A stretch of DNA of 64,000 bases from Cytophagales bacterium Alg240-R148 (GTDB taxonomy: Bacteria; Bacteroidota; Bacteroidia; Cytophagales; Cyclobacteriaceae), in the NCBI GenBank assembly GCA_900537185.1, contig LS999827.1:67001-131000 (forward strand). The letters are read 5' to 3'. Below are positions 1 through 64,000 of this stretch, piece after piece. The notes under the pieces were generated by a model, which was given only the letters and a program-made list of their open reading frames with translations, made no database searches and was not told where the DNA came from. Made by a program: the position numbers and the translations under genes. Numbering within the stretch: the first letter of the stretch is position 1; the number at the start of each line of letters is the position of its first letter.

Positions 1-1573
1 CATCAATTTTACTGTTGCCATAAAATTGAAACGGATCCATGTAGATGTAAATCTCTCCATCAAACTCAGATGCTACATCTTCTATTGTTAAATTGCCATT
101 GATCCGTACTGGGGTTTTTCCCTGTGTAAGGTTTTCAATTTCCAGGTCTTCTGTTTTAATTTTGTTTTCCCCAGTAGATAAAACCTGTTGCAATAAATAT
201 TCTTTATCCTTCTTTTTAACCTTTTTATTTAAATCAAGAAAATAAGATTTATATTCTCCAGAAAAAGCCATCTCCACTTCTCCGTTCATTGACAAATCTT
301 CGTTCAAATCCAACTGCATTTTAATTTTACGGTAGTTTTGATTTGGAGAATTTTTGTTTACTGAACTTAAAACATAGGTATTACCATCTTCTATCATGAC
401 AGGTCTGTCCTGTATCCTTTCCGCAATTTCCTTATAGGCTATAAACTTCTCAGTAGGATCTAAATATATATACTGCCCATCCATTCTCAAGGCACATATC
501 ATATGATTGTCAGCTGCCAATGTTGGCATTGAATAATCATATGCAATTCTTCGGGTGCCTAACCAAACTAGGCGGGCATCATAACCAGCCAAAATGAGCA
601 TTTCTTTAGTTAGGTTGGCCATTCCTTTACAATCACCATACAAGTTTGAATACACTTCTTGACAGGATGCTGGTTTAAAGCCAGCAATACCATCTTCAAA
701 CGCTATATATTTTATATTGTCCTGGACCCAATAAAAAATGCTTTCAATCTTCTCCTGATCTGTCTTTTTACCTTCTATTAATTGTTTTACTATAGGCTCA
801 ATGGTTTCAGTTTCATTGCCAATTTCATCGACCAAATTCTTATACCAATTGTATTGATCCGCAGTAGTTTTAAAAAACTCAGTGTCATTGCCCTTACTAT
901 ACTCTTTTACCAACAACAAAACGTGCGGATAAATGAAAGATGGTCCAGGTTGATTAGATTCAGCCCTGTAGTTCTCTACTTCTTCCAACTTGTAAGTATA
1001 AACTGTATTCTTCCCTTCAATAACTTTGTTGCTCACAATTCCAAAACCATCGAAATTTCGTTCAACAATTTCAACATCAAATGCTTCAGGAATAGTAATC
1101 TTAATTTCCTTTTCTAATGTTTTGAATCTCGAAACAAAATTAATTTTTGTCAGGTATTTTAAGTCTTTATAAGATTTTAAATACTTAACAGAAAACCCTT
1201 CTCCAAAATTATAGAAGTTTCTTACGCCAGCCATTATTTTGAGGTCTGAATGGAATATCCCATCAGTTGAATAATTGTCCTTTATACTTGAATAAAAACC
1301 ACTGAACTTATCAATTGAAGAATTATCATCATAAAAAACTGCATAATGGAATTTATTCCCGCTATTGGTGCACACAACAAACTCTTCAACCGATTCTATG
1401 GCTTGAGGTTTCCCTTTTACGGCTTTAAAAGTCATCTCAACTTTAGACTCAGAAATGACTACTTCTTGATCCGGAAATACCTCGTTGCATGATTTTGCCA
1501 ATTCAACATATTTTTGAGCCTTTGCAAAAGTGATGCTTATTACACAAAGGGCCAACAACTTATACTTTTTCAT
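1..1573 (-). CDS. Secreted transglutaminase-like (DUF3857-type) protein, 5' part
   Basis: The reading frame opens with ATG at 1573 and stays open to the left edge, so the C-terminus is missing (about 524 residues visible). It starts with a short Lys-rich, hydrophobic signal peptide (MKKYKLLALCVI). Around residues 310-375 there is a transglutaminase-like core: a Cys in YGDCKGMA (about residue 314), a His in ADNHMICA (about 356) and an Asp in YLDPTEKF (about 371), the papain-like Cys-His-Asp triad in the usual order. The N-terminal 280 residues match the layout of DUF3857 domains, which precede such cores in Bacteroidota. The family is exported and its substrates are mostly unknown; proteolytic or protein-crosslinking activity is possible. 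Preceded by a well-formed promoter at 1664-1693. It stands alone here on the minus strand. Confidence 0.8.
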   Translation of the reverse strand, partial: MKKYKLLALCVISITFAKAQKYVELAKSCNEVFPDQEVVISESKVEMTFKAVKGKPQAIESVEEFVVCTNSGNKFHYAVFYDDNSSIDKFSGFYSSIKDNYSTDGIFHSDLKIMAGVRNFYNFGEGFSVKYLKSYKDLKYLTKINFVSRFKTLEKEIKITIPEAFDVEIVERNFDGFGIVSNKVIEGKNTVYTYKLEEVENYRAESNQPGPSFIYPHVLLLVKEYSKGNDTEFFKTTADQYNWYKNLVDEIGNETETIEPIVKQLIEGKKTDQEKIESIFYWVQDNIKYIAFEDGIAGFKPASCQEVYSNLYGDCKGMANLTKEMLILAGYDARLVWLGTRRIAYDYSMPTLAADNHMICALRMDGQYIYLDPTEKFIAYKEIAERIQDRPVMIEDGNTYVLSSVNKNSPNQNYRKIKMQLDLNEDLSMNGEVEMAFSGEYKSYFLDLNKKVKKKDKEYLLQQVLSTGENKIKTEDLEIENLTQGKTPVRINGNLTIEDVASEFDGEIYIYMDPFQFYGNSKID

Positions 1574-1967
1574 ATTAAGAATTTGCCAACTAAAGATTAA
1601 AAATCAGGCCAACTTAAAGATTTCGACAAATGAAAAAATCGACAGACCTACTTATAATTGTGGCAAATTTAACACCTTTTAATCATGTTTCAATGATTTT
1701 ATTGTGTTTTTAGAATATGAACGTGAGCTGATATTATAGAATTACCAATAACTAATTAAGAATCAGTGCCATGATAATGTTTCTACACAAAATAAAATAA
1801 GCAAAAACATTGCACCCCCTTTAACTGGTTTGTACCAAGCAGAAGTTTCAATTGAACCTATCATGTCTTCTTCAATTGAGAAAATAAACCAAAACAAAAG
1901 AAATTAATTTCCTATCTTAACTATCAAGAAATCAAGCTTATAATAATAAAGCCAACCAACAACAACA
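1574..1967. other. Intergenic region, 394 bp
   Basis: AT-rich spacer between the divergent transglutaminase-like gene and the MoxR remnant. Apart from the minus-strand promoter at 1664-1693 I see no gene, RNA or clear repeat in it. A weak TTCAATTGA palindrome-like pair (near 1847 and 1871) has no obvious role. Confidence 0.5.
1664..1693 (-). promoter_or_regulatory. Bacteroidota-type -33/-7 promoter of the transglutaminase-like gene
   Basis: On the minus strand a TTG (1693-1691) is followed after exactly 19 bp by TAAATTTG (1671-1664), matching the Bacteroidota consensus TTTG/TAnnTTTG. The start would lie near 1658, giving a leader of about 85 nt before the ATG at 1573. Confidence 0.6.
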
Positions 1968-2276
1968 ATGGGTGACAACTTACAACAAATAAAAACCCTA
2001 GTTACGCGGATCAACGCCTCTATAATTGGGCAAGAAAAAGTAATCGAAAAAATTATGGTGGTTTTTTTGGCCAATGGCAACTTGCTGCTTGAAGGGTTGC
2101 CTGGCTTGGCCAAAACAAGGGCCATTAAAAGTTTATCTCAAGAACTCAAAGCCAGCTTGGCGAGAATTCAATTCACTCCAGACTTGCTTCCATCCGATAT
2201 CACCGGTACGGAAATATACCAACCCGAATTAGCGAACTCTTTTGTATTTAAGAAAGGACCCATATTTGCCAATTTG
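1968..2276 (+). pseudogene. MoxR-type AAA ATPase, N-terminal fragment
   Basis: The first 103 codons encode the start of a MoxR-family AAA+ ATPase: an N-terminal helix region, IGQEKVIEKIMV, and a Walker A motif GLPGLAKTRA with the Ala-Lys-Thr typical of MoxR, then the conserved stretch ending KKGPIFANL. In intact relatives this runs straight into the Walker B region (a LADEINRAP-like motif) and on to about 320 residues. Here homology stops at the Leu codon 2274-2276 and the frame runs into unrelated sequence, ending at 2315. Walker B, sensor residues and the lid are all absent, so it cannot be an active ATPase. MoxR proteins normally act as chaperones beside DUF58 and VWA-domain genes; none of those is present here. 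Confidence 0.8.
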
Positions 2277-2527
2277 AAATCGTTTTATTGGAAGATATTG
2301 GTACTTCTAGTTTAATGAAAGCTGGACTTGCTAAATTTGATGAACGCTTTCACGACCACCAGGTGAGTCAAGTAATTCAGACCAATCAAGCTACAATTGA
2401 ATTCAAAGAAAAACACTTGCTCCAGTTAGATGGTGAAGTAATTGGAACCATGGACCGCATAGATGCCAACATGCTGAAAGGAGCCATTTATTTGTTATCT
2501 ACACAAGACAATCCTTATATTTTATAA
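2273..2527 (+). pseudogene. Diacylglycerol/lipid kinase family, C-terminal fragment
   Basis: In a frame different from the MoxR remnant, from about 2273, the sequence reads FEIVLLEDIG... and continues about 80 residues to a stop at 2525-2527. The features fit the C-terminal lobe of YegS/DgkB-type lipid kinases: an (DG)xFEIVLL strand, and LLQLDGEVIGT, matching the conserved 'Q-x-DGE' strand of this fold, then a closing strand. The N-terminal catalytic domain with its GGDGT motif is absent. No plausible start precedes it except a TTG at 2288. It abuts the MoxR fragment with a shared TTTG at 2273-2276, so I read both as the two ends of a deletion or rearrangement. The family call is made from motif resemblance alone. 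Confidence 0.65.
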
Positions 2528-2593
2528 TAGGGAAATTGCCCATAGGATAGTACAATGTTGGAACAACATACAAGGCAATAAACAAATATTCCA

Positions 2594-2601
2594 TACATTT
2601 G
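2594..2601 (+). promoter_or_regulatory. Candidate -7 element (TACATTTG)
   Basis: TACATTTG matches the Bacteroidota -7 consensus TAnnTTTG and lies 18 bp before the ATG at 2620. No TTTG is found 19-21 bp upstream, so only half of the promoter is recognisable. Confidence 0.4.
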
Positions 2602-2619
2602 CCTCCTAATTTAAAACAC

Positions 2620-3141
2620 ATGATCACAATAATAGCGGGCACCAATAGGCCCAATGCAGTATCTCTAGAAATAGCCAAACTCTATAGCCAAATACTGAAC
2701 AACAGAAAGGTCAACAATCAAATAGTGGACCTTGGTAAGCTTCCAAATGACTTCACTGCTTCTGCACTTTACGAAAATGCAGGTAAAAACGATGGTTTTA
2801 ATCTTTTAAGAAACAGCATGGCAGCTTCCGATAAATTTGTATTTGTAGTTCCTGAATACAATGGTTCCTTCCCTGGTGTGTTAAAAGCTTTTATTGATGG
2901 GCTTCAATTCCCCGATACTTTTAAAAACAAAAAAGCAGCCTTGGTTGGATTAAGCGCTGGAATTCAAGGAGCTGGGATTGCCCTGAGCCATATGACCGAC
3001 ATACTTAATTACTGTGGCACCCATGTATTGGCCGTAAAACCAAAATTAATGACCATCGGCAACCACTTAAAGGATGGTGTGTTAAGTGACCTGTACCAGC
3101 AGCTATTAGAAGAACAAGCGGAGGCATTTATAGCGTTTTAA
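2620..3141 (+). CDS. NADPH-dependent FMN reductase family protein
   Basis: A 173-residue flavodoxin-like protein. The N-terminus ITIIAGTNRPN is the phosphate-binding loop for FMN in the NADPH-dependent FMN reductase family (ArsH/ChrR/azoreductase group). VVPEYNGSFPGVLKAF (about residues 80-95) is the family signature, with the Tyr-Asn that contacts the isoalloxazine ring. These soluble enzymes reduce flavins, quinones, chromate or azo compounds with NAD(P)H; the physiological substrate cannot be told here. I chose the ATG at 2620 rather than a TTG seven codons upstream, because the family begins right at the first beta strand and a -7 element overlaps the upstream option. It is convergent with ftsZ. 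Confidence 0.85.
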   Translation: MITIIAGTNRPNAVSLEIAKLYSQILNNRKVNNQIVDLGKLPNDFTASALYENAGKNDGFNLLRNSMAASDKFVFVVPEYNGSFPGVLKAFIDGLQFPDTFKNKKAALVGLSAGIQGAGIALSHMTDILNYCGTHVLAVKPKLMTIGNHLKDGVLSDLYQQLLEEQAEAFIAF

Positions 3142-3145
3142 AAAT

Positions 3146-3164
3146 AACTTTATACAATAAAGTT
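3146..3164. repeat. 8-bp inverted repeat with 3-nt loop
   Basis: AACTTTAT-ACA-ATAAAGTT is a perfect inverted repeat four bases after the stop of the FMN reductase gene. It may act as a weak 3'-end hairpin for that gene, although no T-tract follows on the plus strand. Confidence 0.45.
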
Positions 3165-3264
3165 GCGTAAAAAATAAAAAAGAGATTGGCCTCCTCCCCT
3201 TGATAGCCATAGAATGAAAACCAACAACCACTTTGATTTTTCTTTCCGGGAAGGCGCCAATCTC
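3165..3264 (-). terminator. Long-looped intrinsic terminator after ftsZ
   Basis: A 9-bp perfect inverted repeat, GAGATTGGC (3182-3190) and GCCAATCTC (3256-3264), is extended inward by an imperfect CT-rich/GA-rich pairing. Read on the minus strand, the distal arm is followed at once by TTTTTTATTTTTT (3181-3169). This fits a rho-independent terminator ending the dcw operon about 60 nt past the ftsZ stop. The loop is unusually long (about 65 nt before inner pairing). Confidence 0.6.
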
Positions 3265-3322
3265 AACTTTTACACAGCCTGATAGAATCAGATTTATTTT
3301 TACAGGAATCTCCTGCCTGTTT

Positions 3323-4921
3323 TTAGTCTACATTGTCATGCAAAAACTTATTGTTGCCTAGAATCTGATTGTCGTCGTTCAGATTGTACCTAGAAACTTG
3401 TGTTTCTGACGAATGTGGGACATTTTTTAACTTCACCGATTTTCTTTGAAAAGCAGGGACATCCAACCTTTCTTTGAACTGATCCGGGCTCAATTGCGAC
3501 TGTTCGTTGCCATTTAACCTTTCAATCCTGGCTTGCGCTTGGCGCTCCATTCTTTCTTTGGCGTTTGAAAACCGCACCATGCCTTCGTTGTCGATTTCTT
3601 GTTCTTGCTCCGAATTGTTTACAAATTCAAACTCATTGGCAAGAGCAGAAAACAAAGGCTCTTCCTCTTGTTCTTCCTCTTGTTTTGGTCGATCGTCTTT
3701 GGGGTCGTCGTTGTTTACAAATTCAAAACCCAAGTTTTCTATGGTGAATGGAGGATCCATTGCTGGCTCTGCTTCCACATGCTCTTCTTGGTCTTGTTCT
3801 GAATCCTGTTGTTCCTTAGTTCCTTCTTCAAACAGTTCAATCTGTTTGTTAGATTCCAAATCTATAATCGTTTTGACGGGCGCAGGCTCGACATCACCTA
3901 AGGTAGTATCTGCTTGGGAAGTATGCTCCACGTCAGAAACATTTCTCTTGCCATCAAAACCTGTTGCAATAACTGTCACTCTAATGCTTTCTCCTAATTC
4001 ACTGTCCACACCGTGACCGAAAATTACCTCTGCAGAATCACCAGCTTCGTCCTGAATATAATCCGTAATCTCCGCCAATTCATCCATTTGAAGTTCAGCT
4101 TGTTCTCCAGAAACAATGCTCAACAATATATTTTCAGCTCCAGTAATGTCTCTATTGTCCAATAATGGAGAGGCCAAAGCTTCTTCAGCAGCACGCTGTG
4201 CTCTGTTTTCACCCTTGGTTTCTGCACTTCCCATTACGGCAGCTCCGGCGTCTTTCATTACCGTGCGCACATCCTGGAAATCGACATTTACATACCCCGA
4301 TACGGTTATTATTTCTGCAATTCCTTTGGCTGCAGTTGTTAAAACATTGTCTGCTTGGGCAAATGCCGTGCCTATAGACAAGTTGCCATAAATCTCCCGC
4401 AACTTATCATTTAGTATCACCAATACTGTATCACAGTTGTCTTTTAGCGCGCCAATACCAGTGGTGGCATGGGTTTTCTTTTTCCTGCCTTCAAAAACGA
4501 ATGGAAGGGTTACGATGCCTACCGTTAAAATGTCCATTTCTCGTGCAACCTGTGCAATCACTGGTGCCGCTCCTGTTCCTGTTCCACCACCCATTCCGGC
4601 GGTTACAAACAACATCTTGGTATCTGCACCAAGCATTTCTCTTATTTCTTCTTTGCTTTCAATGGCAGCATCTCGGCCTACTTCAGGGTTGGCTCCTGCT
4701 CCTAAACCTTCTGTAAGGTTAACCCCTAGCTGTAATTTGTTAGGTACCGGGCTCATTTTTAATGCTTGCACATCTGTGTTACAAACAACAAAATCAACAT
4801 CTTTGATTCCTTGGTTGTACATGAAGTTAACGGCATTGCTACCGCCTCCACCTACACCTACTACTTTTATTAATGACCTCTTTTGTTTCGGAAGGTCAAA
4901 TTGAAAACTATTATCGTTCAT
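3323..4921 (-). CDS. ftsZ: Cell division protein FtsZ
   Basis: Tubulin-like GTPase that polymerises into the cytokinetic Z-ring at midcell. The GTP-binding signature GGGTGTG is at residues 111-117, VGVGGGGSNAV at 21-31, and the catalytic T7 loop NVDFQDVRT at 212-220. At 532 residues it is longer than the E. coli protein (383). The excess is a disordered linker of roughly residues 340-510, very rich in Glu, Asp and Gln, followed by a conserved-looking C-terminal tail, NNKFLHDNVD, which presumably docks partners such as FtsA. This long acidic linker is usual in Bacteroidota. It is the last gene of the dcw cluster, 27 bp after ftsA, and is followed by a terminator at 3165-3264. Confidence 0.98.
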   Translation of the reverse strand: MNDNSFQFDLPKQKRSLIKVVGVGGGGSNAVNFMYNQGIKDVDFVVCNTDVQALKMSPVPNKLQLGVNLTEGLGAGANPEVGRDAAIESKEEIREMLGADTKMLFVTAGMGGGTGTGAAPVIAQVAREMDILTVGIVTLPFVFEGRKKKTHATTGIGALKDNCDTVLVILNDKLREIYGNLSIGTAFAQADNVLTTAAKGIAEIITVSGYVNVDFQDVRTVMKDAGAAVMGSAETKGENRAQRAAEEALASPLLDNRDITGAENILLSIVSGEQAELQMDELAEITDYIQDEAGDSAEVIFGHGVDSELGESIRVTVIATGFDGKRNVSDVEHTSQADTTLGDVEPAPVKTIIDLESNKQIELFEEGTKEQQDSEQDQEEHVEAEPAMDPPFTIENLGFEFVNNDDPKDDRPKQEEEQEEEPLFSALANEFEFVNNSEQEQEIDNEGMVRFSNAKERMERQAQARIERLNGNEQSQLSPDQFKERLDVPAFQRKSVKLKNVPHSSETQVSRYNLNDDNQILGNNKFLHDNVD

Positions 4922-4948
4922 GGCTATATCTAATTAGTGGTTGTGTAA

Positions 4949-6259
4949 TTAATATTTAGTATTGGATCCAAAATCATCGATAAGCAGTCCTTTTGTCTTA
5001 TTGAGGATTTTATTAAAGAAGTCTGAACTCTTTCCTTCTTTTTTCCTGTCATCGTCTCTTCTAATTGAAGTTACTTCCAGGCGTCTGTTTTCTCTTTCAT
5101 CCAAGGCTCTGAACCCAGAAAGCACCAAACCAACCGTAGTTGCAAACATCGGGCTCTTAACCGCTTCTAGCTTGCTCTTTCCTAAATGTTCGTTCGGATA
5201 ACCAATTCTTGTGTCCATTCCTGACATATATTCTACCAATTGTTGGAGGCAATTTAATTGAGAGCCACCACCTGTAATGACAATGCCTCCTGCCAACCGA
5301 TTGCCATAACCGGCAGTTATGATTTCGGTATGCACCATCTCTACAATCTCTTCCATCCTAGCCTCTATAATATGGGCGAGATTTTTAATAGAAATTTCTT
5401 TTGGCGATCGATTTCTAAGTCCAGGAATCGAAACTATTTCATTTTCACTGGCCTCTTCACCGATGGCCTTACCAAATTTAGTTTTCAGCAACTCAGCTTG
5501 GTGCTGCATTACCATACACCCTTGTTTGATATCGCTGGTGATAATGTTACCACCAAATGGAATAACCGCCGTATGGCGAATTATATTTTCGTGGAAAATA
5601 GCAATATCCGTTGTACCGCCGCCTATGTCAATAAGGCATACACCTGCTTCTTTTTCTTCTTCGCTCAACACAGACAAACTAGACGCCAATGGTTCTAGAA
5701 TGAGGTTTTCAATCTCCAAACCTGCCCTTCGAACACATTTGTTAATGTTGTTGATGGCATTGGTTTGCGCCGTAATAATATGGAAATCCGCTTCCAATTT
5801 TACACCGCTCATACCGACAGGGTCTTTGATCCCCTCTTCGTAATCTACTGTGTAATCTTGTGGCATAACATGTATGATTTCACTCCCAGGTGGGATGACA
5901 ATTCTATACATGTCGTTGGTCAACCTGTTCACGTCTTCTACCGTAATTTCATCATCGCGAGTAGTTCTGGTGATGCTACCATGGTGTACAGAGCTTTTAA
6001 TGTGTTGTCCAGCAATACCAACATTGACCACTTTTATGTCAATTCCAGATTGGTCTTCTGCTTCTTTAATAGCTTTTTCAATGGCATGCACGGTTTTATC
6101 GATATTGGTTACAATGCCGCGAATCACTCCATCCGATTCTGCCTTGCCCATACCAAGAATTTCCAGCTTGCCAAAGCTGTTTTTTCGTCCGACTATGGCA
6201 CAAATTTTAGTTGTCCCAATATCAAGTCCGACTACAATTTTGTCGTTTTCTATGGCCAT
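4949..6259 (-). CDS. ftsA: Cell division protein FtsA
   Basis: Actin-like ATPase of 436 residues that tethers FtsZ to the membrane and recruits later divisome proteins. The phosphate 1 loop VGLDIGTTKICAIVG lies near residues 10-24, phosphate 2 LIDIGGGTTDIAIF near 208-221, and the adenosine motif GGIVITGGGSQL near 324-335. The 1C domain typical of FtsA lies between the first two. The C-terminal end (FFNKILNKTKGLLIDDF) is a basic amphipathic segment that would serve as membrane-targeting helix. It sits between ftsQ (42 bp upstream) and ftsZ (27 bp downstream), as in most bacteria. Confidence 0.97.
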   Translation of the reverse strand: MAIENDKIVVGLDIGTTKICAIVGRKNSFGKLEILGMGKAESDGVIRGIVTNIDKTVHAIEKAIKEAEDQSGIDIKVVNVGIAGQHIKSSVHHGSITRTTRDDEITVEDVNRLTNDMYRIVIPPGSEIIHVMPQDYTVDYEEGIKDPVGMSGVKLEADFHIITAQTNAINNINKCVRRAGLEIENLILEPLASSLSVLSEEEKEAGVCLIDIGGGTTDIAIFHENIIRHTAVIPFGGNIITSDIKQGCMVMQHQAELLKTKFGKAIGEEASENEIVSIPGLRNRSPKEISIKNLAHIIEARMEEIVEMVHTEIITAGYGNRLAGGIVITGGGSQLNCLQQLVEYMSGMDTRIGYPNEHLGKSKLEAVKSPMFATTVGLVLSGFRALDERENRRLEVTSIRRDDDRKKEGKSSDFFNKILNKTKGLLIDDFGSNTKY

Positions 6260-6301
6260 ATGTTTTAATTTTTGTGGTTGTATGTTTTAATATTTTATTG
6301 T

Positions 6302-7051
6302 CTACTTTGCTACTACCTGTCCTTTAAACGCTACGTTTATCTCGACGTATTTATTCCAAGATCTCGGCAGAATTTTATCATAGAAAATCCGTACTTTTTT
6401 TAATTTATCACGGAAGTCCTCTGCTGTACCAAACACAATCTTTTGTTTGGTCACTTGTGGGTAAATTTCTATTTCACCCTTGCCACTGATATGCAGCTGC
6501 GCCACTTGTGCACGCCAAAAATCGTCGTGGTGTATAAAATCCAACAGTGCATAAAGTGTTGGGTTAAATGTCTTTAAATCTTCTTTGCTTTCCAGCAATA
6601 GCTTTGAATACCCACCACTGATGAGCATTACACGGGCCGTATACTTGGAAGAAGTAGGCAATACATGACCGTCTTCAGCAATGTAGGCATCGGGAGCATT
6701 GGATCGGATCATCCTGGCCATAGGCCTTCTCAAAGTCACATTGGCTACCAAGTTTCCTTTAAGGTCTGCAAACAGTTCTGCTTCTTTCACAAAGCGTTCG
6801 TTGGTCAGTTTGTTTTCCAATTCATTCAATTCTGGTCTCGATATGGTTCCCCCTTCTACCAAAACTTCTTGGTCCTCAATAATTCTTTCTACATCCAATT
6901 GGTCCAAAAAGAAATTATCCGCCTGGTTGTTGAAATTGATGATCAATGCTTTGGCTTCAACTTTCTCATGGTTGATTTCAGTAAATGCTACAATACTTGC
7001 AAAAACAAGCATCGAAATAATTACACCCTTTATGTTGGCTATTTTTTTCAT
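6302..7051 (-). CDS. ftsQ: Cell division protein FtsQ (DivIB-like)
   Basis: Single-pass membrane protein of 249 residues; its outer domain links FtsB/FtsL with the rest of the divisome. One N-terminal membrane segment (about residues 8-24, GVIISMLVFASIVAF) is followed by a POTRA-like region and the FtsQ beta domain with the conserved NVTLRRPMARM stretch. Sequence conservation in this family is low, so the call rests mainly on topology, the POTRA-like features and position between murC and ftsA. It overlaps murC by 4 bp (ATGA-type coupling). Confidence 0.88.
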   Translation of the reverse strand: MKKIANIKGVIISMLVFASIVAFTEINHEKVEAKALIINFNNQADNFFLDQLDVERIIEDQEVLVEGGTISRPELNELENKLTNERFVKEAELFADLKGNLVANVTLRRPMARMIRSNAPDAYIAEDGHVLPTSSKYTARVMLISGGYSKLLLESKEDLKTFNPTLYALLDFIHHDDFWRAQVAQLHISGKGEIEIYPQVTKQKIVFGTAEDFRDKLKKVRIFYDKILPRSWNKYVEINVAFKGQVVAK

Positions 7052-8439
7052 GGCTTCTTTTCTAATGTTTCTTTTATGGGTTCCACCATTCTATCAATAT
7101 CTCCAGCCCCTACAGTCGCCAACACTTCCAACTGCTTCTTCGATAGGGTTTCTAACAAGTCAAATCGTTTGACCAATTGTTTGTCGCAACGAATACCGTC
7201 CATCAACATTGCAGAGGTAACACCCGGTATGGCCGCCTCTCTAGCTGGATAAATATCCATTAAAAGTACTTCGTCTGCCAAACTCAAAGCTTCAGAAAAT
7301 CCTTTGGCAAAATCTCTCGTCCTTGAAAACAAATGGGGTTGGAATACCAAGGTGATTTTTCTTCCTTTATGCAACAACCGAAGCGATTGTACCAGTGCTT
7401 CTATTTCGGTTGGATGGTGGGCGTAATCGTCTATAAAGACAAGTCCATCCCGCTCGTAGACCAATTCAAAACGCCGCACTACTCCTTTGAATCTGGCAAT
7501 CGATTTTTTAATGGCTTCGGTGTCCAAATCCAATTTTAAAACCGCTTCTATGGCAGCCGTACAATTTAATACATTGTGGTAGCCCGGCATTGGCAGTTTT
7601 ATTTCTTCCATATTTTTGTCGCCGTAGAAATCAAAAACAAAAGTCCCTGCATCTGCCTTAGGGTCAGAGCAAGCAATACCAACCGCTCCTTTGGATTTAA
7701 ACCCATAGGTTGCTACCTCAAAAGGACCTTGGATATTGAGTTCCTTTTGCGCCGATTCATGGATTATTAACTTCCCATTGTTGGATAATTTAGAAGCAAA
7801 CTCTTTAAACGAACTTTGTAACGCATCTGGAGCTCCATATACATCTAAGTGGTCCGCATCAGCGGAAGTTATAATGGCTATATCCGGCTGCAAGGTTAAA
7901 AAAGACCGATCAAATTCATCTGCCTCTACCACCACCACCGGTTTTTCACCCTCTTTTATGTTGTGGATGAAATTCGTTTTATAATTGGCTGGAATCCCAC
8001 CCAAAAAGGCCATTACACTTTTTCCTTGTTCCATCAACATATGGGCCACCATACAAGAAGTTGTGGTTTTCCCATGTGTTCCTGCCACCGCAATGGTAAA
8101 GTAGTTCTCGGTTATAATGCCCAAGGCTTTGGACCGTTTCACCACTTCATACCCATTTATTTTCAGGAAGTTATATTCTATATGATCCGCTGGAATGGCA
8201 GGGGTATAAATAACCAAGGTACCATCCACTTTTTCTTTTATTTTCGGTGGAATGTGCTCAATACTATCTTCATAGTGTACTTTTATGCCCTCTTCTTCCA
8301 ACAAATGTGTTAAAGGAGAAGGGGTTTTGTCGTATCCATATACATTTACCCCATGCCAGTTGAACCACCTGGCCAAGGCGCTCATACCAATCCCTCCAAT
8401 TCCGATAAAATAGGCAGTATGTATATTTTTTAATTCCAT
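7048..8439 (-). CDS. murC: UDP-N-acetylmuramate--L-alanine ligase MurC
   Basis: Cytoplasmic ATP-dependent ligase adding L-Ala to UDP-MurNAc, the first amino acid of the peptidoglycan stem. The Mur ligase P-loop AGTHGKTTTSCMV lies near residues 119-131, the N-terminal UDP-binding GIGGIGMSALARW near 14-26, and the C-terminal domain has DDYAHHPTEIEA, the family motif in which His and Asp contact nucleotide. Its 463 residues are normal for MurC. The start overlaps the murG stop by 1 bp and its end overlaps the ftsQ start by 4 bp, indicating translational coupling. Confidence 0.97.
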   Translation of the reverse strand: MELKNIHTAYFIGIGGIGMSALARWFNWHGVNVYGYDKTPSPLTHLLEEEGIKVHYEDSIEHIPPKIKEKVDGTLVIYTPAIPADHIEYNFLKINGYEVVKRSKALGIITENYFTIAVAGTHGKTTTSCMVAHMLMEQGKSVMAFLGGIPANYKTNFIHNIKEGEKPVVVVEADEFDRSFLTLQPDIAIITSADADHLDVYGAPDALQSSFKEFASKLSNNGKLIIHESAQKELNIQGPFEVATYGFKSKGAVGIACSDPKADAGTFVFDFYGDKNMEEIKLPMPGYHNVLNCTAAIEAVLKLDLDTEAIKKSIARFKGVVRRFELVYERDGLVFIDDYAHHPTEIEALVQSLRLLHKGRKITLVFQPHLFSRTRDFAKGFSEALSLADEVLLMDIYPAREAAIPGVTSAMLMDGIRCDKQLVKRFDLLETLSKKQLEVLATVGAGDIDRMVEPIKETLEKKP

Positions 8440-9551
8440 TAATCTATATAGGCTTCCATTACTTCAACAATTTCTTGAGCGGCATTTGGTTTCGCCAAAT
8501 TTAATATCCCAGTTTGCAGGGCTTTGCTTTTCTGATCATCTTTTAAAAGCTCCAAAGCAGTTTTAACCAACGATTCATAGGCATCTGCATCCCGTACCAA
8601 TACTGCCGCATTTTTACCTTCCAATGCCTTCGCATTTTTTGTTTGGTGGTCTTCGGCAACGTTTGGGGATGGAACCAAGATCACTGGCTTTCCTACCAAA
8701 CACAATTCAGAAACCGACAGGGCACCCGCTCTGGACACCACTATATCTGCTGCTGCATAGGCCATGTTCATCCTTTTTATAAACTTTAAAAGCGTGATGT
8801 TGCCCACCTTGCTTTCTTTTAACTTCTTTTTCATGGACTGATAATAAAAACTACCCGATTGCCACAAAAACTGCACATCGGTATGTTCGCTTATCAATTC
8901 TGCCCCGTTCAATACTGCGTTGTTCAGGGTTCTTGCTCCTAGACTTCCTCCAATAACCAAAACAGTCTTTCGCTGCTTGTTCAACTTAAAGTATTTCAAA
9001 GCCTCTAATTTTTGGTCGTCAGAGCCTTGTATATCGCTTCTTACCGGGTTACCAGTAAACTTTAATTTCTCCTTTGGAAAGTATGCTTCCATTCCTTCGT
9101 AGGCTACACAGATGGCTTTCACTTTTTTAGATAAAAACTTGTTGGCCATACCTGCATAAGAATTCTGTTCTTGTATAAAAGCAGGCACTTTCATGCTGTT
9201 GGCCGCCAGCATAACCGGGCCCGAAGCATACCCACCAAACCCCATCACTGCATCGGGTTTAAACTTTCGGATGATCCTTTTTGCAGCCAGGTAGCTGACC
9301 ATCATCTTTAAGGGTAAAAAAGCGTTGTCTATTGTTAGTCTTCTTTGGATTCCAGATATCCACAACCCAATTATTTTATAACCAGCTTCCGGTACTTTGG
9401 TCATTTCCATTTTACCTTTTGCTCCTACAAAAAGCACATCCGCATCGGGGTACTTTCTTTTTATTTCATTCGCCACAGCAACTGCCGGATAAATGTGGCC
9501 ACCTGTGCCTCCGCCAGTAAGTATGAATCGATATTTTTTGTCCTTTTTCAC
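8439..9551 (-). CDS. murG: UDP-GlcNAc--lipid I N-acetylglucosaminyltransferase MurG
   Basis: Membrane-associated GT-B glycosyltransferase that adds GlcNAc to lipid I to make lipid II on the inner face of the membrane. The glycine-rich loop TGGGTGGHIYPAVAVA (about residues 13-28) and the second loop GGSLGARTLN (about 202-211) are both present, together with the C-terminal donor site SRAGALSVSEL. The length is 370 residues, typical of the family. It lies between ftsW and murC without spacing. Confidence 0.97.
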   Translation of the reverse strand: MKKDKKYRFILTGGGTGGHIYPAVAVANEIKRKYPDADVLFVGAKGKMEMTKVPEAGYKIIGLWISGIQRRLTIDNAFLPLKMMVSYLAAKRIIRKFKPDAVMGFGGYASGPVMLAANSMKVPAFIQEQNSYAGMANKFLSKKVKAICVAYEGMEAYFPKEKLKFTGNPVRSDIQGSDDQKLEALKYFKLNKQRKTVLVIGGSLGARTLNNAVLNGAELISEHTDVQFLWQSGSFYYQSMKKKLKESKVGNITLLKFIKRMNMAYAAADIVVSRAGALSVSELCLVGKPVILVPSPNVAEDHQTKNAKALEGKNAAVLVRDADAYESLVKTALELLKDDQKSKALQTGILNLAKPNAAQEIVEVMEAYID

Positions 9552-10724
9552 TTAAGCAGTGGCGGTTTTAGTTGTAACTTTTGATTGAACTGATTGGCCT
9601 CCATAACTATCGGCTCTAGTAATACTTTGAATCATCCCCAGTGCTATTCCAGTAAAAAGAATAGAGGTACCACCCATGCTCACCAATGGCAAAGGCAAAC
9701 CTGTAACTGGTCCTAATCCTACCACAACGCCCATATTTACCAAGGCCTGGAAAACTATCGCAAAACTTAATCCTGCAGATAACAACCCGCCAAAAGGTTG
9801 TTCGCTTTGATAAACTGCGCGCATGCCTCGATAAAGCAATATCAAATAGAGCCCAACCACCACAATTCCACCTAACATCCCATACTCTTCTATAATAATG
9901 GCAAACACAAAATCCGAATAAGGGTGCGGCAACATATTCCGTTGAATGCTTTGGCCAGGTCCTTTTCCAAAAATCTTCCCATTGGCTATTGCAATCCTAG
10001 AATTAAAAGCCTGGAACCCTAATTGGGTAGGATCAGACAAACTTTCTTTAAAATTTTCCCACCTAGAAATGGCAGTACCTTTTCGCACTCCTAATTGTAA
10101 AGCGGTTACTCCAGCAAGTGCACCAACCAATACCAACATAGCCAAATACTTTACCGGTACCCTACCAATAAACATGATCAGCATACATGTCAAAAAGAGT
10201 AAAAGTGCCGAAGACAAGTTGGTCAAGGCGATCAACCCACAAATAACACCGCACCATATCAACATTGGTATTAGTGCCGATTTAAAATCTTGAATGTTTT
10301 GTTGTCTTTTGGATAGCATGCTTGCCAAACTGGTAATCAATGCCAAACTCGCTAAATCCGAAGGTTGGAAAGATTTGTTTATTATCGGTATTATGATCCA
10401 TCTTGAAGCTTCATTTAAAGTGGCTCCTTTTAAGAAGGTATACATTAACAAAGGAACACTCAGCAACAAAAGTATTCTGGAAATCCTAGAAAAATATTTA
10501 AAATTGACGTTGTGTGTCAACCACATCGCGCCTAAGCCTAGAAACAGCAATAAAGTATGGTTGATCAGGTAATTCTCTGGGTTTTTCATGTATTTATAGG
10601 CCAGAGTACCGGTCGCACTATACACTACCAATATGCTGATGAAAGACAAGAGCAACACAAGAATCCAAATTACTGGATCCCCTTTGAGGTTTTGTTTGAA
10701 CGATATTTTAAGCTTTTCAAGCAT
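9552..10724 (-). CDS. ftsW: SEDS family peptidoglycan polymerase FtsW
   Basis: Polytopic inner-membrane glycosyltransferase (about ten hydrophobic segments) that polymerises lipid II during septation together with the class B PBP FtsI. The C-terminal SEDS signature is visible: LGPVTGLPLPLVSMGGTS (around residues 330-348). Its 390 residues fit FtsW/RodA. The location inside the dcw cluster, directly after murD and before murG, argues for FtsW rather than RodA. The C-terminal tail is short and Gly/Ser/Thr-rich. Confidence 0.95.
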   Translation of the reverse strand: MLEKLKISFKQNLKGDPVIWILVLLLSFISILVVYSATGTLAYKYMKNPENYLINHTLLLFLGLGAMWLTHNVNFKYFSRISRILLLLSVPLLMYTFLKGATLNEASRWIIIPIINKSFQPSDLASLALITSLASMLSKRQQNIQDFKSALIPMLIWCGVICGLIALTNLSSALLLFLTCMLIMFIGRVPVKYLAMLVLVGALAGVTALQLGVRKGTAISRWENFKESLSDPTQLGFQAFNSRIAIANGKIFGKGPGQSIQRNMLPHPYSDFVFAIIIEEYGMLGGIVVVGLYLILLYRGMRAVYQSEQPFGGLLSAGLSFAIVFQALVNMGVVVGLGPVTGLPLPLVSMGGTSILFTGIALGMIQSITRADSYGGQSVQSKVTTKTATA

Positions 10725-10725
10725 T

Positions 10726-12069
10726 CTATTTTTCTTGTTCCTTTAAGTTGGCTACTGCTTTTTTAAATTTTTCACCTCGGTCTTCGTAGTTGTCAAACAG
10801 ATCAAAGCTGGCACATGCTGGCGACAACAACACCACATCATTCGGCTCTGCGTTTTTAAAAGCCATTTTTACAGCTTCGTTCATGTCTTTGGTCTCTAAT
10901 ATTTTGATTAGAAATTCATGAAACGCTTCTTTTAACTTTTCATTATTTACGCCCAGGCAAACCAGGGTCTTCACTTTTTCATTCACCAAAGACATCACAT
11001 CTTCGTATTCATTGCCTTTGTCCACTCCACCTGCAATCCAATTAATCTTTTCTTCAAATGATTGCAACGCAAATTTTGTCGACTCCACATTGGTTGCTTT
11101 AGAATCGTTGTAGAATTTCACTTCTTTGACAGTGTCTACGTATTCTAATCTGTGGGCCGCGTTCCGAAAAGTTTTTAACCCTTTTTCTATAACTGCCCAA
11201 TCCAACCCCATGCTTCTGGCGGCCAAAACAGCTGCCATAGCGTTGAGCTTATTGTGTGGTCCTTTTATAGCTATGGAGTCAGAATACAACGTTTTGCCTT
11301 CTTCAAATACAATTCCTTCTTGTTCTACCCAAGCATGGTTAAAGGGTGCCTTTTTAATAGAAAACTTTTTCATCTCAGGCTGAATCGCCAATTTCTCTAT
11401 TTCGGAATCGATGTAAGAGCCATCGTTGTACACTATTAAGGTATCTTCCGAGGTTTGGTTTTTGGTGATTCTAAATTTAGAATACACATATTTTAAGATG
11501 TTGTTTTCGTAGCGATCCAAATGGTCGGGTGTAATATTTAAAATCAGCGCCGTATCCGGTTTGAATTTGTCTATTCCATCTAATTGAAAACTGCTAACTT
11601 CTACTACGTAGTTGTCGTAATCTTTTTCAGCAACCTGCAAAGCAAGGCTTTTCCCAATATTACCTGCAACCCCAACATTCCATCCAGCAGTTTGAAGAAT
11701 GTGGTGTAAAAGCATGGTTGTGGTGGTTTTCCCATTGGTTCCTGTGATCGCAATGATCTTGGCATCGGTATATTGAAAAGCAAACTCTAATTCATCAATT
11801 ACCGGCGTACCCTTTTCTTTTAGTTCTTGGATTAAAGGTGATTTTTCTGGTATACCAGGACTTTTAACCACCACATCAGAGTCGGTAATTTTATCGTAGG
11901 TATGCAGGCCGGATTCAAAGTTGATCTCGTGTTTTTTTAATTGCACAAGGTGTTTCTCATGAATCTCTCCCATGTCAGAAACAAATACTTCGTACCCCTT
12001 CTTTTTTGCAAGAATGGCAGCTCCTGTACCGCTTTCACCAGCGCCTAATATGGTAATTTTTTGCTTCAA
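10726..12069 (-). CDS. murD: UDP-N-acetylmuramoylalanine--D-glutamate ligase MurD
   Basis: Cytoplasmic Mur ligase adding D-Glu to UDP-MurNAc-L-Ala. It has a Rossmann-like N-terminus (ITILGAGESGTGAAIL), the ATP-binding loop [13 protein letters not shown] near residues 109-121, and a C-terminal domain with FYNDSKATNVEST, the MurD-type version of the last-domain motif. The length of 447 residues is normal. It starts right after mraY and is separated from ftsW by a single base. Confidence 0.97.
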   Translation of the reverse strand: MKQKITILGAGESGTGAAILAKKKGYEVFVSDMGEIHEKHLVQLKKHEINFESGLHTYDKITDSDVVVKSPGIPEKSPLIQELKEKGTPVIDELEFAFQYTDAKIIAITGTNGKTTTTMLLHHILQTAGWNVGVAGNIGKSLALQVAEKDYDNYVVEVSSFQLDGIDKFKPDTALILNITPDHLDRYENNILKYVYSKFRITKNQTSEDTLIVYNDGSYIDSEIEKLAIQPEMKKFSIKKAPFNHAWVEQEGIVFEEGKTLYSDSIAIKGPHNKLNAMAAVLAARSMGLDWAVIEKGLKTFRNAAHRLEYVDTVKEVKFYNDSKATNVESTKFALQSFEEKINWIAGGVDKGNEYEDVMSLVNEKVKTLVCLGVNNEKLKEAFHEFLIKILETKDMNEAVKMAFKNAEPNDVVLLSPACASFDLFDNYEDRGEKFKKAVANLKEQEK

Positions 12070-13275
12070 TTATCTCAACTTTAATGTTGCTAAGGCCATC
12101 ACGGCCAATAAAATACTTACAATCCAAAGTCTAGTAGTTATTTTGGATTCAGGTATTTCCATTTTTTGATAGTGGTGGTGCAAAGGGGCCATTTTAAACA
12201 CCCTTCTTCCCTCTCCATATTTCTTTTTCGTATATTTAAAATAAGACACCTGAATAATTACCGAGAGGCTTTCTATTAAAAACACCCCACATAAAAGCGG
12301 TATCAACAACTCTTTTCTAATTGCCAAAGCAGATACCGCTATGATACCTCCCAAAGACAAACTACCAGTATCCCCCATAAAAATCTGAGCAGGGTAAGCG
12401 TTGTACCATAAGAAACCCAAACAGGCTCCAAAAAATGCAGTACAAAAGATTACCAATTCTCCCAAATTTGGAATGTACATAATATTCAAGTACTCACTAA
12501 AATCAACCCTACCCGACACATAGGCCAAAATGGCTAAAGTAAGCCCAATTATTGCCGAAGTTCCCGCAGCCAAACCGTCAATTCCATCGGTTATATTGGC
12601 TCCATTTGAAACAGCTGTTACTACAAAAATTACGAGCAAGACATAAAATATCCCCGCATATTCTTCACCAAAAAAACCAAATACTTGGTCGTAATTCAAT
12701 TCATTGTCTTTAAAAAAAGGAATTGTGGTTGAAGCAGACTTCACATCTTCAAAAACCATTTCCACTTCATTTTCAGAAGTTGGTTTTTCTTCAAATTCTC
12801 GTACCACAACCTGGTTGTTGTAATACAAAGTCAGCCCTACTATGAGCCCAAGCCCAACTTGACCAATAACCTTAAAAATTCCTCTAAGTCCCTTTTTATT
12901 CTTTTTATATACCTTTATATAGTCATCCAAAAATCCAATGAGGCCAAGCCAAATGGTAGACACCAACAATAAAATCACATAGATATTATCCAACCGCGCA
13001 AAAAGTAAGGTTGGCAAAACAATGGCCAGAATTATGATCAGCCCTCCCATAGTAGGGGTGCCCTTTTTTTCCATTTGACCGGCTAAACCAAGGTCCCTTA
13101 TTTCTTCTCCGATTTGCTTTCGCTGCAAAAATCGAATCAGGTTTTTACCAAAAGTGATGGTAATAATTAAAGACAAAACTACCGCCATACCTGCTCTAAA
13201 AGAGATGTATTGAAACACACCAGCCCCTATTAGATCAAATTCAGTTTTTAAGTAGTCAAATAGATAATACAGCAT
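12070..13275 (-). CDS. mraY: Phospho-N-acetylmuramoyl-pentapeptide transferase MraY
   Basis: Ten-helix membrane enzyme transferring phospho-MurNAc-pentapeptide to undecaprenyl phosphate to make lipid I. The catalytic motifs are [14 protein letters not shown] (about residue 113-126, with the Asp pair), [13 protein letters not shown] (about 229-241), [13 protein letters not shown] (about 290-302) and the HHHYQ motif near the C-terminus. At 401 residues it is about 40 longer than E. coli MraY; the extra part is a polar insert of about 50 residues around 165-215 ([18 protein letters not shown]...), a known feature of Bacteroidota MraY proteins. Confidence 0.97.
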
Positions 13276-13282
13276 CTGTTTT

Positions 13283-14743
13283 TTAATTAATTATATCCAG
13301 CATTTCATTTAAAATTTCTTTATCGTCGAAGTGGTGCTTTACACCTTTTATTTCTTGGTAATTTTCATGCCCCTTGCCCGCAACCAAAATCACATCTCCT
13401 TTTTCTGCTATCATACAAGCTGTTTTAATAGCTTCCGATCGGTCTGAAATAACCAATGATTTTTTAATCTCCATAGGACCCAATCCAGTTTTCATATCTA
13501 CAAGAATGTCCAATGGGTTTTCAGAACGCGGGTTATCCGAAGTTAAGATCACCTTGGTGCTGAGTTTGGCGGCAATAGAAGCCATCAATGGCCTTTTATC
13601 CTTGTCTCTGTCGCCACCACAGCCTACAACTGTAATAACTTGTTCGTTCCCGTTTCTAAAATTGGCAATGGTTTCCAGTACATTTTTTAAAGCATCTGGG
13701 GTATGCGCATAGTCTACAATGGCCACAATTCCAGATTCCGGTTTCACCAGCTCAAACCGGCCACTGGCACCTTTCAGCAAAGAAAGTACCGACAGCACCT
13801 TTTCTTCTTCTTCTTCACAGAGCACCCCCACCGCATACGCCGCCAATAGATTGTAGGCATTAAATTCTCCTATGAGCCTGAACCAAGCTTCGTGGTTGTT
13901 GATGTTCAATTCCAACCCTTGAATAGTATTGGAAACCAATTTAGCTTTAAAGTCTGCTCCTGTTTTCAGAGAATAGGTATGGACTTTTGCCTTTGTATTT
14001 TGAAGCATAATGCTGCCTCTTCGATCATCGATATTGCTCAGTGCAAAAGCACTGCTAGGTAGGTGGTCAAAAAAGCGTTTCTTAACTTCAATGTAGGCAT
14101 CAAATGTTTTATGGTAATCCAAATGATCGTGGGAGATATTCGTAAACACGCCGCCATCAAATTCTAACCCCGCAATTCTATTTTGTTCGATGGCATGAGA
14201 GCTCACCTCCATAAAAACATGGGTACAACTTTGTTCTACCATTTCAGCCATAGCCTTTTGTACTGCTACGGCGTTGGGCGTAGTATGGGTTGCCGTTCTC
14301 ACCTCGTCGCCAATGCGCACATTAACAGTAGATAAAAGACCAGTAGTATACCCAAGGTTCGTAAATAGATCAAACAACAACGTAGCTACCGTTGTTTTTC
14401 CATTGGTTCCTGTAATTCCAACCAGGGTCAGTTTTCGAGATGGGTTGCCATAAAAATTTGCAGCCATCACCCCTAGCGCTACCGATGCATCTTTTACTGC
14501 CACATAGGTTACCCCTTCTTTAATGTTTTCTGGCAATACTTCACATACCACCACATTAATTCCTTTGTCTACTACAGACTTTATATATTGGTGTCCATCA
14601 GTCAGTGTTCCTTTGAGGGCTACAAACATACCACCTGGCTCGGTTTCCCGACTATCTAGTGCGATGCTTTTCACTTCCACCTCCATATCACCAGATGTAG
14701 AAACCAATGCGACTGTATACAATATGTCTTTTAACTTCGTCAT
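13283..14743 (-). CDS. murE: UDP-MurNAc-tripeptide synthetase MurE (meso-DAP type)
   Basis: Adds the third stem-peptide residue to UDP-MurNAc-L-Ala-D-Glu. The P-loop [15 protein letters not shown] is near residues 108-122 and the conserved [14 protein letters not shown] segment carries the carbamylated Lys region. The C-terminal domain contains DNPRSENP: the DNPR tetrapeptide is the recognised signature of enzymes that select meso-diaminopimelate, so this organism should have DAP-type peptidoglycan. The length is 486 residues. It overlaps ftsI by one base and precedes mraY by 7 bp. Confidence 0.96.
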
Positions 14744-16845
14744 TAACCTAAATTGAGGTGTATCGTTTTACCTTTTTCTACTTGCGTACCGGATGGAACG
14801 GATTGGGACACCACCCTTCCTAAACCTGAATACCGCACTTTCCACCCTTGCTGCTCCAACAAATAAATAGCATCTCGCAAAGTCAAGCCAATCAAATCAG
14901 GCAAGGCCTTCCCTTTCATTTCTAGCTCCTTCCATTTTACTGAATTACCAGAAACGGCCGTTTTTACCCAGCTTTGTTCGGTTTGAGTATGGTTGCTGAT
15001 GCCCAATTCATTGCATATAAGCATCAACTCATCCTTTTTACCAGCTCTAATCACTGGAAACACCCCTTTTTCTGCCCTGTATTTTTCAGAAATACTTTGG
15101 TGCAGTTCTATGTCTCTTGAGTATATATTGTCTGCAATTTCTTTAAAAACAGGGGCTGCAACACTTGCGCCGTATTGGTAATGGCCTTTTGGGTCTTTAA
15201 TCAATATAATTGCCGAGTACTTCGGTTTGCTGGCCGGAAAATAACCTACAAATGAAGTCACATACGTTTTGGTATACCTCCCGTTTTTTAATATTTGAGC
15301 CGTTCCGGTTTTACCCGCAATTTTATAGTAACTGTTTTTGATATTATTGGCCGTCCCTCTTTCCACTACCCCTTCCAACATAATTTTCAGCTTTCTTAGA
15401 GTAGGTTCTGAGCAGATTTGATTGTTCAATACCTCGGTATCGTACCTTTCCAATTCTTTTTCTGCTTTGCGCACCGACTTAACTAAAATTGGCTTGATCA
15501 TTTTGCCATTATTGGCTACTGCATTGTACAACATCAACGTATGCATTGGCGTCATCTCCAACCCATAACCATAAGACATCCAAGGCAATGTTATACCGCT
15601 CCACTCTGTGTCGGAAGGCCTTACAATTTTAGGAACCCCTTCTCCATACAATTGAAAACCAATGGGACCACTCATTTTTAAGTCGTCTATGTAGCTTAAA
15701 AATTTACCTGGATCCACACCGAAATGTTGGTCTACCAACTTGGCCATGGCTATATTGGATGATTTCTCAAAGGCATCTTGTATCGACAACATGCCATACC
15801 CACCTGCATGGTGGTCTCGAACGGTACTGTTGTAAAACTTATAGGTGCCATTGCCTGTTTCAATGCTGTCGTTAAGACTGATGTTGGTTTCTTCTAAAAG
15901 GGCCATCATGGTTGCCAATTTAAAAGTAGAACCAGGTTCGGTTACCCCTTGCCTGCCGATGGCGTAATTGTATTTTTCAAAATATTTGCCACTTGACGTT
16001 CTGCCGAGGTTAGAAATCGCTTTGATTTCACCCGTAGCTACTTCCATTACAACGGCCGTTCCATATTCGGCTTGGTGGTAATCCAATGCTTTGTGGAGAG
16101 CGGTTTCGGTAACATCCTGCAAATTGATATCAATGCTAGTTTGAATGTCCAGCCCGTCTTCTGTTTTAATATCAGATTCGTCGTAAACGGGCCTTAATTT
16201 ACCCCCAGATATTTTTTGGTACCAGGCTTTTCCATCTCTTCCTTTTAAAAAGTTATTAAAAGAATACTCCAACCCTACTACTCCTTTTTCTTCTTCATTG
16301 ATGTACCCAATGGTTCTATAACCCAAATTATTAAAAGGTCTAAAACGCTCTTCTTTTTTCTCAAAAATCAACCCGCCTTTCATCCTGCCTTTTCTGAAAA
16401 TAGGCCAATTCATTATTTTTCTTTTTTCCAGGTAATTCACTGTCCTGCCACCAAATACAATGTATTTATCCCCCTCTTCTCGTGCCGACTGTATCATCTG
16501 CTTGTATCGAGAAGGAGACTTGTCTTTGAAAAAATTAGAAAGTTGGTAGGATAAAGAATCTAGATTTTGTTTGTTAAGCAGTTTAGCAGATGGGATGGTA
16601 GGATCCATAGCAACCTTATAAAAAGGCAAAGAGGTAGCTAGCAAACTTCCATTGTCGGAATAGATGCTGCCTCTGGTTGCTTTCACATCCAAAAATTTAT
16701 AAGCATAGTCATTGGATACCTTGTCCCAATATTCCCCCTGAACAAATTGAATATGTCCAATTTTAAAAATTACAGCCAGCGCGAATATTGATAGTATTAT
16801 AAATGCTATTCTAACCCTTAATACTATGGATTTTTTAATATTCAC
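14743..16845 (-). CDS. ftsI: Division-specific transpeptidase FtsI (PBP3) with PASTA domain
   Basis: Class B penicillin-binding protein that crosslinks septal peptidoglycan. One N-terminal membrane segment (about residues 9-28) and a dimerisation domain are followed by a transpeptidase domain with all three active-site motifs: STFK (Ser about 306), SSN (about 361) and KTGTAQ (about 511). The C-terminal 60 residues (ALPDLIGLTLRDAIYLLEQQ onward) form one PASTA domain, which binds peptidoglycan or beta-lactam-like ligands. Its length of 700 is normal for Bacteroidota FtsI with PASTA. It overlaps ftsL by 11 bp and murE by 1 bp. Confidence 0.96.
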   Translation of the reverse strand: MNIKKSIVLRVRIAFIILSIFALAVIFKIGHIQFVQGEYWDKVSNDYAYKFLDVKATRGSIYSDNGSLLATSLPFYKVAMDPTIPSAKLLNKQNLDSLSYQLSNFFKDKSPSRYKQMIQSAREEGDKYIVFGGRTVNYLEKRKIMNWPIFRKGRMKGGLIFEKKEERFRPFNNLGYRTIGYINEEEKGVVGLEYSFNNFLKGRDGKAWYQKISGGKLRPVYDESDIKTEDGLDIQTSIDINLQDVTETALHKALDYHQAEYGTAVVMEVATGEIKAISNLGRTSSGKYFEKYNYAIGRQGVTEPGSTFKLATMMALLEETNISLNDSIETGNGTYKFYNSTVRDHHAGGYGMLSIQDAFEKSSNIAMAKLVDQHFGVDPGKFLSYIDDLKMSGPIGFQLYGEGVPKIVRPSDTEWSGITLPWMSYGYGLEMTPMHTLMLYNAVANNGKMIKPILVKSVRKAEKELERYDTEVLNNQICSEPTLRKLKIMLEGVVERGTANNIKNSYYKIAGKTGTAQILKNGRYTKTYVTSFVGYFPASKPKYSAIILIKDPKGHYQYGASVAAPVFKEIADNIYSRDIELHQSISEKYRAEKGVFPVIRAGKKDELMLICNELGISNHTQTEQSWVKTAVSGNSVKWKELEMKGKALPDLIGLTLRDAIYLLEQQGWKVRYSGLGRVVSQSVPSGTQVEKGKTIHLNLG

Positions 16846-17212
16846 TTTTTTTAACTTCTATTTTTTTTGGTGGTTCTAAACTTTCCTTTAATCCTAAATT
16901 TTTTACTTTTCTTGCCACTTCTGATTGCTTTCCAGCAAACATGTAATTGGCCTTCAAAGTGGTATACTTGGCTCGCAAACTGCTCACTTCTGTTTTCAAC
17001 CGCTCTAGTTTTCTCACGCTTTTGTCTGCATAATGAGAATTGCCTATGTAAATGATCATGAGCACCACTACAAAAACAATTTTTGGCAAGTGTTCGACAG
17101 GAACCCCATCATCAAACCACTGAAGTGATTTCATCCGGTTCTCGAACCAAGAAAAGACGCTACCGCCTTTGCCTTCCTCATTTTGTTTTACTTTGTAAGC
17201 GTTCTCTGCCAT
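16835..17212 (-). CDS. FtsL-like division protein
   Basis: Small bitopic protein of 125 residues. A charged cytoplasmic N-terminus is followed by one membrane span (about residues 47-59, VFVVVLMIIYIG) and a coiled-coil-prone outer segment (KLERLKTEVSSLRAKYTTLK). This is the FtsL layout, and it sits in the FtsL place between rsmH and ftsI. FtsL would join FtsB and FtsQ and activate FtsWI. Primary sequence similarity in this family is very low, so the name depends on topology and gene order. It is unusually rich in Lys at the C-terminus. Confidence 0.8.
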   Translation of the reverse strand: MAENAYKVKQNEEGKGGSVFSWFENRMKSLQWFDDGVPVEHLPKIVFVVVLMIIYIGNSHYADKSVRKLERLKTEVSSLRAKYTTLKANYMFAGKQSEVARKVKNLGLKESLEPPKKIEVKKSEY

Positions 17213-17213
17213 T

Positions 17214-18122
17214 TTATACCTTTGATGCTATCCGAAGTTTTGCACTTCGTGCTCTATTATTGGTTTCAATTTCTTCTTTTTGTGCTACTATTGGCTTTCT
17301 GGATATGGCTTCAAATGGTTTAAGTACGTTTCCATAAAAATCCTTTTCTGCTTCTCCAAAGAACTTGCCCTTGTTTATAAAATTCTTCACCAGACGATCT
17401 TCTAAAGAATGGTAGGACATTACTACCAACCGACCTCCTGGGGCTAAAACTTCTGCACATTGTTCAAGCATTTCTTCTAACGCTTGCATTTCCTCGTTTA
17501 CTTCAATTCTAAGTGCTTGAAATACTTGAGCAAAATACCTGTTCTCTTTACCACGTGGTGCCAGTTTTCTGATCGTGTCTTTAAATTCCAGCACCATTTT
17601 AAATGGATGGTTGACTCTGGAAGAAACAATTAGTGCTGCCAATGTTTTCGCATTGCGCACTTCCCCATACATCCCAAAAATTCTATGCAACTCCTTTTCC
17701 GAGTATTCATTAAGAATTTTTGCCGCATTTTTCTCACCAGATTGTGCCATTCGCATGTCCAGTACCCCATCAAAACGGGTTGAAAAGCCTCTCTCTGGCG
17801 CATCAATTTGATGGGAAGAAACTCCTAAATCCGCCAAAATTCCTTGCACTTGTTTGACACCATACAACTTCAAATACCGTTTTAAGTACCTAAAATTGGA
17901 TTCCACTAAAGTAAAAGAACTACTTTCTAATGCTGCTGCATTGGCTTTTGCGTCAGGATCCTGATCAAAAGAATACAACATTCCATCTTCAATTTTTTTC
18001 AATATTGCCTTTGAATGGCCTCCACCACCAAAAGTTACATCCACATAAATACCATTTGGAACAATATTCATTCCTTCCAGACACTCCTGGAGCATCACTG
18101 GCTTATGGTACACTTCACCCAC
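17214..18122 (-). CDS. rsmH: 16S rRNA (cytosine(1402)-N(4))-methyltransferase RsmH
   Basis: AdoMet-dependent enzyme methylating N4 of C1402 in the 16S rRNA P site. The start HKPVMLQECLEGM is the family's N-terminal signature; the AdoMet loop DVTFGGGGHSKAIL lies near residues 29-42; and the later stretch MSYHSLEDRLVKNF (near 245-258) is equally diagnostic. The length is 302 residues. It lies 53 bp downstream of mraZ and just before the ftsL-like gene, the standard place of rsmH (formerly mraW). Confidence 0.97.
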   Translation of the reverse strand: MGEVYHKPVMLQECLEGMNIVPNGIYVDVTFGGGGHSKAILKKIEDGMLYSFDQDPDAKANAAALESSSFTLVESNFRYLKRYLKLYGVKQVQGILADLGVSSHQIDAPERGFSTRFDGVLDMRMAQSGEKNAAKILNEYSEKELHRIFGMYGEVRNAKTLAALIVSSRVNHPFKMVLEFKDTIRKLAPRGKENRYFAQVFQALRIEVNEEMQALEEMLEQCAEVLAPGGRLVVMSYHSLEDRLVKNFINKGKFFGEAEKDFYGNVLKPFEAISRKPIVAQKEEIETNNRARSAKLRIASKV

Positions 18123-18175
18123 TTTTCAAAAACGAAAGATTAAAAAGAACATTAAAAATTAAGACGAGCCTCCCC

Positions 18176-18619
18176 TTATGCGTCCAAAAACTTTTGAGCC
18201 AATTCTGAAAATTCACCAGGATCACTGATTAAATGTGATTCGTACAATTCAGGATTCCAAATTTCTACCCGGTTGCCCATGCCCACTACCACCACTTCTT
18301 TTTCAAATTTAGCGTAGTTCAACATAAGCTTTGGTATCAAAATCCTTCCTGCACCATCCAATTCAACTACCGAGTTTCCTCTAAAAAAATTCCTTTGCAA
18401 CTTCCTATACTCTTCGTTGAATTCATTCAACCCTGATATTTTCGAGTAAATTTTCTTAAACTCTACCATAGGGTACAGTGTAAGACAAGGCTCAAAACCT
18501 CTTCTTAGAACCAGCTCATTGCCGGATGCCTCGGGTAAATTACCCTTGATCTTGGCTGGTAAAACCAACCTGCCTTTGGCATCAAGTTTACATTCGTATT
18601 CACTGGTAAAGAAAGACAT
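18176..18619 (-). CDS. mraZ: Transcriptional regulator MraZ
   Basis: DNA-binding protein of 147 residues made of two SpoVT/AbrB-like half-domains: SEYECKLDAKGRLVLPAKIK near the N-terminus and NSVVELDGAGRILIPKLM in the middle, both carrying the D-x-x-GR signature. MraZ forms ring-shaped oligomers and represses its own dcw operon by binding tandem GGG-containing repeats. I chose the ATG at 18619, since the family begins with a short MSFFTSEYE-like N-terminus; a TTG ten codons upstream would lie within the -7 element at 18647-18654. First gene of the dcw transcription unit. Confidence 0.96.
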   Translation of the reverse strand: MSFFTSEYECKLDAKGRLVLPAKIKGNLPEASGNELVLRRGFEPCLTLYPMVEFKKIYSKISGLNEFNEEYRKLQRNFFRGNSVVELDGAGRILIPKLMLNYAKFEKEVVVVGMGNRVEIWNPELYESHLISDPGEFSELAQKFLDA

Positions 18620-18646
18620 AATAAAAAGGGTACTATTCGACCTATG

Positions 18647-18654
18647 CAAACTTA
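18647..18654 (-). promoter_or_regulatory. -7 element of the mraZ promoter (TAAGTTTG)
   Basis: Read on the minus strand the octamer is TAAGTTTG, a full match to TAnnTTTG. The start would lie near 18641, about 20 nt before the mraZ ATG. The place where a -33 TTG is expected (18676-18674) reads TGG and lies within the MraZ-box array. Confidence 0.6.
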
Positions 18655-18670
18655 ATCATAAAATTGACAT

Positions 18671-18710
18671 ATTCCACCACTTTCCCCCACTTTTTTACAC
18701 TTTCCCCCAA
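18671..18710 (-). promoter_or_regulatory. Tandem 10-bp MraZ boxes (operator)
   Basis: On the minus strand four consecutive 10-bp units read TTGGGGGAAA, GTGTAAAAAA, GTGGGGGAAA and GTGGTGGAAT. Three keep a TGG(G/T)G core at 10-bp spacing, the known layout of MraZ operators (TGGG followed by a 5- to 6-nt spacer, repeated). The array covers the -33 region of the mraZ promoter, which fits autorepression by blocking RNA polymerase. The match is by sight, not by a matrix. Confidence 0.6.
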
Positions 18711-18812
18711 AACTTACACAAAAAGCACAAATAAAGGCATAATTGTACCCAATCTTGGGTTTAACCCAAAATCAATCACCGTTTCCCGTGTAGCTTACAC
18801 AAAGAATAGCAT

Positions 18813-20000
18813 TTACAAAATCACGTTTCTTTCTCTTAAATCATTGATTTCATTGTCTTTAATAGACAATAAGCCATGCAACACTTCAACTGTGTGTTGG
18901 CCCAGCAAAGGTGGTGGGGTAAAGTGGGGGGAAGAATTGCTTATGGACGCAAATTTGGCTGCTACCCCTTGGACAGCTTTTATTTTTTGTCCATTTAATA
19001 AAGATTCCACCAACATTTCTTTTGAAGGCTCCAGTTCAAAGACTTCTTTCATATTGAGTATTTTGCCTGCGGGAACTTCTTTTGAAAGCAAACCTTCCAG
19101 CAACTCCGCACCTGTCATTTGTTTTGCTTTGCGCTGCAACACCTGCATCAAATCGGAGCGGTGCGCTACCCTACCCGCGTTGTTCTTATATGCTTCCTCC
19201 TTCGAAAGTTCAGAACATTGCAGTACCGTACACAAGCTCAAAAATTGTCTGTCGTTGCCTACTGCAAGAAAAATTTGCTGACCGTCGGACGACTCCAACA
19301 CCTCTCCATAAGGCGCAATGTTCGGATGCTGGCTTCCCATTTTTTCAGGAATTTGACCTGCATTGATCCAATTAGAGGCTTGGTTTACCAAACTACTCAA
19401 TGCAGCATCAAACAAAGAAACAGAGACACTATCGCCCTTTCCAGTTTTTAGCAGTTTAATGTAGGACAATAAAATACCTTCTTTTAATTGGTGCCCAGCC
19501 AATACATCCACCAAGGCTACAGGCATTTTAGATGGCTTGCCTCCTTTTTCTCCATTCATGTACATAAAGCCGGACTCTGCCTGAATTATTGCGTCAAACC
19601 CTGGTCGAGGATCGTGGTTGCCATAGGCGGTAATTTTGCCATGCAAAATTCGAGGATTTATTTTTTGGATGGTTGCATAGTCGAGTTTTAGTTTAACATC
19701 GTCTCCCATTTTGAAACTGGTAATAACAATGTCTACTTTTTCTATTAACCGGTGTACCACCGCTAGGCCTTCTTTCGACTGCAAGTCAATAGCAATGGAT
19801 TTCTTATTAAAGTTAACAGAGGCAAAATAGGCAGACACTTGAGAAGATTCAGAGGGCAACTTCCATGATCGGGTAACATCACCTGCCGTATGGGGATTTT
19901 CTACTTTGATTACTTCGGCTCCTAGCTCTGCAAAAAATTGACCAACGCTAGGTCCGGCCAATACAGATGCCAACTCCAGAACCTTCAGGTTTTCAAACAT
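18813..20000 (-). CDS. CaiB/BaiF (family III) CoA transferase
   Basis: Family III CoA transferase of 395 residues that moves CoA between carboxylic acids through an aspartyl-CoA intermediate. The N-terminus (LKVLELASVLAGPSVGQFFAELGAEVIKVE) is the typical opening Rossmann-like fold of the family. The catalytic Asp is probably that in PVALVDVLAGHQ (about residue 164). The C-terminal motif EVPAGKILNMKEVF is also characteristic. Substrate acids cannot be read from sequence. It lies 14 bp downstream of the polyprenyl synthase gene and so is probably co-transcribed with it, and it ends about 100 bp before the mraZ operator. Confidence 0.9.
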   Translation of the reverse strand: MFENLKVLELASVLAGPSVGQFFAELGAEVIKVENPHTAGDVTRSWKLPSESSQVSAYFASVNFNKKSIAIDLQSKEGLAVVHRLIEKVDIVITSFKMGDDVKLKLDYATIQKINPRILHGKITAYGNHDPRPGFDAIIQAESGFMYMNGEKGGKPSKMPVALVDVLAGHQLKEGILLSYIKLLKTGKGDSVSVSLFDAALSSLVNQASNWINAGQIPEKMGSQHPNIAPYGEVLESSDGQQIFLAVGNDRQFLSLCTVLQCSELSKEEAYKNNAGRVAHRSDLMQVLQRKAKQMTGAELLEGLLSKEVPAGKILNMKEVFELEPSKEMLVESLLNGQKIKAVQGVAAKFASISNSSPHFTPPPLLGQHTVEVLHGLLSIKDNEINDLRERNVIL

Positions 20001-20014
20001 GGCAAGTGGTTTGT

Positions 20015-20989
20015 TTATTTTTCGCGTTCGATGGTATATTGAACCAATTGCAACAAGGAAGTTTTGTATTGGTTGTCCGGAACATCAGACAAGAGTTCCA
20101 TCGCTTCAGTATAAAACTTGTTCATGATTGTTTTAGCATATTCAATGCCTCCAGAATTCTTCACAAAAGCGATTACCTCTTTTACTTTTTTGTTTTTATG
20201 GGAATGATTTTTAATCGTATTGATGACTTTTCTCTTCTCCATCCAGCTGCAATTGTTGAGCGCATATATTAGAGGTAAGGTCATTTTCTTTTCTTTGATG
20301 TCAATTCCCACAGGTTTTCCTATTTCTTCTGTCCCATAATCAAAGAGGTCGTCTTTGATTTGAAATGCCATCCCCACCTTCTCTCCAAAATCTTTCATCT
20401 TCATCACGGTTGTCTCGTCTCCTCCAGTGGAGGCGCTTCCTACTGCACAGCAAGAGGCAATTAGCGATGCCGTTTTTTGTCGGATGATTTCGTAGTAAAC
20501 TTCTTCTGTAATATCGAGCCTCCTCGCTTTTTCAATTTGCAAAAGTTCTCCTTCGCTCATTTCTTTTACGGCCGTGGAAACAATTTTAAGCGTCTTGAAG
20601 TCGCCATTTTCAACCGACAACAACAACCCTCTGGAAAGGAGGTAGTCCCCAACCAAAACTGCAATCTTATTTTTCCATAAGGCATTTATTGAAAAAAAAC
20701 CGCGCCTATAATTGGCATCGTCCACAACATCATCATGTACCAAGGTAGCGGTGTGCAGCAATTCAATTAAGGCAGCTCCTCTGTGGCTTGAATCGTTGAT
20801 ATCCCCACAAACTCCTGCACTTAAAAAAACGAACATTGGGCGCATTTGCTTGCCCTTTCTTTTTACAATGTAGCCCATTATTTTATCCAGCAACAAAACG
20901 TTGCTTTTAACAGACGATCTGAATTTTTTCTCAAACCGTACCATATCTTCGGTAATAGGGGATTGTATATCCTTAAGCGATAATGCCAT
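20015..20989 (-). CDS. Long-chain polyprenyl diphosphate synthase
   Basis: Trans-prenyltransferase of 324 residues that elongates allylic diphosphates with isopentenyl diphosphate. The two aspartate-rich Mg-binding motifs are present: DDVVD at residues 86-90 (first) and DDLFD at 213-217 (second), with the KGKQMRP substrate-binding stretch at 46-51. Length and overall pattern resemble octaprenyl/heptaprenyl synthases that make the menaquinone side chain. Exact chain length is not predictable by eye. It lies upstream of the CoA transferase on the same strand and diverges from the hydrolase gene at 21137. Confidence 0.93.
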   Translation of the reverse strand: MALSLKDIQSPITEDMVRFEKKFRSSVKSNVLLLDKIMGYIVKRKGKQMRPMFVFLSAGVCGDINDSSHRGAALIELLHTATLVHDDVVDDANYRRGFFSINALWKNKIAVLVGDYLLSRGLLLSVENGDFKTLKIVSTAVKEMSEGELLQIEKARRLDITEEVYYEIIRQKTASLIASCCAVGSASTGGDETTVMKMKDFGEKVGMAFQIKDDLFDYGTEEIGKPVGIDIKEKKMTLPLIYALNNCSWMEKRKVINTIKNHSHKNKKVKEVIAFVKNSGGIEYAKTIMNKFYTEAMELLSDVPDNQYKTSLLQLVQYTIEREK

Positions 20990-21136
20990 ATTTAAAAATA
21001 ATGTACAATTATACGATCAAATACCTCCTTTGCAAAAGAATAAAGTATATTTTCGACTTTAAGTTTAATTTGCGACTAAGTAAATTGTCTCTTTTATTTA
21101 TTCTTCCACTTTTTAACAGCAATATTAACTTCAACC

Positions 21137-21985
21137 ATGAAAAATTCATTGATCCGAAAAAGCGGCCATATTTTCTCTGCCAAGCACGACAAGCCCATTG
21201 CATATGATTTTAGCTATTCAACTACCTTTCAAGAACACACCCCAGTTGTTTTTGTTCATGGGTTTAAAGGTTTTAAAGACTGGGGACCATTCAATGTTAT
21301 TTCAGAACAATTTGCTGCGCAAGGTTGCTGTTTTATCAAGTTGAATCTTTCTCATAATGGTACCACCTTGGACGCCCCAACTGATTTTTCAGATTTAGAT
21401 GCTTTTTCCAAGAACAACTTCAGTATAGAATTGGACGATATCGGGGTTCTAATTGACTTCTTGCTTCGGGATGATTTCCCCATTCGCTTGGCCAAGGATA
21501 AACTGAGTATTATTGGACACTCCAGAGGCGGTGGTTTGGCCATATTAAAGACCAAAGAAGACCAAAGAATTCGGAAACTCACTACCTGGGCTGCATTAAC
21601 CGACATTAGAGCCACCTGGAGGGCTGCTGATTTGGAAGATTGGAAAAAAACACAAACCATCTACATCGACAACAGTCGGACCCAGCAAAAAATGCCAATG
21701 CATTATCAAATAGTAGAAGATTTCTTAAGAAACGAAGCTCGGTTGGATATCCCTCAGGCCATTGGCCACATTGCAATACCCTTTCTTGCTTTTCATGGTG
21801 ATTCCGATGCAACACTGCCCATTCAAATGGCCCAATTGATACCAAATCGCAACAAAAATGCCCAACTCATTGTGGTATCCAACAGCAACCACACTTTTGA
21901 AGCAACACACCCTTTCGAAGGCCCTTTGCCCGCCAACCTTAAGAAAGTGGTGCACAGCACTTTAGATTTTATTTTACAGAAATAA
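21137..21985 (+). CDS. Alpha/beta hydrolase
   Basis: Soluble alpha/beta-hydrolase fold protein of 282 residues, no signal peptide. The oxyanion-hole motif VFVHGFKGFKDWG is at about 38-50; the nucleophile elbow GHSRGG has Ser129; the acid is likely Asp in HGDSDATLPI (about 220); and the base is His in SNSNHTFEATHPF (about 252). The catalytic triad is therefore complete. These enzymes are esterases, lipases or peptidases; the substrate is not evident. The gene is alone on the plus strand, divergent from the polyprenyl synthase. Confidence 0.88.
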   Translation: MKNSLIRKSGHIFSAKHDKPIAYDFSYSTTFQEHTPVVFVHGFKGFKDWGPFNVISEQFAAQGCCFIKLNLSHNGTTLDAPTDFSDLDAFSKNNFSIELDDIGVLIDFLLRDDFPIRLAKDKLSIIGHSRGGGLAILKTKEDQRIRKLTTWAALTDIRATWRAADLEDWKKTQTIYIDNSRTQQKMPMHYQIVEDFLRNEARLDIPQAIGHIAIPFLAFHGDSDATLPIQMAQLIPNRNKNAQLIVVSNSNHTFEATHPFEGPLPANLKKVVHSTLDFILQK

Positions 21986-22104
21986 CAAAACGATAGCACC
22001 TACAATTCAACCAGTATTTAACCCATTGGTCGATATGGGGATAGTATTGGCTTCAAAACTTAAGAATTTTGTATTGGAAAGTGCAAAATCTCATTAGATA
22101 TAAT

Positions 22105-22112
22105 TAAATTTG
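22105..22112 (+). promoter_or_regulatory. -7 element (TAAATTTG)
   Basis: TAAATTTG matches TAnnTTTG and lies 18 bp before the first ATG of the outer-membrane protein gene. A clear -33 TTTG is missing at 19-21 bp. Confidence 0.45.
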
Positions 22113-22129
22113 CACCTCGATTTTACTAA

Positions 22130-22669
22130 ATGAACAAATTATCTATCATGAAAAAAATTCAATTAAACGCCTTATTTTGTGCTGTATTAATCCTTTCTAT
22201 AGTGGGAGCGCAAAAAACCAATGCCCAAGGGTTTGATCCCCAACCAGGTTTTACGCAATTAGATTTTGGTACGGGTACGTCCAACTACGGAATTCCTATT
22301 TATGTTGGAATGGATTTTGGCGTCGGCAATAAAATTACAATTGGACCTAGATTAAGTTTCAGCCACCACAATTCTGGAGGAGGTTACAACTACAATATTT
22401 TCAACATTCTTTTTAGAGCAGATTACCACTGGGGTGCGCACATCAGTGGCCTTCCAAGTGAACTTGATCTATACGGTGGACTTTCTGCCGGATATAGCGT
22501 TTGGAATGAAGATTTTGATGGCTCTAATCCTAACAACCACAGCAACCGTGGCATAGTATATGCCCAAGTAGGTGCTAGGTGGTACTTTTCAGAAACATGG
22601 GGTGTCAATGCAGAGATATCAGGAGGTGCTACTTCAGGATTTGAAGTGGGCATGTCGGTTAGATTCTAG
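22130..22669 (+). CDS. Small outer-membrane beta-barrel protein
   Basis: Exported protein of 179 residues. Two in-frame ATGs exist, at 22130 and 22148; the second gives the cleaner signal peptide (MKKIQLNALFCAVLILSIVG, cleavage likely after ...TNAQG), the first lies closer to the expected transcript start. The mature part shows alternating polar/aromatic strands (LSFSHHNSGGGYNYN, YVGMDFGVGNKITIGPRLS), ending in VGMSVRF with a terminal Phe, as in barrel proteins folded by BamA. It resembles the broad OmpA/porin-like small barrels of Bacteroidota. Function unknown. It ends at a bidirectional terminator. Confidence 0.75.
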   Translation: MNKLSIMKKIQLNALFCAVLILSIVGAQKTNAQGFDPQPGFTQLDFGTGTSNYGIPIYVGMDFGVGNKITIGPRLSFSHHNSGGGYNYNIFNILFRADYHWGAHISGLPSELDLYGGLSAGYSVWNEDFDGSNPNNHSNRGIVYAQVGARWYFSETWGVNAEISGGATSGFEVGMSVRF

Positions 22670-22685
22670 CCCAAAAAAAGAGCTC

Positions 22686-22720
22686 AAAAAAAAGGCCAGA
22701 ATCTTTCTGGCCTTTTTTTT
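22686..22720. terminator. Bidirectional intrinsic terminator
   Basis: AAAAAAAAGGCCAGAA (22686-22701), a TCT loop, and TTCTGGCCTTTTTTTT (22705-22720) form a 16-bp stem with A- and T-tracts on the two sides, so it can stop transcription in both directions. It separates the barrel gene from the convergent flavin reductase gene, whose stop codon (22719-22721) lies within its T-tract. Confidence 0.85.
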
Positions 22721-23624
22721 ATTCGATTGTCAAAAGCATGGTCAAAGCTTGCTCCACATCTCCCATCCGAAGCACGCCTTGTGCCAACCCGTGAATTAAT
22801 TCTACTTTTCTGTCCTGAGGCAGGCCTTCGTCATGAAGGATGAATTTTATTTGTTCGTTGTTGCGCATATTGTTTATGGCCTCTTCGTTTGGAAGCGACT
22901 CAATATTGCCCAACATCCCCAAATCATTACCAGTTAAAACATGGCTTAATTTCAGGTCTTTAGGAAGTTGGTCTACTCCCACCCCCTTGTTTCTTATTGG
23001 TTTTGGAACTTCAAAAATGGCATCTCCATTGGCTCTGCAATAGTAATCTGCTCCCATTCTTGCAATAGCATCCAATTTAAAAGGGTCTACTTTTCCTTTT
23101 ACATCCAGCACTTCTTTTTGGATATGCAGCTTTACTACCTCTGCCATAATTAAGTTGCCGGCTCCGCCTTCACTGCCCAAGGGCAATACCCTAGTAACCT
23201 TACATTCAAAAGATGCCGGTGACTCCAATACCCTTGGAGGGCCTATCAAATCACTTTTCACTTGTGTCAGACCCGACTTCACAAATTCATTCACCCCCTT
23301 GTCGTACTCTGTACTAGCCAACGACATTTGCTGCACCATAGAAAAGTCTGCAATATTAATCACGACTTCAGGCACTTCATAGACATTTTGAAGCGTATGT
23401 TTGGTTGTGTTGCCTCTTACCCTCCTTGCAGGTGAAAAAACCATTACCGGCGGATTGGCACTGAAAACATTAAAAAAACTAAATGGGCTTAGGTTGACAT
23501 TCCCTTCTCGATCTATTGTACTTGCAAAAGCTACTGGTCTGGGAGCAACTGCGCCCAATAAGTAACCATGCAACACCGGTGTCTCAATATCTTTTGGTTC
23601 TATGGATAGAAATTCTGTTGGCAT
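22719..23624 (-). CDS. Flavin reductase-like (FMN-binding split barrel) protein
   Basis: Protein of 301 residues. Residues about 15-190 form a flavin reductase-like domain with the family opening LLGAVAPRPVAFASTIDREG, NLSPFSFFNVFSANPPVMVF and the nucleotide-binding region RRVRGNTTKHTL. The C-terminal ~100 residues are an extra extension ending in a stretch that resembles a helix bundle. Such proteins bind FMN and reduce flavins or act as oxidoreductases. It lies 6 bp after fahA on the same strand, so a role in aromatic amino acid breakdown is likely by context; in related organisms this place is often taken by other tyrosine-catabolic genes. The catalytic role is not known. Confidence 0.82.
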   Translation of the reverse strand: MPTEFLSIEPKDIETPVLHGYLLGAVAPRPVAFASTIDREGNVNLSPFSFFNVFSANPPVMVFSPARRVRGNTTKHTLQNVYEVPEVVINIADFSMVQQMSLASTEYDKGVNEFVKSGLTQVKSDLIGPPRVLESPASFECKVTRVLPLGSEGGAGNLIMAEVVKLHIQKEVLDVKGKVDPFKLDAIARMGADYYCRANGDAIFEVPKPIRNKGVGVDQLPKDLKLSHVLTGNDLGMLGNIESLPNEEAINNMRNNEQIKFILHDEGLPQDRKVELIHGLAQGVLRMGDVEQALTMLLTIE

Positions 23625-23630
23625 AGTCTC

Positions 23631-24890
23631 TTATTTAGCTGGCAAAACTTTTGTACTCACTTCACCGAAACCAACTCTTATACCATCTTTTTCACAATAC
23701 CCGCGCATCACAACTGTATCTCCATCATTAATAAAAGTACGGGTAGAGCCATCTGCTAGCGTTAATGGTTTGGTTCCTTTCCATGCCAACTCTAACATAG
23801 AGCCATAAGAAGCTTCTGTTGGTCCACTAATAGTGCCTGAAGCATACAGATCGCCAACCTCAATGTTACACCCGTTAACTGTGTGGTGGGCCAATTGCTG
23901 GTTGACATTCCAATACATATGTTTGTAGTTGGACTGGCATACCGTAGTCGCCGCTTCACTGCCTTCGGGTTGGATATCCACTTCCAAATTAATATCGAAA
24001 CTCTTTTCTCCTTCGTACTCCAAATATGGAAGCACTTTAGGATCCTGGTTGGGTGTTGCTACTCTAAAGTGATCCAAGGCCTCTATAGTAACCACCCAGG
24101 GAGAAATACTAGAAGCAAAATTTTTAGCTAAGAATGGCCCTAAAGGCACATATTCCCATACTTGGATGTCTCTAGCAGACCAATCGTTGAACACCACAAA
24201 TCCAAAAATATACTCTTCAGCATCTTTGGTTGAAACAGAATCCCCTAATTCAGTTTCCTTTCCGGTTATAAAACCCATTTCTAGTTCAAAGTCCAATCGT
24301 TTTGTTGGACCAAATGAAGGCAATTCTTGGTCTGGAGCCTTTGTTTGTCCTTTTGGACGGTGAATGGGTTGCCCTGTTGGAATAATAGAAGAAGCTCTTC
24401 CGTGGTAGGCCACCGGTAAATGTTTCCAGTTCGGAAACAGTGCATTATCCGGATCCCGGAACATTGTTCCAACGTTGGTGGCATGCTCAACACTAGAATA
24501 AAAATCCGTGTAATTGCCTATGTGCACAGGCAACTGCATTTCAGCCTCGGCCATTGGTACCAAAGACAATTCTCTAGCAATCTTGTTATTTTGTAGCTCT
24601 GTATTGTCTGCGGACAATAAATCTTGGATTCTTTTTCTAACGGCACTTGTTTTTCTTTTTCCCAAGGCCATAAATATATTCAAATAAGGTTGGTCGAAAG
24701 TACCTTGTGGGATATCCAGTGCGTCAAAAAAACCGTTTTTGTTCAGGTAGGTTAAATCGAGGATGCAGTCTCCTATGGCCGCTCCTACTCCTGATTGTAA
24801 ATAATCCGTTTTAAATATTCCAAATGGAATGTTGTAAATCGTGAAATCCGAATTGGCGGGTACATCTACCCAACTTTGAAGTGTTTTCAT
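23631..24890 (-). CDS. fahA: Fumarylacetoacetase
   Basis: Last enzyme of tyrosine catabolism, splitting fumarylacetoacetate into fumarate and acetoacetate. Its 419 residues equal the length of the mammalian enzyme, which supports the ATG at 24890 over a TTG six codons upstream. The metal and active-site residues are in place: Asp129 and His136 in YTDFYSSVEHATNVG, Glu202 and Glu204 in DFELEMGF, and Asp236 in VVFNDWSARDIQ. It lies 192 bp downstream of hppD, so it may have its own promoter, and is coupled with the flavin-reductase-like gene. Confidence 0.96.
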   Translation of the reverse strand: MKTLQSWVDVPANSDFTIYNIPFGIFKTDYLQSGVGAAIGDCILDLTYLNKNGFFDALDIPQGTFDQPYLNIFMALGKRKTSAVRKRIQDLLSADNTELQNNKIARELSLVPMAEAEMQLPVHIGNYTDFYSSVEHATNVGTMFRDPDNALFPNWKHLPVAYHGRASSIIPTGQPIHRPKGQTKAPDQELPSFGPTKRLDFELEMGFITGKETELGDSVSTKDAEEYIFGFVVFNDWSARDIQVWEYVPLGPFLAKNFASSISPWVVTIEALDHFRVATPNQDPKVLPYLEYEGEKSFDINLEVDIQPEGSEAATTVCQSNYKHMYWNVNQQLAHHTVNGCNIEVGDLYASGTISGPTEASYGSMLELAWKGTKPLTLADGSTRTFINDGDTVVMRGYCEKDGIRVGFGEVSTKVLPAK

Positions 24891-25021
24891 ATGTCTTTGA
24901 TTGTACAAAAAAAGGTTCGGAATCAGGAATGAATTACCAAAATGAAATTTTTAAACCACTAAAGACCAATTGGAAATTGTACTAGATCCCGACCCGAACC
25001 TCGAATATTTTTAATTGAAAA

Positions 25022-25068
25022 GAGAAAGAACGCATTATTTACAGCACTAAAATAAGTTGTTCTTTCTC
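25022..25068. repeat. 10-bp inverted repeat between hppD and fahA
   Basis: GAGAAAGAAC (25022-25031) and GTTCTTTCTC (25059-25068) are perfect inverted copies with a 27-nt loop, starting 15 bp after the hppD stop on the minus strand and followed there by TTTTCAATTAAAAA. It could be a weak attenuating terminator or an mRNA 3' stabiliser. Confidence 0.45.
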
Positions 25069-25082
25069 AATTTCATAACTTT

Positions 25083-26228
25083 TTATAATGTTCCTCTACT
25101 TTCTTGCTCTCTTTCAATTGATTCAAAGAGCGCCTTAAAGTTTCCTTTACCAAAAGACTGAGCCCCCTTTCTTTGAATAATTTCAAAAAACATAGTTGGC
25201 CTATCCAATACCGGCTTGGTGAATATTTGAAGCAAATATCCCTCATCATCTCGGTCAATTAATATGTTTAGGTCTTTGAGCGGTTGCAAGTCTTCGTCTA
25301 TTTCTCCAACTCGATCCAGTACATCTTCGTAGTACGTTTCGGGAACGTACAAAAACTCTACTCCCCTTGCTCGAAGGTCTGCAACAGTTTCTATAATATT
25401 ATCCGTTGCAACCGCAATGTGCTGCACACCTGAGCCATTGTAAAAATCGATGTACTCTTCAATTTGAGATTTTTTTCTCCCTTCCGCTGGTTCGTTAATT
25501 GGGAATTTAATTCTTCCATTTCCATTGCTCATCACCTTGCTCATAAGCGCAGTGTATTCTGTAGAAATGTCTTTATCATCAAATGAAACCAATTGTGCAA
25601 ACCCCATCACCTTCGCGTAAAATTCACACCATTTGTTCATTTCTCCCCAACCTACATTGCCCACCATGTGGTCAATAAATTTTAGTCCTACTGGGGCTGG
25701 GTTATAATCTGATTCCCACTTTTTAAATCCAGGTAAAAACACGCCTTTATACGCACTTCTTTCTACAAAAACATGGATGGTTTCACCGTAGGTATGAATG
25801 GCCGATTTTACTACAACGCCGTCTTGGTCCTCCTCTTTTCTAGGTTCAAAGTAAGATTTTGCTCCTCTTGAGGTTGTTTCTTTCCAAGCTTTGGTTGCAT
25901 CGTCTACCCACAAAGCAATTACTTTCACACCATCTCCATGGCTGTTGATGTGCTCGTTAATTTCCCCACCTTTTTCCATAGGAGATGTTAAAACCAAGCG
26001 AATTTTATCTTGTTGCAAAACATAAGAAGTCCGGTCTTTTAAACCAGTTTCTAGTCCAGCATATGCTACGGACTGAAATCCAAAAGCAGTTTTATAAAAA
26101 TGAGCGGCCTGTTTGGCATTACCAACATACAATTCAACGTAGTCTGTTCCGTTTAAAGGTAAAAAATCGTCCGCTGCCTCAAAAATCTTTTCAAGTCCGT
26201 AATTAACGTTATCTAATTTAGAGCTCAT
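25083..26228 (-). CDS. hppD: 4-hydroxyphenylpyruvate dioxygenase
   Basis: Fe(II)-dependent enzyme converting 4-hydroxyphenylpyruvate to homogentisate. It is 381 residues long and contains two vicinal-oxygen-chelate domains: NGTDYVELYVGNAKQAAHFY opens the first, and KFIDHMVGNV the second. The iron ligands are visible as His187 (FIDHMVG), His270 (SGVQHIAVAT) and Glu349 (MFFEIIQR). The C-terminal FFEIIQRKG-AQSFGKGNFKALFES helix motif is diagnostic of HPPD rather than of hydroxymandelate synthase. It follows the dehydrogenase gene by 23 bp. Confidence 0.97.
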   Translation of the reverse strand: MSSKLDNVNYGLEKIFEAADDFLPLNGTDYVELYVGNAKQAAHFYKTAFGFQSVAYAGLETGLKDRTSYVLQQDKIRLVLTSPMEKGGEINEHINSHGDGVKVIALWVDDATKAWKETTSRGAKSYFEPRKEEDQDGVVVKSAIHTYGETIHVFVERSAYKGVFLPGFKKWESDYNPAPVGLKFIDHMVGNVGWGEMNKWCEFYAKVMGFAQLVSFDDKDISTEYTALMSKVMSNGNGRIKFPINEPAEGRKKSQIEEYIDFYNGSGVQHIAVATDNIIETVADLRARGVEFLYVPETYYEDVLDRVGEIDEDLQPLKDLNILIDRDDEGYLLQIFTKPVLDRPTMFFEIIQRKGAQSFGKGNFKALFESIEREQESRGTL

Positions 26229-26251
26229 GGTAGTATTGTTAGGGTTTAATA

Positions 26252-27478
26252 TTAAACTAATTGGCTGACAGAAATTTCTAAACCTTTGCTGGTCAAGTTT
26301 TTATTTCCATCAAGTTGTTCGCGTATTTTACTTAACGCATCGTAAATTGTCTTGGATGTATCCTCAAAAATGGCATGGTCTGTAATTTCAACATCTCCAC
26401 CCATTAAAAAGGCGAAAACTCTGGCCATTCCACAATTGGCTACAAAATCCGGGATAACAGAAACATTGTTATCTGCATACTCTAAGGTTTCACCAAAGAA
26501 AATTTCTTCGTCTTGGAACGGTACATTCGCCCCACAAGAAATCACCTCCAACCCTTTGGAAATCATTTTTTCTAATTGTTGTTTTCCTACCAACCTGGAC
26601 CCAGCTGCTGGAACAAAAATTTCTGCATCCAAATCCCAAATTGCCTTATTACCTTCTTCAAATGACACCATGTCCGGATGGTAAAGCATTCTGTTTTTTC
26701 GGTTGTTCATTAAAGATACAACTTCTTCCAAAGAAAAGCCATCCGAATTGAGTACCGCACCACCTCGATCAATGATACCAACTACTTTTACTCCTGCCTG
26801 CGCTAAATAAAAACCAGCTGCTGCTCCTACGTTGCCCCAACCTTGAATAATCACCTTCTTGTTTTTTGGCTCCCCTTTCCAAAGTTTATAAAAATGCAAC
26901 ACCGATTCAGAAACGCCGTACCCTGTTATCAAATCGGCAACAGTATATTTATTTTCCAAACTCGGGGTGTAGTGAAGATCTTCCACCACTTTAGAAACAC
27001 CTTGTCTTAAATGACCGATTTTATGCACTTTCTGTGCCTCATTGGGTTTGAAATGGCCATTCACAACGCCTTCTTGCGGATGCCACAACCCATAACTTTC
27101 TGTTATTGGAATAACTTCGTGAATTTCATCCACATTCATATCGCCACCAGTGCCATAATAATTTTTAAGCAAAGGCATGACCGCCTTGTACCATCGCTTT
27201 AAAACTTCTTCTTTTCTTGGATCGTTTGGATCGAAATTAATACCAGACTTAGCGCCACCGATGGCAGGCCCAGACACAGTAAATTTGACTTCCATTGTTT
27301 TTGCCAACGACACCACTTCGTGTTTGTCCAAACCCTTCCTCATTCTAGTTCCACCACCTGCTGCTCCTCCTCTCAATGAGTTAATTACAACCCATCCTTC
27401 AGCACCGAGTTCTTTGTCTTTCCATTCAAAAACTATTTCCGGTGCAGCATTTTCATATTTCTCTAATAATTCGCGCAT
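26252..27478 (-). CDS. Glu/Leu/Phe/Val dehydrogenase family enzyme
   Basis: NAD(P)-dependent amino acid dehydrogenase of 408 residues, reversible oxidative deamination of an L-amino acid to the 2-oxo acid. The N-terminal catalytic region includes GGAAGGGTRMRKG, with Lys in VKFTVSGPAIGGAKSGINFD; the Rossmann domain starts near residue 210 with IIQGWGNVGAAAGFYLAQAG. Because it heads a tyrosine-degradation block with hppD and fahA, phenylalanine/tyrosine or branched-chain amino acids are plausible substrates; glutamate cannot be excluded. It is divergent from an Lrp-type regulator. A TATATTTG -7 element lies about 47 bp before its ATG. Confidence 0.88.
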   Translation of the reverse strand: MRELLEKYENAAPEIVFEWKDKELGAEGWVVINSLRGGAAGGGTRMRKGLDKHEVVSLAKTMEVKFTVSGPAIGGAKSGINFDPNDPRKEEVLKRWYKAVMPLLKNYYGTGGDMNVDEIHEVIPITESYGLWHPQEGVVNGHFKPNEAQKVHKIGHLRQGVSKVVEDLHYTPSLENKYTVADLITGYGVSESVLHFYKLWKGEPKNKKVIIQGWGNVGAAAGFYLAQAGVKVVGIIDRGGAVLNSDGFSLEEVVSLMNNRKNRMLYHPDMVSFEEGNKAIWDLDAEIFVPAAGSRLVGKQQLEKMISKGLEVISCGANVPFQDEEIFFGETLEYADNNVSVIPDFVANCGMARVFAFLMGGDVEITDHAIFEDTSKTIYDALSKIREQLDGNKNLTSKGLEISVSQLV

Positions 27479-27524
27479 GAGCTCTTTTGTATATTAAAAT
27501 AAGTTTTTTATCCAGTTATAAATT

Positions 27525-27532
27525 CAAATATA
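27525..27532 (-). promoter_or_regulatory. -7 element for the dehydrogenase gene (TATATTTG)
   Basis: On the minus strand the octamer is TATATTTG, a full match to TAnnTTTG, giving a leader of about 40 nt to the ATG at 27478. No clean -33 TTG is visible at the proper spacing, so activation by the divergent Lrp-type protein is possible. Confidence 0.5.
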
Positions 27533-27600
27533 CGGACTTCCTCCATTCACTTCGTTTATTTTCTTGAATTGTAATCAAATTAAGAAAATAAAGATGCGTT

Positions 27601-27631
27601 TTTGAGTTTATACAGAATATTCATACATTTA
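27601..27631 (+). promoter_or_regulatory. -33/-7 promoter of the Lrp/AsnC-type gene
   Basis: TTTG at 27601-27604, a 19-bp spacer, then TACATTTA (27624-27631), one base off TAnnTTTG. The start would fall near 27637, about 36 nt before the ATG. It shares a 194-bp divergent region with the dehydrogenase promoter. Confidence 0.55.
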
Positions 27632-27672
27632 CACCAGCAAACTACAGCATTCACTTGTAGATTTTTCTTTAT

Positions 27673-28137
27673 ATGGATTTAAAACTTGACGCAACCGATA
27701 AAAAAATTCTTGAGATTATTCAGGAAGAAGGTCGGATTACCACCAAAGCCCTTTCAGAAAAGTTAGGCTTGTCTACCACCCCAGTATTTGAAAGAGTTAA
27801 ACGGTTGGAAAAAGAAGGGGTTATTGAAAAATATGCGGCTTTGCTCAATCAAAAAAAGATAGACAAAAAACTAACCGTTTTTATTTCTATTTCTCTCAAA
27901 AACCACACCCGGTCTTATCTAGAAAATTTCACAAAAGAAATGGCGTCGATTCCGGAAGTGATGGAAGTCTACCACATAGCCGGAAACTTTGACTACCTCG
28001 TTAAAGTAATTATGAAGGACATGGAGGCCTATCAAGCTTTTATACTGTCAAAATTGTCTGTTATTAGCAACATAGACCATGTACAGAGCTCTTTTGTTCT
28101 TTCAAAAAACAAACATACCACTGCCTTTAAATTTTAA
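27673..28137 (+). CDS. Lrp/AsnC family transcriptional regulator
   Basis: Feast/famine regulator of 154 residues. The N-terminal winged helix-turn-helix (residues about 4-60, DATDKKILEIIQEEGRITTK, LSEKLGLSTTPVFERVKRLE) is followed by the RAM ligand domain (KLTVFISISLKNHT..., VYHIAGNFDYLVKV) that binds an amino acid effector. Divergent from the amino-acid dehydrogenase at 26252-27478; the likely target is that promoter and possibly its own, with a branched-chain or aromatic amino acid as effector. Target and ligand are inferred from position only. Its stop is 14 bp from the convergent bestrophin gene. Confidence 0.93.
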   Translation: MDLKLDATDKKILEIIQEEGRITTKALSEKLGLSTTPVFERVKRLEKEGVIEKYAALLNQKKIDKKLTVFISISLKNHTRSYLENFTKEMASIPEVMEVYHIAGNFDYLVKVIMKDMEAYQAFILSKLSVISNIDHVQSSFVLSKNKHTTAFKF

Positions 28138-28151
28138 TAGAGCGCCCCTCT

Positions 28152-29051
28152 TTATTGGATCTTCTCGTTTGCCGGAGTATCCGGCATATTGAGCAATATC
28201 TCTCTTACGTTTCTTCGAATTTTGTGCGACAACCCATCCAACGGAAGGTCATTGACATCTCTCCCAAACGGATCCTCTATTTCTTCCGCAATTAGTTCGA
28301 TCGTAAACAAAGTAAAAAAGATGAGGATTACCACAGGAACGGTCCAATACTCAAACTGGGTAACAAGGCCCAAAGGGAGTGTCATCACATATATGAAAAT
28401 AAACTTTTTGATATACATGGAATACGCATAAGGTATTGGTGTATTTTTAATCCTTTCGCAAGCGCCAACAATATTTAAAAAGTGGTTCATTTCAAGATCC
28501 AGTAATAGTAAATGTTCGCCTGTTAATTTTCCTTTTCTATAAATTGAATTAATTCGTTTCTGAATAGACAATACTAGATGGTTGGGGATGTGCTCCTTTT
28601 TAAGAATATCTTGTTCGCCCTCAGTCAAAACCATTTCCTCCAAGATCACACCTTTCCTGAGGTGCTCCTTTGTAGCCTGCACAAAATTAGGGATCATTCT
28701 TGCAAAAAACTGTCTGCTGTCTTTGTCCGTGTCCTCTAAAAAAGCTTCTAGTTTCACAGACAGGTTGCGACTAACATTTACCATCAGCCCCCATTGTTTC
28801 CTACCTTCCCACCATCGATCATATGCTGTATTGGTTCTAAACACCAAGAACAACCCTAGTACAATACCCAACAAAGAATGAACCGCTGTAGTGCTTCTGT
28901 AGTGGATCTCAAGAAGATCGATAACTACATAACTAACGGCAGTCGAATACAGACTCATTATTATTACACCAGGAAACAAATATTTTACTACTTGACGGCT
29001 ATAAGAATGGAAAATTAATTGAAACCACTTTTTGGGATTGTACTGAATCAT
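28152..29051 (-). CDS. Bestrophin family ion channel
   Basis: Membrane protein of 299 residues with about four hydrophobic spans. It carries the bestrophin/UPF0187 signatures FRTNTAYDRWWEGRKQWG (about 71-88) and, near the C-terminus, IEDPFGRDVNDLPLD (about 258-272), the conserved acidic-Pro-Phe-Gly motif. Bacterial members form pentameric channels and conduct cations or anions. It is alone on the minus strand, convergent with the Lrp-type gene and divergent from the SPFH gene. Confidence 0.92.
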   Translation of the reverse strand: MIQYNPKKWFQLIFHSYSRQVVKYLFPGVIIMSLYSTAVSYVVIDLLEIHYRSTTAVHSLLGIVLGLFLVFRTNTAYDRWWEGRKQWGLMVNVSRNLSVKLEAFLEDTDKDSRQFFARMIPNFVQATKEHLRKGVILEEMVLTEGEQDILKKEHIPNHLVLSIQKRINSIYRKGKLTGEHLLLLDLEMNHFLNIVGACERIKNTPIPYAYSMYIKKFIFIYVMTLPLGLVTQFEYWTVPVVILIFFTLFTIELIAEEIEDPFGRDVNDLPLDGLSHKIRRNVREILLNMPDTPANEKIQ

Positions 29052-29171
29052 TGTTGGTATAAAATTTTAAAACTTAAAAATAGCAAAGGAAATCGGATAA
29101 GAAAAATATTAGCCTTTTTGCAACAAAATAAATTTAAATCAGTATAATTATAATATCAAAACAATATCATT

Positions 29172-30020
29172 ATGCAAAAATTCATAAAACCATCGTCCGG
29201 ATATTTATTTATCCTTTTAAGTATAGCTTTATTGGCAACCACTGTATTTTTGTTTTTTGGCTTGAGAACTCCTTTTGGGGTGCTTACCCTCGTGGCAGTA
29301 TTGTTTACCTTGCCAGGGTACTTTTTTGTCAACCCAAATGGATCGAAAGTCTTGACCCTATTTGGCAAGTACATTGGAACCGTAAAAGACAATGGTTTCT
29401 ATTGGGCCAACCCCTTTTACTTAAAAAAGAGCATTTCTTTGCGCGCTAGAAATTTTGACAGCGAAAGAGTAAAAGTTAATGACAAGGTTGGCAATCCTAT
29501 TTTAATCTCTGCAATATTAGTATGGAAAGTAGATGAGACTTTTAAAGCAGCATTTGAAGTAGATGATTACGTCAGTTTTGTAAAAATACAAAGTGATGCT
29601 GCAGTTAGAAACCTTGCAGGTTCTTACCCGTACGACAATTTCGATGACCACGGTGAAGAAATAACCTTGCGTTCGGGTATGACAGAAGTGAACGATGCCT
29701 TGGAAAAACAACTTTCAAAAAGGTTGGAAATGGCTGGCATCAAAGTGATAGAAGCTAGAATTGGCTACCTGGCCTATGCCTCTGAAATTGCCAGTGCCAT
29801 GTTAAAAAGACAGCAAGCTACTGCCATTGTAGCTGCAAGACACAAAATTGTTGAAGGGGCAGTGAGTATGGTGGAAATGGCATTGGATCAGCTTTCAAAA
29901 AAAGAGATAGTTGAATTGGATGAAGAGAAAAAAGCGTCCATGGTAAGCAATTTAATGATTGTACTGTGTGGGGACAAGGAAGCGACACCGGTAGTAAATA
30001 CGGGTACTTTGCACCATTAA
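29172..30020 (+). CDS. SPFH/band 7 domain membrane protein
   Basis: Protein of 282 residues. Two hydrophobic segments at the N-terminus (about 9-27 and 33-50) anchor it, followed by the SPFH domain (about 65-230) with LRARNFDSERVKVNDKVGNP, FVKIQSDAAVRNLAGSYPYD and IEARIGYLAYASEIASAML, all recognisable features of stomatin/prohibitin-like proteins. The final part has an acidic helical region (LSKKEIVELDEEKKASM). SPFH proteins scaffold membrane microdomains and often partner with NfeD or proteases; neither is present here. It is followed after 27 bp by a 49-residue Arc-like gene, a pair seen in other Bacteroidota. Confidence 0.9.
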   Translation: MQKFIKPSSGYLFILLSIALLATTVFLFFGLRTPFGVLTLVAVLFTLPGYFFVNPNGSKVLTLFGKYIGTVKDNGFYWANPFYLKKSISLRARNFDSERVKVNDKVGNPILISAILVWKVDETFKAAFEVDDYVSFVKIQSDAAVRNLAGSYPYDNFDDHGEEITLRSGMTEVNDALEKQLSKRLEMAGIKVIEARIGYLAYASEIASAMLKRQQATAIVAARHKIVEGAVSMVEMALDQLSKKEIVELDEEKKASMVSNLMIVLCGDKEATPVVNTGTLHH

Positions 30021-30047
30021 TTTTTGAACCTTTGACACCTATAAAAA

Positions 30048-30197
30048 ATGAGCAAGAAAAAAGCTTTTGTACTAAGGGTTGCACCAGAAATGATGGAAGC
30101 CGTTGAAAAGTGGGCTTCGGATGAGTTCCGAAGCACCAATGGCCAATTAGAATGGATCATCAACAAAGCTTTAAAAGAGTCCGGGAGAAAAAAATAA
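30048..30197 (+). CDS. Small Arc-type ribbon-helix-helix protein
   Basis: A 49-residue gene. It reads MSKKKAFVLRVAPEMMEAVE, then KWASDEFRSTNGQLEWIINK and ends ALKESGRKK. The pattern (a short strand FVLRVAP, helix, turn with a FRSTNGQ stretch, helix with LEWIINKAL) is the ribbon-helix-helix fold of Arc/CopG-type DNA-binding proteins. It begins 27 bp after the SPFH gene, so it belongs to the same transcript. It may regulate that operon. Its RxxP-type basic start is what an Arc protein uses to read DNA in the major groove. Confidence 0.75.
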   Translation: MSKKKAFVLRVAPEMMEAVEKWASDEFRSTNGQLEWIINKALKESGRKK

Positions 30198-30295
30198 ATC
30201 AATAATCACGGCAATAATTCCCCCTCTTAAAGGTTTTATTCTATATTTGAAATCCATCCAAATGGATTGCTTATTCAAAAATTCAAAACACGAGA

Positions 30296-31063
30296 ATGAA
30301 AAACATTAAATTACTGGTTGCTGTCTCATTTTTCACATGTCTTGCAGGCCAAATAACCGCACAAGACCTTTTGATAACCAACAGCAAGGACACCATTAGA
30401 GGGAAAGTGAAGTTTTACAATATGGGAGAATTGAATCAAAATGTGATGGTCAAATCCAAAAAAAAGAAGACAACACTTTTTGTTTCTGATGTTTATGAAA
30501 TTCAAAAAGAAAACGGAGACCTCTACCATGTGAGGAAAAAAGGAAATCGGTATGAATTTATGCGTCTGTTACAGCCAGGGCATCTCAGTCTGTATTTAGG
30601 AACAGATGAAGATATTTACAACCCACAGTCTTTTACTCAAAAAATATTGGTGAAAAGTTCTGGGGAAAGCATGGTCCTACCCAACATGGGTTTTAAGAAA
30701 AGAATGTCTGCATTTTTAGAAGCATGCCCAGGGGTAGTCAATTCTATACAAGCCAAAAAATTGACTAAAGGAGACATGGAGGAAATCATTACCACGTACA
30801 ACAGCTGCATTGAAAGTACCTTCACCAACAATGGCTCTGCAACAGAAACAACCCAAGTTCCAACCCCAAGCATTGACGAATTAATTGAGGAGGTAGCCGC
30901 AAGTGATTTGCCAGACAAAGCAGAGACCATTCAAATACTAAAAGATATTAAATTAAAAAAAGGAGCCAATGACTCCATTCCTTCCTACTTAAAATCAGCT
31001 TTACTGGAAGCCTTAGATTCCATTCCAGAATTAAAATCCAAAGCAGAAAAAATATTGGAATAA
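30296..31063 (+). CDS. Secreted protein of unknown function
   Basis: Protein of 255 residues with a signal peptide (MKNIKLLVAVSFFTCLAGQI, cleavage after about residue 23, TAQ). The N-terminal part (DLLITNSKDTIRGKVKFYNM) looks like the short beta repeat common in Bacteroidota envelope proteins that begin 'D.I.....D.I.GKV'. The middle contains a Cys pair (ACPGVV, NSCIES) in a helical region and the C-terminus is Lys/Glu-rich helix. I do not recognise a function. Followed at once by a strong intrinsic terminator and convergent with the TlpA-like gene. Confidence 0.75.
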   Translation: MKNIKLLVAVSFFTCLAGQITAQDLLITNSKDTIRGKVKFYNMGELNQNVMVKSKKKKTTLFVSDVYEIQKENGDLYHVRKKGNRYEFMRLLQPGHLSLYLGTDEDIYNPQSFTQKILVKSSGESMVLPNMGFKKRMSAFLEACPGVVNSIQAKKLTKGDMEEIITTYNSCIESTFTNNGSATETTQVPTPSIDELIEEVAASDLPDKAETIQILKDIKLKKGANDSIPSYLKSALLEALDSIPELKSKAEKILE

Positions 31064-31097
31064 AAAAAGGCCGTTTTTCTAAAAACGGCCTTTTTTT
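31062..31097. terminator. Bidirectional intrinsic terminator
   Basis: AAAAAAAGGCCGTTTTT (31062-31078) and AAAAACGGCCTTTTTTT (31081-31097) form a 17-bp stem with a 2-nt loop, A-rich on one side and T-rich on the other. It lies between convergent genes. Confidence 0.85.
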
Positions 31098-31109
31098 TGT
31101 CCACCCTTT

Positions 31110-32231
31110 CTAATGACCGTATATTTCGGCCAGTTTATTTTCTAAGGCCGCTCCTCTTAAATTTTTTGCTACAATCCGCCCTTCAGGATCCAGCAACAAT
31201 GCAAACGGAATAGAGTTTACGTTGTACGTTCTAGCAGCCGCAGACTTCCAGAATTTCAAATCTGATATGTGGGTCCATGTGAGTCCGTCTTCTTCTATGG
31301 CTTTCAACCAATCTTCTTTTGTTCTATCCAATGACACGCCTAGTACCTCAAACCCATCTTTGTTGTATTTTTGGTATGCCTTTACAACATTGGGGTTTTC
31401 CATTCTACATGGTTTGCACCATTTTGCCCAAAAGTCAACAAGTACATAGTTCCCTCTAAATGAAGACAACTTAATCATCTCGCCCTCTGGGTTGGGCAGC
31501 TCAATTTCTGGCGCAATATTGCCAATTGAAATCTTCCTATTGCTTTCAATATCTGCATTAAAATCTTGTACATGAATGTTGTTTGGGTACTTCTCCAACA
31601 AGTTTTTTGCTACCGCTTCGTAGGTTGGGAAAAACGCATCTTTATCCAATATACCAATGATCTGTAGATGGGCCAATGATACTTCTGCTCCTAAGATGGC
31701 ATTGCTTATGGAGTCGTTCCTTTCTTTTTCAAGCTGTGCATATTCCAATCTAAGGCCTGCAATAGCCTCCTGGTCACCAGCAGATTGTGCCACCCTGTAT
31801 TTTTCACCCAAATCTTTGACGGCTTGAGATCCCTGAAAGGATGCCATATAATCGTTGATGGCTTTGGTGAATTTCAATTCCGTTGAACCCGACACTTCTG
31901 AAAATCCATTTTGATTGTTGCCATCTACCTTTACGGTAATATCGCTGTCATTCAAAACCATTACTACCGTTTGAAGGCCATAAAAATTAATCCTATAGAA
32001 ATTCGTTTCACCAATGAACTGATGGGAAAAAGTATAATCTTCTTTCAGTTCAATCGTATCAACCGGTGTAAAAATTTCTTTCCCTATGGCTTCAATGGTT
32101 ATCACTCCATTTTCTTGTGGGAAACCCACAGATCCACTGATGGTAATCCCCTCTTGGCTTGTCTCTTCATTAGAGCTACACGCAAAAGCCAACATGGTGG
32201 TGAAAAACAATACTAGATTTCTAATTTTCAT
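31110..32231 (-). CDS. DUF4369/TlpA-like thioredoxin lipoprotein
   Basis: Protein of 373 residues with a lipoprotein signal (Cys18 in LAFACSSNE). The N-terminal half (about 25-200) matches the DUF4369 type of beta domain that precedes TlpA in Bacteroidota; the C-terminal 140 residues form a TlpA/ResA-like thioredoxin fold with the redox motif WCKPC (about residues 264-268) in VLVDFWAKWCKPCRMENP and the cis-Pro region SIPFALLLDPEG. It should work in the periplasm as a membrane-anchored thiol-disulfide oxidoreductase, perhaps in cytochrome c maturation or protein reduction. Follows gatB by 30 bp. Confidence 0.9.
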   Translation of the reverse strand: MKIRNLVLFFTTMLAFACSSNEETSQEGITISGSVGFPQENGVITIEAIGKEIFTPVDTIELKEDYTFSHQFIGETNFYRINFYGLQTVVMVLNDSDITVKVDGNNQNGFSEVSGSTELKFTKAINDYMASFQGSQAVKDLGEKYRVAQSAGDQEAIAGLRLEYAQLEKERNDSISNAILGAEVSLAHLQIIGILDKDAFFPTYEAVAKNLLEKYPNNIHVQDFNADIESNRKISIGNIAPEIELPNPEGEMIKLSSFRGNYVLVDFWAKWCKPCRMENPNVVKAYQKYNKDGFEVLGVSLDRTKEDWLKAIEEDGLTWTHISDLKFWKSAAARTYNVNSIPFALLLDPEGRIVAKNLRGAALENKLAEIYGH

Positions 32232-32261
32232 ATCTATAAATTTAAACTAATTCTTGGGCTG

Positions 32262-33716
32262 TTAACCCAATTTCTTTATCAAAAGTTCATTGGTTATTTT
32301 GGGGTCTGCTTTTCCCTGGGTTTTCTTTTTCACTTGCCCCATAAACATTCCGAGCAAGCCCTTTTTCCCTTTTTGATACTGTGCAACTTTATCTGGGAAC
32401 TCTGCCAAAACAGCATCCACGGCAGTTTCAATAGAAGCCACATCCCCATCGTGTAATAGATGTAGGGCTTCTGCCAATGTTTCCGCTTTTTGGTTTGGTT
32501 TTTCCAGCATAGCCGGAAACAATTTTTGTGATGCCACCGAAAAAGAAAGCTTATTTCCGTCCACCAGTGCTATTATTTCGGCAATTTGCTCTGGTTGAAT
32601 GGAAAGGTTTGTTATGGAAAGGTTGTGCTCATTCAAGTAAGATTTCACAGGGCCCATTATAATGTTACTAGCAGCTTTGAAGTTTTTGGTATGCGCACAT
32701 ACGGCTTCAAAATAAAATGCCATTTCTTTGCTTTCGGTTAACACCTGTGCGTCATATGCAGGAAGCCGGTAATCTGTCATGTATTTGTTGTACAATTCTC
32801 TCGGCAATGCTGGCATGTTTGCTTTTATTGTATTCAACCAATCCTCTGTAACTATAAAAGGAGATAAATCAGGGTCGGGGAAGTACCTGTAATCGTTTAG
32901 TTCTTCCTTCGCCCGCATACCAGAAGTGGTGCCATCTTGCGCGTTAAAGGTACGGGTTTCTGAAATAATAGTCTCTCCATTCTCCAAGGCTTCCACTTGG
33001 CGCAAAAACTCGTGGTCTATTGCTCTTTGAACATTTTTCAAAGAGTTCATATTTTTCACTTCTACTTTTTTTCCATACTCTTTGGCGCCTTTGAGCATCA
33101 CCGAAATATTGGCATCACAGCGCATGGACCCTTCTTCCATGTTGCCATCGCATACATCCAGGTACCGCACCAATTTTCTAACTTCCATCAGAAAAGCATG
33201 CGCCTCTTCACTACTTCTAATATCTGGTTCTGAAACAATTTCAATTAAAGGAACTCCAGCCCTATTAAAATCAACCAAGGTATCTGCTTCTCCATCGAGA
33301 TGGATCGATTTCCCGGCGTCTTCTTCCACGTGAATCCTATTCAATTGAATAGCGTGCTCTTCCCCATTTTTTTTATAGATCACCACGCGGCCGCCTACAC
33401 AAATTGGGGTGCGGTCTTGGGTAATTTGGTATCCTTTTGGTAAATCTGGATAAAAATAATTTTTGCGGTCAAAAATATTGTATTCAGAAATGGAACAAGA
33501 ACACGCCAATCCCATTTTAACTGCCTGTCCCATTACGTTTTCATTCAGCAACGGCATCGTTCCTGGGTGTCCTAATGTAATCACCCCAACATTGGTATTG
33601 GGCAACGCACCATATTCGTTTTCATCTGAATTGAATATTTTTGTTTGTGTTAACAGTTGCGCATGTACTTCTAAACCTACAACCAGTTGGTATTTGTCAA
33701 TTATTTCTTGGTCCAT
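32262..33716 (-). CDS. gatB: Asp-tRNA(Asn)/Glu-tRNA(Gln) amidotransferase subunit B
   Basis: Subunit of the GatCAB complex that amidates misacylated Glu-tRNA(Gln) or Asp-tRNA(Asn). It is 484 residues long and starts with VVGLEVHAQLLTQTKIFN; the signature VDFNRAGVPLIEIVSEPD (about 149-166) is typical of GatB, and the C-terminal YqeY-like/tail domain ends in KKTQGKADPKITNELLIKK. gatA and gatC are not in this window. It lies 6 bp after alaS on the same strand. Confidence 0.97.
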   Translation of the reverse strand: MDQEIIDKYQLVVGLEVHAQLLTQTKIFNSDENEYGALPNTNVGVITLGHPGTMPLLNENVMGQAVKMGLACSCSISEYNIFDRKNYFYPDLPKGYQITQDRTPICVGGRVVIYKKNGEEHAIQLNRIHVEEDAGKSIHLDGEADTLVDFNRAGVPLIEIVSEPDIRSSEEAHAFLMEVRKLVRYLDVCDGNMEEGSMRCDANISVMLKGAKEYGKKVEVKNMNSLKNVQRAIDHEFLRQVEALENGETIISETRTFNAQDGTTSGMRAKEELNDYRYFPDPDLSPFIVTEDWLNTIKANMPALPRELYNKYMTDYRLPAYDAQVLTESKEMAFYFEAVCAHTKNFKAASNIIMGPVKSYLNEHNLSITNLSIQPEQIAEIIALVDGNKLSFSVASQKLFPAMLEKPNQKAETLAEALHLLHDGDVASIETAVDAVLAEFPDKVAQYQKGKKGLLGMFMGQVKKKTQGKADPKITNELLIKKLG

Positions 33717-33722
33717 TCTATC

Positions 33723-36353
33723 TTAATTATCAAAAAAGGCCGCTGCCTTTTTTATTACATTGTCCAGCCCGTTAATGTCTTTCCCTCCAGCAGTAGCGAA
33801 AAATGCTTGTCCGCCACCTCCTCCTTTGATTTCTTGGGCTAGTTCTTTTACAATTTTACCCGCATGCCAATTTTTAGCTGCCACTAGGGAGTCACTGATC
33901 ACCACGGCCACCTGCGGTTTCCCACCTATATCCGCGGCTACCACCATCACAAGGTCATTCAATTGGTTTTTAAGTGCAAAAGCAATGTTTTTAAGTGCAT
34001 CGGCAGAGCCAATAGACACTTTTTGAATGATAAAGTTAACACCATTCGATTCATTCACGTTGTCTAACAGCTCTTTTTTTACAATTTGTGCTTGTTCGGA
34101 GTACAGTTTTTCTAATTCTTTTTTAAGTTGGCTGTTTTCATCCACCAAAGACTTTACAGATGCTGCAATGTTTTTCGGCGCTTTGAGCACTTCGTGGAGC
34201 TCAGAAAGTACCGTTTCTTGTTGCATCAATAATTGCTCTGTTCCAGCACCAGATATAGCTTCAATTCTTCTAACTCCAGCCGCAATTGAACTTTCGGATG
34301 TTATTTTGAACAACCCTATTTGTGCAGTGGATGTTACATGAATGCCCCCGCATAATTCAACAGAATAATTTTTATCGAAAGTAATTACCCGAACAAAATC
34401 ACCGTATTTCTCTCCAAACAAAGCCATTGCACCCATTTCCTTTGCCTGCTCAATCGGAACATTTCTCGATTCTTCTAAGGCTATGTTGGCCCTTATTTTT
34501 TCGTTTACAATTTTTTCAACTTGCTTGATTTCCTCTGCTTCCATTTTTTGGAAATGGGAGAAGTCAAATCGCAAGACTTTGTCGTTCACCAACGACCCTT
34601 TCTGTTCTACATGCGCTCCCAACACTTCTCGCAAAGCAGCATGTAATAAATGGGTTGCACTGTGGTTGCTTTGAATCAATCTTCTTCTACCTGTGTTCAC
34701 AAATGCTTTTACATTGCCTTCAAAATTGCCAGGTAATTTATTTACCAAGTGCACGATCAAATCATTTTCCTTTTTTGTATCTACTACAGAAATTTTCTCG
34801 CCCGACTCAAATTCTAAATATCCGGTATCTCCTACTTGTCCACCGCTTTCAGCATAAAAGGCAGTTTGAGCCAATACCAGCTGAAACAAATCTTTGCCTT
34901 TTTGTTTAATGGTTCTGTGGCGGGTTACAAAAGACTGATTCTGTGTTAACGCATACCCCACAAATTCACACCCATCTACTTCCTGCAGCACAATCCAATC
35001 TCCAGTCTCTTTTTCAGCATCTGCTTTGGATCTCTCTTTTTGAAGCAACATTTCAGCATTAAAGCCGGCTTCGTCTACACTTCTACCCCCTTCTCTGGCA
35101 ATTAGAGAGGTTAAATCAAATGGAAATCCAAATGTATCATAAAGCTCAAACGCGACTTTCCCATTGATAACTTTTTCATTGGTAGCATCTAGGTCATTTG
35201 TTATTACTTCAAGCCTTTTCAAGCCATTCTCCAAAGTTTTCAGAAAAGACTTTTCCTCTTGTTCAATAACATTTTTGACAAAGTCTTTTTGGCTTTTAAG
35301 CTCAGGAAATACCGAGTCGAATTGGGCAGCCAACACCTCCACCAACTTGTATATGAAAGGCGTACTGTGTCCTAAAAAGGTAAAACCATAGCGCACTCCT
35401 CGTCTCAATATTCTACGAATCACATAACCTGCACCAGTATTCGATGGCAATTGTCCATCGCAAATTGCAAATGAAATGGCCCGAACGTGGTCGGCAATTA
35501 CCCGCATGGCGATATCGGTTTTGTCGTCCTTACCATAGGACTTGTTAGCATCTTTAGCGATGGATGCAATTAACGGTGTAAATACATCGGTATCATAATT
35601 TGATTTTTGCGCTTGAATGGCCATACAAAGGCGTTCGAAACCCATCCCAGTATCTACATGTCTTTGTGGTAAATTTTCTAAGGACCGGTCAGCCTTCCTA
35701 TTGTATTGCATAAAGACCAAATTCCAAACTTCTACCACTTGTGGGTGGTCCATATTTACTAAGGACTTTCCATCTACTTCCTTTCTTTCCTTTTCAGAAC
35801 GCAAATCAATATGAAGTTCGGAACAGGGGCCACAAGGGCCTGTATCGCCCATTTCCCAAAAATTATCCTTTTTAGAGCCCATTATAATCCGCTCTTCACC
35901 AATAATACCTTTCCACAAATCAAACGCTTCTTGGTCCATTTCTAGGTTTTCACTGGCATCTCCTTCAAAAATAGAGGCATACAGCCTGTCTTTGTCCAAA
36001 CCATAAACTTCAGTGAGTAGCTCCCACGCCCAGTCGATGGCTTCCTTTTTGAAGTAATCGCCAAAAGACCAGTTCCCGAGCATTTCGAACATGGTGTGGT
36101 GGTAGGTATCAAAACCCACTTCTTCTAAATCGTTGTGTTTACCAGAAACCCTCAAACACTTCTGTGTATCTGCAGCTCTTTTATAAGGGGCTTGTTTGGT
36201 TCCAAGGAAAAAATCTTTGAATTGATTCATTCCTGCATTGGTAAACATCAGGGTCGGGTCATCTTTAACTACCAAAGGTGCAGACGGAACAATTTGATGC
36301 CCCTTTTCGTTAAAGAATTCTAGAAATTTATTTCTAATTAGCTTTGCATCCAT
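33723..36353 (-). CDS. alaS: Alanine--tRNA ligase
   Basis: Class II tRNA synthetase of 876 residues charging tRNA(Ala). The N-terminal catalytic core begins AKLIRNKFLEFFNEKGHQIV and carries the motif HTMFEMLGNWSFGDYFK. The editing domain has the zinc-binding SNHSATHLLHAAL (HxxxH) and CGGIHV, with a C-terminal DHHA1 domain (GGGGGQAFFATAGGKD). I chose the ATG at 36353 (MDAKLIRNK); an upstream ATG at 36383 would add ten atypical residues. It is the first gene of alaS-gatB-tlpA-like, divergent from the M23 peptidase genes. Confidence 0.97.
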   Translation of the reverse strand: MDAKLIRNKFLEFFNEKGHQIVPSAPLVVKDDPTLMFTNAGMNQFKDFFLGTKQAPYKRAADTQKCLRVSGKHNDLEEVGFDTYHHTMFEMLGNWSFGDYFKKEAIDWAWELLTEVYGLDKDRLYASIFEGDASENLEMDQEAFDLWKGIIGEERIIMGSKKDNFWEMGDTGPCGPCSELHIDLRSEKERKEVDGKSLVNMDHPQVVEVWNLVFMQYNRKADRSLENLPQRHVDTGMGFERLCMAIQAQKSNYDTDVFTPLIASIAKDANKSYGKDDKTDIAMRVIADHVRAISFAICDGQLPSNTGAGYVIRRILRRGVRYGFTFLGHSTPFIYKLVEVLAAQFDSVFPELKSQKDFVKNVIEQEEKSFLKTLENGLKRLEVITNDLDATNEKVINGKVAFELYDTFGFPFDLTSLIAREGGRSVDEAGFNAEMLLQKERSKADAEKETGDWIVLQEVDGCEFVGYALTQNQSFVTRHRTIKQKGKDLFQLVLAQTAFYAESGGQVGDTGYLEFESGEKISVVDTKKENDLIVHLVNKLPGNFEGNVKAFVNTGRRRLIQSNHSATHLLHAALREVLGAHVEQKGSLVNDKVLRFDFSHFQKMEAEEIKQVEKIVNEKIRANIALEESRNVPIEQAKEMGAMALFGEKYGDFVRVITFDKNYSVELCGGIHVTSTAQIGLFKITSESSIAAGVRRIEAISGAGTEQLLMQQETVLSELHEVLKAPKNIAASVKSLVDENSQLKKELEKLYSEQAQIVKKELLDNVNESNGVNFIIQKVSIGSADALKNIAFALKNQLNDLVMVVAADIGGKPQVAVVISDSLVAAKNWHAGKIVKELAQEIKGGGGGQAFFATAGGKDINGLDNVIKKAAAFFDN

Positions 36354-36491
36354 ATAAAAAGCATTGAATTTATTACATATCAATCAATTATACCGCAATA
36401 TTTCCTTATTTTGCGAGATAATTACAATTGAAGCCCATGTTAGATTTCAATTTTGTGTTTGCAAAATTAGAATTTTTGATATTATAATTAA

Positions 36492-37475
36492 ATGGCAAGG
36501 ATAAAATATTATTACGATACTGAAACTTGTAAGTACGAAAGGGTCAAAACATCGACCTGGGACGTGTTTTTCAATCTATTAGGTTTTTTTGCTGTGGCAT
36601 CAATTATTGCCATCGGCATCTTTTTAACTTTTAGTGCTTATTTTGATTCGCCAAAAGAGGCTTTGCTTAAAAAAGAAAACCGAGAATTGGCCTACCACAA
36701 TAAAATAATTACCAAGGATATGGATGAAGTCTTTGACATGCTGCAAGTGCTGCAAGAAAGAGATGACAATATTTACCGCAGTATATTTGAAGCGGAGCCC
36801 ATTCCAATGGAAATAAGAAATTTGAGCACGGGTGGTTCCAAAAAATACCAAGAATTGTATGAAAGTGAATTGGAAAATGAACAGCTAATTGTTAAAACGT
36901 ATAGCAAAGTAGACAGTTTAAAACGAAAAATTTACGTTCAAACTATTTCCTATGATGAAATTATGGCCATGGCCAAGGACAAAAGTAAAATGCTTGCTGC
37001 GATTCCTGCCATCCAACCTGTAGAAAATAGAGACCTTACTAGGTTGGCTTCTGGATTTGGAATGAGAATACACCCTATTTATAAAGGAAGACGGATGCAT
37101 ACTGGTATTGATTTTGCCGCGCCACGCGGAACCCCAATTTATGCTACGGGAGATGGGAAAATAAAATTAGCTAAAAAAAGTCTATTAAAAACCGGTTATG
37201 GCAACCAGGTTGAAATTGACCATGGATTTGGATACATCAGTAAATATGCCCACATGCAAAGCTTTATTGTTAAAGTAGGTCAAAATGTTAAAAGAGGAGA
37301 AATAATAGGCTATATAGGCAGCACAGGGGGTTCTACTGCACCTCACTTGCATTATGAGATTCATAAAAACGGTATAAAAATAGACCCAATTCAATACATG
37401 ATACAGGATATTACCGATGGTGAATACCAAAAATTACTTGAATTGGCTTCTCGCGAAAACCAGTCTTTAGGTTAA
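36492..37475 (+). CDS. Membrane-anchored M23 peptidase (first of a tandem pair)
   Basis: LytM/M23-type zinc endopeptidase of 327 residues. A short cytoplasmic part (MARIKYYYDTETCKYERVK), one membrane span (about 28-50) and a helical region likely to form a coiled coil precede the M23 domain (about 180-300). Zn-binding motifs are intact: H and D in RRMHTGIDFA and HLHYEIH. It should cut stem peptide crossbridges in the periplasm. It is 55 bp before a paralogue with the same layout, an evident tandem duplication; family members with this N-terminal 'Y-(Y)-T.TC..E' start occur widely in Bacteroidota. Confidence 0.92.
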   Translation: MARIKYYYDTETCKYERVKTSTWDVFFNLLGFFAVASIIAIGIFLTFSAYFDSPKEALLKKENRELAYHNKIITKDMDEVFDMLQVLQERDDNIYRSIFEAEPIPMEIRNLSTGGSKKYQELYESELENEQLIVKTYSKVDSLKRKIYVQTISYDEIMAMAKDKSKMLAAIPAIQPVENRDLTRLASGFGMRIHPIYKGRRMHTGIDFAAPRGTPIYATGDGKIKLAKKSLLKTGYGNQVEIDHGFGYISKYAHMQSFIVKVGQNVKRGEIIGYIGSTGGSTAPHLHYEIHKNGIKIDPIQYMIQDITDGEYQKLLELASRENQSLG

Positions 37476-37530
37476 AAAAGTTAGGAAAAACTTGTTTAAT
37501 AGCAATTTATAACATTATTTTTAGGGCTGA

Positions 37531-38508
37531 ATGGCGAAAGTAAAGTACATTTATAATACCAAGACCTGTAAACACGAGCCTGTATCCTATACCGGGAAAC
37601 AAGTGGCTTTTAATATTTTAGGTCTGTTTGGCGCAGCGATAGCCATGGCTGCATTGCTGGTATACATTTATCAAAACAACTTTACTACTGTCAAAGAATC
37701 TCACCTTCTTGCGGAAAATGAAAGGCTTAAATTGGGCTACAAAGCATTGGAAGAACGGGTGAGCAATACGAGACTGGACATTGCCGAATTACAAATAAAA
37801 GACGATTCTACTTATCGCACCATATTGGACCTTACGCCCATTCCAACAGAAGTAAGAAAAGCAGGTATTGGTGGTAGCGACAAATACCAGGACCTTAAAA
37901 ATTCCAACCTTAGTCAAGAAAATTTAATCATCAAAAGTTACAAAGCCATAGATGAAGTTAAAAAACAGCTCTATGTGCAAGCACTTTCGTTTGATGAAAT
38001 TGAAAAAGAAGAAAAAGCAAAGGAAGTACGATGGGCTTCAAGGCCTGCGATTCAACCCATCCACAACAAAGAATTAAAAAGAATAGCAAGTGGATTCAAG
38101 CTCATACGGTACCATCCTATTTTAAAAATGAATAGGCCACACAAAGGGCTTGACTTTACTGCGTCAAGGGGCACCAATGTATATGCCACTGGTGATGGTG
38201 TTGTAAAAAGAGCGCAATACTCGAAAAGCTTTGGCAATGTTATTTATATTGACCACGGTTTTGGTTACGAAACAAGGTATGCCCACCTACACAATTTTAA
38301 TATTAAAGTTGGGCAAAAGGTAAAAAGAGGAGATGTAATTGGTTTTGTGGGCAACACAGGGCTTTCCGTTTCGTCCCACCTCCACTATGAAATACACTAT
38401 AAAGGAGTCGCAATCGACCCAATCAATTTTTTCCATAGAGATTTGAGCAATGAACAATACGAAAGTTTAATTGAACATTCTGAAAACTCAACGGTCATTT
38501 TAGACTAA
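37531..38508 (+). CDS. Membrane-anchored M23 peptidase (second of a tandem pair)
   Basis: Paralogue of the gene just upstream (325 residues, same start pattern MAKVKYIYNTKTCKHEPVS, one membrane span near 30-50, helical stalk, M23 domain). The zinc ligands remain: NRPHKGLDFTASRG and SSHLHYEIH. The two copies differ in the stalk and C-terminus, with shared stretches such as IPTEVRKAGIGG / IPMEIRNLSTGG. It is probably active, unlike EnvC-type degenerate relatives. It is followed by a CapA-like gene 29 bp later. Confidence 0.92.
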   Translation: MAKVKYIYNTKTCKHEPVSYTGKQVAFNILGLFGAAIAMAALLVYIYQNNFTTVKESHLLAENERLKLGYKALEERVSNTRLDIAELQIKDDSTYRTILDLTPIPTEVRKAGIGGSDKYQDLKNSNLSQENLIIKSYKAIDEVKKQLYVQALSFDEIEKEEKAKEVRWASRPAIQPIHNKELKRIASGFKLIRYHPILKMNRPHKGLDFTASRGTNVYATGDGVVKRAQYSKSFGNVIYIDHGFGYETRYAHLHNFNIKVGQKVKRGDVIGFVGNTGLSVSSHLHYEIHYKGVAIDPINFFHRDLSNEQYESLIEHSENSTVILD

Positions 38509-38537
38509 TTACCCTCTACTTCCAAACTACTTCTGAC

Positions 38538-39719
38538 TTGAAAAAAATACTATTCGCTTTACTAGCCACCTTGGCCGTTGCTGCATGTAAAACTGTAAAA
38601 CCGCCAAGTTCCACACCATCTGCTGTGGACAGCACATTATTGGCCTACGACAGCAGCACCATGGACACTTTAATAAGCCCTGATGACACCACCATAATAG
38701 AAGTACAGGACACGGTGGACTTGCAAGTACAAAGAATTATAAAGGACACCCTATCGATCATTGGTGTTGGTGACATTATGATGGGTACCAATTTCCCTAA
38801 TAATGGGTACCTTCCTCCAAATGATGGAAAATCCTTGTTTTCAGAAGTAGATTCTGTTTTAAAAAGTGCGGATGTCACTTTTGGCAACCTAGAAGGGGTA
38901 ATTTTAACCGAAGGAGGCAACCCGAAATATTGCAAAGATCCAACCAAATGTTATATTTTCAGAACACCCGATCACTACGTACAAAACCTAGTAGACTCAG
39001 GCTTTGATGTTGTTAGCACAGCCAACAACCACGCTGGAGACTTTGGGAACCCAGGTAGGGAAAACACAATGAAAGTTTTGGACCACTATGGGATTTACCA
39101 TGCAGGCCAGGCCAAAAAGCCCTATGTTATCTTCAAAAAAAACAATATGATCTATGGGATGACTGCTTTTGCCCCTAATAGAGGGACATTGAGTATCCAC
39201 GATTATACTACGGCTAAAAACATTGTTCAGCACTTAGATTCGCTTGTGGATGTAGTCATTGTTTCTTTTCATGGTGGGGCCGAAGGAAGCAAACACCAGC
39301 ACGTAACTAAAAAAACTGAAACCTTTTATGGTGAAAACAGGGGCAACGTATATCGATTTGCTCATGCCATGGTAGATGCTGGTGCCGATGTTGTTTTTGG
39401 ACATGGTCCACATGTAACCCGGGCAATGGAAGTATACAACAACAGGTTCATCGCCTACAGTTTAGGAAATTTTTGCACGTACAAAAGATTCAATTTAAGC
39501 GGAGCCAATGCTCTGGCCCCTATTGTTAAAGTTTATACCACATCGGAAGGTGCCTTTTTATATGGGCATATCACTTCTGTATACCAAGCGCGCCCGGGTG
39601 GTCCAAAAATAGATGCGAACAAACGCGTTATTAAGAAACTCAACGAATTAATTCGAAAAGACCTCCCCGAATCTCAAATAAAAATTGATGGTTCTGGTTT
39701 TATTAATTATATTGAGTAG
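38538..39719 (+). CDS. CapA-like metallophosphatase-fold lipoprotein
   Basis: Protein of 393 residues starting with a TTG codon (38538): the resulting MKKILFALLATLAVAACK is a textbook lipoprotein signal with Cys17, and the first ATG in frame (about codon 40) would miss it, so the TTG start is well supported. The rest is the CapA/PgsA-type (poly-gamma-glutamate synthesis) fold: GVGDIMMGTNFP, FGNLEGVILTE, VSTANNHAGDFG, VVSFHGGAEG, FGHGPHVTRAME and IAYSLGNF are the conserved metal-binding segments. Members act on envelope polymers; the substrate here is unknown. It lies in an operon-like row with two M23 peptidases. Confidence 0.88.
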   Translation: MKKILFALLATLAVAACKTVKPPSSTPSAVDSTLLAYDSSTMDTLISPDDTTIIEVQDTVDLQVQRIIKDTLSIIGVGDIMMGTNFPNNGYLPPNDGKSLFSEVDSVLKSADVTFGNLEGVILTEGGNPKYCKDPTKCYIFRTPDHYVQNLVDSGFDVVSTANNHAGDFGNPGRENTMKVLDHYGIYHAGQAKKPYVIFKKNNMIYGMTAFAPNRGTLSIHDYTTAKNIVQHLDSLVDVVIVSFHGGAEGSKHQHVTKKTETFYGENRGNVYRFAHAMVDAGADVVFGHGPHVTRAMEVYNNRFIAYSLGNFCTYKRFNLSGANALAPIVKVYTTSEGAFLYGHITSVYQARPGGPKIDANKRVIKKLNELIRKDLPESQIKIDGSGFINYIE

Positions 39720-39730
39720 TTTTATTATCA

Positions 39731-40069
39731 ATGCCTTACAAAGAAAAAACCATAGAGAAGAAATATTACTCCATTGGAGAGGTCGCCGAAAAATTTGGTG
39801 TGGCCACTTCATTGATCCGTTTTTGGGAAAGTGAATTTGACATTATCAAACCCAAGAAAAACAGGAAGGGCAACAGACAGTTTACCAAAGATGACATCGA
39901 AAAGGTTCATTTAATTTTTCATTTGGTAAAAGAAAAAGGGTATACCTTACAAGGAGCTAAAGATTTGTTGAAATCGAACCCGAATGGTGCCCAAAGTAAA
40001 ATGGAGGTGGTAGACTCTTTAAAAAAGGTAAGAGATTTTTTGGCTGAAATAAAAAGTAAGCTCTCTTAA
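39731..40069 (+). CDS. MerR-type transcriptional regulator
   Basis: Protein of 112 residues. Residues about 12-80 form a MerR winged helix-turn-helix: YYSIGEVAEKFGVATSLIRFWESEF with the family IGEVAxxxGVxxxxIRFWE pattern, then KKNRKGNRQFTKDDIEKVHLI. The C-terminal 40 residues are a coiled-coil helix (MEVVDSLKKVRDFLAEIKSKL) and no metal- or drug-binding domain is present. This short MerR form is conserved next to M23 peptidase and dprA genes in Bacteroidota. Target genes unknown. Confidence 0.9.
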   Translation: MPYKEKTIEKKYYSIGEVAEKFGVATSLIRFWESEFDIIKPKKNRKGNRQFTKDDIEKVHLIFHLVKEKGYTLQGAKDLLKSNPNGAQSKMEVVDSLKKVRDFLAEIKSKLS

Positions 40070-40078
40070 CACTACAAA

Positions 40079-41185
40079 ATGCACAACGAAAAAATTTATC
40101 AATTATCCCTTATTAACATAAGTGGTGTAGGGGATATTAGTACCAAAAACTTAATCAGTTATTGCGGAAAGGCTTCCGATGTTTTTTTAACTTCCAAAAA
40201 AGCGCTTTCCAAAATTCCAGGTATAGGCCCCAACCTTGCCAACAAGATCGCCTCTTTTAAAGATTTTGACCAGGCTGCCCACCAATTGGATGCGCTTTCT
40301 AAAATTGACGGGGCCTTTCTTTTTTATACAGATGCCGCCTATCCTAAAAGACTAAAACAGTACCACGATGCACCTAGTGGGCTTTTTTTTAAAGGCAACA
40401 TGGATTTAAACTTTACTAGAACCATAGCCATTGTAGGCTCTAGAAATGCTACCGACTACGGCAGGTCTTTGACCCAACAATTGGTCAAGGAGCTCCACCA
40501 ATACCAAGTAGCTATTGTAAGTGGTCTGGCCTACGGCATTGACATAACAGCACACAAACAAGCACTTGAATGCGGGCTTCCAACTTTGGGCATAATGGGT
40601 ACGGGTCTAGAAAGAATCTATCCGGCAGCACATAAAAACACAGCCAAAAGCATGCTTTCAAACGGAGGTTTGCTTACAGAGTATAAGGTTGCAACCAACC
40701 CTGATCCCCATCATTTCCCATCGAGGAATAGAATAATTGCAGCCATGTCCGATGCTGTTGTAGTGGTGGAGGCTGCCAAAAAAGGAGGTGCCCTAATAAC
40801 TGCAGAAATAGCAAACAGTTATAACAAAGATGTTTTTTGTTTCCCTGGAAACATAGACCACAAATATTCTGAAGGGTGTAATTTTTTAATTAAAAGAAAC
40901 AAAGCACACCTGATTACCGGAGCTTCTGACATCAACTACATTATGCGCTGGGACGAAAACCCTTCTTCCAAACAAGTCCGCCGAGTGCCCAATAAAAAGG
41001 ATTTCAACCAAGAAGAATGGGCCGTTATTTCCTTATTATTGGAACACCCCGAAGGTCTTATGATTGATGAAATGGCTTGGCGAGCACAATTTCAGGTTTC
41101 AGAATTGGCAGCTTTATTACTAAATTTAGAATTCAAAGGACATTTAAGAACACTTCCTGGTAAAAAATACAAACTGAATCATTAA
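40079..41185 (+). CDS. dprA: DNA processing protein DprA
   Basis: Protein of 368 residues that loads RecA onto incoming single-stranded DNA during natural transformation. An N-terminal helix-hairpin-helix (KIPGIGPNLANKIASF, near 45-60) is followed by the Rossmann DprA/Smf domain with AIVGSRNATDYGRSL, IVSGLAYGIDITAHK, MGTGLERIYP, SRNRIIAAMSDAVVVVEA and GALITAEIA. The last 60 residues form a winged helix (DML1-like). Most Bacteroidota carry dprA; comE-type uptake genes are not in this window. It ends in a 1-bp overlap (TAATG) with the next gene. Confidence 0.95.
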   Translation: MHNEKIYQLSLINISGVGDISTKNLISYCGKASDVFLTSKKALSKIPGIGPNLANKIASFKDFDQAAHQLDALSKIDGAFLFYTDAAYPKRLKQYHDAPSGLFFKGNMDLNFTRTIAIVGSRNATDYGRSLTQQLVKELHQYQVAIVSGLAYGIDITAHKQALECGLPTLGIMGTGLERIYPAAHKNTAKSMLSNGGLLTEYKVATNPDPHHFPSRNRIIAAMSDAVVVVEAAKKGGALITAEIANSYNKDVFCFPGNIDHKYSEGCNFLIKRNKAHLITGASDINYIMRWDENPSSKQVRRVPNKKDFNQEEWAVISLLLEHPEGLMIDEMAWRAQFQVSELAALLLNLEFKGHLRTLPGKKYKLNH

Positions 41186-42213
41186 TGCTTTACCATTACC
41201 AAACATTACAAATTTCTTCCAATGCCACTGAAAAAGAGATTCAAGAGGCATTTCAAAGGCTTTCGAGCAAACACGATAAAAGTTCAAAAGAACACAAAGA
41301 AATCTTAGAGGCATTTGAAGTGTTGTCCAACCCAATTAAGAGAAGGGAATACGATGCATCGAACCATTCCAAGCAAAAAACAACAACTCGCCCCCGTTAT
41401 AAAGGTAAAAATGACTTTTATTACACCAAGGGCACCAAAATGTGGGGCACCATTTTTGTTTTGGTTCTTATTCTTTTAAGCATTACGCTTCCCATTGCGC
41501 TTTCCTATTATTCATCAAAAAATGCCTATGAAGAAGGCAACGCTTTGCTTTATTCAAAACAATACACCGAAGCCATGGGGCGATACGATGATGCCATCAA
41601 GTTGATGGGTGCAAGAAGCGCCTTGGCCTGTATACAAAATGCCCAAATTTCTATGTTTACTTTTAACAACTTTTATGATGGACAAAACTATATTGACCTC
41701 GGATTTAATTACGCAGAAGACGACATTCAAATTGGCATCCTACACTACCTACAGGGGATAGTTCACAAGCAGAACAGGAACTTCAATGACGCATTAAACA
41801 GCTTGGATCAAGCCGAGATTCTGTACTACCATTCCGATAGCATTGCCTACCATAAAGGAAGCATTTTTGCTTTCAACAGCGACCGGTACGAAGAAGGAAT
41901 GGGTGCTTTTCGGCAGCTCATAAAAAACGAAGTAAAGTTACAAGAATCGTATTTTGGACTGGGTTGGTGCCAACAGAACCTAGGAAACAATAGTAACGCT
42001 GTAAATGCCTTTGACCATTCTCTTCAACACGGAAACAGTGCCACAGTACACTATTACAAAGCCATTGGACACATTGATCTGCAAGAGGATTCGTTGGCAT
42101 GTGGGCATTTAAACGCCTCCATGAATCTTGGAAGCGAAACGGCCAGAAGGTTGTATTTTCAAAATTGTATCAATAAAAAAGACAGTACCGATCGGTACCG
42201 TTTTTATCAATAA
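41185..42213 (+). CDS. J-domain-like/TPR membrane protein lacking the HPD motif
   Basis: Protein of 342 residues. The first 60 look like a DnaJ J-domain by layout (YHYQTLQISSNATEKEIQEA, then FEVLSNPIKRREYDAS), but the diagnostic His-Pro-Asp is replaced by His30-Asp31 (SSKHDKSS); without HPD it should not stimulate DnaK. One membrane span near 88-108 follows, then TPR-like repeats up to the C-terminus (EEGNALLYSKQYTEAMGRYD, YLQGIVHKQNRNFNDALN, SYFGLGWCQQNLGNNSNAVN). It starts on the last base of dprA. Function unknown; the design suggests membrane-bound protein assembly or a scaffold. It overlaps the convergent HMG-CoA lyase gene by 7 bp. Confidence 0.8.
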   Translation: MLYHYQTLQISSNATEKEIQEAFQRLSSKHDKSSKEHKEILEAFEVLSNPIKRREYDASNHSKQKTTTRPRYKGKNDFYYTKGTKMWGTIFVLVLILLSITLPIALSYYSSKNAYEEGNALLYSKQYTEAMGRYDDAIKLMGARSALACIQNAQISMFTFNNFYDGQNYIDLGFNYAEDDIQIGILHYLQGIVHKQNRNFNDALNSLDQAEILYYHSDSIAYHKGSIFAFNSDRYEEGMGAFRQLIKNEVKLQESYFGLGWCQQNLGNNSNAVNAFDHSLQHGNSATVHYYKAIGHIDLQEDSLACGHLNASMNLGSETARRLYFQNCINKKDSTDRYRFYQ

Positions 42214-43055
42214 AAGATACTTGGAGCCATAGACATAGCGCTTTCAAATGCCTCTAAATTGAGCCCATGCTGGTGGTGGTTTTCTACTAAAAACCGAATC
42301 ATCTCTTCTGTTGCCATATTACCAGTCAGCTCATCTTTGGCCATTGGGCAGCCACCAAAGCCTTTAATCGCGCCGTCCATTCTCCTGCAACCTGCAGCAT
42401 ATGCCGCGGCCATTTTATTAAAAACAGTTTGCGGCGTGGCATGCAAATGCAACCCAACTTCAACAGAAACCAATTCCTGACTCACAATGGAGTAGTATTG
42501 CCTTATTTGACTTTCAGTAGCCACTCCAATTGTATCGGATAGGGCAATTACGTTGGCTCCTAATTGCTCCAACTGGCTACCATATTCCACTAAAACATCT
42601 TCGTTAAAGGGGTCTCCATAGGGGTTGCCAAAACCCATAGACAAATACACTACCAAACTTTTACCGTGTATTTGGCACAGGTTTTTAATTTCTTTTACGG
42701 CATCAAGCGCCTCCTGAATAGATTTGTTTGTATTTCTTTGTTGGAATGTTTCTGAAACAGACAACGGAAATCCTAAATCGTTGATGGCATCGAATTTACA
42801 CGCGGCTTGTGCCCCCCGTACATTGGCCACAATCGCCAACAACCTAGAGCTATTGCTACTTAAATCCAATTGCTCCAACACTTCCTCAGTATCCTTTAAT
42901 TGTGGAATCGCTTTGGGTGAAACAAAACTTCCAAAATCCAATGTATGGAAACCTACTTTCAGAAGTTCGTTGAGGTAGGCAACTTTTTTCTCTGTTGGAA
43001 TAAAGTGCTTCAACCCTTGCATTGCATCTCTCGGACATTCTACAATTTGCATCAT
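42207..43055 (-). CDS. Hydroxymethylglutaryl-CoA lyase family protein
   Basis: TIM-barrel aldolase-type enzyme of 282 residues, likely splitting 3-hydroxy-3-methylglutaryl-CoA into acetyl-CoA and acetoacetate (leucine and ketone body pathways). The start ECPRDAMQG (about 6-14) carries the catalytic Arg-Asp pair; SMGFGNPYGDPF and ALSDTIGVAT follow; the C-terminal active-site loop GFGGCPMAKDELTGNMATEE holds the catalytic Cys, and GLHLHATPQT the metal-binding His pair. It is slightly shorter than typical enzymes (about 300). Coupled to ACMSD with 4 bp between them. Confidence 0.9.
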   Translation of the reverse strand: MMQIVECPRDAMQGLKHFIPTEKKVAYLNELLKVGFHTLDFGSFVSPKAIPQLKDTEEVLEQLDLSSNSSRLLAIVANVRGAQAACKFDAINDLGFPLSVSETFQQRNTNKSIQEALDAVKEIKNLCQIHGKSLVVYLSMGFGNPYGDPFNEDVLVEYGSQLEQLGANVIALSDTIGVATESQIRQYYSIVSQELVSVEVGLHLHATPQTVFNKMAAAYAAGCRRMDGAIKGFGGCPMAKDELTGNMATEEMIRFLVENHHQHGLNLEAFESAMSMAPSIFY

Positions 43056-43059
43056 ACCT

Positions 43060-44082
43060 CTATATTGTCTTTAATTCTTCTTTGCTCATACCCAGCCAGT
43101 CTAACACAGACTGACAAAATATATTGGTTTTATCAACTTCAGGAATGTCCATTGTTTCAATAAACTTCCCTATTTCCAAATCCCCCAAAGGAAAAGGATA
43201 GTCAGAACCCAATGTAACCTTCTCAGAACCAACCTGAGAAATAATGTATTTTAAAAAATCAGCATCATGCGTAATACAATCTACCCAAAATTTACCCAAA
43301 TATTCTCTAGGGTTAACTTGGTTGTCAATTGCCACCAAATCTGGTCTGCAATTGAAGCCATGTTCTATTCTACCAATTGTAGGAATAAAAGAACCGCCGG
43401 AATGGGAGAAGTTCACCCTTAAGTTGGGAAGTCTTTCCAAAACACCCCCAAAGATCATGGAACACGCAGCCCTTGAAGTTTCAGCAGGCATACCCACCAA
43501 CCAAGGCAGCCAATATTTTTCCATTTTACTTTTCCCCATCATATTCCAAGGATGCACCATCACTGCCATCCCTAACTTTTCACAAGCTTCAAAAATTGGA
43601 AAGAATTGAGGCGCATCCAAATTGAGATCGTTGATATTGGACCCTATTTGTACTCCTTTAAAACCCAATTCATTTTTACATCGTTCCAACTCTTTTATAG
43701 CAAGGTCTGTATCTTGCATGGGCAAGGTACCAAGCCCAATATACCGCCCTGGATGCTCATTAATTGTTTTTGCTATATCATCATTTAAGAACCGGCTAAC
43801 ATCGTACCCGTCTTGAGGTTTTGCCCAATAACTAAACATTACCGGTATCGTACAGACTACTTGGTAATCTACCCCAAGGTTTTTGTATTCCTCCACCCTA
43901 ATTGCGGGGTCCCAACAGTTTTCGTTTATTTCTCTAAAAAACTTTTCGCCCTGCATCATATTGGCGTACCCTTGGCGGTGGTGTTCTAAGTGGATGAATC
44001 CACCATAACCAAATTTTTTCGTAAAATCAGGGATATCTTTTGGGAAGATATGGGTGTGCATATCAATTTTCAGGTAGGACAT
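43060..44082 (-). CDS. 2-amino-3-carboxymuconate-6-semialdehyde decarboxylase (ACMSD)
   Basis: Zinc amidohydrolase-fold decarboxylase of 340 residues in the kynurenine/3-hydroxyanthranilate pathway; it takes ACMS away from quinolinate formation. It keeps the mammalian and bacterial ACMSD pattern almost block by block: MHTHIFPKDIPDF (metal His9 and His11), FGYGGFIHLEHH, VPVMFSYWAKP-like IPVMFSYWAKPQ, GLGTLPMQDTDLAIKELERC, VHPWNMMG, YWLPWLVGMPAETS, FSHSGGSF and LGSDYPFPLG (metal Asp). The other genes of the pathway (kynureninase, 3-HAO) are not in this window. Confidence 0.95.
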   Translation of the reverse strand: MSYLKIDMHTHIFPKDIPDFTKKFGYGGFIHLEHHRQGYANMMQGEKFFREINENCWDPAIRVEEYKNLGVDYQVVCTIPVMFSYWAKPQDGYDVSRFLNDDIAKTINEHPGRYIGLGTLPMQDTDLAIKELERCKNELGFKGVQIGSNINDLNLDAPQFFPIFEACEKLGMAVMVHPWNMMGKSKMEKYWLPWLVGMPAETSRAACSMIFGGVLERLPNLRVNFSHSGGSFIPTIGRIEHGFNCRPDLVAIDNQVNPREYLGKFWVDCITHDADFLKYIISQVGSEKVTLGSDYPFPLGDLEIGKFIETMDIPEVDKTNIFCQSVLDWLGMSKEELKTI

Positions 44083-44136
44083 AGTTCGGGTTTTTAGAAT
44101 TTGATTGAAATTACTTCAAATTTCAATTATACAAAA

Positions 44137-44391
44137 TTATTGGGTAGACTTATTTTTTTTGGGAGGCACCGGGTCATGTCCGTGTCCTCCCCATGGGTGG
44201 CAGGATCCAATTCTTTTTACGGCCAACCACAAACCTTTGATTGGACCATGCACTTTAAGCGCTTCAATGGCGTAAGAAGAACAGGTAGGGCTATACCGGC
44301 AGGATGGAGGAAACAATGGCGAAATTACCCATTGGTATATCTTAACCAACAAAACCAACAAACCGGTAACTATGTTGTTAATCCACCGCAT
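44137..44391 (-). CDS. yidD: Membrane protein insertion efficiency factor YidD
   Basis: Small peripheral membrane protein of 84 residues, aiding insertion of proteins by YidC. It shows the family pattern: an amphipathic N-terminal helix ([15 protein letters not shown]), three-Cys core [16 protein letters not shown], and [18 protein letters not shown]. In many genomes yidD lies in rnpA-yidC loci; here it follows mog with a TGATG overlap of one base. Confidence 0.95.
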
Positions 44392-44924
44392 CAGCCTTGT
44401 TTTGGTCTGAATGGTTTCATCACATTTTCATCACATACCAAGAATGGCCCTTCTATTAGGTCAATGCAATATGGGACCGCAGGAAATACTGCATCCAAAC
44501 ATTGTCGTATGGCCTTGGGTTTACCAGGAAGGTTGATCACTAGGCCATTTTTTCTTATCCCTGCTGTTTGCCTGGATAAAATTGCCGTAGGTACATATTG
44601 TAAGCTCACTTGTCGCATAAGCTCTCCAAAACCAGGCATCATTTTTTCACAGACGGCCTCTGTAGCTTCAGGCGTTACATCTCGAACAGCTGGCCCCGTC
44701 CCACCACATGTTACAACCAAACAACAACCATGGTTGTCTATCATATCGACAATTGTATTGGAGATTAAATCTTTTTCGTCTGGAATTACTTCATAACATT
44801 TATCCCATTCCGAAACTAAATATTCATTTAAGGTCTCTACAATTGCTTTTCCAGGAATATCTTCATAGATACCTTTACTGGCTCTATCCGACACATTGAT
44901 AATACCTATTTTTATTGGCTTCAT
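44391..44924 (-). CDS. mog: Molybdenum cofactor biosynthesis protein Mog (molybdopterin adenylyltransferase)
   Basis: MogA-type protein of 177 residues that adenylylates molybdopterin before molybdate insertion. The start [20 protein letters not shown] matches MogA, with the nucleotide-binding [18 protein letters not shown] (about residues 72-89) and the later [22 protein letters not shown] stretch. It is the upstream gene of the mog-yidD-ACMSD-HMG-CoA lyase row, coupled to yidD by one overlapping base. Confidence 0.93.
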
Positions 44925-45072
44925 TCTTGTATAATGCTAGTTTTAGATGTGAAATTAACCGTTTATATCTTTTTACAAGCAAATCTCGGGTTTTTTGATT
45001 TTAAATAGAAAAAAAGACCATAAATTGCGCAACGATTTTTTACACCTATAGAAAAATAAACTACACTAAATA

Positions 45073-46668
45073 ATGAAGAAATTCGCATTAATAATGGCCT
45101 TTGCAATGTCAGGGGTTAACGCGTTTGGACAAGGGGAGACTCAGGAAGCGCCGGAAAATTGGTTCAATTTAGATCCTGCAACAGACAAAGTACAGGGTAT
45201 AAGTACAGAAAAAGCCTATCAAACAATTTTAAAAGGAAAGCAAGGTCAAACCGTAATTGTGGCAGTAATTGATTCTGGCGTCGACACGAACCACGAAGAT
45301 TTAAAAGACATTATCTGGGTCAATGAGGGCGAAATACCTGGCAATGGAATTGACGATGACAAGAATGGATACATCGACGACATCCACGGGTGGAATTTTA
45401 TTGGCAATGCCAATGGTGAGAATATTTCCATTGATTCGTATGAACTGACCCGAGAATACGTGCGGTTAAAAAAGTACTTTGCTGACAAAGACACCCTTAA
45501 ATTGTCTAAAAAAGATGTAGAGTCCTTTAACGCATACAAAAAAATTAAAAAAAGCTTCGAATCGGACAAAAAGAAAAACCAAGCCCAATTCCAACAATTC
45601 AGTGGATTTGTTGCTGCTTATAGAAATGCACAGAGCAACTTAAAAAGTGAATTAAATGTCGAAGAGATTACGGACGAAGCTTTGGACACTTTGGACATCA
45701 GCAATCCTTCTTATGGACAATCGGTTCAAATCATGAAGGCAGCAAAAATGTATGGCTTAGATGACGAACAAATTGCTGAAGGAGAAAAATATTTTGACAA
45801 CCTTGTCAATTATGCCTACAACGAAGATTTTGATCCAAGAAGTTTGGTTGGAGACAATTATAGCGATGTGAACGAGCGCAGCTATGGCAACCCAGATGTA
45901 ATAGGATCTGATGCATCACATGGCACCCATGTTTCAGGAATCATTGCAGCGGTTAGAAACAATGGAATTGGTATTGACGGTATAAACGACAAGGTTAAAA
46001 TTATGGCCATTCGAGCAGTTCCCGATGGCGATGAAAGAGACAAGGATGTGGCCAATGCCATTTATTATGCAGTAGACAATGGAGCCAAAGTAATTAACAT
46101 GAGTTTCGGTAAAAGCTTCTCTCCTGAAAAAGCAGCAGTGGATAAAGCAGTTAAATACGCAGACAAAAAAGGTGTTATTTTAGTGCATGCTGCTGGTAAT
46201 AGCTCTAAAGACATTGATGTCAAAGACAATTTCCCTACAAGAAACTTTTCTAAAAAAGGATCTGCTGTATTGTGGATTGAAGTAGGTGCATCTTCATGGG
46301 GTGAAGGCGATAACTTTATCGGTAGTTTTTCAAATTACGGCAAAAAAACAGTAGACATATTTGCTCCGGGAGTGGACATCCAATCTACTACACCAGACAA
46401 TTCTTACAGCTCTTTCCAAGGAACTAGTATGGCCTCTCCAATGACGGCTGGATTGGCTGCATTGCTTATATCCTACTACCCTAATTTAAAACCTGCAGAT
46501 GTGGTTTCCATCATCATGCAAACAGGAAGAAAATTTGAAGGCTTAGAAGTAACGAAGCCAGGCAGCGAAGAAAAAATTAATTTTTCCGAATTGTCAAAAA
46601 CTGGAGGTATAATAAACGTTTATGAAGCGGTGAAAATGGCCGAAGGAATGAGTATAAAATCGAAATAA
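45073..46668 (+). CDS. Secreted subtilase (S8 family) with a large insert
   Basis: Protein of 531 residues with a signal peptide (MKKFALIMAFAMSGVNAFGQ). The catalytic triad is complete: Asp67 (VAVIDSGVDTNHEDL), His283 (DASHGTHVSG) and Ser452 (GTSMASPMTAG). The gap between Asp and His is about 216 residues compared with about 30 in subtilisin; the insert (about 90-275) is charged and helical with no recognised domain. No C-terminal sorting domain of the Por secretion type is visible, the protein ending in MSIKSK. It is followed by an intrinsic terminator. Confidence 0.92.
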   Translation: MKKFALIMAFAMSGVNAFGQGETQEAPENWFNLDPATDKVQGISTEKAYQTILKGKQGQTVIVAVIDSGVDTNHEDLKDIIWVNEGEIPGNGIDDDKNGYIDDIHGWNFIGNANGENISIDSYELTREYVRLKKYFADKDTLKLSKKDVESFNAYKKIKKSFESDKKKNQAQFQQFSGFVAAYRNAQSNLKSELNVEEITDEALDTLDISNPSYGQSVQIMKAAKMYGLDDEQIAEGEKYFDNLVNYAYNEDFDPRSLVGDNYSDVNERSYGNPDVIGSDASHGTHVSGIIAAVRNNGIGIDGINDKVKIMAIRAVPDGDERDKDVANAIYYAVDNGAKVINMSFGKSFSPEKAAVDKAVKYADKKGVILVHAAGNSSKDIDVKDNFPTRNFSKKGSAVLWIEVGASSWGEGDNFIGSFSNYGKKTVDIFAPGVDIQSTTPDNSYSSFQGTSMASPMTAGLAALLISYYPNLKPADVVSIIMQTGRKFEGLEVTKPGSEEKINFSELSKTGGIINVYEAVKMAEGMSIKSK

Positions 46669-46684
46669 TACACCAACAATATGT

Positions 46685-46715
46685 AAAAGCCTCAAGCAAT
46701 TGAGGCTTTTTTTTT
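46685..46715 (+). terminator. Intrinsic terminator after the subtilase
   Basis: AAAAGCCTCAA (46685-46695), loop GCAA, TTGAGGCTTTT (46700-46710), then T to 46715. The 11-bp stem with a T-tract 17 bp after the subtilase stop codon is a clear rho-independent terminator. Confidence 0.85.
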
Positions 46716-46763
46716 GACTTTTTTGTAAGAAACTAGACACGCCCACTACTCATCAATAAAAAA

Positions 46764-47396
46764 GTGTTTAGCATTCAGTCGTATAAAAAATCTTATAATG
46801 GAAGGACCATCCTATCCATTCCCAATTTAAACCTTACAACAGGTATTTATTGGATTAAAGGGGTAAATGGCTCCGGAAAGTCTACGTTATTCCAATCCAT
46901 TGCGCAATATATCCCACACCAAGGATATTTTACTTTAGATGCCATCAGGGGAGATCTTTCCTCTAGAATTTTTCTGAAAAAATTATCTTATAGTGAAGCA
47001 GAACCTCAATTCCCCCCTTTTCTAACCCAAAAAGAATTGTTGTTATTTACTGCACAATGCCGAGGTATAGATTTCAAATTAATGCAAGAATTGGCAGAAC
47101 TATTTTCTACAACGGATTATTGGAACAACCCAGTCCATACTTATTCTTCTGGAATGTTAAAAAAAACGGGGTTGATTATGGCTTTAGCAGGGAGGCAATC
47201 GCTAGTAATTTTAGATGAACCCTTCACCACCATCGATGATACAAGCAGAGATTTGTTAAAAAAACACATAAGAACTTCTCAGCAAAAAGATGGTACAATG
47301 TTTTTAATTTCCTCTCATGAGGATGCACAAGCCTATGCCCTGCCTTATACTGCTTCTTATGAAATTAAAAACCAACAACTGATTCTTTGCAAATGA
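46764..47396 (+). CDS. ABC transporter ATP-binding protein
   Basis: ATPase of 210 residues starting at a GTG (46764), the first usable start after an in-frame TAG. Walker A is GVNGSGKSTL (about 34-43); the signature is degenerate, YSSGMLKKTGLIMAL instead of LSGGQ; Walker B LVILDEPFTTID is present, as is the switch His in FLISSHEDAQA. It overlaps the permease by ATGA, so the two form a couple. No periplasmic substrate-binding protein is nearby, which suggests an exporter or an efflux pump of unknown substrate. Confidence 0.9.
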   Translation: MFSIQSYKKSYNGRTILSIPNLNLTTGIYWIKGVNGSGKSTLFQSIAQYIPHQGYFTLDAIRGDLSSRIFLKKLSYSEAEPQFPPFLTQKELLLFTAQCRGIDFKLMQELAELFSTTDYWNNPVHTYSSGMLKKTGLIMALAGRQSLVILDEPFTTIDDTSRDLLKKHIRTSQQKDGTMFLISSHEDAQAYALPYTASYEIKNQQLILCK

Positions 47397-48481
47397 ATTA
47401 CTTCTTAATCCAATCCATTGCTATTCCGTTTTACAAAAAAAACACAGGATTCTTCTTCGTTGTACTTTATGTTTGTTTTGGACTGATTCGTTCCAATGAA
47501 CACATTGCTTTTGCCAATTTATTGGCCCAACAACCTCGGCTAACTGTGGTTGTTTTAATTTGTTGGGTATTTTATTTTATTTTAGTGCAACAATCTCTAT
47601 CCAAAACCCTGCATAGTAGTTCTTATGTTTTTTTTAGGCAAATAGCGCTACTAAAAAAAGCGCCCAGACTGCTTCAATTGTTTCCAACAGCCCTGGTAAT
47701 TGCCCTACCTCCAACCGCTTATGGTTGTTTCCTCCTCCTTTTTTCTATACAGCAAAAAGGCTTATATTCAGCAGGTATTCTTGTTGTATTTTTGTTAGTG
47801 AGTATGATTGGTGTTGCCTACTACCTGTCGTGGAGGGTAACATCTCCCTTAAATGGGAAAAACTCCAACCAAAGGAAGTACCCTGTAAAATTACAATTCA
47901 ATAAACCTTGGTACACTTGGTATCTGTTTTCAATTATGGATAATGGTAAATTGCTGTTTTGGATGACCAAATTATTAAGCTGTGCCCTGTTGCTTGCTAT
48001 TTACAGGTTGTACCCCACCGGAACCTACGACCAAAGATTGTTATTACTAGGAATTTTATTTGCGGGGTATTCCCAAATAATGTTGGTTTTTGACTTTTGG
48101 CAATTCAACCAACAATACAATGTGCTGCAGCTTATGGGGCTACAAAAGCAGTACAGGTCAAGACAACAATTGTTTTTTTTCATTGTAGCGGTAATTCCTG
48201 AGCTGATTATTATCATTTATTTTCACCCACCCAACTTAGCTTATATTCTCGTACCAGGAAATGCTCTATTTCTTGTGAGCTTGTTGTTTTCTACTTTTAC
48301 ATGGATTAGAAAAGTGCACCCAGATAGAGAGGCTTTGTCTAAAACCTCTTTTTACTTAGGGGCCATTCATTTAATTGCCATCCTTTTTGGCATTCCTGGG
48401 TGGGGCTTGGCCTTATTGCACGGGGCATGGTCCTATTTCACCTCCCGTTCTACTCCTTACCACCGCAGCGAAAAGCTATGA
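47393..48481 (+). CDS. Polytopic membrane protein, probable ABC permease
   Basis: Protein of 362 residues with about eight to ten hydrophobic spans (for example LVICWVFYFILV, ALVIALPPTAYGCFLLLF, AGILVVFLLVSMIGVAYYL, AVIPELIIIIYF). No domain is recognised and the sequence diverges from known permeases. I used the ATG at 47393 (overlapping the TGA of the ATPase). It is rich in Tyr, Phe and Gln. Its position directly after an ABC ATPase with 4 bp overlap makes it the likely membrane partner. Confidence 0.72.
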   Translation: MNYFLIQSIAIPFYKKNTGFFFVVLYVCFGLIRSNEHIAFANLLAQQPRLTVVVLICWVFYFILVQQSLSKTLHSSSYVFFRQIALLKKAPRLLQLFPTALVIALPPTAYGCFLLLFSIQQKGLYSAGILVVFLLVSMIGVAYYLSWRVTSPLNGKNSNQRKYPVKLQFNKPWYTWYLFSIMDNGKLLFWMTKLLSCALLLAIYRLYPTGTYDQRLLLLGILFAGYSQIMLVFDFWQFNQQYNVLQLMGLQKQYRSRQQLFFFIVAVIPELIIIIYFHPPNLAYILVPGNALFLVSLLFSTFTWIRKVHPDREALSKTSFYLGAIHLIAILFGIPGWGLALLHGAWSYFTSRSTPYHRSEKL

Positions 48482-48528
48482 TTGAAGTCATATTTTAGTC
48501 GGGATCAATCCTATAATTTGCAAAAAAA

Positions 48529-50313
48529 ATGACGGATATTATGATAGGTAACAGCAACCAACACTCTTTTCATATACCGGTTATGGGTACCGGCTACACT
48601 ATTGACACCCCTTTAAAAGTTGCACATTTGGGCATTTCTTCCGTAATATCAATACTAGACGACCAGTTAATAGAATCCATCCGAGAAGTGTATTCCAAAA
48701 AACTCGCGGTACCCTTTACAGGTATATCGGCAAAATCCGAAGACCACCGCGCCCGTAGAATAACCGAGTACCTCAATTTAATTGACCATACTGTCCAGGA
48801 AAAAATGGCGGAGCTTATACAGTCGTTTAATGAAAAGAAAGAAGATATTCTGACTTATTTCAGTATGCTCCCTAATAAGCACCAACTAATAGAGGAGTTC
48901 AAAAAAAGAATACAACTAGGCAATGCGGCTGCCACCTCTACCTGGTTAAAAACAGTTCTTCAACCGGGATCCATTGATGTCAACATTATGACCAAGCTAG
49001 ACAGGCCTAGTGAGGATAAAAAAAACGCTGCAACACCGGCCCACAATGAAGCCCATGCCGCCCTTAGAGGTTTTGCCAAAAGCTCCTTGCATGCATCCAT
49101 AATTCTTTCGGCAGGTCTTAACCCTAGATTGTTTAGTTACTTTGAAGAATTTGAAGATTTTTACCCCAATAGAAATGGGGATATCAATAAAAAGATTATC
49201 ATTAAGGTGAGCGACTATCGCTCCGCTTTAATCCAGGGTAAATTCTTCGCAAAAAAGGGCATTTGGGTATCTGAATTTCGAATTGAATCTGGTTTGAATT
49301 GTGGTGGGCATGCCTTTGCCACTGAAGGACACTTAATGGGGCCCATTTTAAATGAATTCAAGAACAACCGCGAAGAATTAAAGGAAACTTTATTTGGAAT
49401 CTGCAAAGATGCTTTGGGAAACAAAGGGAAAACCGTTCCAAATAAAGCACCCATTCAAAAAATTACTGCACAAGGCGGTGTAGGAACTTCGGAAGAGCAC
49501 CAATTTCTAATCCAGCATTACGGACTGGATTCAGTAGGTTGGGGAACACCATTTTTATTGGTCCCTGAAGCGACTTCAGTGGATTCTGCAACTTTAAACT
49601 TACTTGCAAAGGCCAAAGAAAAAGACTTATACCTCAGCGATATTTCTCCATTGGGTGTGCCTTTTAATAACATACGGGGCAATAGCAAAGACATCGAGAA
49701 AGAGCAGTTAATTGCGCAAGACAAACCTGGTAGTTCTTGCCCTAAAAAACACCTAGCATTGAGCAAAGACGCCAATGGCAACAGTACCTGTACTGCTTCT
49801 AGTAAATACCAGAAAACAGCAATTGAAGCGTTACAAAATCAAGGGTTGCCCCCCCATGTTTTAGAACAAAAAATAAAAGCGGTTACAGTAAAATCTTGCA
49901 TTTGTGTTGGACTAGCAGCTTCTACACTGGACCTGTACCACGCTGCCAATAAAAAACTTAGCAATAAAGTAACAATTTGTCCAGGGCCCAATTTGGCTTA
50001 TTTCAACCGATCTGTTTCTTTAAAATCTATGGTAGACCACATTTACGGTAGGGCCAATGTTTTAGCCGATGCCAACCGCCCTAATATGTTCATCAAAGAA
50101 TTGAAAATGTACATCGATTATTTTAAAAACAAAGTCGAAAAACCAATAGATGGTGTAGATAAAAAGCAACAGCAAAAAATTGATGCTTTCAAAAACAACT
50201 TAAAAGAAGGGATTGAGTATTACAACCAACTTTTCCAAGAATCTAAAAACAATTTAGATGCAGTAAAAAAACAAACATTAACTGCTTTGAAAACACTGCA
50301 AACATCGCTTTAA
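48529..50313 (+). CDS. Cysteine-rich protein distantly related to nitronate monooxygenases
   Basis: Protein of 594 residues whose name I do not know. Its shape suggests a divergent TIM-barrel FMN enzyme of the nitronate monooxygenase/enoyl-reductase group: an opening IPVMGTGYTIDTPLKVA (17-32), a phosphate-binding-like AQGGVGTSEEHQ (314-325) followed by YGLDSVGWGTPFLL (331-344), then DISPLGVPFNNIRG (371-384), which matches the 'SP.G.P.R.I' stretch after the last strand in that family. Additional Cys residues stand at 258 (LNCGGHAFA), 404, 421, 457, 459 (KSCICVGLA) and 484 (TICPGPN). The C-terminal 100 residues are helical. Cysteine placement suggests a metal or Fe-S site. Partner genes: an ABC pair 47 bp upstream. 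Function is not assigned. Confidence 0.55.
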   Translation: MTDIMIGNSNQHSFHIPVMGTGYTIDTPLKVAHLGISSVISILDDQLIESIREVYSKKLAVPFTGISAKSEDHRARRITEYLNLIDHTVQEKMAELIQSFNEKKEDILTYFSMLPNKHQLIEEFKKRIQLGNAAATSTWLKTVLQPGSIDVNIMTKLDRPSEDKKNAATPAHNEAHAALRGFAKSSLHASIILSAGLNPRLFSYFEEFEDFYPNRNGDINKKIIIKVSDYRSALIQGKFFAKKGIWVSEFRIESGLNCGGHAFATEGHLMGPILNEFKNNREELKETLFGICKDALGNKGKTVPNKAPIQKITAQGGVGTSEEHQFLIQHYGLDSVGWGTPFLLVPEATSVDSATLNLLAKAKEKDLYLSDISPLGVPFNNIRGNSKDIEKEQLIAQDKPGSSCPKKHLALSKDANGNSTCTASSKYQKTAIEALQNQGLPPHVLEQKIKAVTVKSCICVGLAASTLDLYHAANKKLSNKVTICPGPNLAYFNRSVSLKSMVDHIYGRANVLADANRPNMFIKELKMYIDYFKNKVEKPIDGVDKKQQQKIDAFKNNLKEGIEYYNQLFQESKNNLDAVKKQTLTALKTLQTSL

Positions 50314-50320
50314 ATAGAAT

Positions 50321-50355
50321 CCCTAGTTCCTGAAGATATATTTAAGGAACTAGGG
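50321..50355. repeat. 11-bp inverted repeat between convergent genes
   Basis: CCCTAGTTCCT (50321-50331) and AGGAACTAGGG (50345-50355) with a 13-nt loop. It covers the stop codon (50342-50344) of the minus-strand kinase gene. It has no strong T-tract on either side, so it may be an mRNA-stabilising hairpin or a weak terminator. Confidence 0.6.
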
Positions 50356-52096
50356 GTAACTCTACTACAAAAGTACTCCCTCGGTGCACTTCGCTGTAAA
50401 AGCGAACCGCGCCATTCAGTTTTTCCACTGCATTTTTTAAAATATACAAGCCAAGACCCGACCCTTGTGTGATGTCGTTGGCTCTAAAAAACATAGTGAA
50501 TATTTTTTCCTGGTGTTTTTTATCAATACCGATACCGTTGTCTTCTACCCTTATAACAAGTTGCCCGTTGTTCTGCTTAATGGATACATGGCAAAAGGGG
50601 TCAATATCATTGCGAGCATATTTAATTGCATTTTCGATTAAATTTTGAATGATGGTATTGATCGTACTTTTGTCAGACTCAAAAAAGAGTGCTTCTTCAA
50701 CGTTAATAATAAAGTTTATTTTTTGATGCACCGGAAAATAACTGTACATCCCAATGCAATCCTCAATAATTGACTCAAACTGAATCGGTTCTGGTACCAA
50801 TTTCATTTCTTTAATCCTTGTCAGGTTAATGAAATCAATAATTATTTCGTTCAATCGCATGATTTGGTCGTTGTAGAGTGCAAAATACTGCAACGCCTTT
50901 GGTTCATCCACCTCCATTTTGACCACATTGTAAAGACCCATCAAGGAGGTAATCGGCCCCCTTAAATCATGAGAAACTTTGTATACAAAATTGTCCAATT
51001 CTGCATTTTTTTTCTCAATCTCTTTATTTTTCTCTTGCTGTATTTTGCTTTCCCTTTCCAACACTTCTACTTTAGACAAAGAGCTAATGCTCTTAATCAT
51101 AGTTTTGGTTTCTTTGGAAGCCAGGTATCTATAATGGTATAAATGTTTCTCTAAATGATGCAAAGCAGCAGGCATATCCCCATTGTCTTTGCTCATCAAG
51201 TATAAATTGTAATGTGCTTTATTAATAATTAGATGAAAAGAAGGACCAGCCTCATTTTGCACCACCTTCTCAAAAAAATACTTGGCCTTATCATTATTAT
51301 TTTGAAGCATATTCAGCTCACCCATCTTGTTGTAAACCATGGCCTCTCCTTCCAAGGTTTTCAATTCTAAATGGATGGAAAGTGCCTTCTCGAATAATGT
51401 TTGTGCTGCTTGATAGGCCCCTAATTTAAGCTGGATTTTTCCTTTTCCATACAAGGCAAATGCTTCTCCTCTCTTATCTCCTGTTTGTTTTTTTAATGCA
51501 ATGCTTTCATCAATCGCCTTTTCGGCTTCCTCCAATTTATTGTCCCGTAAAAAAAGCCCCGACAGAGGATTCAACGCATTGGACTTTCCATTCAAATCTC
51601 CAATGGCTTCGCTTAGTTCAATGGAGTGTAAATATGCCTTTCGTGCTTTGTCATAATCCTTGAATATTTCGTAAATACTCCCCAATGCCTTTTGAGCCTT
51701 GGATTGACCTGCTTTGTCATGCGCCAACTTAAAAAGCTCGTAGGCCTTAATTAAATACTGAATTCCAAGGTGGTAATCATCCGTTTTATAACAAACACTA
51801 CCTTGACTGTATAATAAAATCGCTTCAAAATGGGGCATACCTGCAGAAGGTAAAATTAAATTGGCTTTTGCAACTGTAATTTTAACCTGTTCGTAGTCCG
51901 AATCGATCATTTGAAAAAATGCCAAATACGCACAACAAGCAAATTGACCAAATGGATCCTTTTCCCTTTGGCATTCTCGTAATGTTTCCTTTGTTAACTT
52001 TAAGGCACTTCCAATATCCACCACTCTTAACTCCATGGCCTTTTTCAATGCCGTTTCGTATTGTTGTAGTGCTTTTTGATCTGCAGTTTCAGCCAT
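50342..52096 (-). CDS. Soluble TPR-histidine kinase
   Basis: Protein of 584 residues without signal peptide or membrane span. Residues about 10-330 hold TPR-like repeats (for example KAQKALGSIYEIFKDYDKARKAYL, FALYGKGKIQLKLGAYQAAQ), a coiled-coil linker follows (EVLERESKIQQEKNKEIEKK), then HisKA with the phosphoacceptor His376 (VYKVSHDLRGP), and a HATPase with the N-box NLIENAIKYARN, G1-box VEDNGIGID and G2 GSGLGLYI. It should be an active cytosolic kinase whose TPRs sense protein partners. No response regulator is adjacent. Many Cytophagales have this TPR-kinase type in large number. Confidence 0.9.
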   Translation of the reverse strand: MAETADQKALQQYETALKKAMELRVVDIGSALKLTKETLRECQREKDPFGQFACCAYLAFFQMIDSDYEQVKITVAKANLILPSAGMPHFEAILLYSQGSVCYKTDDYHLGIQYLIKAYELFKLAHDKAGQSKAQKALGSIYEIFKDYDKARKAYLHSIELSEAIGDLNGKSNALNPLSGLFLRDNKLEEAEKAIDESIALKKQTGDKRGEAFALYGKGKIQLKLGAYQAAQTLFEKALSIHLELKTLEGEAMVYNKMGELNMLQNNNDKAKYFFEKVVQNEAGPSFHLIINKAHYNLYLMSKDNGDMPAALHHLEKHLYHYRYLASKETKTMIKSISSLSKVEVLERESKIQQEKNKEIEKKNAELDNFVYKVSHDLRGPITSLMGLYNVVKMEVDEPKALQYFALYNDQIMRLNEIIIDFINLTRIKEMKLVPEPIQFESIIEDCIGMYSYFPVHQKINFIINVEEALFFESDKSTINTIIQNLIENAIKYARNDIDPFCHVSIKQNNGQLVIRVEDNGIGIDKKHQEKIFTMFFRANDITQGSGLGLYILKNAVEKLNGAVRFYSEVHRGSTFVVELPLVP

Positions 52097-52219
52097 TTTT
52101 CAAAATTATTGAGCGAACTCAAAAATATACATTACATTTTGGTATTAAAAATCAAGAAGGCTTACTGGTACATTTTATTCAATTTACAGAAGCGATAACT
52201 TTTAATTGCAGTAATAATT

Positions 52220-52309
52220 GAGTATCTTCCTTCGAGACGTTAAACTATTTGCTGAGCTTCCAACACCGTCGGGTACTGAGTAATTTTCTCAGTACTTCGA
52301 TACTCAGCA
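52220..52309. repeat. Palindrome-rich intergenic element (degenerate REP-like)
   Basis: Three nested or competing inverted pairs: GAGTATC (52220-52226) with GATACTC (52299-52305); TGCTGAG (52250-52256) with CTCAGCA (52303-52309); and GTACTGAG (52273-52280) with CTCAGTAC (52288-52295), loop TAATTTT. The right end, ACTTCGATACTCAGCATTTT, resembles the dispersed 'ttcga...ctcag' palindromic repeats found in many Bacteroidota intergenic spacers. Only one copy is seen in this window. Confidence 0.55.
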
Positions 52310-52360
52310 TTTTTTCATAGACACATTTTTTTGTACTTTGCTCTTTCAAAACCTACTACT

Positions 52361-53836
52361 ATGAAAAAACAATTTCTCGCTATTTTAATAGCTTGTCCAT
52401 TTTTCTTAATGGCGCAAACAGACCAAGAAAAAACGGACGCAACAGTTTCCAAAAGTACCATTGAGGGACACATTAATTTTTTAGCTTCTGATGAGCTCAG
52501 AGGCAGAGACACCGGTTCACCAGAGTTGAACATTGCCGCACGGTATTTGGCGTCCACCTTCAAGAGATTTGGAGTTAAACCAGTACCAGGAGCTACTGGC
52601 GATGGTTATTTCCAACAAGTTCCTATGAAAAAAACAACTCCAGCAACCACAGCAAGCATCCAAATTGGAGACAAATCATTTAAATTACTCGACAACTTAT
52701 TAGTAATTGATGGGCAAGAAGGCAACTGGGATAAAGACATTGTTTTCTTGGGTTATGGTCTGAAAAACGACTACAATGGAAAAGATGTAAAGGACAAAAT
52801 TGTTTTTGTTAGAGGAGGCACAGCGGAAGATTCCAACCCGCGAAGCATGTTCGTCAATTCTAAAGAAAAAAAGGATTTGGCCAAACAAAATGGAGCCGTT
52901 GCCTTGGTCGAATTTTATAATTCCAAACAAATGAACTGGCAAATGTTGGTAAACTATTTGCACAAACCACAATTGATTGTGGACGATTCCAAAGAAGACA
53001 ATTTCAACTATCTGTGGTTAAAGGATATTGAGAATTTAGAGGTAGAATTCATTTCCAAAGCTAAAAAAGCAAAAGCAAAACTCTCCATTGAAGGCATTAG
53101 TAGCCTTTCGGTAGATACCAAAAACGTAGTGGGAATGGTAGAAGGTACGGACCCTAAACTCAAAGACGAATTTGTAATCTACAGCGCCCATTATGACCAC
53201 GTTGGTATTGGCAAACCAAATGCAGAAGGAGATTCAATATTTAACGGTACGCGCGACAATGCCATTGGGTCCATTACCGTTTTAAGTGCCGCTGAAAATT
53301 TGGCTAAATACCCCACCAAAAGATCGGCATTGTTTATTCTTTTTACAGGAGAAGAAAAAGGTTTGTTAGGCTCAAAATGGTATGCCAACCACCCATTACT
53401 TCCTTTGAACAAAATGGTATACTGCTTTAATAGTGACAATGGCGGGTATAACGACACCAAAGTAGCTACTATTATAGGATTAAAAAGAACCACTGTGGAC
53501 CACCACATTAAAAAGGCTTGCACCACTTACGGTCTGGAAGCCATTGATGATCCTGCCCCAGAACAAGGTCTATTTGATCGCTCGGATAATGTTAGTTTTG
53601 CTGCCAAAGGTGTTCCTGCACCAACGTTTAGTTTGGGGTTTAGGTCATTTGATGCTGAAATCATGAAATACTACCACCAAGTGACGGACAATCCCAATAC
53701 GGTGGACTACGATTACTTATTTAAATTTTTCAGTTCCTATGTTTTGGCTTGTCGCTTAATCGGTAACGACCCCACTACTCCATTCTGGGTGGAAGGGGAC
53801 AAATACTACGAAGCAGGTAAAAATTTATACAAATAA
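52361..53836 (+). CDS. M28 family metallopeptidase
   Basis: Exported zinc aminopeptidase of 491 residues. The ATG at 52361 gives a signal peptide (MKKQFLAILIACPFFLMAQ); a TTG ten codons upstream would spoil it. A PA-like insert lies near 130-230. The M28 metal ligands are recognisable: His and Asp in YSAHYDHVGIG, Asp in NGTRDNAIGS (bridging Asp), Glu in TGEEKGLLGS, Asp in FNSDNGG, and the distal His in YYHQVTDNP. The GTRDNAIGS replaces the more usual GADDNASG, a mild divergence. It is probably periplasmic or surface-exposed. Ends in a terminator shared with coaX. Confidence 0.92.
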   Translation: MKKQFLAILIACPFFLMAQTDQEKTDATVSKSTIEGHINFLASDELRGRDTGSPELNIAARYLASTFKRFGVKPVPGATGDGYFQQVPMKKTTPATTASIQIGDKSFKLLDNLLVIDGQEGNWDKDIVFLGYGLKNDYNGKDVKDKIVFVRGGTAEDSNPRSMFVNSKEKKDLAKQNGAVALVEFYNSKQMNWQMLVNYLHKPQLIVDDSKEDNFNYLWLKDIENLEVEFISKAKKAKAKLSIEGISSLSVDTKNVVGMVEGTDPKLKDEFVIYSAHYDHVGIGKPNAEGDSIFNGTRDNAIGSITVLSAAENLAKYPTKRSALFILFTGEEKGLLGSKWYANHPLLPLNKMVYCFNSDNGGYNDTKVATIIGLKRTTVDHHIKKACTTYGLEAIDDPAPEQGLFDRSDNVSFAAKGVPAPTFSLGFRSFDAEIMKYYHQVTDNPNTVDYDYLFKFFSSYVLACRLIGNDPTTPFWVEGDKYYEAGKNLYK

Positions 53837-53844
53837 AAATGACT

Positions 53845-53874
53845 CCCACTCCTCCTCCAGGAGTGGGTTTTATT
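53845..53874. terminator. Terminator between M28 peptidase and coaX
   Basis: CCCACTCCT (53845-53853), loop CCTCC, AGGAGTGGG (53859-53867), then TTTTATT on the plus strand. On the minus strand the exit side is ATTTTTATTT. It overlaps the last codon of coaX, so it works as a compact bidirectional terminator. Confidence 0.75.
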
Positions 53875-54637
53875 GGTTCTGTTCCACAACAAGCCTAATG
53901 CCTTCTAGGGTTAGATTTTTATCCACAGCATCAAAATATTTATTTAGCGCAGGTAATATCCCCGACAAGCCTCCAGTTGCAATAATTTTATAATTTCCCG
54001 GTACTTCTTGCTGAATGGCATGTAGATTTTCCTTTACCATCCCAATAAAGCCATGCACAACCCCTGCTTGAATAGCATGTGAGGTATTCTTTCCCAACGC
54101 TGAACTTGGCACAACCAAGGAAACATTGGGCAGTTGGGCTGTATTCCCAGATAACATGGTCAGGGCGGTTTTTAATCCTGGGGCAATATTCACCCCCTCA
54201 ATAAGCCCATCTTTATTAATTAGAGTAAAGGTAAGAGCAGTTCCAAAATCCACTACAATACAAGCCTGCCCATATTTTGTGTAAGCGGCCATTGCGTTTG
54301 AAATTAAATCTGACCCAATTTCAAAAGGGTTTTTGGTTTGTACTTTAAGTTTTTCAAATAAGGATGGTTTTATAAATACTGGCTCCTTTTGAAATAAGTG
54401 GAGAACAAATTGCTCCAAACCGTCGTTTAATTCTGGAACAACAGAGCTGATGCCAATAGTTCTTACATCTCGGATGTGCAAGCCGTTTTCAAGTAAAAAC
54501 AAGCGCACATCTTTCTCATACTCGGCACTTCCTCTTTTAGGATGGGTGGGTAGGCGCAAAATACTCTGCCATTCTTGCGCTTTATTGAACCAACCCAAAA
54601 CTATATTGGTATTTCCAACGTCTATACTTAGAAACAT
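53870..54637 (-). CDS. coaX: Type III pantothenate kinase
   Basis: ATP-dependent enzyme of 255 residues phosphorylating pantothenate, first step of CoA synthesis; of the ASKHA fold. The N-terminal phosphate loop is LSIDVGNTNIVLGWF (3-17), VDFGTALTFTLI (about 125-136) is phosphate 2, and NIAPGLKTALTMLS (about 148-161) the pantothenate region; GSDLISNAMAAY is also typical of CoaX. The gene is alone, divergent from the permease gene and convergent with the M28 gene. Confidence 0.95.
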   Translation of the reverse strand: MFLSIDVGNTNIVLGWFNKAQEWQSILRLPTHPKRGSAEYEKDVRLFLLENGLHIRDVRTIGISSVVPELNDGLEQFVLHLFQKEPVFIKPSLFEKLKVQTKNPFEIGSDLISNAMAAYTKYGQACIVVDFGTALTFTLINKDGLIEGVNIAPGLKTALTMLSGNTAQLPNVSLVVPSSALGKNTSHAIQAGVVHGFIGMVKENLHAIQQEVPGNYKIIATGGLSGILPALNKYFDAVDKNLTLEGIRLVVEQNQ

Positions 54638-54734
54638 ACTTCAAAATCTTTTACATGATCCTTTTTTTGAAAGCCGTGTTAACAACAGCTCCATTTAATC
54701 GTCTTCTATTTAGTCAACAAAAACTCAATTTACT

Positions 54735-57200
54735 ATGTTAAGCAATTACTTCAAAACTGCGCTGCGTTCTTTATTGAAAAGTAAATTTTTCACAATACTC
54801 AATCTTGCAGGTTTGTCCTTAGGTTTAATCGCTGGAATGCTGATACTCCTATACGTTCACAACGAACACACCTATGATCAGTTCTTAAAAGATTCAGACC
54901 AATTGTACCGGGTTCAATTGGACCGATACATCAATGACGAACTATCGATAAGCAGTGCAGAAAGTTTCCCTGGAATTGGCCCAGTGCTTCAAGAAGAGTT
55001 TGAATCCGTTGAGGCTTATGCGCGGCTTTACAATATGGGGTACAAAAACAATATTGTTATAACCTGGGAAAACCCAGCTGGAGATCCTATAAAATTCAAA
55101 CATAGAAAATTTCTATATGCGGACGCATCGTTTTTACCTATGATGGGGTATGAAGTAGTAGCAGGCTCTCTTGAATCAGCATTGAAGCTTCCTAACACAG
55201 CTGTTTTAACAGAATCTATGGCAAAAAAATATTTTGGGGATGCACCAGCCATAGGTAAAATGATTCGCTTGCAAGACGATGATTTCAATGACGAGCTTTG
55301 TGAAGTTACCGCAGTTTTAAAAGATCTCCCACAAAATACACACCTTAAATTTGACGTTTTATTTTCTTATTCTACCTTATTTTCGAGAGGGGATTGGGCA
55401 CCCGAACGGTATGGTTCCACTTGGGAAAGAAAGGACATGTACACCTATCTAAAGTTAAAAAAAGGAAGCAGTGTAGAGCAATTATCGGCTCAATTTCCCC
55501 CATTGTTTGATCTTTACAACCCTGAGCTAAAAGAACAAAACAGACGAGACGAAATTCAGTTACAAGCTGTAACAGACATCCATTTGCATTCCAACTTAGC
55601 AGAAGAACCAGAAGCCAATGGCAATGCCATGTTGGTAAATTTCCTAGGCGTTCTAGGCATCATTGTACTTGTTATTGCCTGGATCAACTACGTCAATCTG
55701 AGTACCGCCCATGCCATGGACAGGGCTACTGAAGTTGGGGTCAGAAAAGTAATGGGTGCGTTTAAAAATCAATTAATTTTCCAGTTTTTAACAGAATCAT
55801 TGTTAATCAATTTAATGGCAATTGTCCTATCCATTGTATCCATATGGTTCTTGTTGCCTGTATTTAATGAGTTCACAGGTCTTAATTTTATCTTTTTAGA
55901 AATTATCACAGTACAATCTGTTGGAGTGGTAGTAGCCATTTGGATTATAGGCTCTCTGTTGTCTGGTTTGTATCCAGCGTTTGCATTGTCAGCTTTCAAG
56001 CCTGTAAAAGTGCTTAAAGGGAAATTCAGCAACTCAGGAGGAGCTTCTCTGTTGAGAAAAATTCTGGTCACCATCCAGTTTACATCTTCTGGAGCACTTA
56101 TTATCGGAACCATCATAGTCTATTCTCAAGTGAATTTTTTATTAAACCAGGACATTGGAATGGACATCAGCCAAGTTTTAGTGGTGGAACGACCTGGCAT
56201 TTCTAGTGAAGATCGTAACGAATTCATGGCCAATGTGGATGCTTTTAGGGCAGAAATTCTGCAGTCGCCAAATATTGAATCGGTATCAGGGTCTCTCACC
56301 ATACCTGGTAAAAAAAGAGAATACAAAGCAGGTGTCAAACCATTTGGGAGTAACAATGACAAATTAGTCACGCTTCGATTAAATAGTATGGACTACAGTT
56401 TTATTGAAACTTTTGGTATGGAACTGCTTGCGGGAAGAGGATTTTCAGAAGCACACAATGACGCAGAAGTTACCCGAGTAGTGTTGTCTAAAAAAGCCAG
56501 TGAACTGCTCGGTTACAACGACCTTGAAAATATTATTGGAGAAAAAATCAGCATTCCAGCATTCCAAATGGATGCCGAAGTGGTTGGAGTTGTAAACGAC
56601 TATGCACAAGAGTCTTTAAAAAAATCTCAAGACCCGATGATTTTTTATTTCAATCCATATGGTGTTGAGTTTTATTCCATGAAACTAAATTCTGATAACA
56701 TAACACCAACCCTTGCGCACATTGAATCAGTTTGGAACAAGGTCTTTGAAGGAAATCCAATGGATTATTTCTTTTTAGATGACTACTTTAACCGCCAATA
56801 CCAAGCAGAACAAAGATTTGGATCCCTGTTCGGAGTCTTTGCAGTAATGGCCATTGTAGTAGGTTGTTTGGGCCTATTTGGTTTAACTGCCCATACAGTG
56901 CGCCAGAAAACAAAAGAAATGAGTGTTAGGAAAGTACTTGGAGCTTCTGAAGTTCAAGTCTTTATACAGTTAACTCAAAACCTTATAGCACTACTATTGC
57001 TGTCTATTGTTCTGTCTTCCGGAACCATGTATTATATCATGAACTATTGGTTGAATACATTTGCAACAAAAATCGAACTGCCGCTTTGGGCATTTGCAGC
57101 AGCAGGGGCAACCTTATTGGGTGTGGCGTTGGCTACCATCAGCGTACAAACTATTAGAGCTGCCAAAATCAACCCTGCCATTTCATTAAAAAGTGAGTAA
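54735..57200 (+). CDS. MacB/FtsX-type ABC transporter permease
   Basis: Membrane protein of 821 residues with two MacB_PCD-FtsX units. An N-terminal span (about 18-40), a periplasmic domain (about 60-290), a cluster of three spans (about 300-440), a second periplasmic domain (450-690), and a final group of three spans (695-810) with the FtsX signature RQKTKEMSVRKVLGASEVQVF. The first unit carries the related DRATEVGVRKVMGAFKNQLI. No ATPase is adjacent, which is common for these orphan permeases in Cytophagales. It should pair with a LolD/MacB ATPase elsewhere and export lipoproteins, peptides or drugs. Confidence 0.93.
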   Translation: MLSNYFKTALRSLLKSKFFTILNLAGLSLGLIAGMLILLYVHNEHTYDQFLKDSDQLYRVQLDRYINDELSISSAESFPGIGPVLQEEFESVEAYARLYNMGYKNNIVITWENPAGDPIKFKHRKFLYADASFLPMMGYEVVAGSLESALKLPNTAVLTESMAKKYFGDAPAIGKMIRLQDDDFNDELCEVTAVLKDLPQNTHLKFDVLFSYSTLFSRGDWAPERYGSTWERKDMYTYLKLKKGSSVEQLSAQFPPLFDLYNPELKEQNRRDEIQLQAVTDIHLHSNLAEEPEANGNAMLVNFLGVLGIIVLVIAWINYVNLSTAHAMDRATEVGVRKVMGAFKNQLIFQFLTESLLINLMAIVLSIVSIWFLLPVFNEFTGLNFIFLEIITVQSVGVVVAIWIIGSLLSGLYPAFALSAFKPVKVLKGKFSNSGGASLLRKILVTIQFTSSGALIIGTIIVYSQVNFLLNQDIGMDISQVLVVERPGISSEDRNEFMANVDAFRAEILQSPNIESVSGSLTIPGKKREYKAGVKPFGSNNDKLVTLRLNSMDYSFIETFGMELLAGRGFSEAHNDAEVTRVVLSKKASELLGYNDLENIIGEKISIPAFQMDAEVVGVVNDYAQESLKKSQDPMIFYFNPYGVEFYSMKLNSDNITPTLAHIESVWNKVFEGNPMDYFFLDDYFNRQYQAEQRFGSLFGVFAVMAIVVGCLGLFGLTAHTVRQKTKEMSVRKVLGASEVQVFIQLTQNLIALLLLSIVLSSGTMYYIMNYWLNTFATKIELPLWAFAAAGATLLGVALATISVQTIRAAKINPAISLKSE

Positions 57201-57205
57201 TCTAG

Positions 57206-57238
57206 AAAAGAGGAGGTCTAACACCCTCCTCTTTTTTT
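57206..57238. terminator. Terminator between permease and CHAT genes
   Basis: AGAGGAGG (57209-57216), a short loop, CCTCCTCT (57225-57232) and a T-tract to 57238. The stem is preceded by A residues so it can also work for the convergent CHAT gene, whose stop codon lies in the T-tract. Confidence 0.75.
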
Positions 57239-59777
57239 ATTTATCTCCTATCAATATAAACGAAGCCCAGTAAATAGGTTTTTTGTACTTACTACTGGAC
57301 ATGGCTTTGATTTTTGCTTTTTGTAGTGCCGCAGAATAATCAAAATCATTCTGAACCAACTCGCTATAAAAATCCGTCATTAATTGCGCTGTTGCATTGT
57401 CATCAACATTCCACAAAGACACCAAGAGATTATCGGACCCCGCATATAAAAAGGCTCTAGTTAGCCCCATTATTCCTTCACCTCGGGTTACTTTTCCCAT
57501 TCCGGTTTGGCAGGCAGACAATGTAATAAGTTCTGTATCAAAGGAAAGATTATAAATTTCACCTGCATGAAGATAACCATCTGCGTGTTCATTGGCTGCT
57601 AGGTATACCTTAGACAGACCTGGGGCTTCTTCATCCACCCACCCATGAGTTGCTAAATGTAGCACCCTACATTTGGTAGTTTGGTCCGATGTCATAACAG
57701 CCTCTGTAGCATCTTCTTTGGTAAAACTGTTAACAGCATAACCACTTTTATTAAAAATTGTATTGATATTTTCTACTTCCTTAAGGGATCCTGTCAAAGT
57801 GGCCAAGGTATCACCACTTTGGTATTTAAAATCTACAGGAGCCAACAATGAAACAGTTTTTTGGCTGGATCGTTTGAGCTTATTAAAAAGCAAGGTGGCA
57901 CTGTACTGATAGGATATTTTATAGTCGTTAATTAAATAAGGCTTCGTTCCTCCTACATCTGATTCCGCATCTATATTGGACGTAATCAAAGCTTCAAAAG
58001 GAATGGTTCCTAGATTTCCAGTTGGAATAATGATCAATCTGTCTATTTGCCTTGGTACTTTTCTTATGAAAAGCGCCTGATAAAGACCGTGTCCCGTTTC
58101 TATAACTGTTTCATTTATATCAAAATAAATTGAATTCCTAAACCCAGTAATGTATTTTTCGAAATAACTCGGCTTTACTTTAGAAACGATAGAATATCCC
58201 TTTTTAGTGATGGTAAATTGGTATATTTTATTCCGGTAATCGTCTACAAAAAAAGACAATATCGCTGCATTTTCGTCTAAATTTAACTGTAGGTCTTCTA
58301 CAGTAGGAATACTGGTGTTGTATTTTAACCTGTAGTATTCTGGAAACTCTTTTTCCATTTTAGCAATAAGCGAACGGTACCGGGCCTCCAAATCAAAGAG
58401 TTTTTGTTTGGATGTTTCATCTGGTCCTTTGGCCAATTTTTGTTCAAAGAATGCAATTTCAGATTTCAATTCACGCTCTAGCTGTAACACGTCTTCAGGT
58501 ATACCCGCAAAAGCTTTTGCATTGGCATCCGATATGGATTCCAACAACACAGCGGATTTATTTTTTTCCGAATAATAGAAAACTTTGTTTCTATACAAAC
58601 TTTTATTTAAAAAGGAAAACTCTGCCAATGTACTCGCTATTTGTACACCAGTAGCATATATTTCATCTGAAAACTTACCCAATGCTACTTTGTCCTTTTC
58701 CTGCACCCTAGTTTGCCGTATTTTATCAAGCAATTGGTCGGACAAATCAATACAATTGAGCCCCAGAATTAATTCTTTATCTTTTAATGAATGTCCAAAA
58801 TAACTGGCTTCTAATATCCTCGCTTTAAGCCCAAGTGAGGTTAGTAAAACATCTGCACTTTGGTAATTTTCTAAGGGAGGGTTTTCGTAAATATTACTTC
58901 TATTAAAACCCTGAACATTGGCTTTTAGGCTTTTTTGCACTTCCTTTAATGCCAATTTATAAGCTTCCTCTTTAAGTAGAATCCCGGCCTTTTGGTTGTG
59001 GATATTTGCAATTTCCGGATGTACTGCATTAAATTTAGAAGTATAGATTTTTAAAGCCTGATCGTAGTAATCATTTGCCTTATCAAATTGATTCATCAAC
59101 TGGTACACATTGGCCAAACTGGTAAGAGCAAAGGCATACCTTGGATGCTGGACATCGTATTTATTTTTAAAACCCTCTGCTGCTTTTTCCAAATCATTAA
59201 TAGCATCTCCAAAATATTCCAAAGCGGAATTTCCAAGCCCTGTATTTATCCAGCTATTGGACAACCTTTCATCATCTGGCTCTAATAGCGCTTCGTATAG
59301 TTTTCTTGCCTGTAAGTAATAGTTAAGTGATTTTTCTACGTCGCTGGTGCTGTAAACCAAACCTATATCGTTGAGTGCTGCAGCCACTTTTAAATGTTCA
59401 AAAGAGTAAAGTTGTTTAGACAAAGACAAGGATTTTTCCAGGTAACGCACAGCCACTACTGTATTGCCTGTATTCCAATACACAATACCCAACCGACTCA
59501 GACAACTAATTTCAAAGTCATTGTTTTTCCCTTTTGCGTTGTTGTAGCTTATAAGAAATAAGTCCAGCGCTTTGTCCATCCTACCTTTGCGCATGTTGAT
59601 CTCGCCATTTGCGAAGGCATAAAAAGATGCATCTGATTTTAATTCTTGCGCCAGTGTTTCCGCTTGTTCAAAATCACCAAGTTCAGCCAATTGCCTTACT
59701 TTCTCTAAAGTATTTTCCTGTGCAACCAAATTATTTACGCACAAAAAGAACAACAGTAATATCGTTATATGCTTCAT
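57237..59777 (-). CDS. Secreted TPR-CHAT protease
   Basis: Protein of 846 residues with a signal peptide (MKHITILLLFFLCVNNLVAQ). Residues about 25-300 hold several TPR repeats (LSRLGIVYWNTGNTVVAVRYLEKSLSL, ALTSLANVYQLMNQFDKANDYYDQALKIY). A helical region follows; the C-terminal 250 residues form a CHAT caspase-like domain with His711 (LHLATHGW) and Cys756 (SACQTG), then RGEGIMGLTRAFLYAGS and LVSLWNVDDNATAQLM. The dyad is intact, so protease activity is likely. Unlike most CHAT proteins it is exported. It follows the 320-aa barrel gene by 2 bp, which points to co-expression. Confidence 0.92.
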   Translation of the reverse strand: MKHITILLLFFLCVNNLVAQENTLEKVRQLAELGDFEQAETLAQELKSDASFYAFANGEINMRKGRMDKALDLFLISYNNAKGKNNDFEISCLSRLGIVYWNTGNTVVAVRYLEKSLSLSKQLYSFEHLKVAAALNDIGLVYSTSDVEKSLNYYLQARKLYEALLEPDDERLSNSWINTGLGNSALEYFGDAINDLEKAAEGFKNKYDVQHPRYAFALTSLANVYQLMNQFDKANDYYDQALKIYTSKFNAVHPEIANIHNQKAGILLKEEAYKLALKEVQKSLKANVQGFNRSNIYENPPLENYQSADVLLTSLGLKARILEASYFGHSLKDKELILGLNCIDLSDQLLDKIRQTRVQEKDKVALGKFSDEIYATGVQIASTLAEFSFLNKSLYRNKVFYYSEKNKSAVLLESISDANAKAFAGIPEDVLQLERELKSEIAFFEQKLAKGPDETSKQKLFDLEARYRSLIAKMEKEFPEYYRLKYNTSIPTVEDLQLNLDENAAILSFFVDDYRNKIYQFTITKKGYSIVSKVKPSYFEKYITGFRNSIYFDINETVIETGHGLYQALFIRKVPRQIDRLIIIPTGNLGTIPFEALITSNIDAESDVGGTKPYLINDYKISYQYSATLLFNKLKRSSQKTVSLLAPVDFKYQSGDTLATLTGSLKEVENINTIFNKSGYAVNSFTKEDATEAVMTSDQTTKCRVLHLATHGWVDEEAPGLSKVYLAANEHADGYLHAGEIYNLSFDTELITLSACQTGMGKVTRGEGIMGLTRAFLYAGSDNLLVSLWNVDDNATAQLMTDFYSELVQNDFDYSAALQKAKIKAMSSSKYKKPIYWASFILIGDK

Positions 59778-59779
59778 CC

Positions 59780-60742
59780 TTAAAATCTGATTAAATAAGC
59801 CAGGGCCAAAACCGTATTTCTTGTTAATCCATCTGGGTTATTGTCCCGTTGCGCCAGTTTGTATCCATAGGTTAACCTCAATGCTGAATTTACATTGAAG
59901 CTATAACCACCTCCTGCAACCAGCGATACAGCAGCACCTGTAGTGCCTCCTGGGTTGTACCTTTCTCCAATTGCTACACTTCCATCCCGATCCGAAGTAT
60001 TCAAAATTTCGTCTGGTGTGATCCTGATAATTGGTAGCACCCCAATATTGAAGTTGAATTTTGAAAATCTAAAATTTCTTTCTACCCGCAACATGATGTC
60101 GGTTCCTCTTTGTAGGTTATTGGCCAAGTCATGGCTTTGAATATATTCCATGCCACCCGGATAGAAGTCCCATTCTTCGTACCGGAAATCATTGCTGTTT
60201 TGATTTAGCGCTACTTGAACACCAAAAGCAAAAAGCCATTTGGAATTGAGAATGGAGGCTCCCGCAATAACATCCCATGTCCCCAAACTCGTTTGGTAGT
60301 ACATGGGAAAGTCTACGTTGTTTTGTTCTTCTTTTAAATCTGAATTGTTGGTAGGTATTTTACCTCCAACGGTAATGTTTACATCATAATTATCCGAATC
60401 TATCACTTTTGTTGTCAGGCTATAGGACAAATCACTAATACCAGAGGTTTTGCCTAAATTGCCTTTTACTGACATATAAGGCACTTTTACTTGGACACTT
60501 GTATTGTCGTTAATTCCAAAAGTAAAATCAAGGGTAGTTACATTAATAACAGGAGAAAGTGTGGTCTCCCCTTTGTATTGGTTAAGTTCAAGCGCCCTTA
60601 GCTTAAAATTGATGCTTTTGTTGTAGGCTTGGTCTGGACGCATGGCTCCCATCGTACAAAATCCAGCATCACTACAGCCTTGGGAAAAACAGACCTGAAA
60701 CAGTCCAACAAAAATTATAGTTGGCAATAGTTTTTTGAACAT
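59780..60742 (-). CDS. Outer-membrane barrel protein (MetA-pathway/transporter-like)
   Basis: Protein of 320 residues with a signal peptide (MFKKLLPTIIFVGLFQVCFS) then a mature N-terminus with a CxxxxxC pair, QGCSDAGFCTMGAMRPDQ. The rest is a series of amphipathic beta strands (for example GISDLSYSLTTKVIDSDNYD, DVNITVGGKIPTNN, FRFSKFNFNIGVLPIIR) ending in LAYLIRF with a terminal Phe, as in outer-membrane barrels. The pattern recalls the putative phenol-degradation MetA family (PF13557). Its neighbours are a TonB receptor upstream (100 bp) and the CHAT gene (2 bp), so it may be part of one export or uptake unit. Function unknown. Confidence 0.72.
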   Translation of the reverse strand: MFKKLLPTIIFVGLFQVCFSQGCSDAGFCTMGAMRPDQAYNKSINFKLRALELNQYKGETTLSPVINVTTLDFTFGINDNTSVQVKVPYMSVKGNLGKTSGISDLSYSLTTKVIDSDNYDVNITVGGKIPTNNSDLKEEQNNVDFPMYYQTSLGTWDVIAGASILNSKWLFAFGVQVALNQNSNDFRYEEWDFYPGGMEYIQSHDLANNLQRGTDIMLRVERNFRFSKFNFNIGVLPIIRITPDEILNTSDRDGSVAIGERYNPGGTTGAAVSLVAGGGYSFNVNSALRLTYGYKLAQRDNNPDGLTRNTVLALAYLIRF

Positions 60743-60842
60743 GATTTAAAGTTTTAATCAATTTAGCAAAATCCGTGCTTTATATAAAACAAAACCTCTG
60801 AATTTCACCTCCTTACAAAACTTATTCCCAATAAATTAATGT

Positions 60843-63185
60843 TTAAAATTCAATTTTATACGCCAAATTCGGCAATAAAAGGGTTTCTTCAAAGGGGTCT
60901 ATGGACTGTTCTTTTTGATTGTACCGGTACCCATAAAACTCTTTTGCACCAAAAGCATTCATCACCTGCAGTGTCCATACAGAGGCATGTCTTGCTCTGT
61001 TCTTGCGGTAATTGATCGTAAAGTGAAATAGGGTTTGGCTGGGTTTTGAATCCGAAAAAGCCATGGTTTCGTCGTAAACAATAGTTTGGTTGTTATGCGA
61101 TTGGCTTGCATCTACAGGAGATAGTTTGTCTCCTCCTTGCCAAGTGATTTTGATGTTAACATCCAGCATATTGGTTTTACTTTTTCCTACCAACCATTCT
61201 TTTCCACCTACTAAATTGAGCACATACCCCTTGTCATACCTAGTAGAGCGCCATACCTGGTCAGCCCCTGTGTATTGGGATTTAAACAAAGAGCCAGTTG
61301 CTAGGTAATAAAAATTGCTTTGAAAAAATTGCTCCAATGTACAATCAACTCCAAGATTTCTTCCACTTCCATTGTTGAATAAAGGTTGTGTTATGAACCA
61401 TTCTTTTTCAAGATTCAACATTGAAAAAGTACCGCTGGCTTCTACTGGTACATCCAATAAATATTGATGAAACAGTTCCACTTTAAACCTCCTAGTCTCC
61501 GACAACATACGCTCGTAAGACAATACAAAATGATGGGCTTTTGTTGTTTTTAAATCTTTATTTATTTGTATCCCATCGTTTTCCATCAGGTAAAATGGCA
61601 ACTTTTCAAGTTGACCATGAAAGCCATAACCCAAATTAAATTTTGAATGCTCCGAAACTGACCATCCCAAATTCATACGCGGCTCTATTGACAATTCGTT
61701 GTTTACTTGGAAGTATTGCACATAAGCACCTAGAGAAACATCCAAGTTGTGGTGCAGCCACCATTTGGACTGGCTGTAGCCCTGTAATAACATAGCATCT
61801 CCCTTGTCTTTTGCAACTGTAACAAGCGGAGCCCCGATTGTACTGGATGCACTTAAATCTATATTGTATTGCAACCAATTGATGGTAAACCCAGAACTAT
61901 TGAAATGGTTATTGGAAACATTGGTTTCAATTTTTAATTGGGTGGCCCACCTAGAAGACCGATTGTTTACTTTTTCCAAGGGCACATAGTGAAGCGCTTG
62001 ATCCAATACTTCCGATGCCCATTTTAAATTTGCAATAGACATGGAGGCAGTCCAAGTTAATTTTGATTTATTTCCCACATGGGTTACATAGTTGAGCCCA
62101 AATGCACCCGACTGCTGTTGGTTTGAAGCTCCTTCCCTATCGTCTTCATACACCCAATTGGCAGAATCCAAAACGGCTTGCTGACTGGATTTGTCTGCAC
62201 CAGCAAATCCCCAAATAGAAAATGTTCTATTTTTGCTCCACGGAAAATTCAACTTAAAAGACAAATCTTGGTAAGCAGTTCCTTCTGCATCTTCCGGTAA
62301 AACAGGTTGCAACAGTCCCAATGTTGAATACCGATAATTGAATAAATAAGAACTTTTTTTGTTAGAAGACAAGGGGCCTTCCGAAGCCAAATCCAAACCT
62401 ATTAACCCCATTTGCACGGCATGTTCGTGTTTTTGGTTGTTGCCTTCCCTTAATTTCATATCAAATACACCGGAAAGTGCATTTCCATAGTTAGCTGGAA
62501 ATGCGGCCGTGTAAAAATCAGAATTATCCAATGCAAAACTACTCAAAGCGGTTATTCCGCCAGCCCCAAAGGCTATTATATCTGAAAAATGACTTGGGTT
62601 GGGTATGTCCACGCCTTCCAATCTCCACAACACTCCTTTGGGCGCATTTCCTCGGATAACAATCCCGTTGTTGGCAGTATTTCCTGCAACACCAGCAAAA
62701 GAAGTGACCAAACGCGCTGGATCATCTAATCCGCCAGCATACCTTCTGGCTTCCTCAATGGAAAACTGCACCGCACTTACTCCTGCAAGTGGGTTGAGGG
62801 CTTCGTTTTTAACAGTGTTTGCAGTCACCTCCAAGCCATCTAGCAGCGTAGCTGTTTCCATTAGCGCTGCCTGGACAACCACTTCCTTTCCGGCTCCGAC
62901 CACAATAGCTCTTTTAACAAAAGTCTGGTACCCTATGAAATGGACTTCAAGCACATACCTACCATAGGGCACTTCTGAAAATTCAAACGCCCCATTTACA
63001 TCCGTATTAGTTCCTGTACCTTCCATAGCCCCATTTTTTTTGAGCAGAACGGTGGCAGCCGGTAGTCGAACACCATCTAATTGGTCTATTACAACCCCCC
63101 TAACTACCTGATTTTGAGCCCAAGCAAGGTTGTTATAAAACAAAAAACAAAGAAGAATAAAAAAATATTTAATTAGTTTTGACAT
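60843..63185 (-). CDS. TonB-dependent receptor with N-terminal CarboxypepD-like domain
   Basis: Outer-membrane receptor of 780 residues. I chose the ATG at 63185 (MSKLIKYFFILLCFLFYNNL, signal cleaved near WAQ); a TTG eighteen codons upstream gives a non-signal extension. Residues about 24-110 form the CarbopepD_reg_2-like domain (VVRGVVIDQLDGVRLPAATV), then the plug (DPARLVTSFAGVAGNTANNG, IVIRGNAPKGVLWRLEGVDI), then the barrel ending in LLPNLAYKIEF with a terminal Phe. There is no SusD partner, so the substrate is probably not a glycan. Divergent from a LuxR-type regulator at 63265. Confidence 0.9.
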   Translation of the reverse strand: MSKLIKYFFILLCFLFYNNLAWAQNQVVRGVVIDQLDGVRLPAATVLLKKNGAMEGTGTNTDVNGAFEFSEVPYGRYVLEVHFIGYQTFVKRAIVVGAGKEVVVQAALMETATLLDGLEVTANTVKNEALNPLAGVSAVQFSIEEARRYAGGLDDPARLVTSFAGVAGNTANNGIVIRGNAPKGVLWRLEGVDIPNPSHFSDIIAFGAGGITALSSFALDNSDFYTAAFPANYGNALSGVFDMKLREGNNQKHEHAVQMGLIGLDLASEGPLSSNKKSSYLFNYRYSTLGLLQPVLPEDAEGTAYQDLSFKLNFPWSKNRTFSIWGFAGADKSSQQAVLDSANWVYEDDREGASNQQQSGAFGLNYVTHVGNKSKLTWTASMSIANLKWASEVLDQALHYVPLEKVNNRSSRWATQLKIETNVSNNHFNSSGFTINWLQYNIDLSASSTIGAPLVTVAKDKGDAMLLQGYSQSKWWLHHNLDVSLGAYVQYFQVNNELSIEPRMNLGWSVSEHSKFNLGYGFHGQLEKLPFYLMENDGIQINKDLKTTKAHHFVLSYERMLSETRRFKVELFHQYLLDVPVEASGTFSMLNLEKEWFITQPLFNNGSGRNLGVDCTLEQFFQSNFYYLATGSLFKSQYTGADQVWRSTRYDKGYVLNLVGGKEWLVGKSKTNMLDVNIKITWQGGDKLSPVDASQSHNNQTIVYDETMAFSDSKPSQTLFHFTINYRKNRARHASVWTLQVMNAFGAKEFYGYRYNQKEQSIDPFEETLLLPNLAYKIEF

Positions 63186-63243
63186 AGCACAACCCAGTTG
63201 ATTATTGTGCTTCAAAGTTCCACTAAAGAATAACGGCAACCAA

Positions 63244-63259
63244 TACTGATTTATCAGTA
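63244..63259 (+). promoter_or_regulatory. 16-bp palindrome before the LuxR-type gene
   Basis: TACTGAT-TT-ATCAGTA is a perfect 7-bp inverted repeat with a 2-bp centre, 5 bp before the ATG at 63265 and 58 bp upstream of the divergent TonB receptor ATG. It could be an operator for the LuxR-type protein itself or the receptor. Confidence 0.5.
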
Positions 63260-63264
63260 ATATT

Positions 63265-64000
63265 ATGAAAAACGACTTGCAAACCTTAATGCAGCGGTAC
63301 CACCAACTTCTTGAAAGTCAAAATTTTGATGTACAGCAACTAGATTACAGCATTATAGAAAAACACAAATCCATGTTGTCCGTTCTAGGCCAGGTCAACA
63401 AAAGTTCTGTATCGATTTTTGATTTACACCAACGCGAACACATCTACCTTTCTCCAATGTTTGCCCAAACACTCCACTACGACCTAGAAGAAGCAGAAAA
63501 AATTGGGAATGACTTTTTTGACTCCAAAGTTCATCCAGAAGATTTATTAAAACTAATTGGAGAAGGTATCGTCTTACTGGAGTTATGTTTGGCACTCCCC
63601 CCTCAAAAACAAAAGGAATACAAGCTTGTCAACGAATACCGAATAAAGAATGGCAAAAATGAATTTGTACGGGTCATTGAACAACACCAAATATTGGAAC
63701 ACGACCCAAACAACAATATCTGGTTGGTACTGTCCATAATGGATATTGCGCCAGACCAAGGGTTAGACCAATTAGCAAAAAGTAGATTGATCAACTTCAA
63801 GCTTGGTGAACTCTACGACTTTCCTCCATTTGGCTTTGAAGAAAACCCAAGTCCTACTTTATCCTCAAGAGAAAAAGAAGTCCTCGCTCTTATTTCCAAA
63901 GGCCTAATAAGCAAACAAATTGCAGATAAACTCTATATAAGCGTACATACTGTGAACACGCACAGGCAGCGCATATTAAAAAAACTAAAGGTTAGCAATA
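63265..64000 (+). CDS. LuxR-family transcriptional regulator, 5' part
   Basis: The frame opens at ATG 63265 and runs to the right edge (245 codons). The N-terminal 170 residues look like a PAS-like sensor region (SVSIFDLHQREHIYLSPMFA, then YRIKNGKNEFVRVIEQHQIL) with no signal peptide; the C-terminal part is a LuxR/NarL-type helix-turn-helix: LSSREKEVLALISKGLISKQ and IADKLYISVHTVNTHRQRIL, leading into KKLKVSN at the edge. The missing C-terminus is likely 10-20 residues. The gene is divergent from the TonB receptor and may regulate it; ligand unknown. Confidence 0.85.
   Translation, partial: MKNDLQTLMQRYHQLLESQNFDVQQLDYSIIEKHKSMLSVLGQVNKSSVSIFDLHQREHIYLSPMFAQTLHYDLEEAEKIGNDFFDSKVHPEDLLKLIGEGIVLLELCLALPPQKQKEYKLVNEYRIKNGKNEFVRVIEQHQILEHDPNNNIWLVLSIMDIAPDQGLDQLAKSRLINFKLGELYDFPPFGFEENPSPTLSSREKEVLALISKGLISKQIADKLYISVHTVNTHRQRILKKLKVSN

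Follow-up and report, generated by a model that had tools for sequence, protein, structure and literature searches.

A conserved protein family that profile databases do not name

What is encoded by a single open reading frame that runs from an ATG at 48529 to a stop at 50313 on the + strand of a 64,000-nucleotide window (the whole stretch of DNA analysed here)? An initial annotation read its 594-residue product as a divergent nitronate monooxygenase (NMO)-like TIM barrel with extra cysteines. Profile scans with Pfam and NCBIfam yielded no model that names the protein. The Pfam NMO model PF03060 matched neither the window protein (E up to 10) nor any of the seven scanned members of its family, hereafter A2 (E up to 1); searched against the protein's own genome at E up to 10, it returned 14 places, among them other NMO/FabK-type ones, and the window gene was not one of these. 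The PDB held no significant sequence relative, and neither phmmer nor hmmsearch retrieved a FabX chain at E up to 10, so no direct similarity to FabX was detected. Searches by sequence alone against Pfam, NCBIfam and the PDB gave sub-threshold matches only, most of them to the helical tail.

Relatives were nonetheless readily found in genomes. A scan of GTDB contigs retrieved six, at 49-55% identity to the window protein, in records from Flavobacteriaceae, Flavicella, Cytophagales, Ignavibacteriales, Melioribacter and Omnitrophota. Within the window's phylum, 142 of 395 sampled genomes have an A2-family match, nearly always one (G290 has a C-terminal piece only), and relatives occur in 7 of 97 genomes from the phylum of the Omnitrophota MAG, with eight proteins among them. 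The A2 alignment has 47 rows: the window protein, the six loci from the GTDB scan and 40 of the 141 other matched genomes, hand-picked to spread over families. Relatives in the 46 other loci align over nearly their full length at 41-56% identity, with L075 starting later, and mean column identity is 54% over the length. Six columns, those of Cys258, Cys404, Cys421, Cys457, Cys459 and Cys484, hold cysteine in 47/47 rows and no other column has it in more than eight; the NMO-type His261 is also invariant. The same six cysteines, read by script, are kept in seven of the eight Omnitrophota-phylum proteins, and direct reading of the eighth (L151) found all six as well, in CGGH, SACPK, ICTAS, ACLC and CPGPN. 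Given these near full-length relatives and invariant cysteines, the window ORF is not a chance frame: it is a real gene of a conserved and widespread family. We recognised no paper describing this family in a literature search that covered only a minority of subscription journals. A tblastn search of plasmids with the window protein gave one chance-level match, and viral contigs had no A2-family match. Two matches look like broken copies: in G095:C1 a single in-frame stop interrupts a full-length match, and three fragments lie elsewhere, while the G002:C1 match contains one stop.

The motifs quoted in the initial annotation are all present (GTGYTIDTP at residues 20-28, AQGGVGT at 314-320, GWGTPFLL at 337-344 and SPLGVP at 373-378), as are the five cysteines it listed (404, 421, 457, 459 and 484, with CIC at 457-459). 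Its total of six extra cysteines needs correction: the five listed are conserved, the sixth conserved one is Cys258, near the catalytic-type His, and the protein has a seventh, Cys292, which is not conserved (8/47 rows). Features of the gene are as follows.

48529..50313, + strand: whole gene, A2 family, almost certainly of the NMO/FabX superfamily (ORF call, 47-row alignment, hhalign)
48634..48654, + strand: predicted barrel strand 1, residues 36-42; Ser41 in 46/47 rows (model, alignment)
48661..48969, + strand: long helical insertion, residues 45-147, between barrel strands 1 and 2 (models, profile alignment)
48973..48987, + strand: predicted barrel strand 2, residues 149-153; invariant Asn152 aligns with FabX Asn99, an FMN contact
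49210..49257, + strand: residues 228-243, aligned with the FabX ACP-binding helix, register uncertain; Arg231 invariant, Lys243 in 45/47
49285..49311, + strand: ESGLNCGGH, residues 253-261; Glu253, Cys258 and catalytic-type His261 all invariant
49471..49488, + strand: QGGVGT, residues 315-320, FMN phosphate-type loop
49537..49557, + strand: GWGTPFL, residues 337-343, second FMN-contact stretch; Thr/Ser340; Gly337 versus Gln in relatives
49645..49656, + strand: SPLG, residues 373-376, invariant; aligns with the FabX Ser273 motif
49738..49740, + strand: Cys404, predicted [4Fe-4S] ligand (conservation, profile alignment)
49789..49791, + strand: Cys421, predicted [4Fe-4S] ligand, weakest of the four (conservation, profile alignment)
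49897..49905, + strand: Cys457-x-Cys459 (CIC), predicted [4Fe-4S] ligands (conservation, profile alignment)
49978..49992, + strand: CPGPN, residues 484-488, invariant; Cys484 aligns with FabX Phe339, an FMN contact
50074..50310, + strand: helical C-terminal tail, residues 516-594; variable beyond about residue 569

Profile and structure comparisons point to the NMO/FabK/FabX superfamily

We compared the A2 alignment with profiles of cysteine-bearing NMO relatives. A query modelled on an actinobacterial NMO group (CLCN and GGHNAPPR motifs) found three plasmid records, two annotated as nitronate monooxygenase and the third without annotation. In the window's phylum, 28 of 296 genomes have relatives, from which two alignments were made: A3, with 13 of 15 extracted proteins (L104 and L113 left out), and A4, with 9 of 13 proteins from genome family f18, a group about 45-51% identical to FabX over a FabX fragment. 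The same fragment, used as a query, found the FabX-type proteins L130 and L131 (55 and 53% identity over the fragment). All four relatives scanned with PF03060 (two from A3, one from A4, and L130) scored above its cut-off. Alignment A6 joins two FabX-type, seven A4-type and eleven A3-type proteins in 20 rows.

The hhalign E-values given here are each for one single pairwise comparison. A2 matched A3 weakly (E 0.023), and its score of 27.6 is hardly above the best shuffle scores seen with other targets (23.3 and 24.9). The match to A4 had an E-value of 1.2e-4, and that to A3 and A4 joined scored 64.8 (E 3.1e-7); in the control for this joined set, 30/30 column shuffles scored 24.9 or less and the reversed profile 18.7. 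Against A6, the probability was 95.5 and the E-value 1.5e-8 over 355 columns, and with the six cysteine columns masked the values were 90.6 and 1.3e-6. Since A3 by itself is weak, A4 and the joined sets carry the case for the link.

We generated two AlphaFold models from 7-row alignments, one of the window protein (model 1) and one of its relative L004 (model 2), with mean pLDDT of 57.6 and 59.0; much of the C-terminal part is below 50 in both. Both models have a barrel-type strand-helix repeat in which a long helical insertion separates strands 1 and 2. In Foldseek, the first matches of model 1 were Helicobacter pylori FabX (E 4.1e-4) and the DfnA enoyl reductase; for model 2, DfnA came first and PEP synthase third, and FabX was absent among the best 50 rows, though VIA-align finds it. 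With VIA-align 2, model 1 matched the MlnA enoyl reductase (Z 13.9, 3.7 Å, 221 aligned), PfaD (Z 13.8, 4.5 Å, 219 aligned) and, below further PfaD and DfnA rows, FabX (Z 12.0, 5.1 Å, 222 aligned). Model 2 matched PfaD (Z 15.4, 6.7 Å, 283 aligned), MlnA (Z 14.9, 3.8 Å, 234 aligned), FabK (Z 13.7, 3.0 Å, 185 aligned) and FabX (Z 13.7, 4.8 Å, 248 aligned). The best matches of both models were thus PfaD, the MlnA/DfnA enoyl reductases, FabX and FabK. With model 2, IMPDH rows also score up to Z 12.3, so structure alone separates the superfamily only modestly and is not decisive. Profiles and models together uphold the proposed TIM barrel of NMO/FabK/FabX type, and the A2 family almost certainly has the fold of this flavin-barrel superfamily and belongs to it.

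The family nevertheless differs from each known system. PfaD and the MlnA/DfnA enoyl reductases (PDB 4z9r, 4z38, 4cw5), which have the highest Z with both models (4z9r 13.8 and 15.4; 4z38 13.9 and 14.9), are parts of PUFA or polyketide synthases, unlike the A2 protein. FabK enoyl-ACP reductase (PDB 2z6i, 5gvh, 9pl0) shares the predicted FMN barrel and the catalytic-type His, and, in the comparison with FabX given in PMC8626469, has an NAD(P)H-binding domain where the A2 family has its cysteine subdomain. The GGHNAPPR/CLCN 'nitronate monooxygenases' (L102, Streptomyces WP_263217088.1; L103, Deinococcus WP_239048221.1; L105-L116) share a C..C..CxC arrangement after their SPTG motif and a strand 1-2 insertion of comparable length, but L102 and L103 match PF03060, GGHNAPPR stands in place of GGHAFAT, and Ala and Thr replace Cys258 and Cys484. 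The f18 group of FabX-related proteins of about 420 residues (L117-L129; L117:1174-2433 (-)) has the same four C-terminal cysteines, but L117 matches PF03060, and the group has two further cysteines (DCWTCG) and a smaller insertion. FabX itself (HP0773; PDB 7e1q, 9jsy; PMC8626469) is among the closest known systems, with an FMN TIM barrel of the NMO family (predicted for A2), a catalytic His after GG, a Ser motif and a C-terminal cysteine subdomain in common. It differs in its cysteine spacing, and the A2 family adds two flavin-side cysteines, Gly337 for Gln240 and a helical C-terminal tail. Judged by cysteine spacing, the A2 family is not FabX; judged by the PF03060 cut-off, below which it falls, it is not a Pfam NMO.

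The N-terminal half had been said to hold about 150 additional residues, an overestimate. Between the strand-1 Ser and the strand-2 Asn we count 111 residues, compared with 41 in FabX-type L130, 67 in L117 and 93 in L103, and the excess over L130 before the GG at 316 is 106 residues.

A predicted flavin site with two additional cysteines

In the A6 comparison, conserved N, E, H, GG, T and S residues of the relatives stand opposite N152, E253, H261, G316, G317, T340 and S373. By our own offset count from L130, the FabX counterparts are N99, E175, H182, G220, G221, T243 and S273, which are described as FMN contacts, the catalytic His and its partner (PMC8626469). N152, E253, H261, G316 and G317 are present in 47/47 A2 rows, as is T or S at 340; within GGHAFAT, the active-site motif of the window protein, H261 and F263 are invariant. 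Glu253 paired with the Glu of the relatives in some runs only; in others it was displaced by one residue, falling on V196 against A4 and on V when masked. FMN contacts had been expected within residues 314-344, and residues 316, 317 and 340 indeed align with FabX FMN contacts, but Gly337 (47/47 A2 rows) replaces Gln240, an FMN side-chain contact in FabX that is Gln in 20/20 A6 rows. To our knowledge, this Gln is not a defining signature of the whole superfamily.

Two of the invariant cysteines fall at flavin-side positions. Cys258 pairs with A164 of L130, the FabX S179 position, and Cys484 with F326, the FabX F339 position; both are FMN contacts in FabX, and the counterparts are not cysteine in the related groups (A3, A4 and FabX-type). 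We therefore read Cys258 and Cys484 as putative flavin-side residues special to the A2 family and not as cluster ligands. A three-centre enzyme, in which FMN and a [4Fe-4S] cluster would be joined by a Cys258/Cys484 redox disulfide or a covalent cysteinyl-flavin, seems improbable; we know of no such chemistry in the NMO superfamily. If true, the two extra cysteines would constitute a new active-site arrangement.

Four of the six cysteines are candidate cluster ligands

We next considered whether the remaining four could hold a metal. Cys404, Cys421, Cys457 and Cys459 pair with C361, C381, C404 and C406 of L103; the A4 comparison pairs them with C319, C332, C359 and C361 of L117, and in separate comparisons the four correspond to the cysteines that are invariant in A3 and in A4. 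In the unmasked A6 comparison, however, the L117 row has Cys404 one residue off (beside C319) and Cys421 unpaired. With the cysteine columns masked at default settings, the alignment stops before this region and aligns none of the four. At loose settings, the masked profile aligns the CxC of Cys457/459 in all three targets; Cys404 aligns against A6 only (not on the L117 row) and lands on a different cysteine against A3, and Cys421 aligns in no target. On the L130 row, Cys404, Cys421 and Cys457 pair with C291, C299 and C307, by our count FabX C300, C308 and C320, whereas Cys459 meets an Ile and FabX C304 has no counterpart in the A2 family. The ligand pattern described for FabX, C300-x3-C304-x3-C308-x11-C320 (PMC8626469), is thus not that of the window protein.

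Because the four cysteines have invariant counterparts in related NMO groups and fall within the subdomain binding [4Fe-4S] in FabX, a [4Fe-4S] cluster on Cys404/421/457/459 is quite likely. Against this, the cysteine region is mostly below pLDDT 50 in both AlphaFold models. The initial suggestion of a flavin-metal enzyme is largely right by homology, both cofactors being predicted, but four cysteines, not six, look like ligands; and the enzyme would be unusual without being unprecedented, as an NMO with flavin and [4Fe-4S] has been published (PMC8626469). In that account, the FabX cluster potentiates FMN oxidation during acyl-ACP dehydrogenation, the cluster domain apparently stands in for FabK's NAD(P)H-binding part, and characterised NMOs other than FabX lack the cluster.

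The gene stands alone and is fused to a reductase in one genome

In the 47 A2 loci (up to 7-8 kb on each side, some shorter), no neighbour family occurs in more than nine, and immediate neighbours cluster in pairs only. The upstream gene is on the same strand in 24 of the 47, with a gap under 60 bases in five. The A2 gene therefore stands alone, with no neighbour common to the loci. One fusion was found: a 1168-residue ORF in an Omnitrophota-phylum genome (L158:6369-9872 (-), on G487:C15) joins an A2-family protein to Flavodoxin_1, FAD_binding_1 and NAD_binding_1 domains. By its domains, the fused part is a CysJ/CPR-like, NADPH-type diflavin reductase, which suggests that NADPH-derived electrons enter the enzyme. 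The same genome has a second, unfused A2 copy at G487:C5. In the window's phylum, FAD_binding_1 is a rare domain, present in 14 of 247 genomes, and shows no association with the A2 family (5 of 96 genomes with it, 9 of 151 without), so most members must use another electron donor.

Proteins of the related groups were largely found where the A2 family was not. At E up to 1e-20, A6-type (A3, A4 or FabX-type) proteins occur in 109 of the 395 genomes. One of these, G068, which carries the A2 family, was set aside: its borderline match (7e-21) is a 316-residue frame that we read as plain FabK/NMO. The other 108 include none of the 142 A2-bearing genomes, against about 39 expected (hypergeometric 2.5e-26, universe 395 genomes). 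Most of them (81/108) belong to the single family f18; outside f18, the count is 0 of 27 with 9.7 expected (hypergeometric 3.5e-6). Thus, the A2 family and the A3/A4/FabX-type proteins exclude one another as if replacing each other, a pattern confounded by phylogeny. Genus g80 has one genome of each kind (G059 with the A2 family, G232 with an A3-type protein). In genome families f25, f35 and f39, genomes with an A2 protein occur beside genomes that have a GGHNAPPR/CLCN-type or FabX-type one in its place.

A candidate flavin/iron-sulfur oxidoreductase and its alternatives

Collectively, we consider it probable that the A2 protein is a distant branch of the NMO/FabX superfamily with flavin in its barrel and an Fe-S cluster in its tail, and its mode of action is very probably that of a FabX-type flavin/iron-sulfur enzyme. 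It would be a cytoplasmic oxidoreductase, as no signal peptide is seen by eye in the 594 residues. FMN would sit in the barrel, held by Asn152, Glu253, GG316-317 and the Thr340 region, with His261 as the acid/base residue. The subdomain after SPLG373-376 may take the place of the NAD(P)H-binding part of FabK and, as in FabX, would position a [4Fe-4S] cluster on Cys404, 421, 457 and 459 near the flavin, so that electrons could be exchanged among an external carrier, the cluster, FMN and the substrate, for which our tentative guess is an ACP- or CoA-bound acyl thioester. In at least one lineage, NADPH electrons probably arrive via the fused diflavin reductase; this single fusion is a slight hint at reduction rather than FabX-type oxidation.

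One alternative, a FabX-like acyl-ACP dehydrogenase/isomerase, would convert medium-chain acyl-ACP to the enoyl form in unsaturated fatty acid synthesis and transfer electrons from FMN via the cluster to oxygen or another acceptor. This is rather unlikely: the cysteine spacing differs, some 106 extra residues precede the GG loop, the gene has no neighbours common to the loci, and the fusion suggests electron input, although FabX is the best Foldseek match of model 1, the order of barrel and cluster subdomain is the same, and no co-occurrence with FabX-type proteins was seen among the 395 genomes (G068 set aside). Basic residues near the FabX ACP-helix region also speak for it. An ungapped hand mapping places R231 (47/47), I235 (43/47), the non-basic F239 and K243 (45/47) at K152, I156, R160 and R164, and the gapped profile alignment places R231, F239 and K243 at K152, I156 and R160; Arg231 falls at K152 in both registers tried, but the register of the rest is uncertain. 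A second alternative, an ordinary NMO or general flavin oxidase whose cysteines bind zinc, form disulfides or do nothing, would fit the superfamily assignment by profiles, the nitronate monooxygenase annotation of two relatives with four of the cysteines, and the reported lack of a cluster in characterised NMOs except FabX (PMC8626469). Packing in a reducing cytoplasm would, however, hardly account for six cysteines kept in 47/47 rows, the full-length mean column identity of 54% suggests a dedicated function, and FabX, with cysteines in this subdomain, binds [4Fe-4S] (PMC8626469); we regard such an enzyme as unlikely.

Neighbouring genes in some genomes suggest instead a role in making a cofactor, namely biotin, thiamine or NAD. 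Among the eight Omnitrophota-phylum loci (L006, L158-L164), thiC is adjacent in five, bioB is adjacent in three and trxB is nearby in four; such neighbours were noted at L006:2776-11628, L159, L160, L161 and L162, thiC being convergent and bioB divergent. Four of the 47 A2 loci (L063, L064, L065 and L077) have nadA and nadB in the same stretch of at most about 15 kb as the A2 gene. By contrast, bioB, thiC and trxB are absent from 46 of those 47 loci, the exception being Omnitrophota locus L006. The association with bioB is negative (38 of 96 A2-bearing genomes compared with 91 of 151 without the family), and with 58 of the 96 lacking bioB, a biotin role is unlikely. A cofactor-biosynthesis enzyme of any of these kinds is very improbable.

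The flavin/iron-sulfur oxidoreductase favoured here would be a common one: about one third of the sampled genomes of the phylum (142/395) carry this strongly conserved enzyme, and the members tested are without a Pfam or NCBIfam match. In gut Bacteroidales, overexpression of a nitronate monooxygenase named FabX is reported to lead to ceftriaxone tolerance (PMC11300592). If the A2 protein is an FMN/[4Fe-4S] oxidoreductase, FabX would no longer be a lone case and would become one branch of cluster-bearing NMOs, and the mutual exclusion of the A2 family with other branches suggests that they may share a job.
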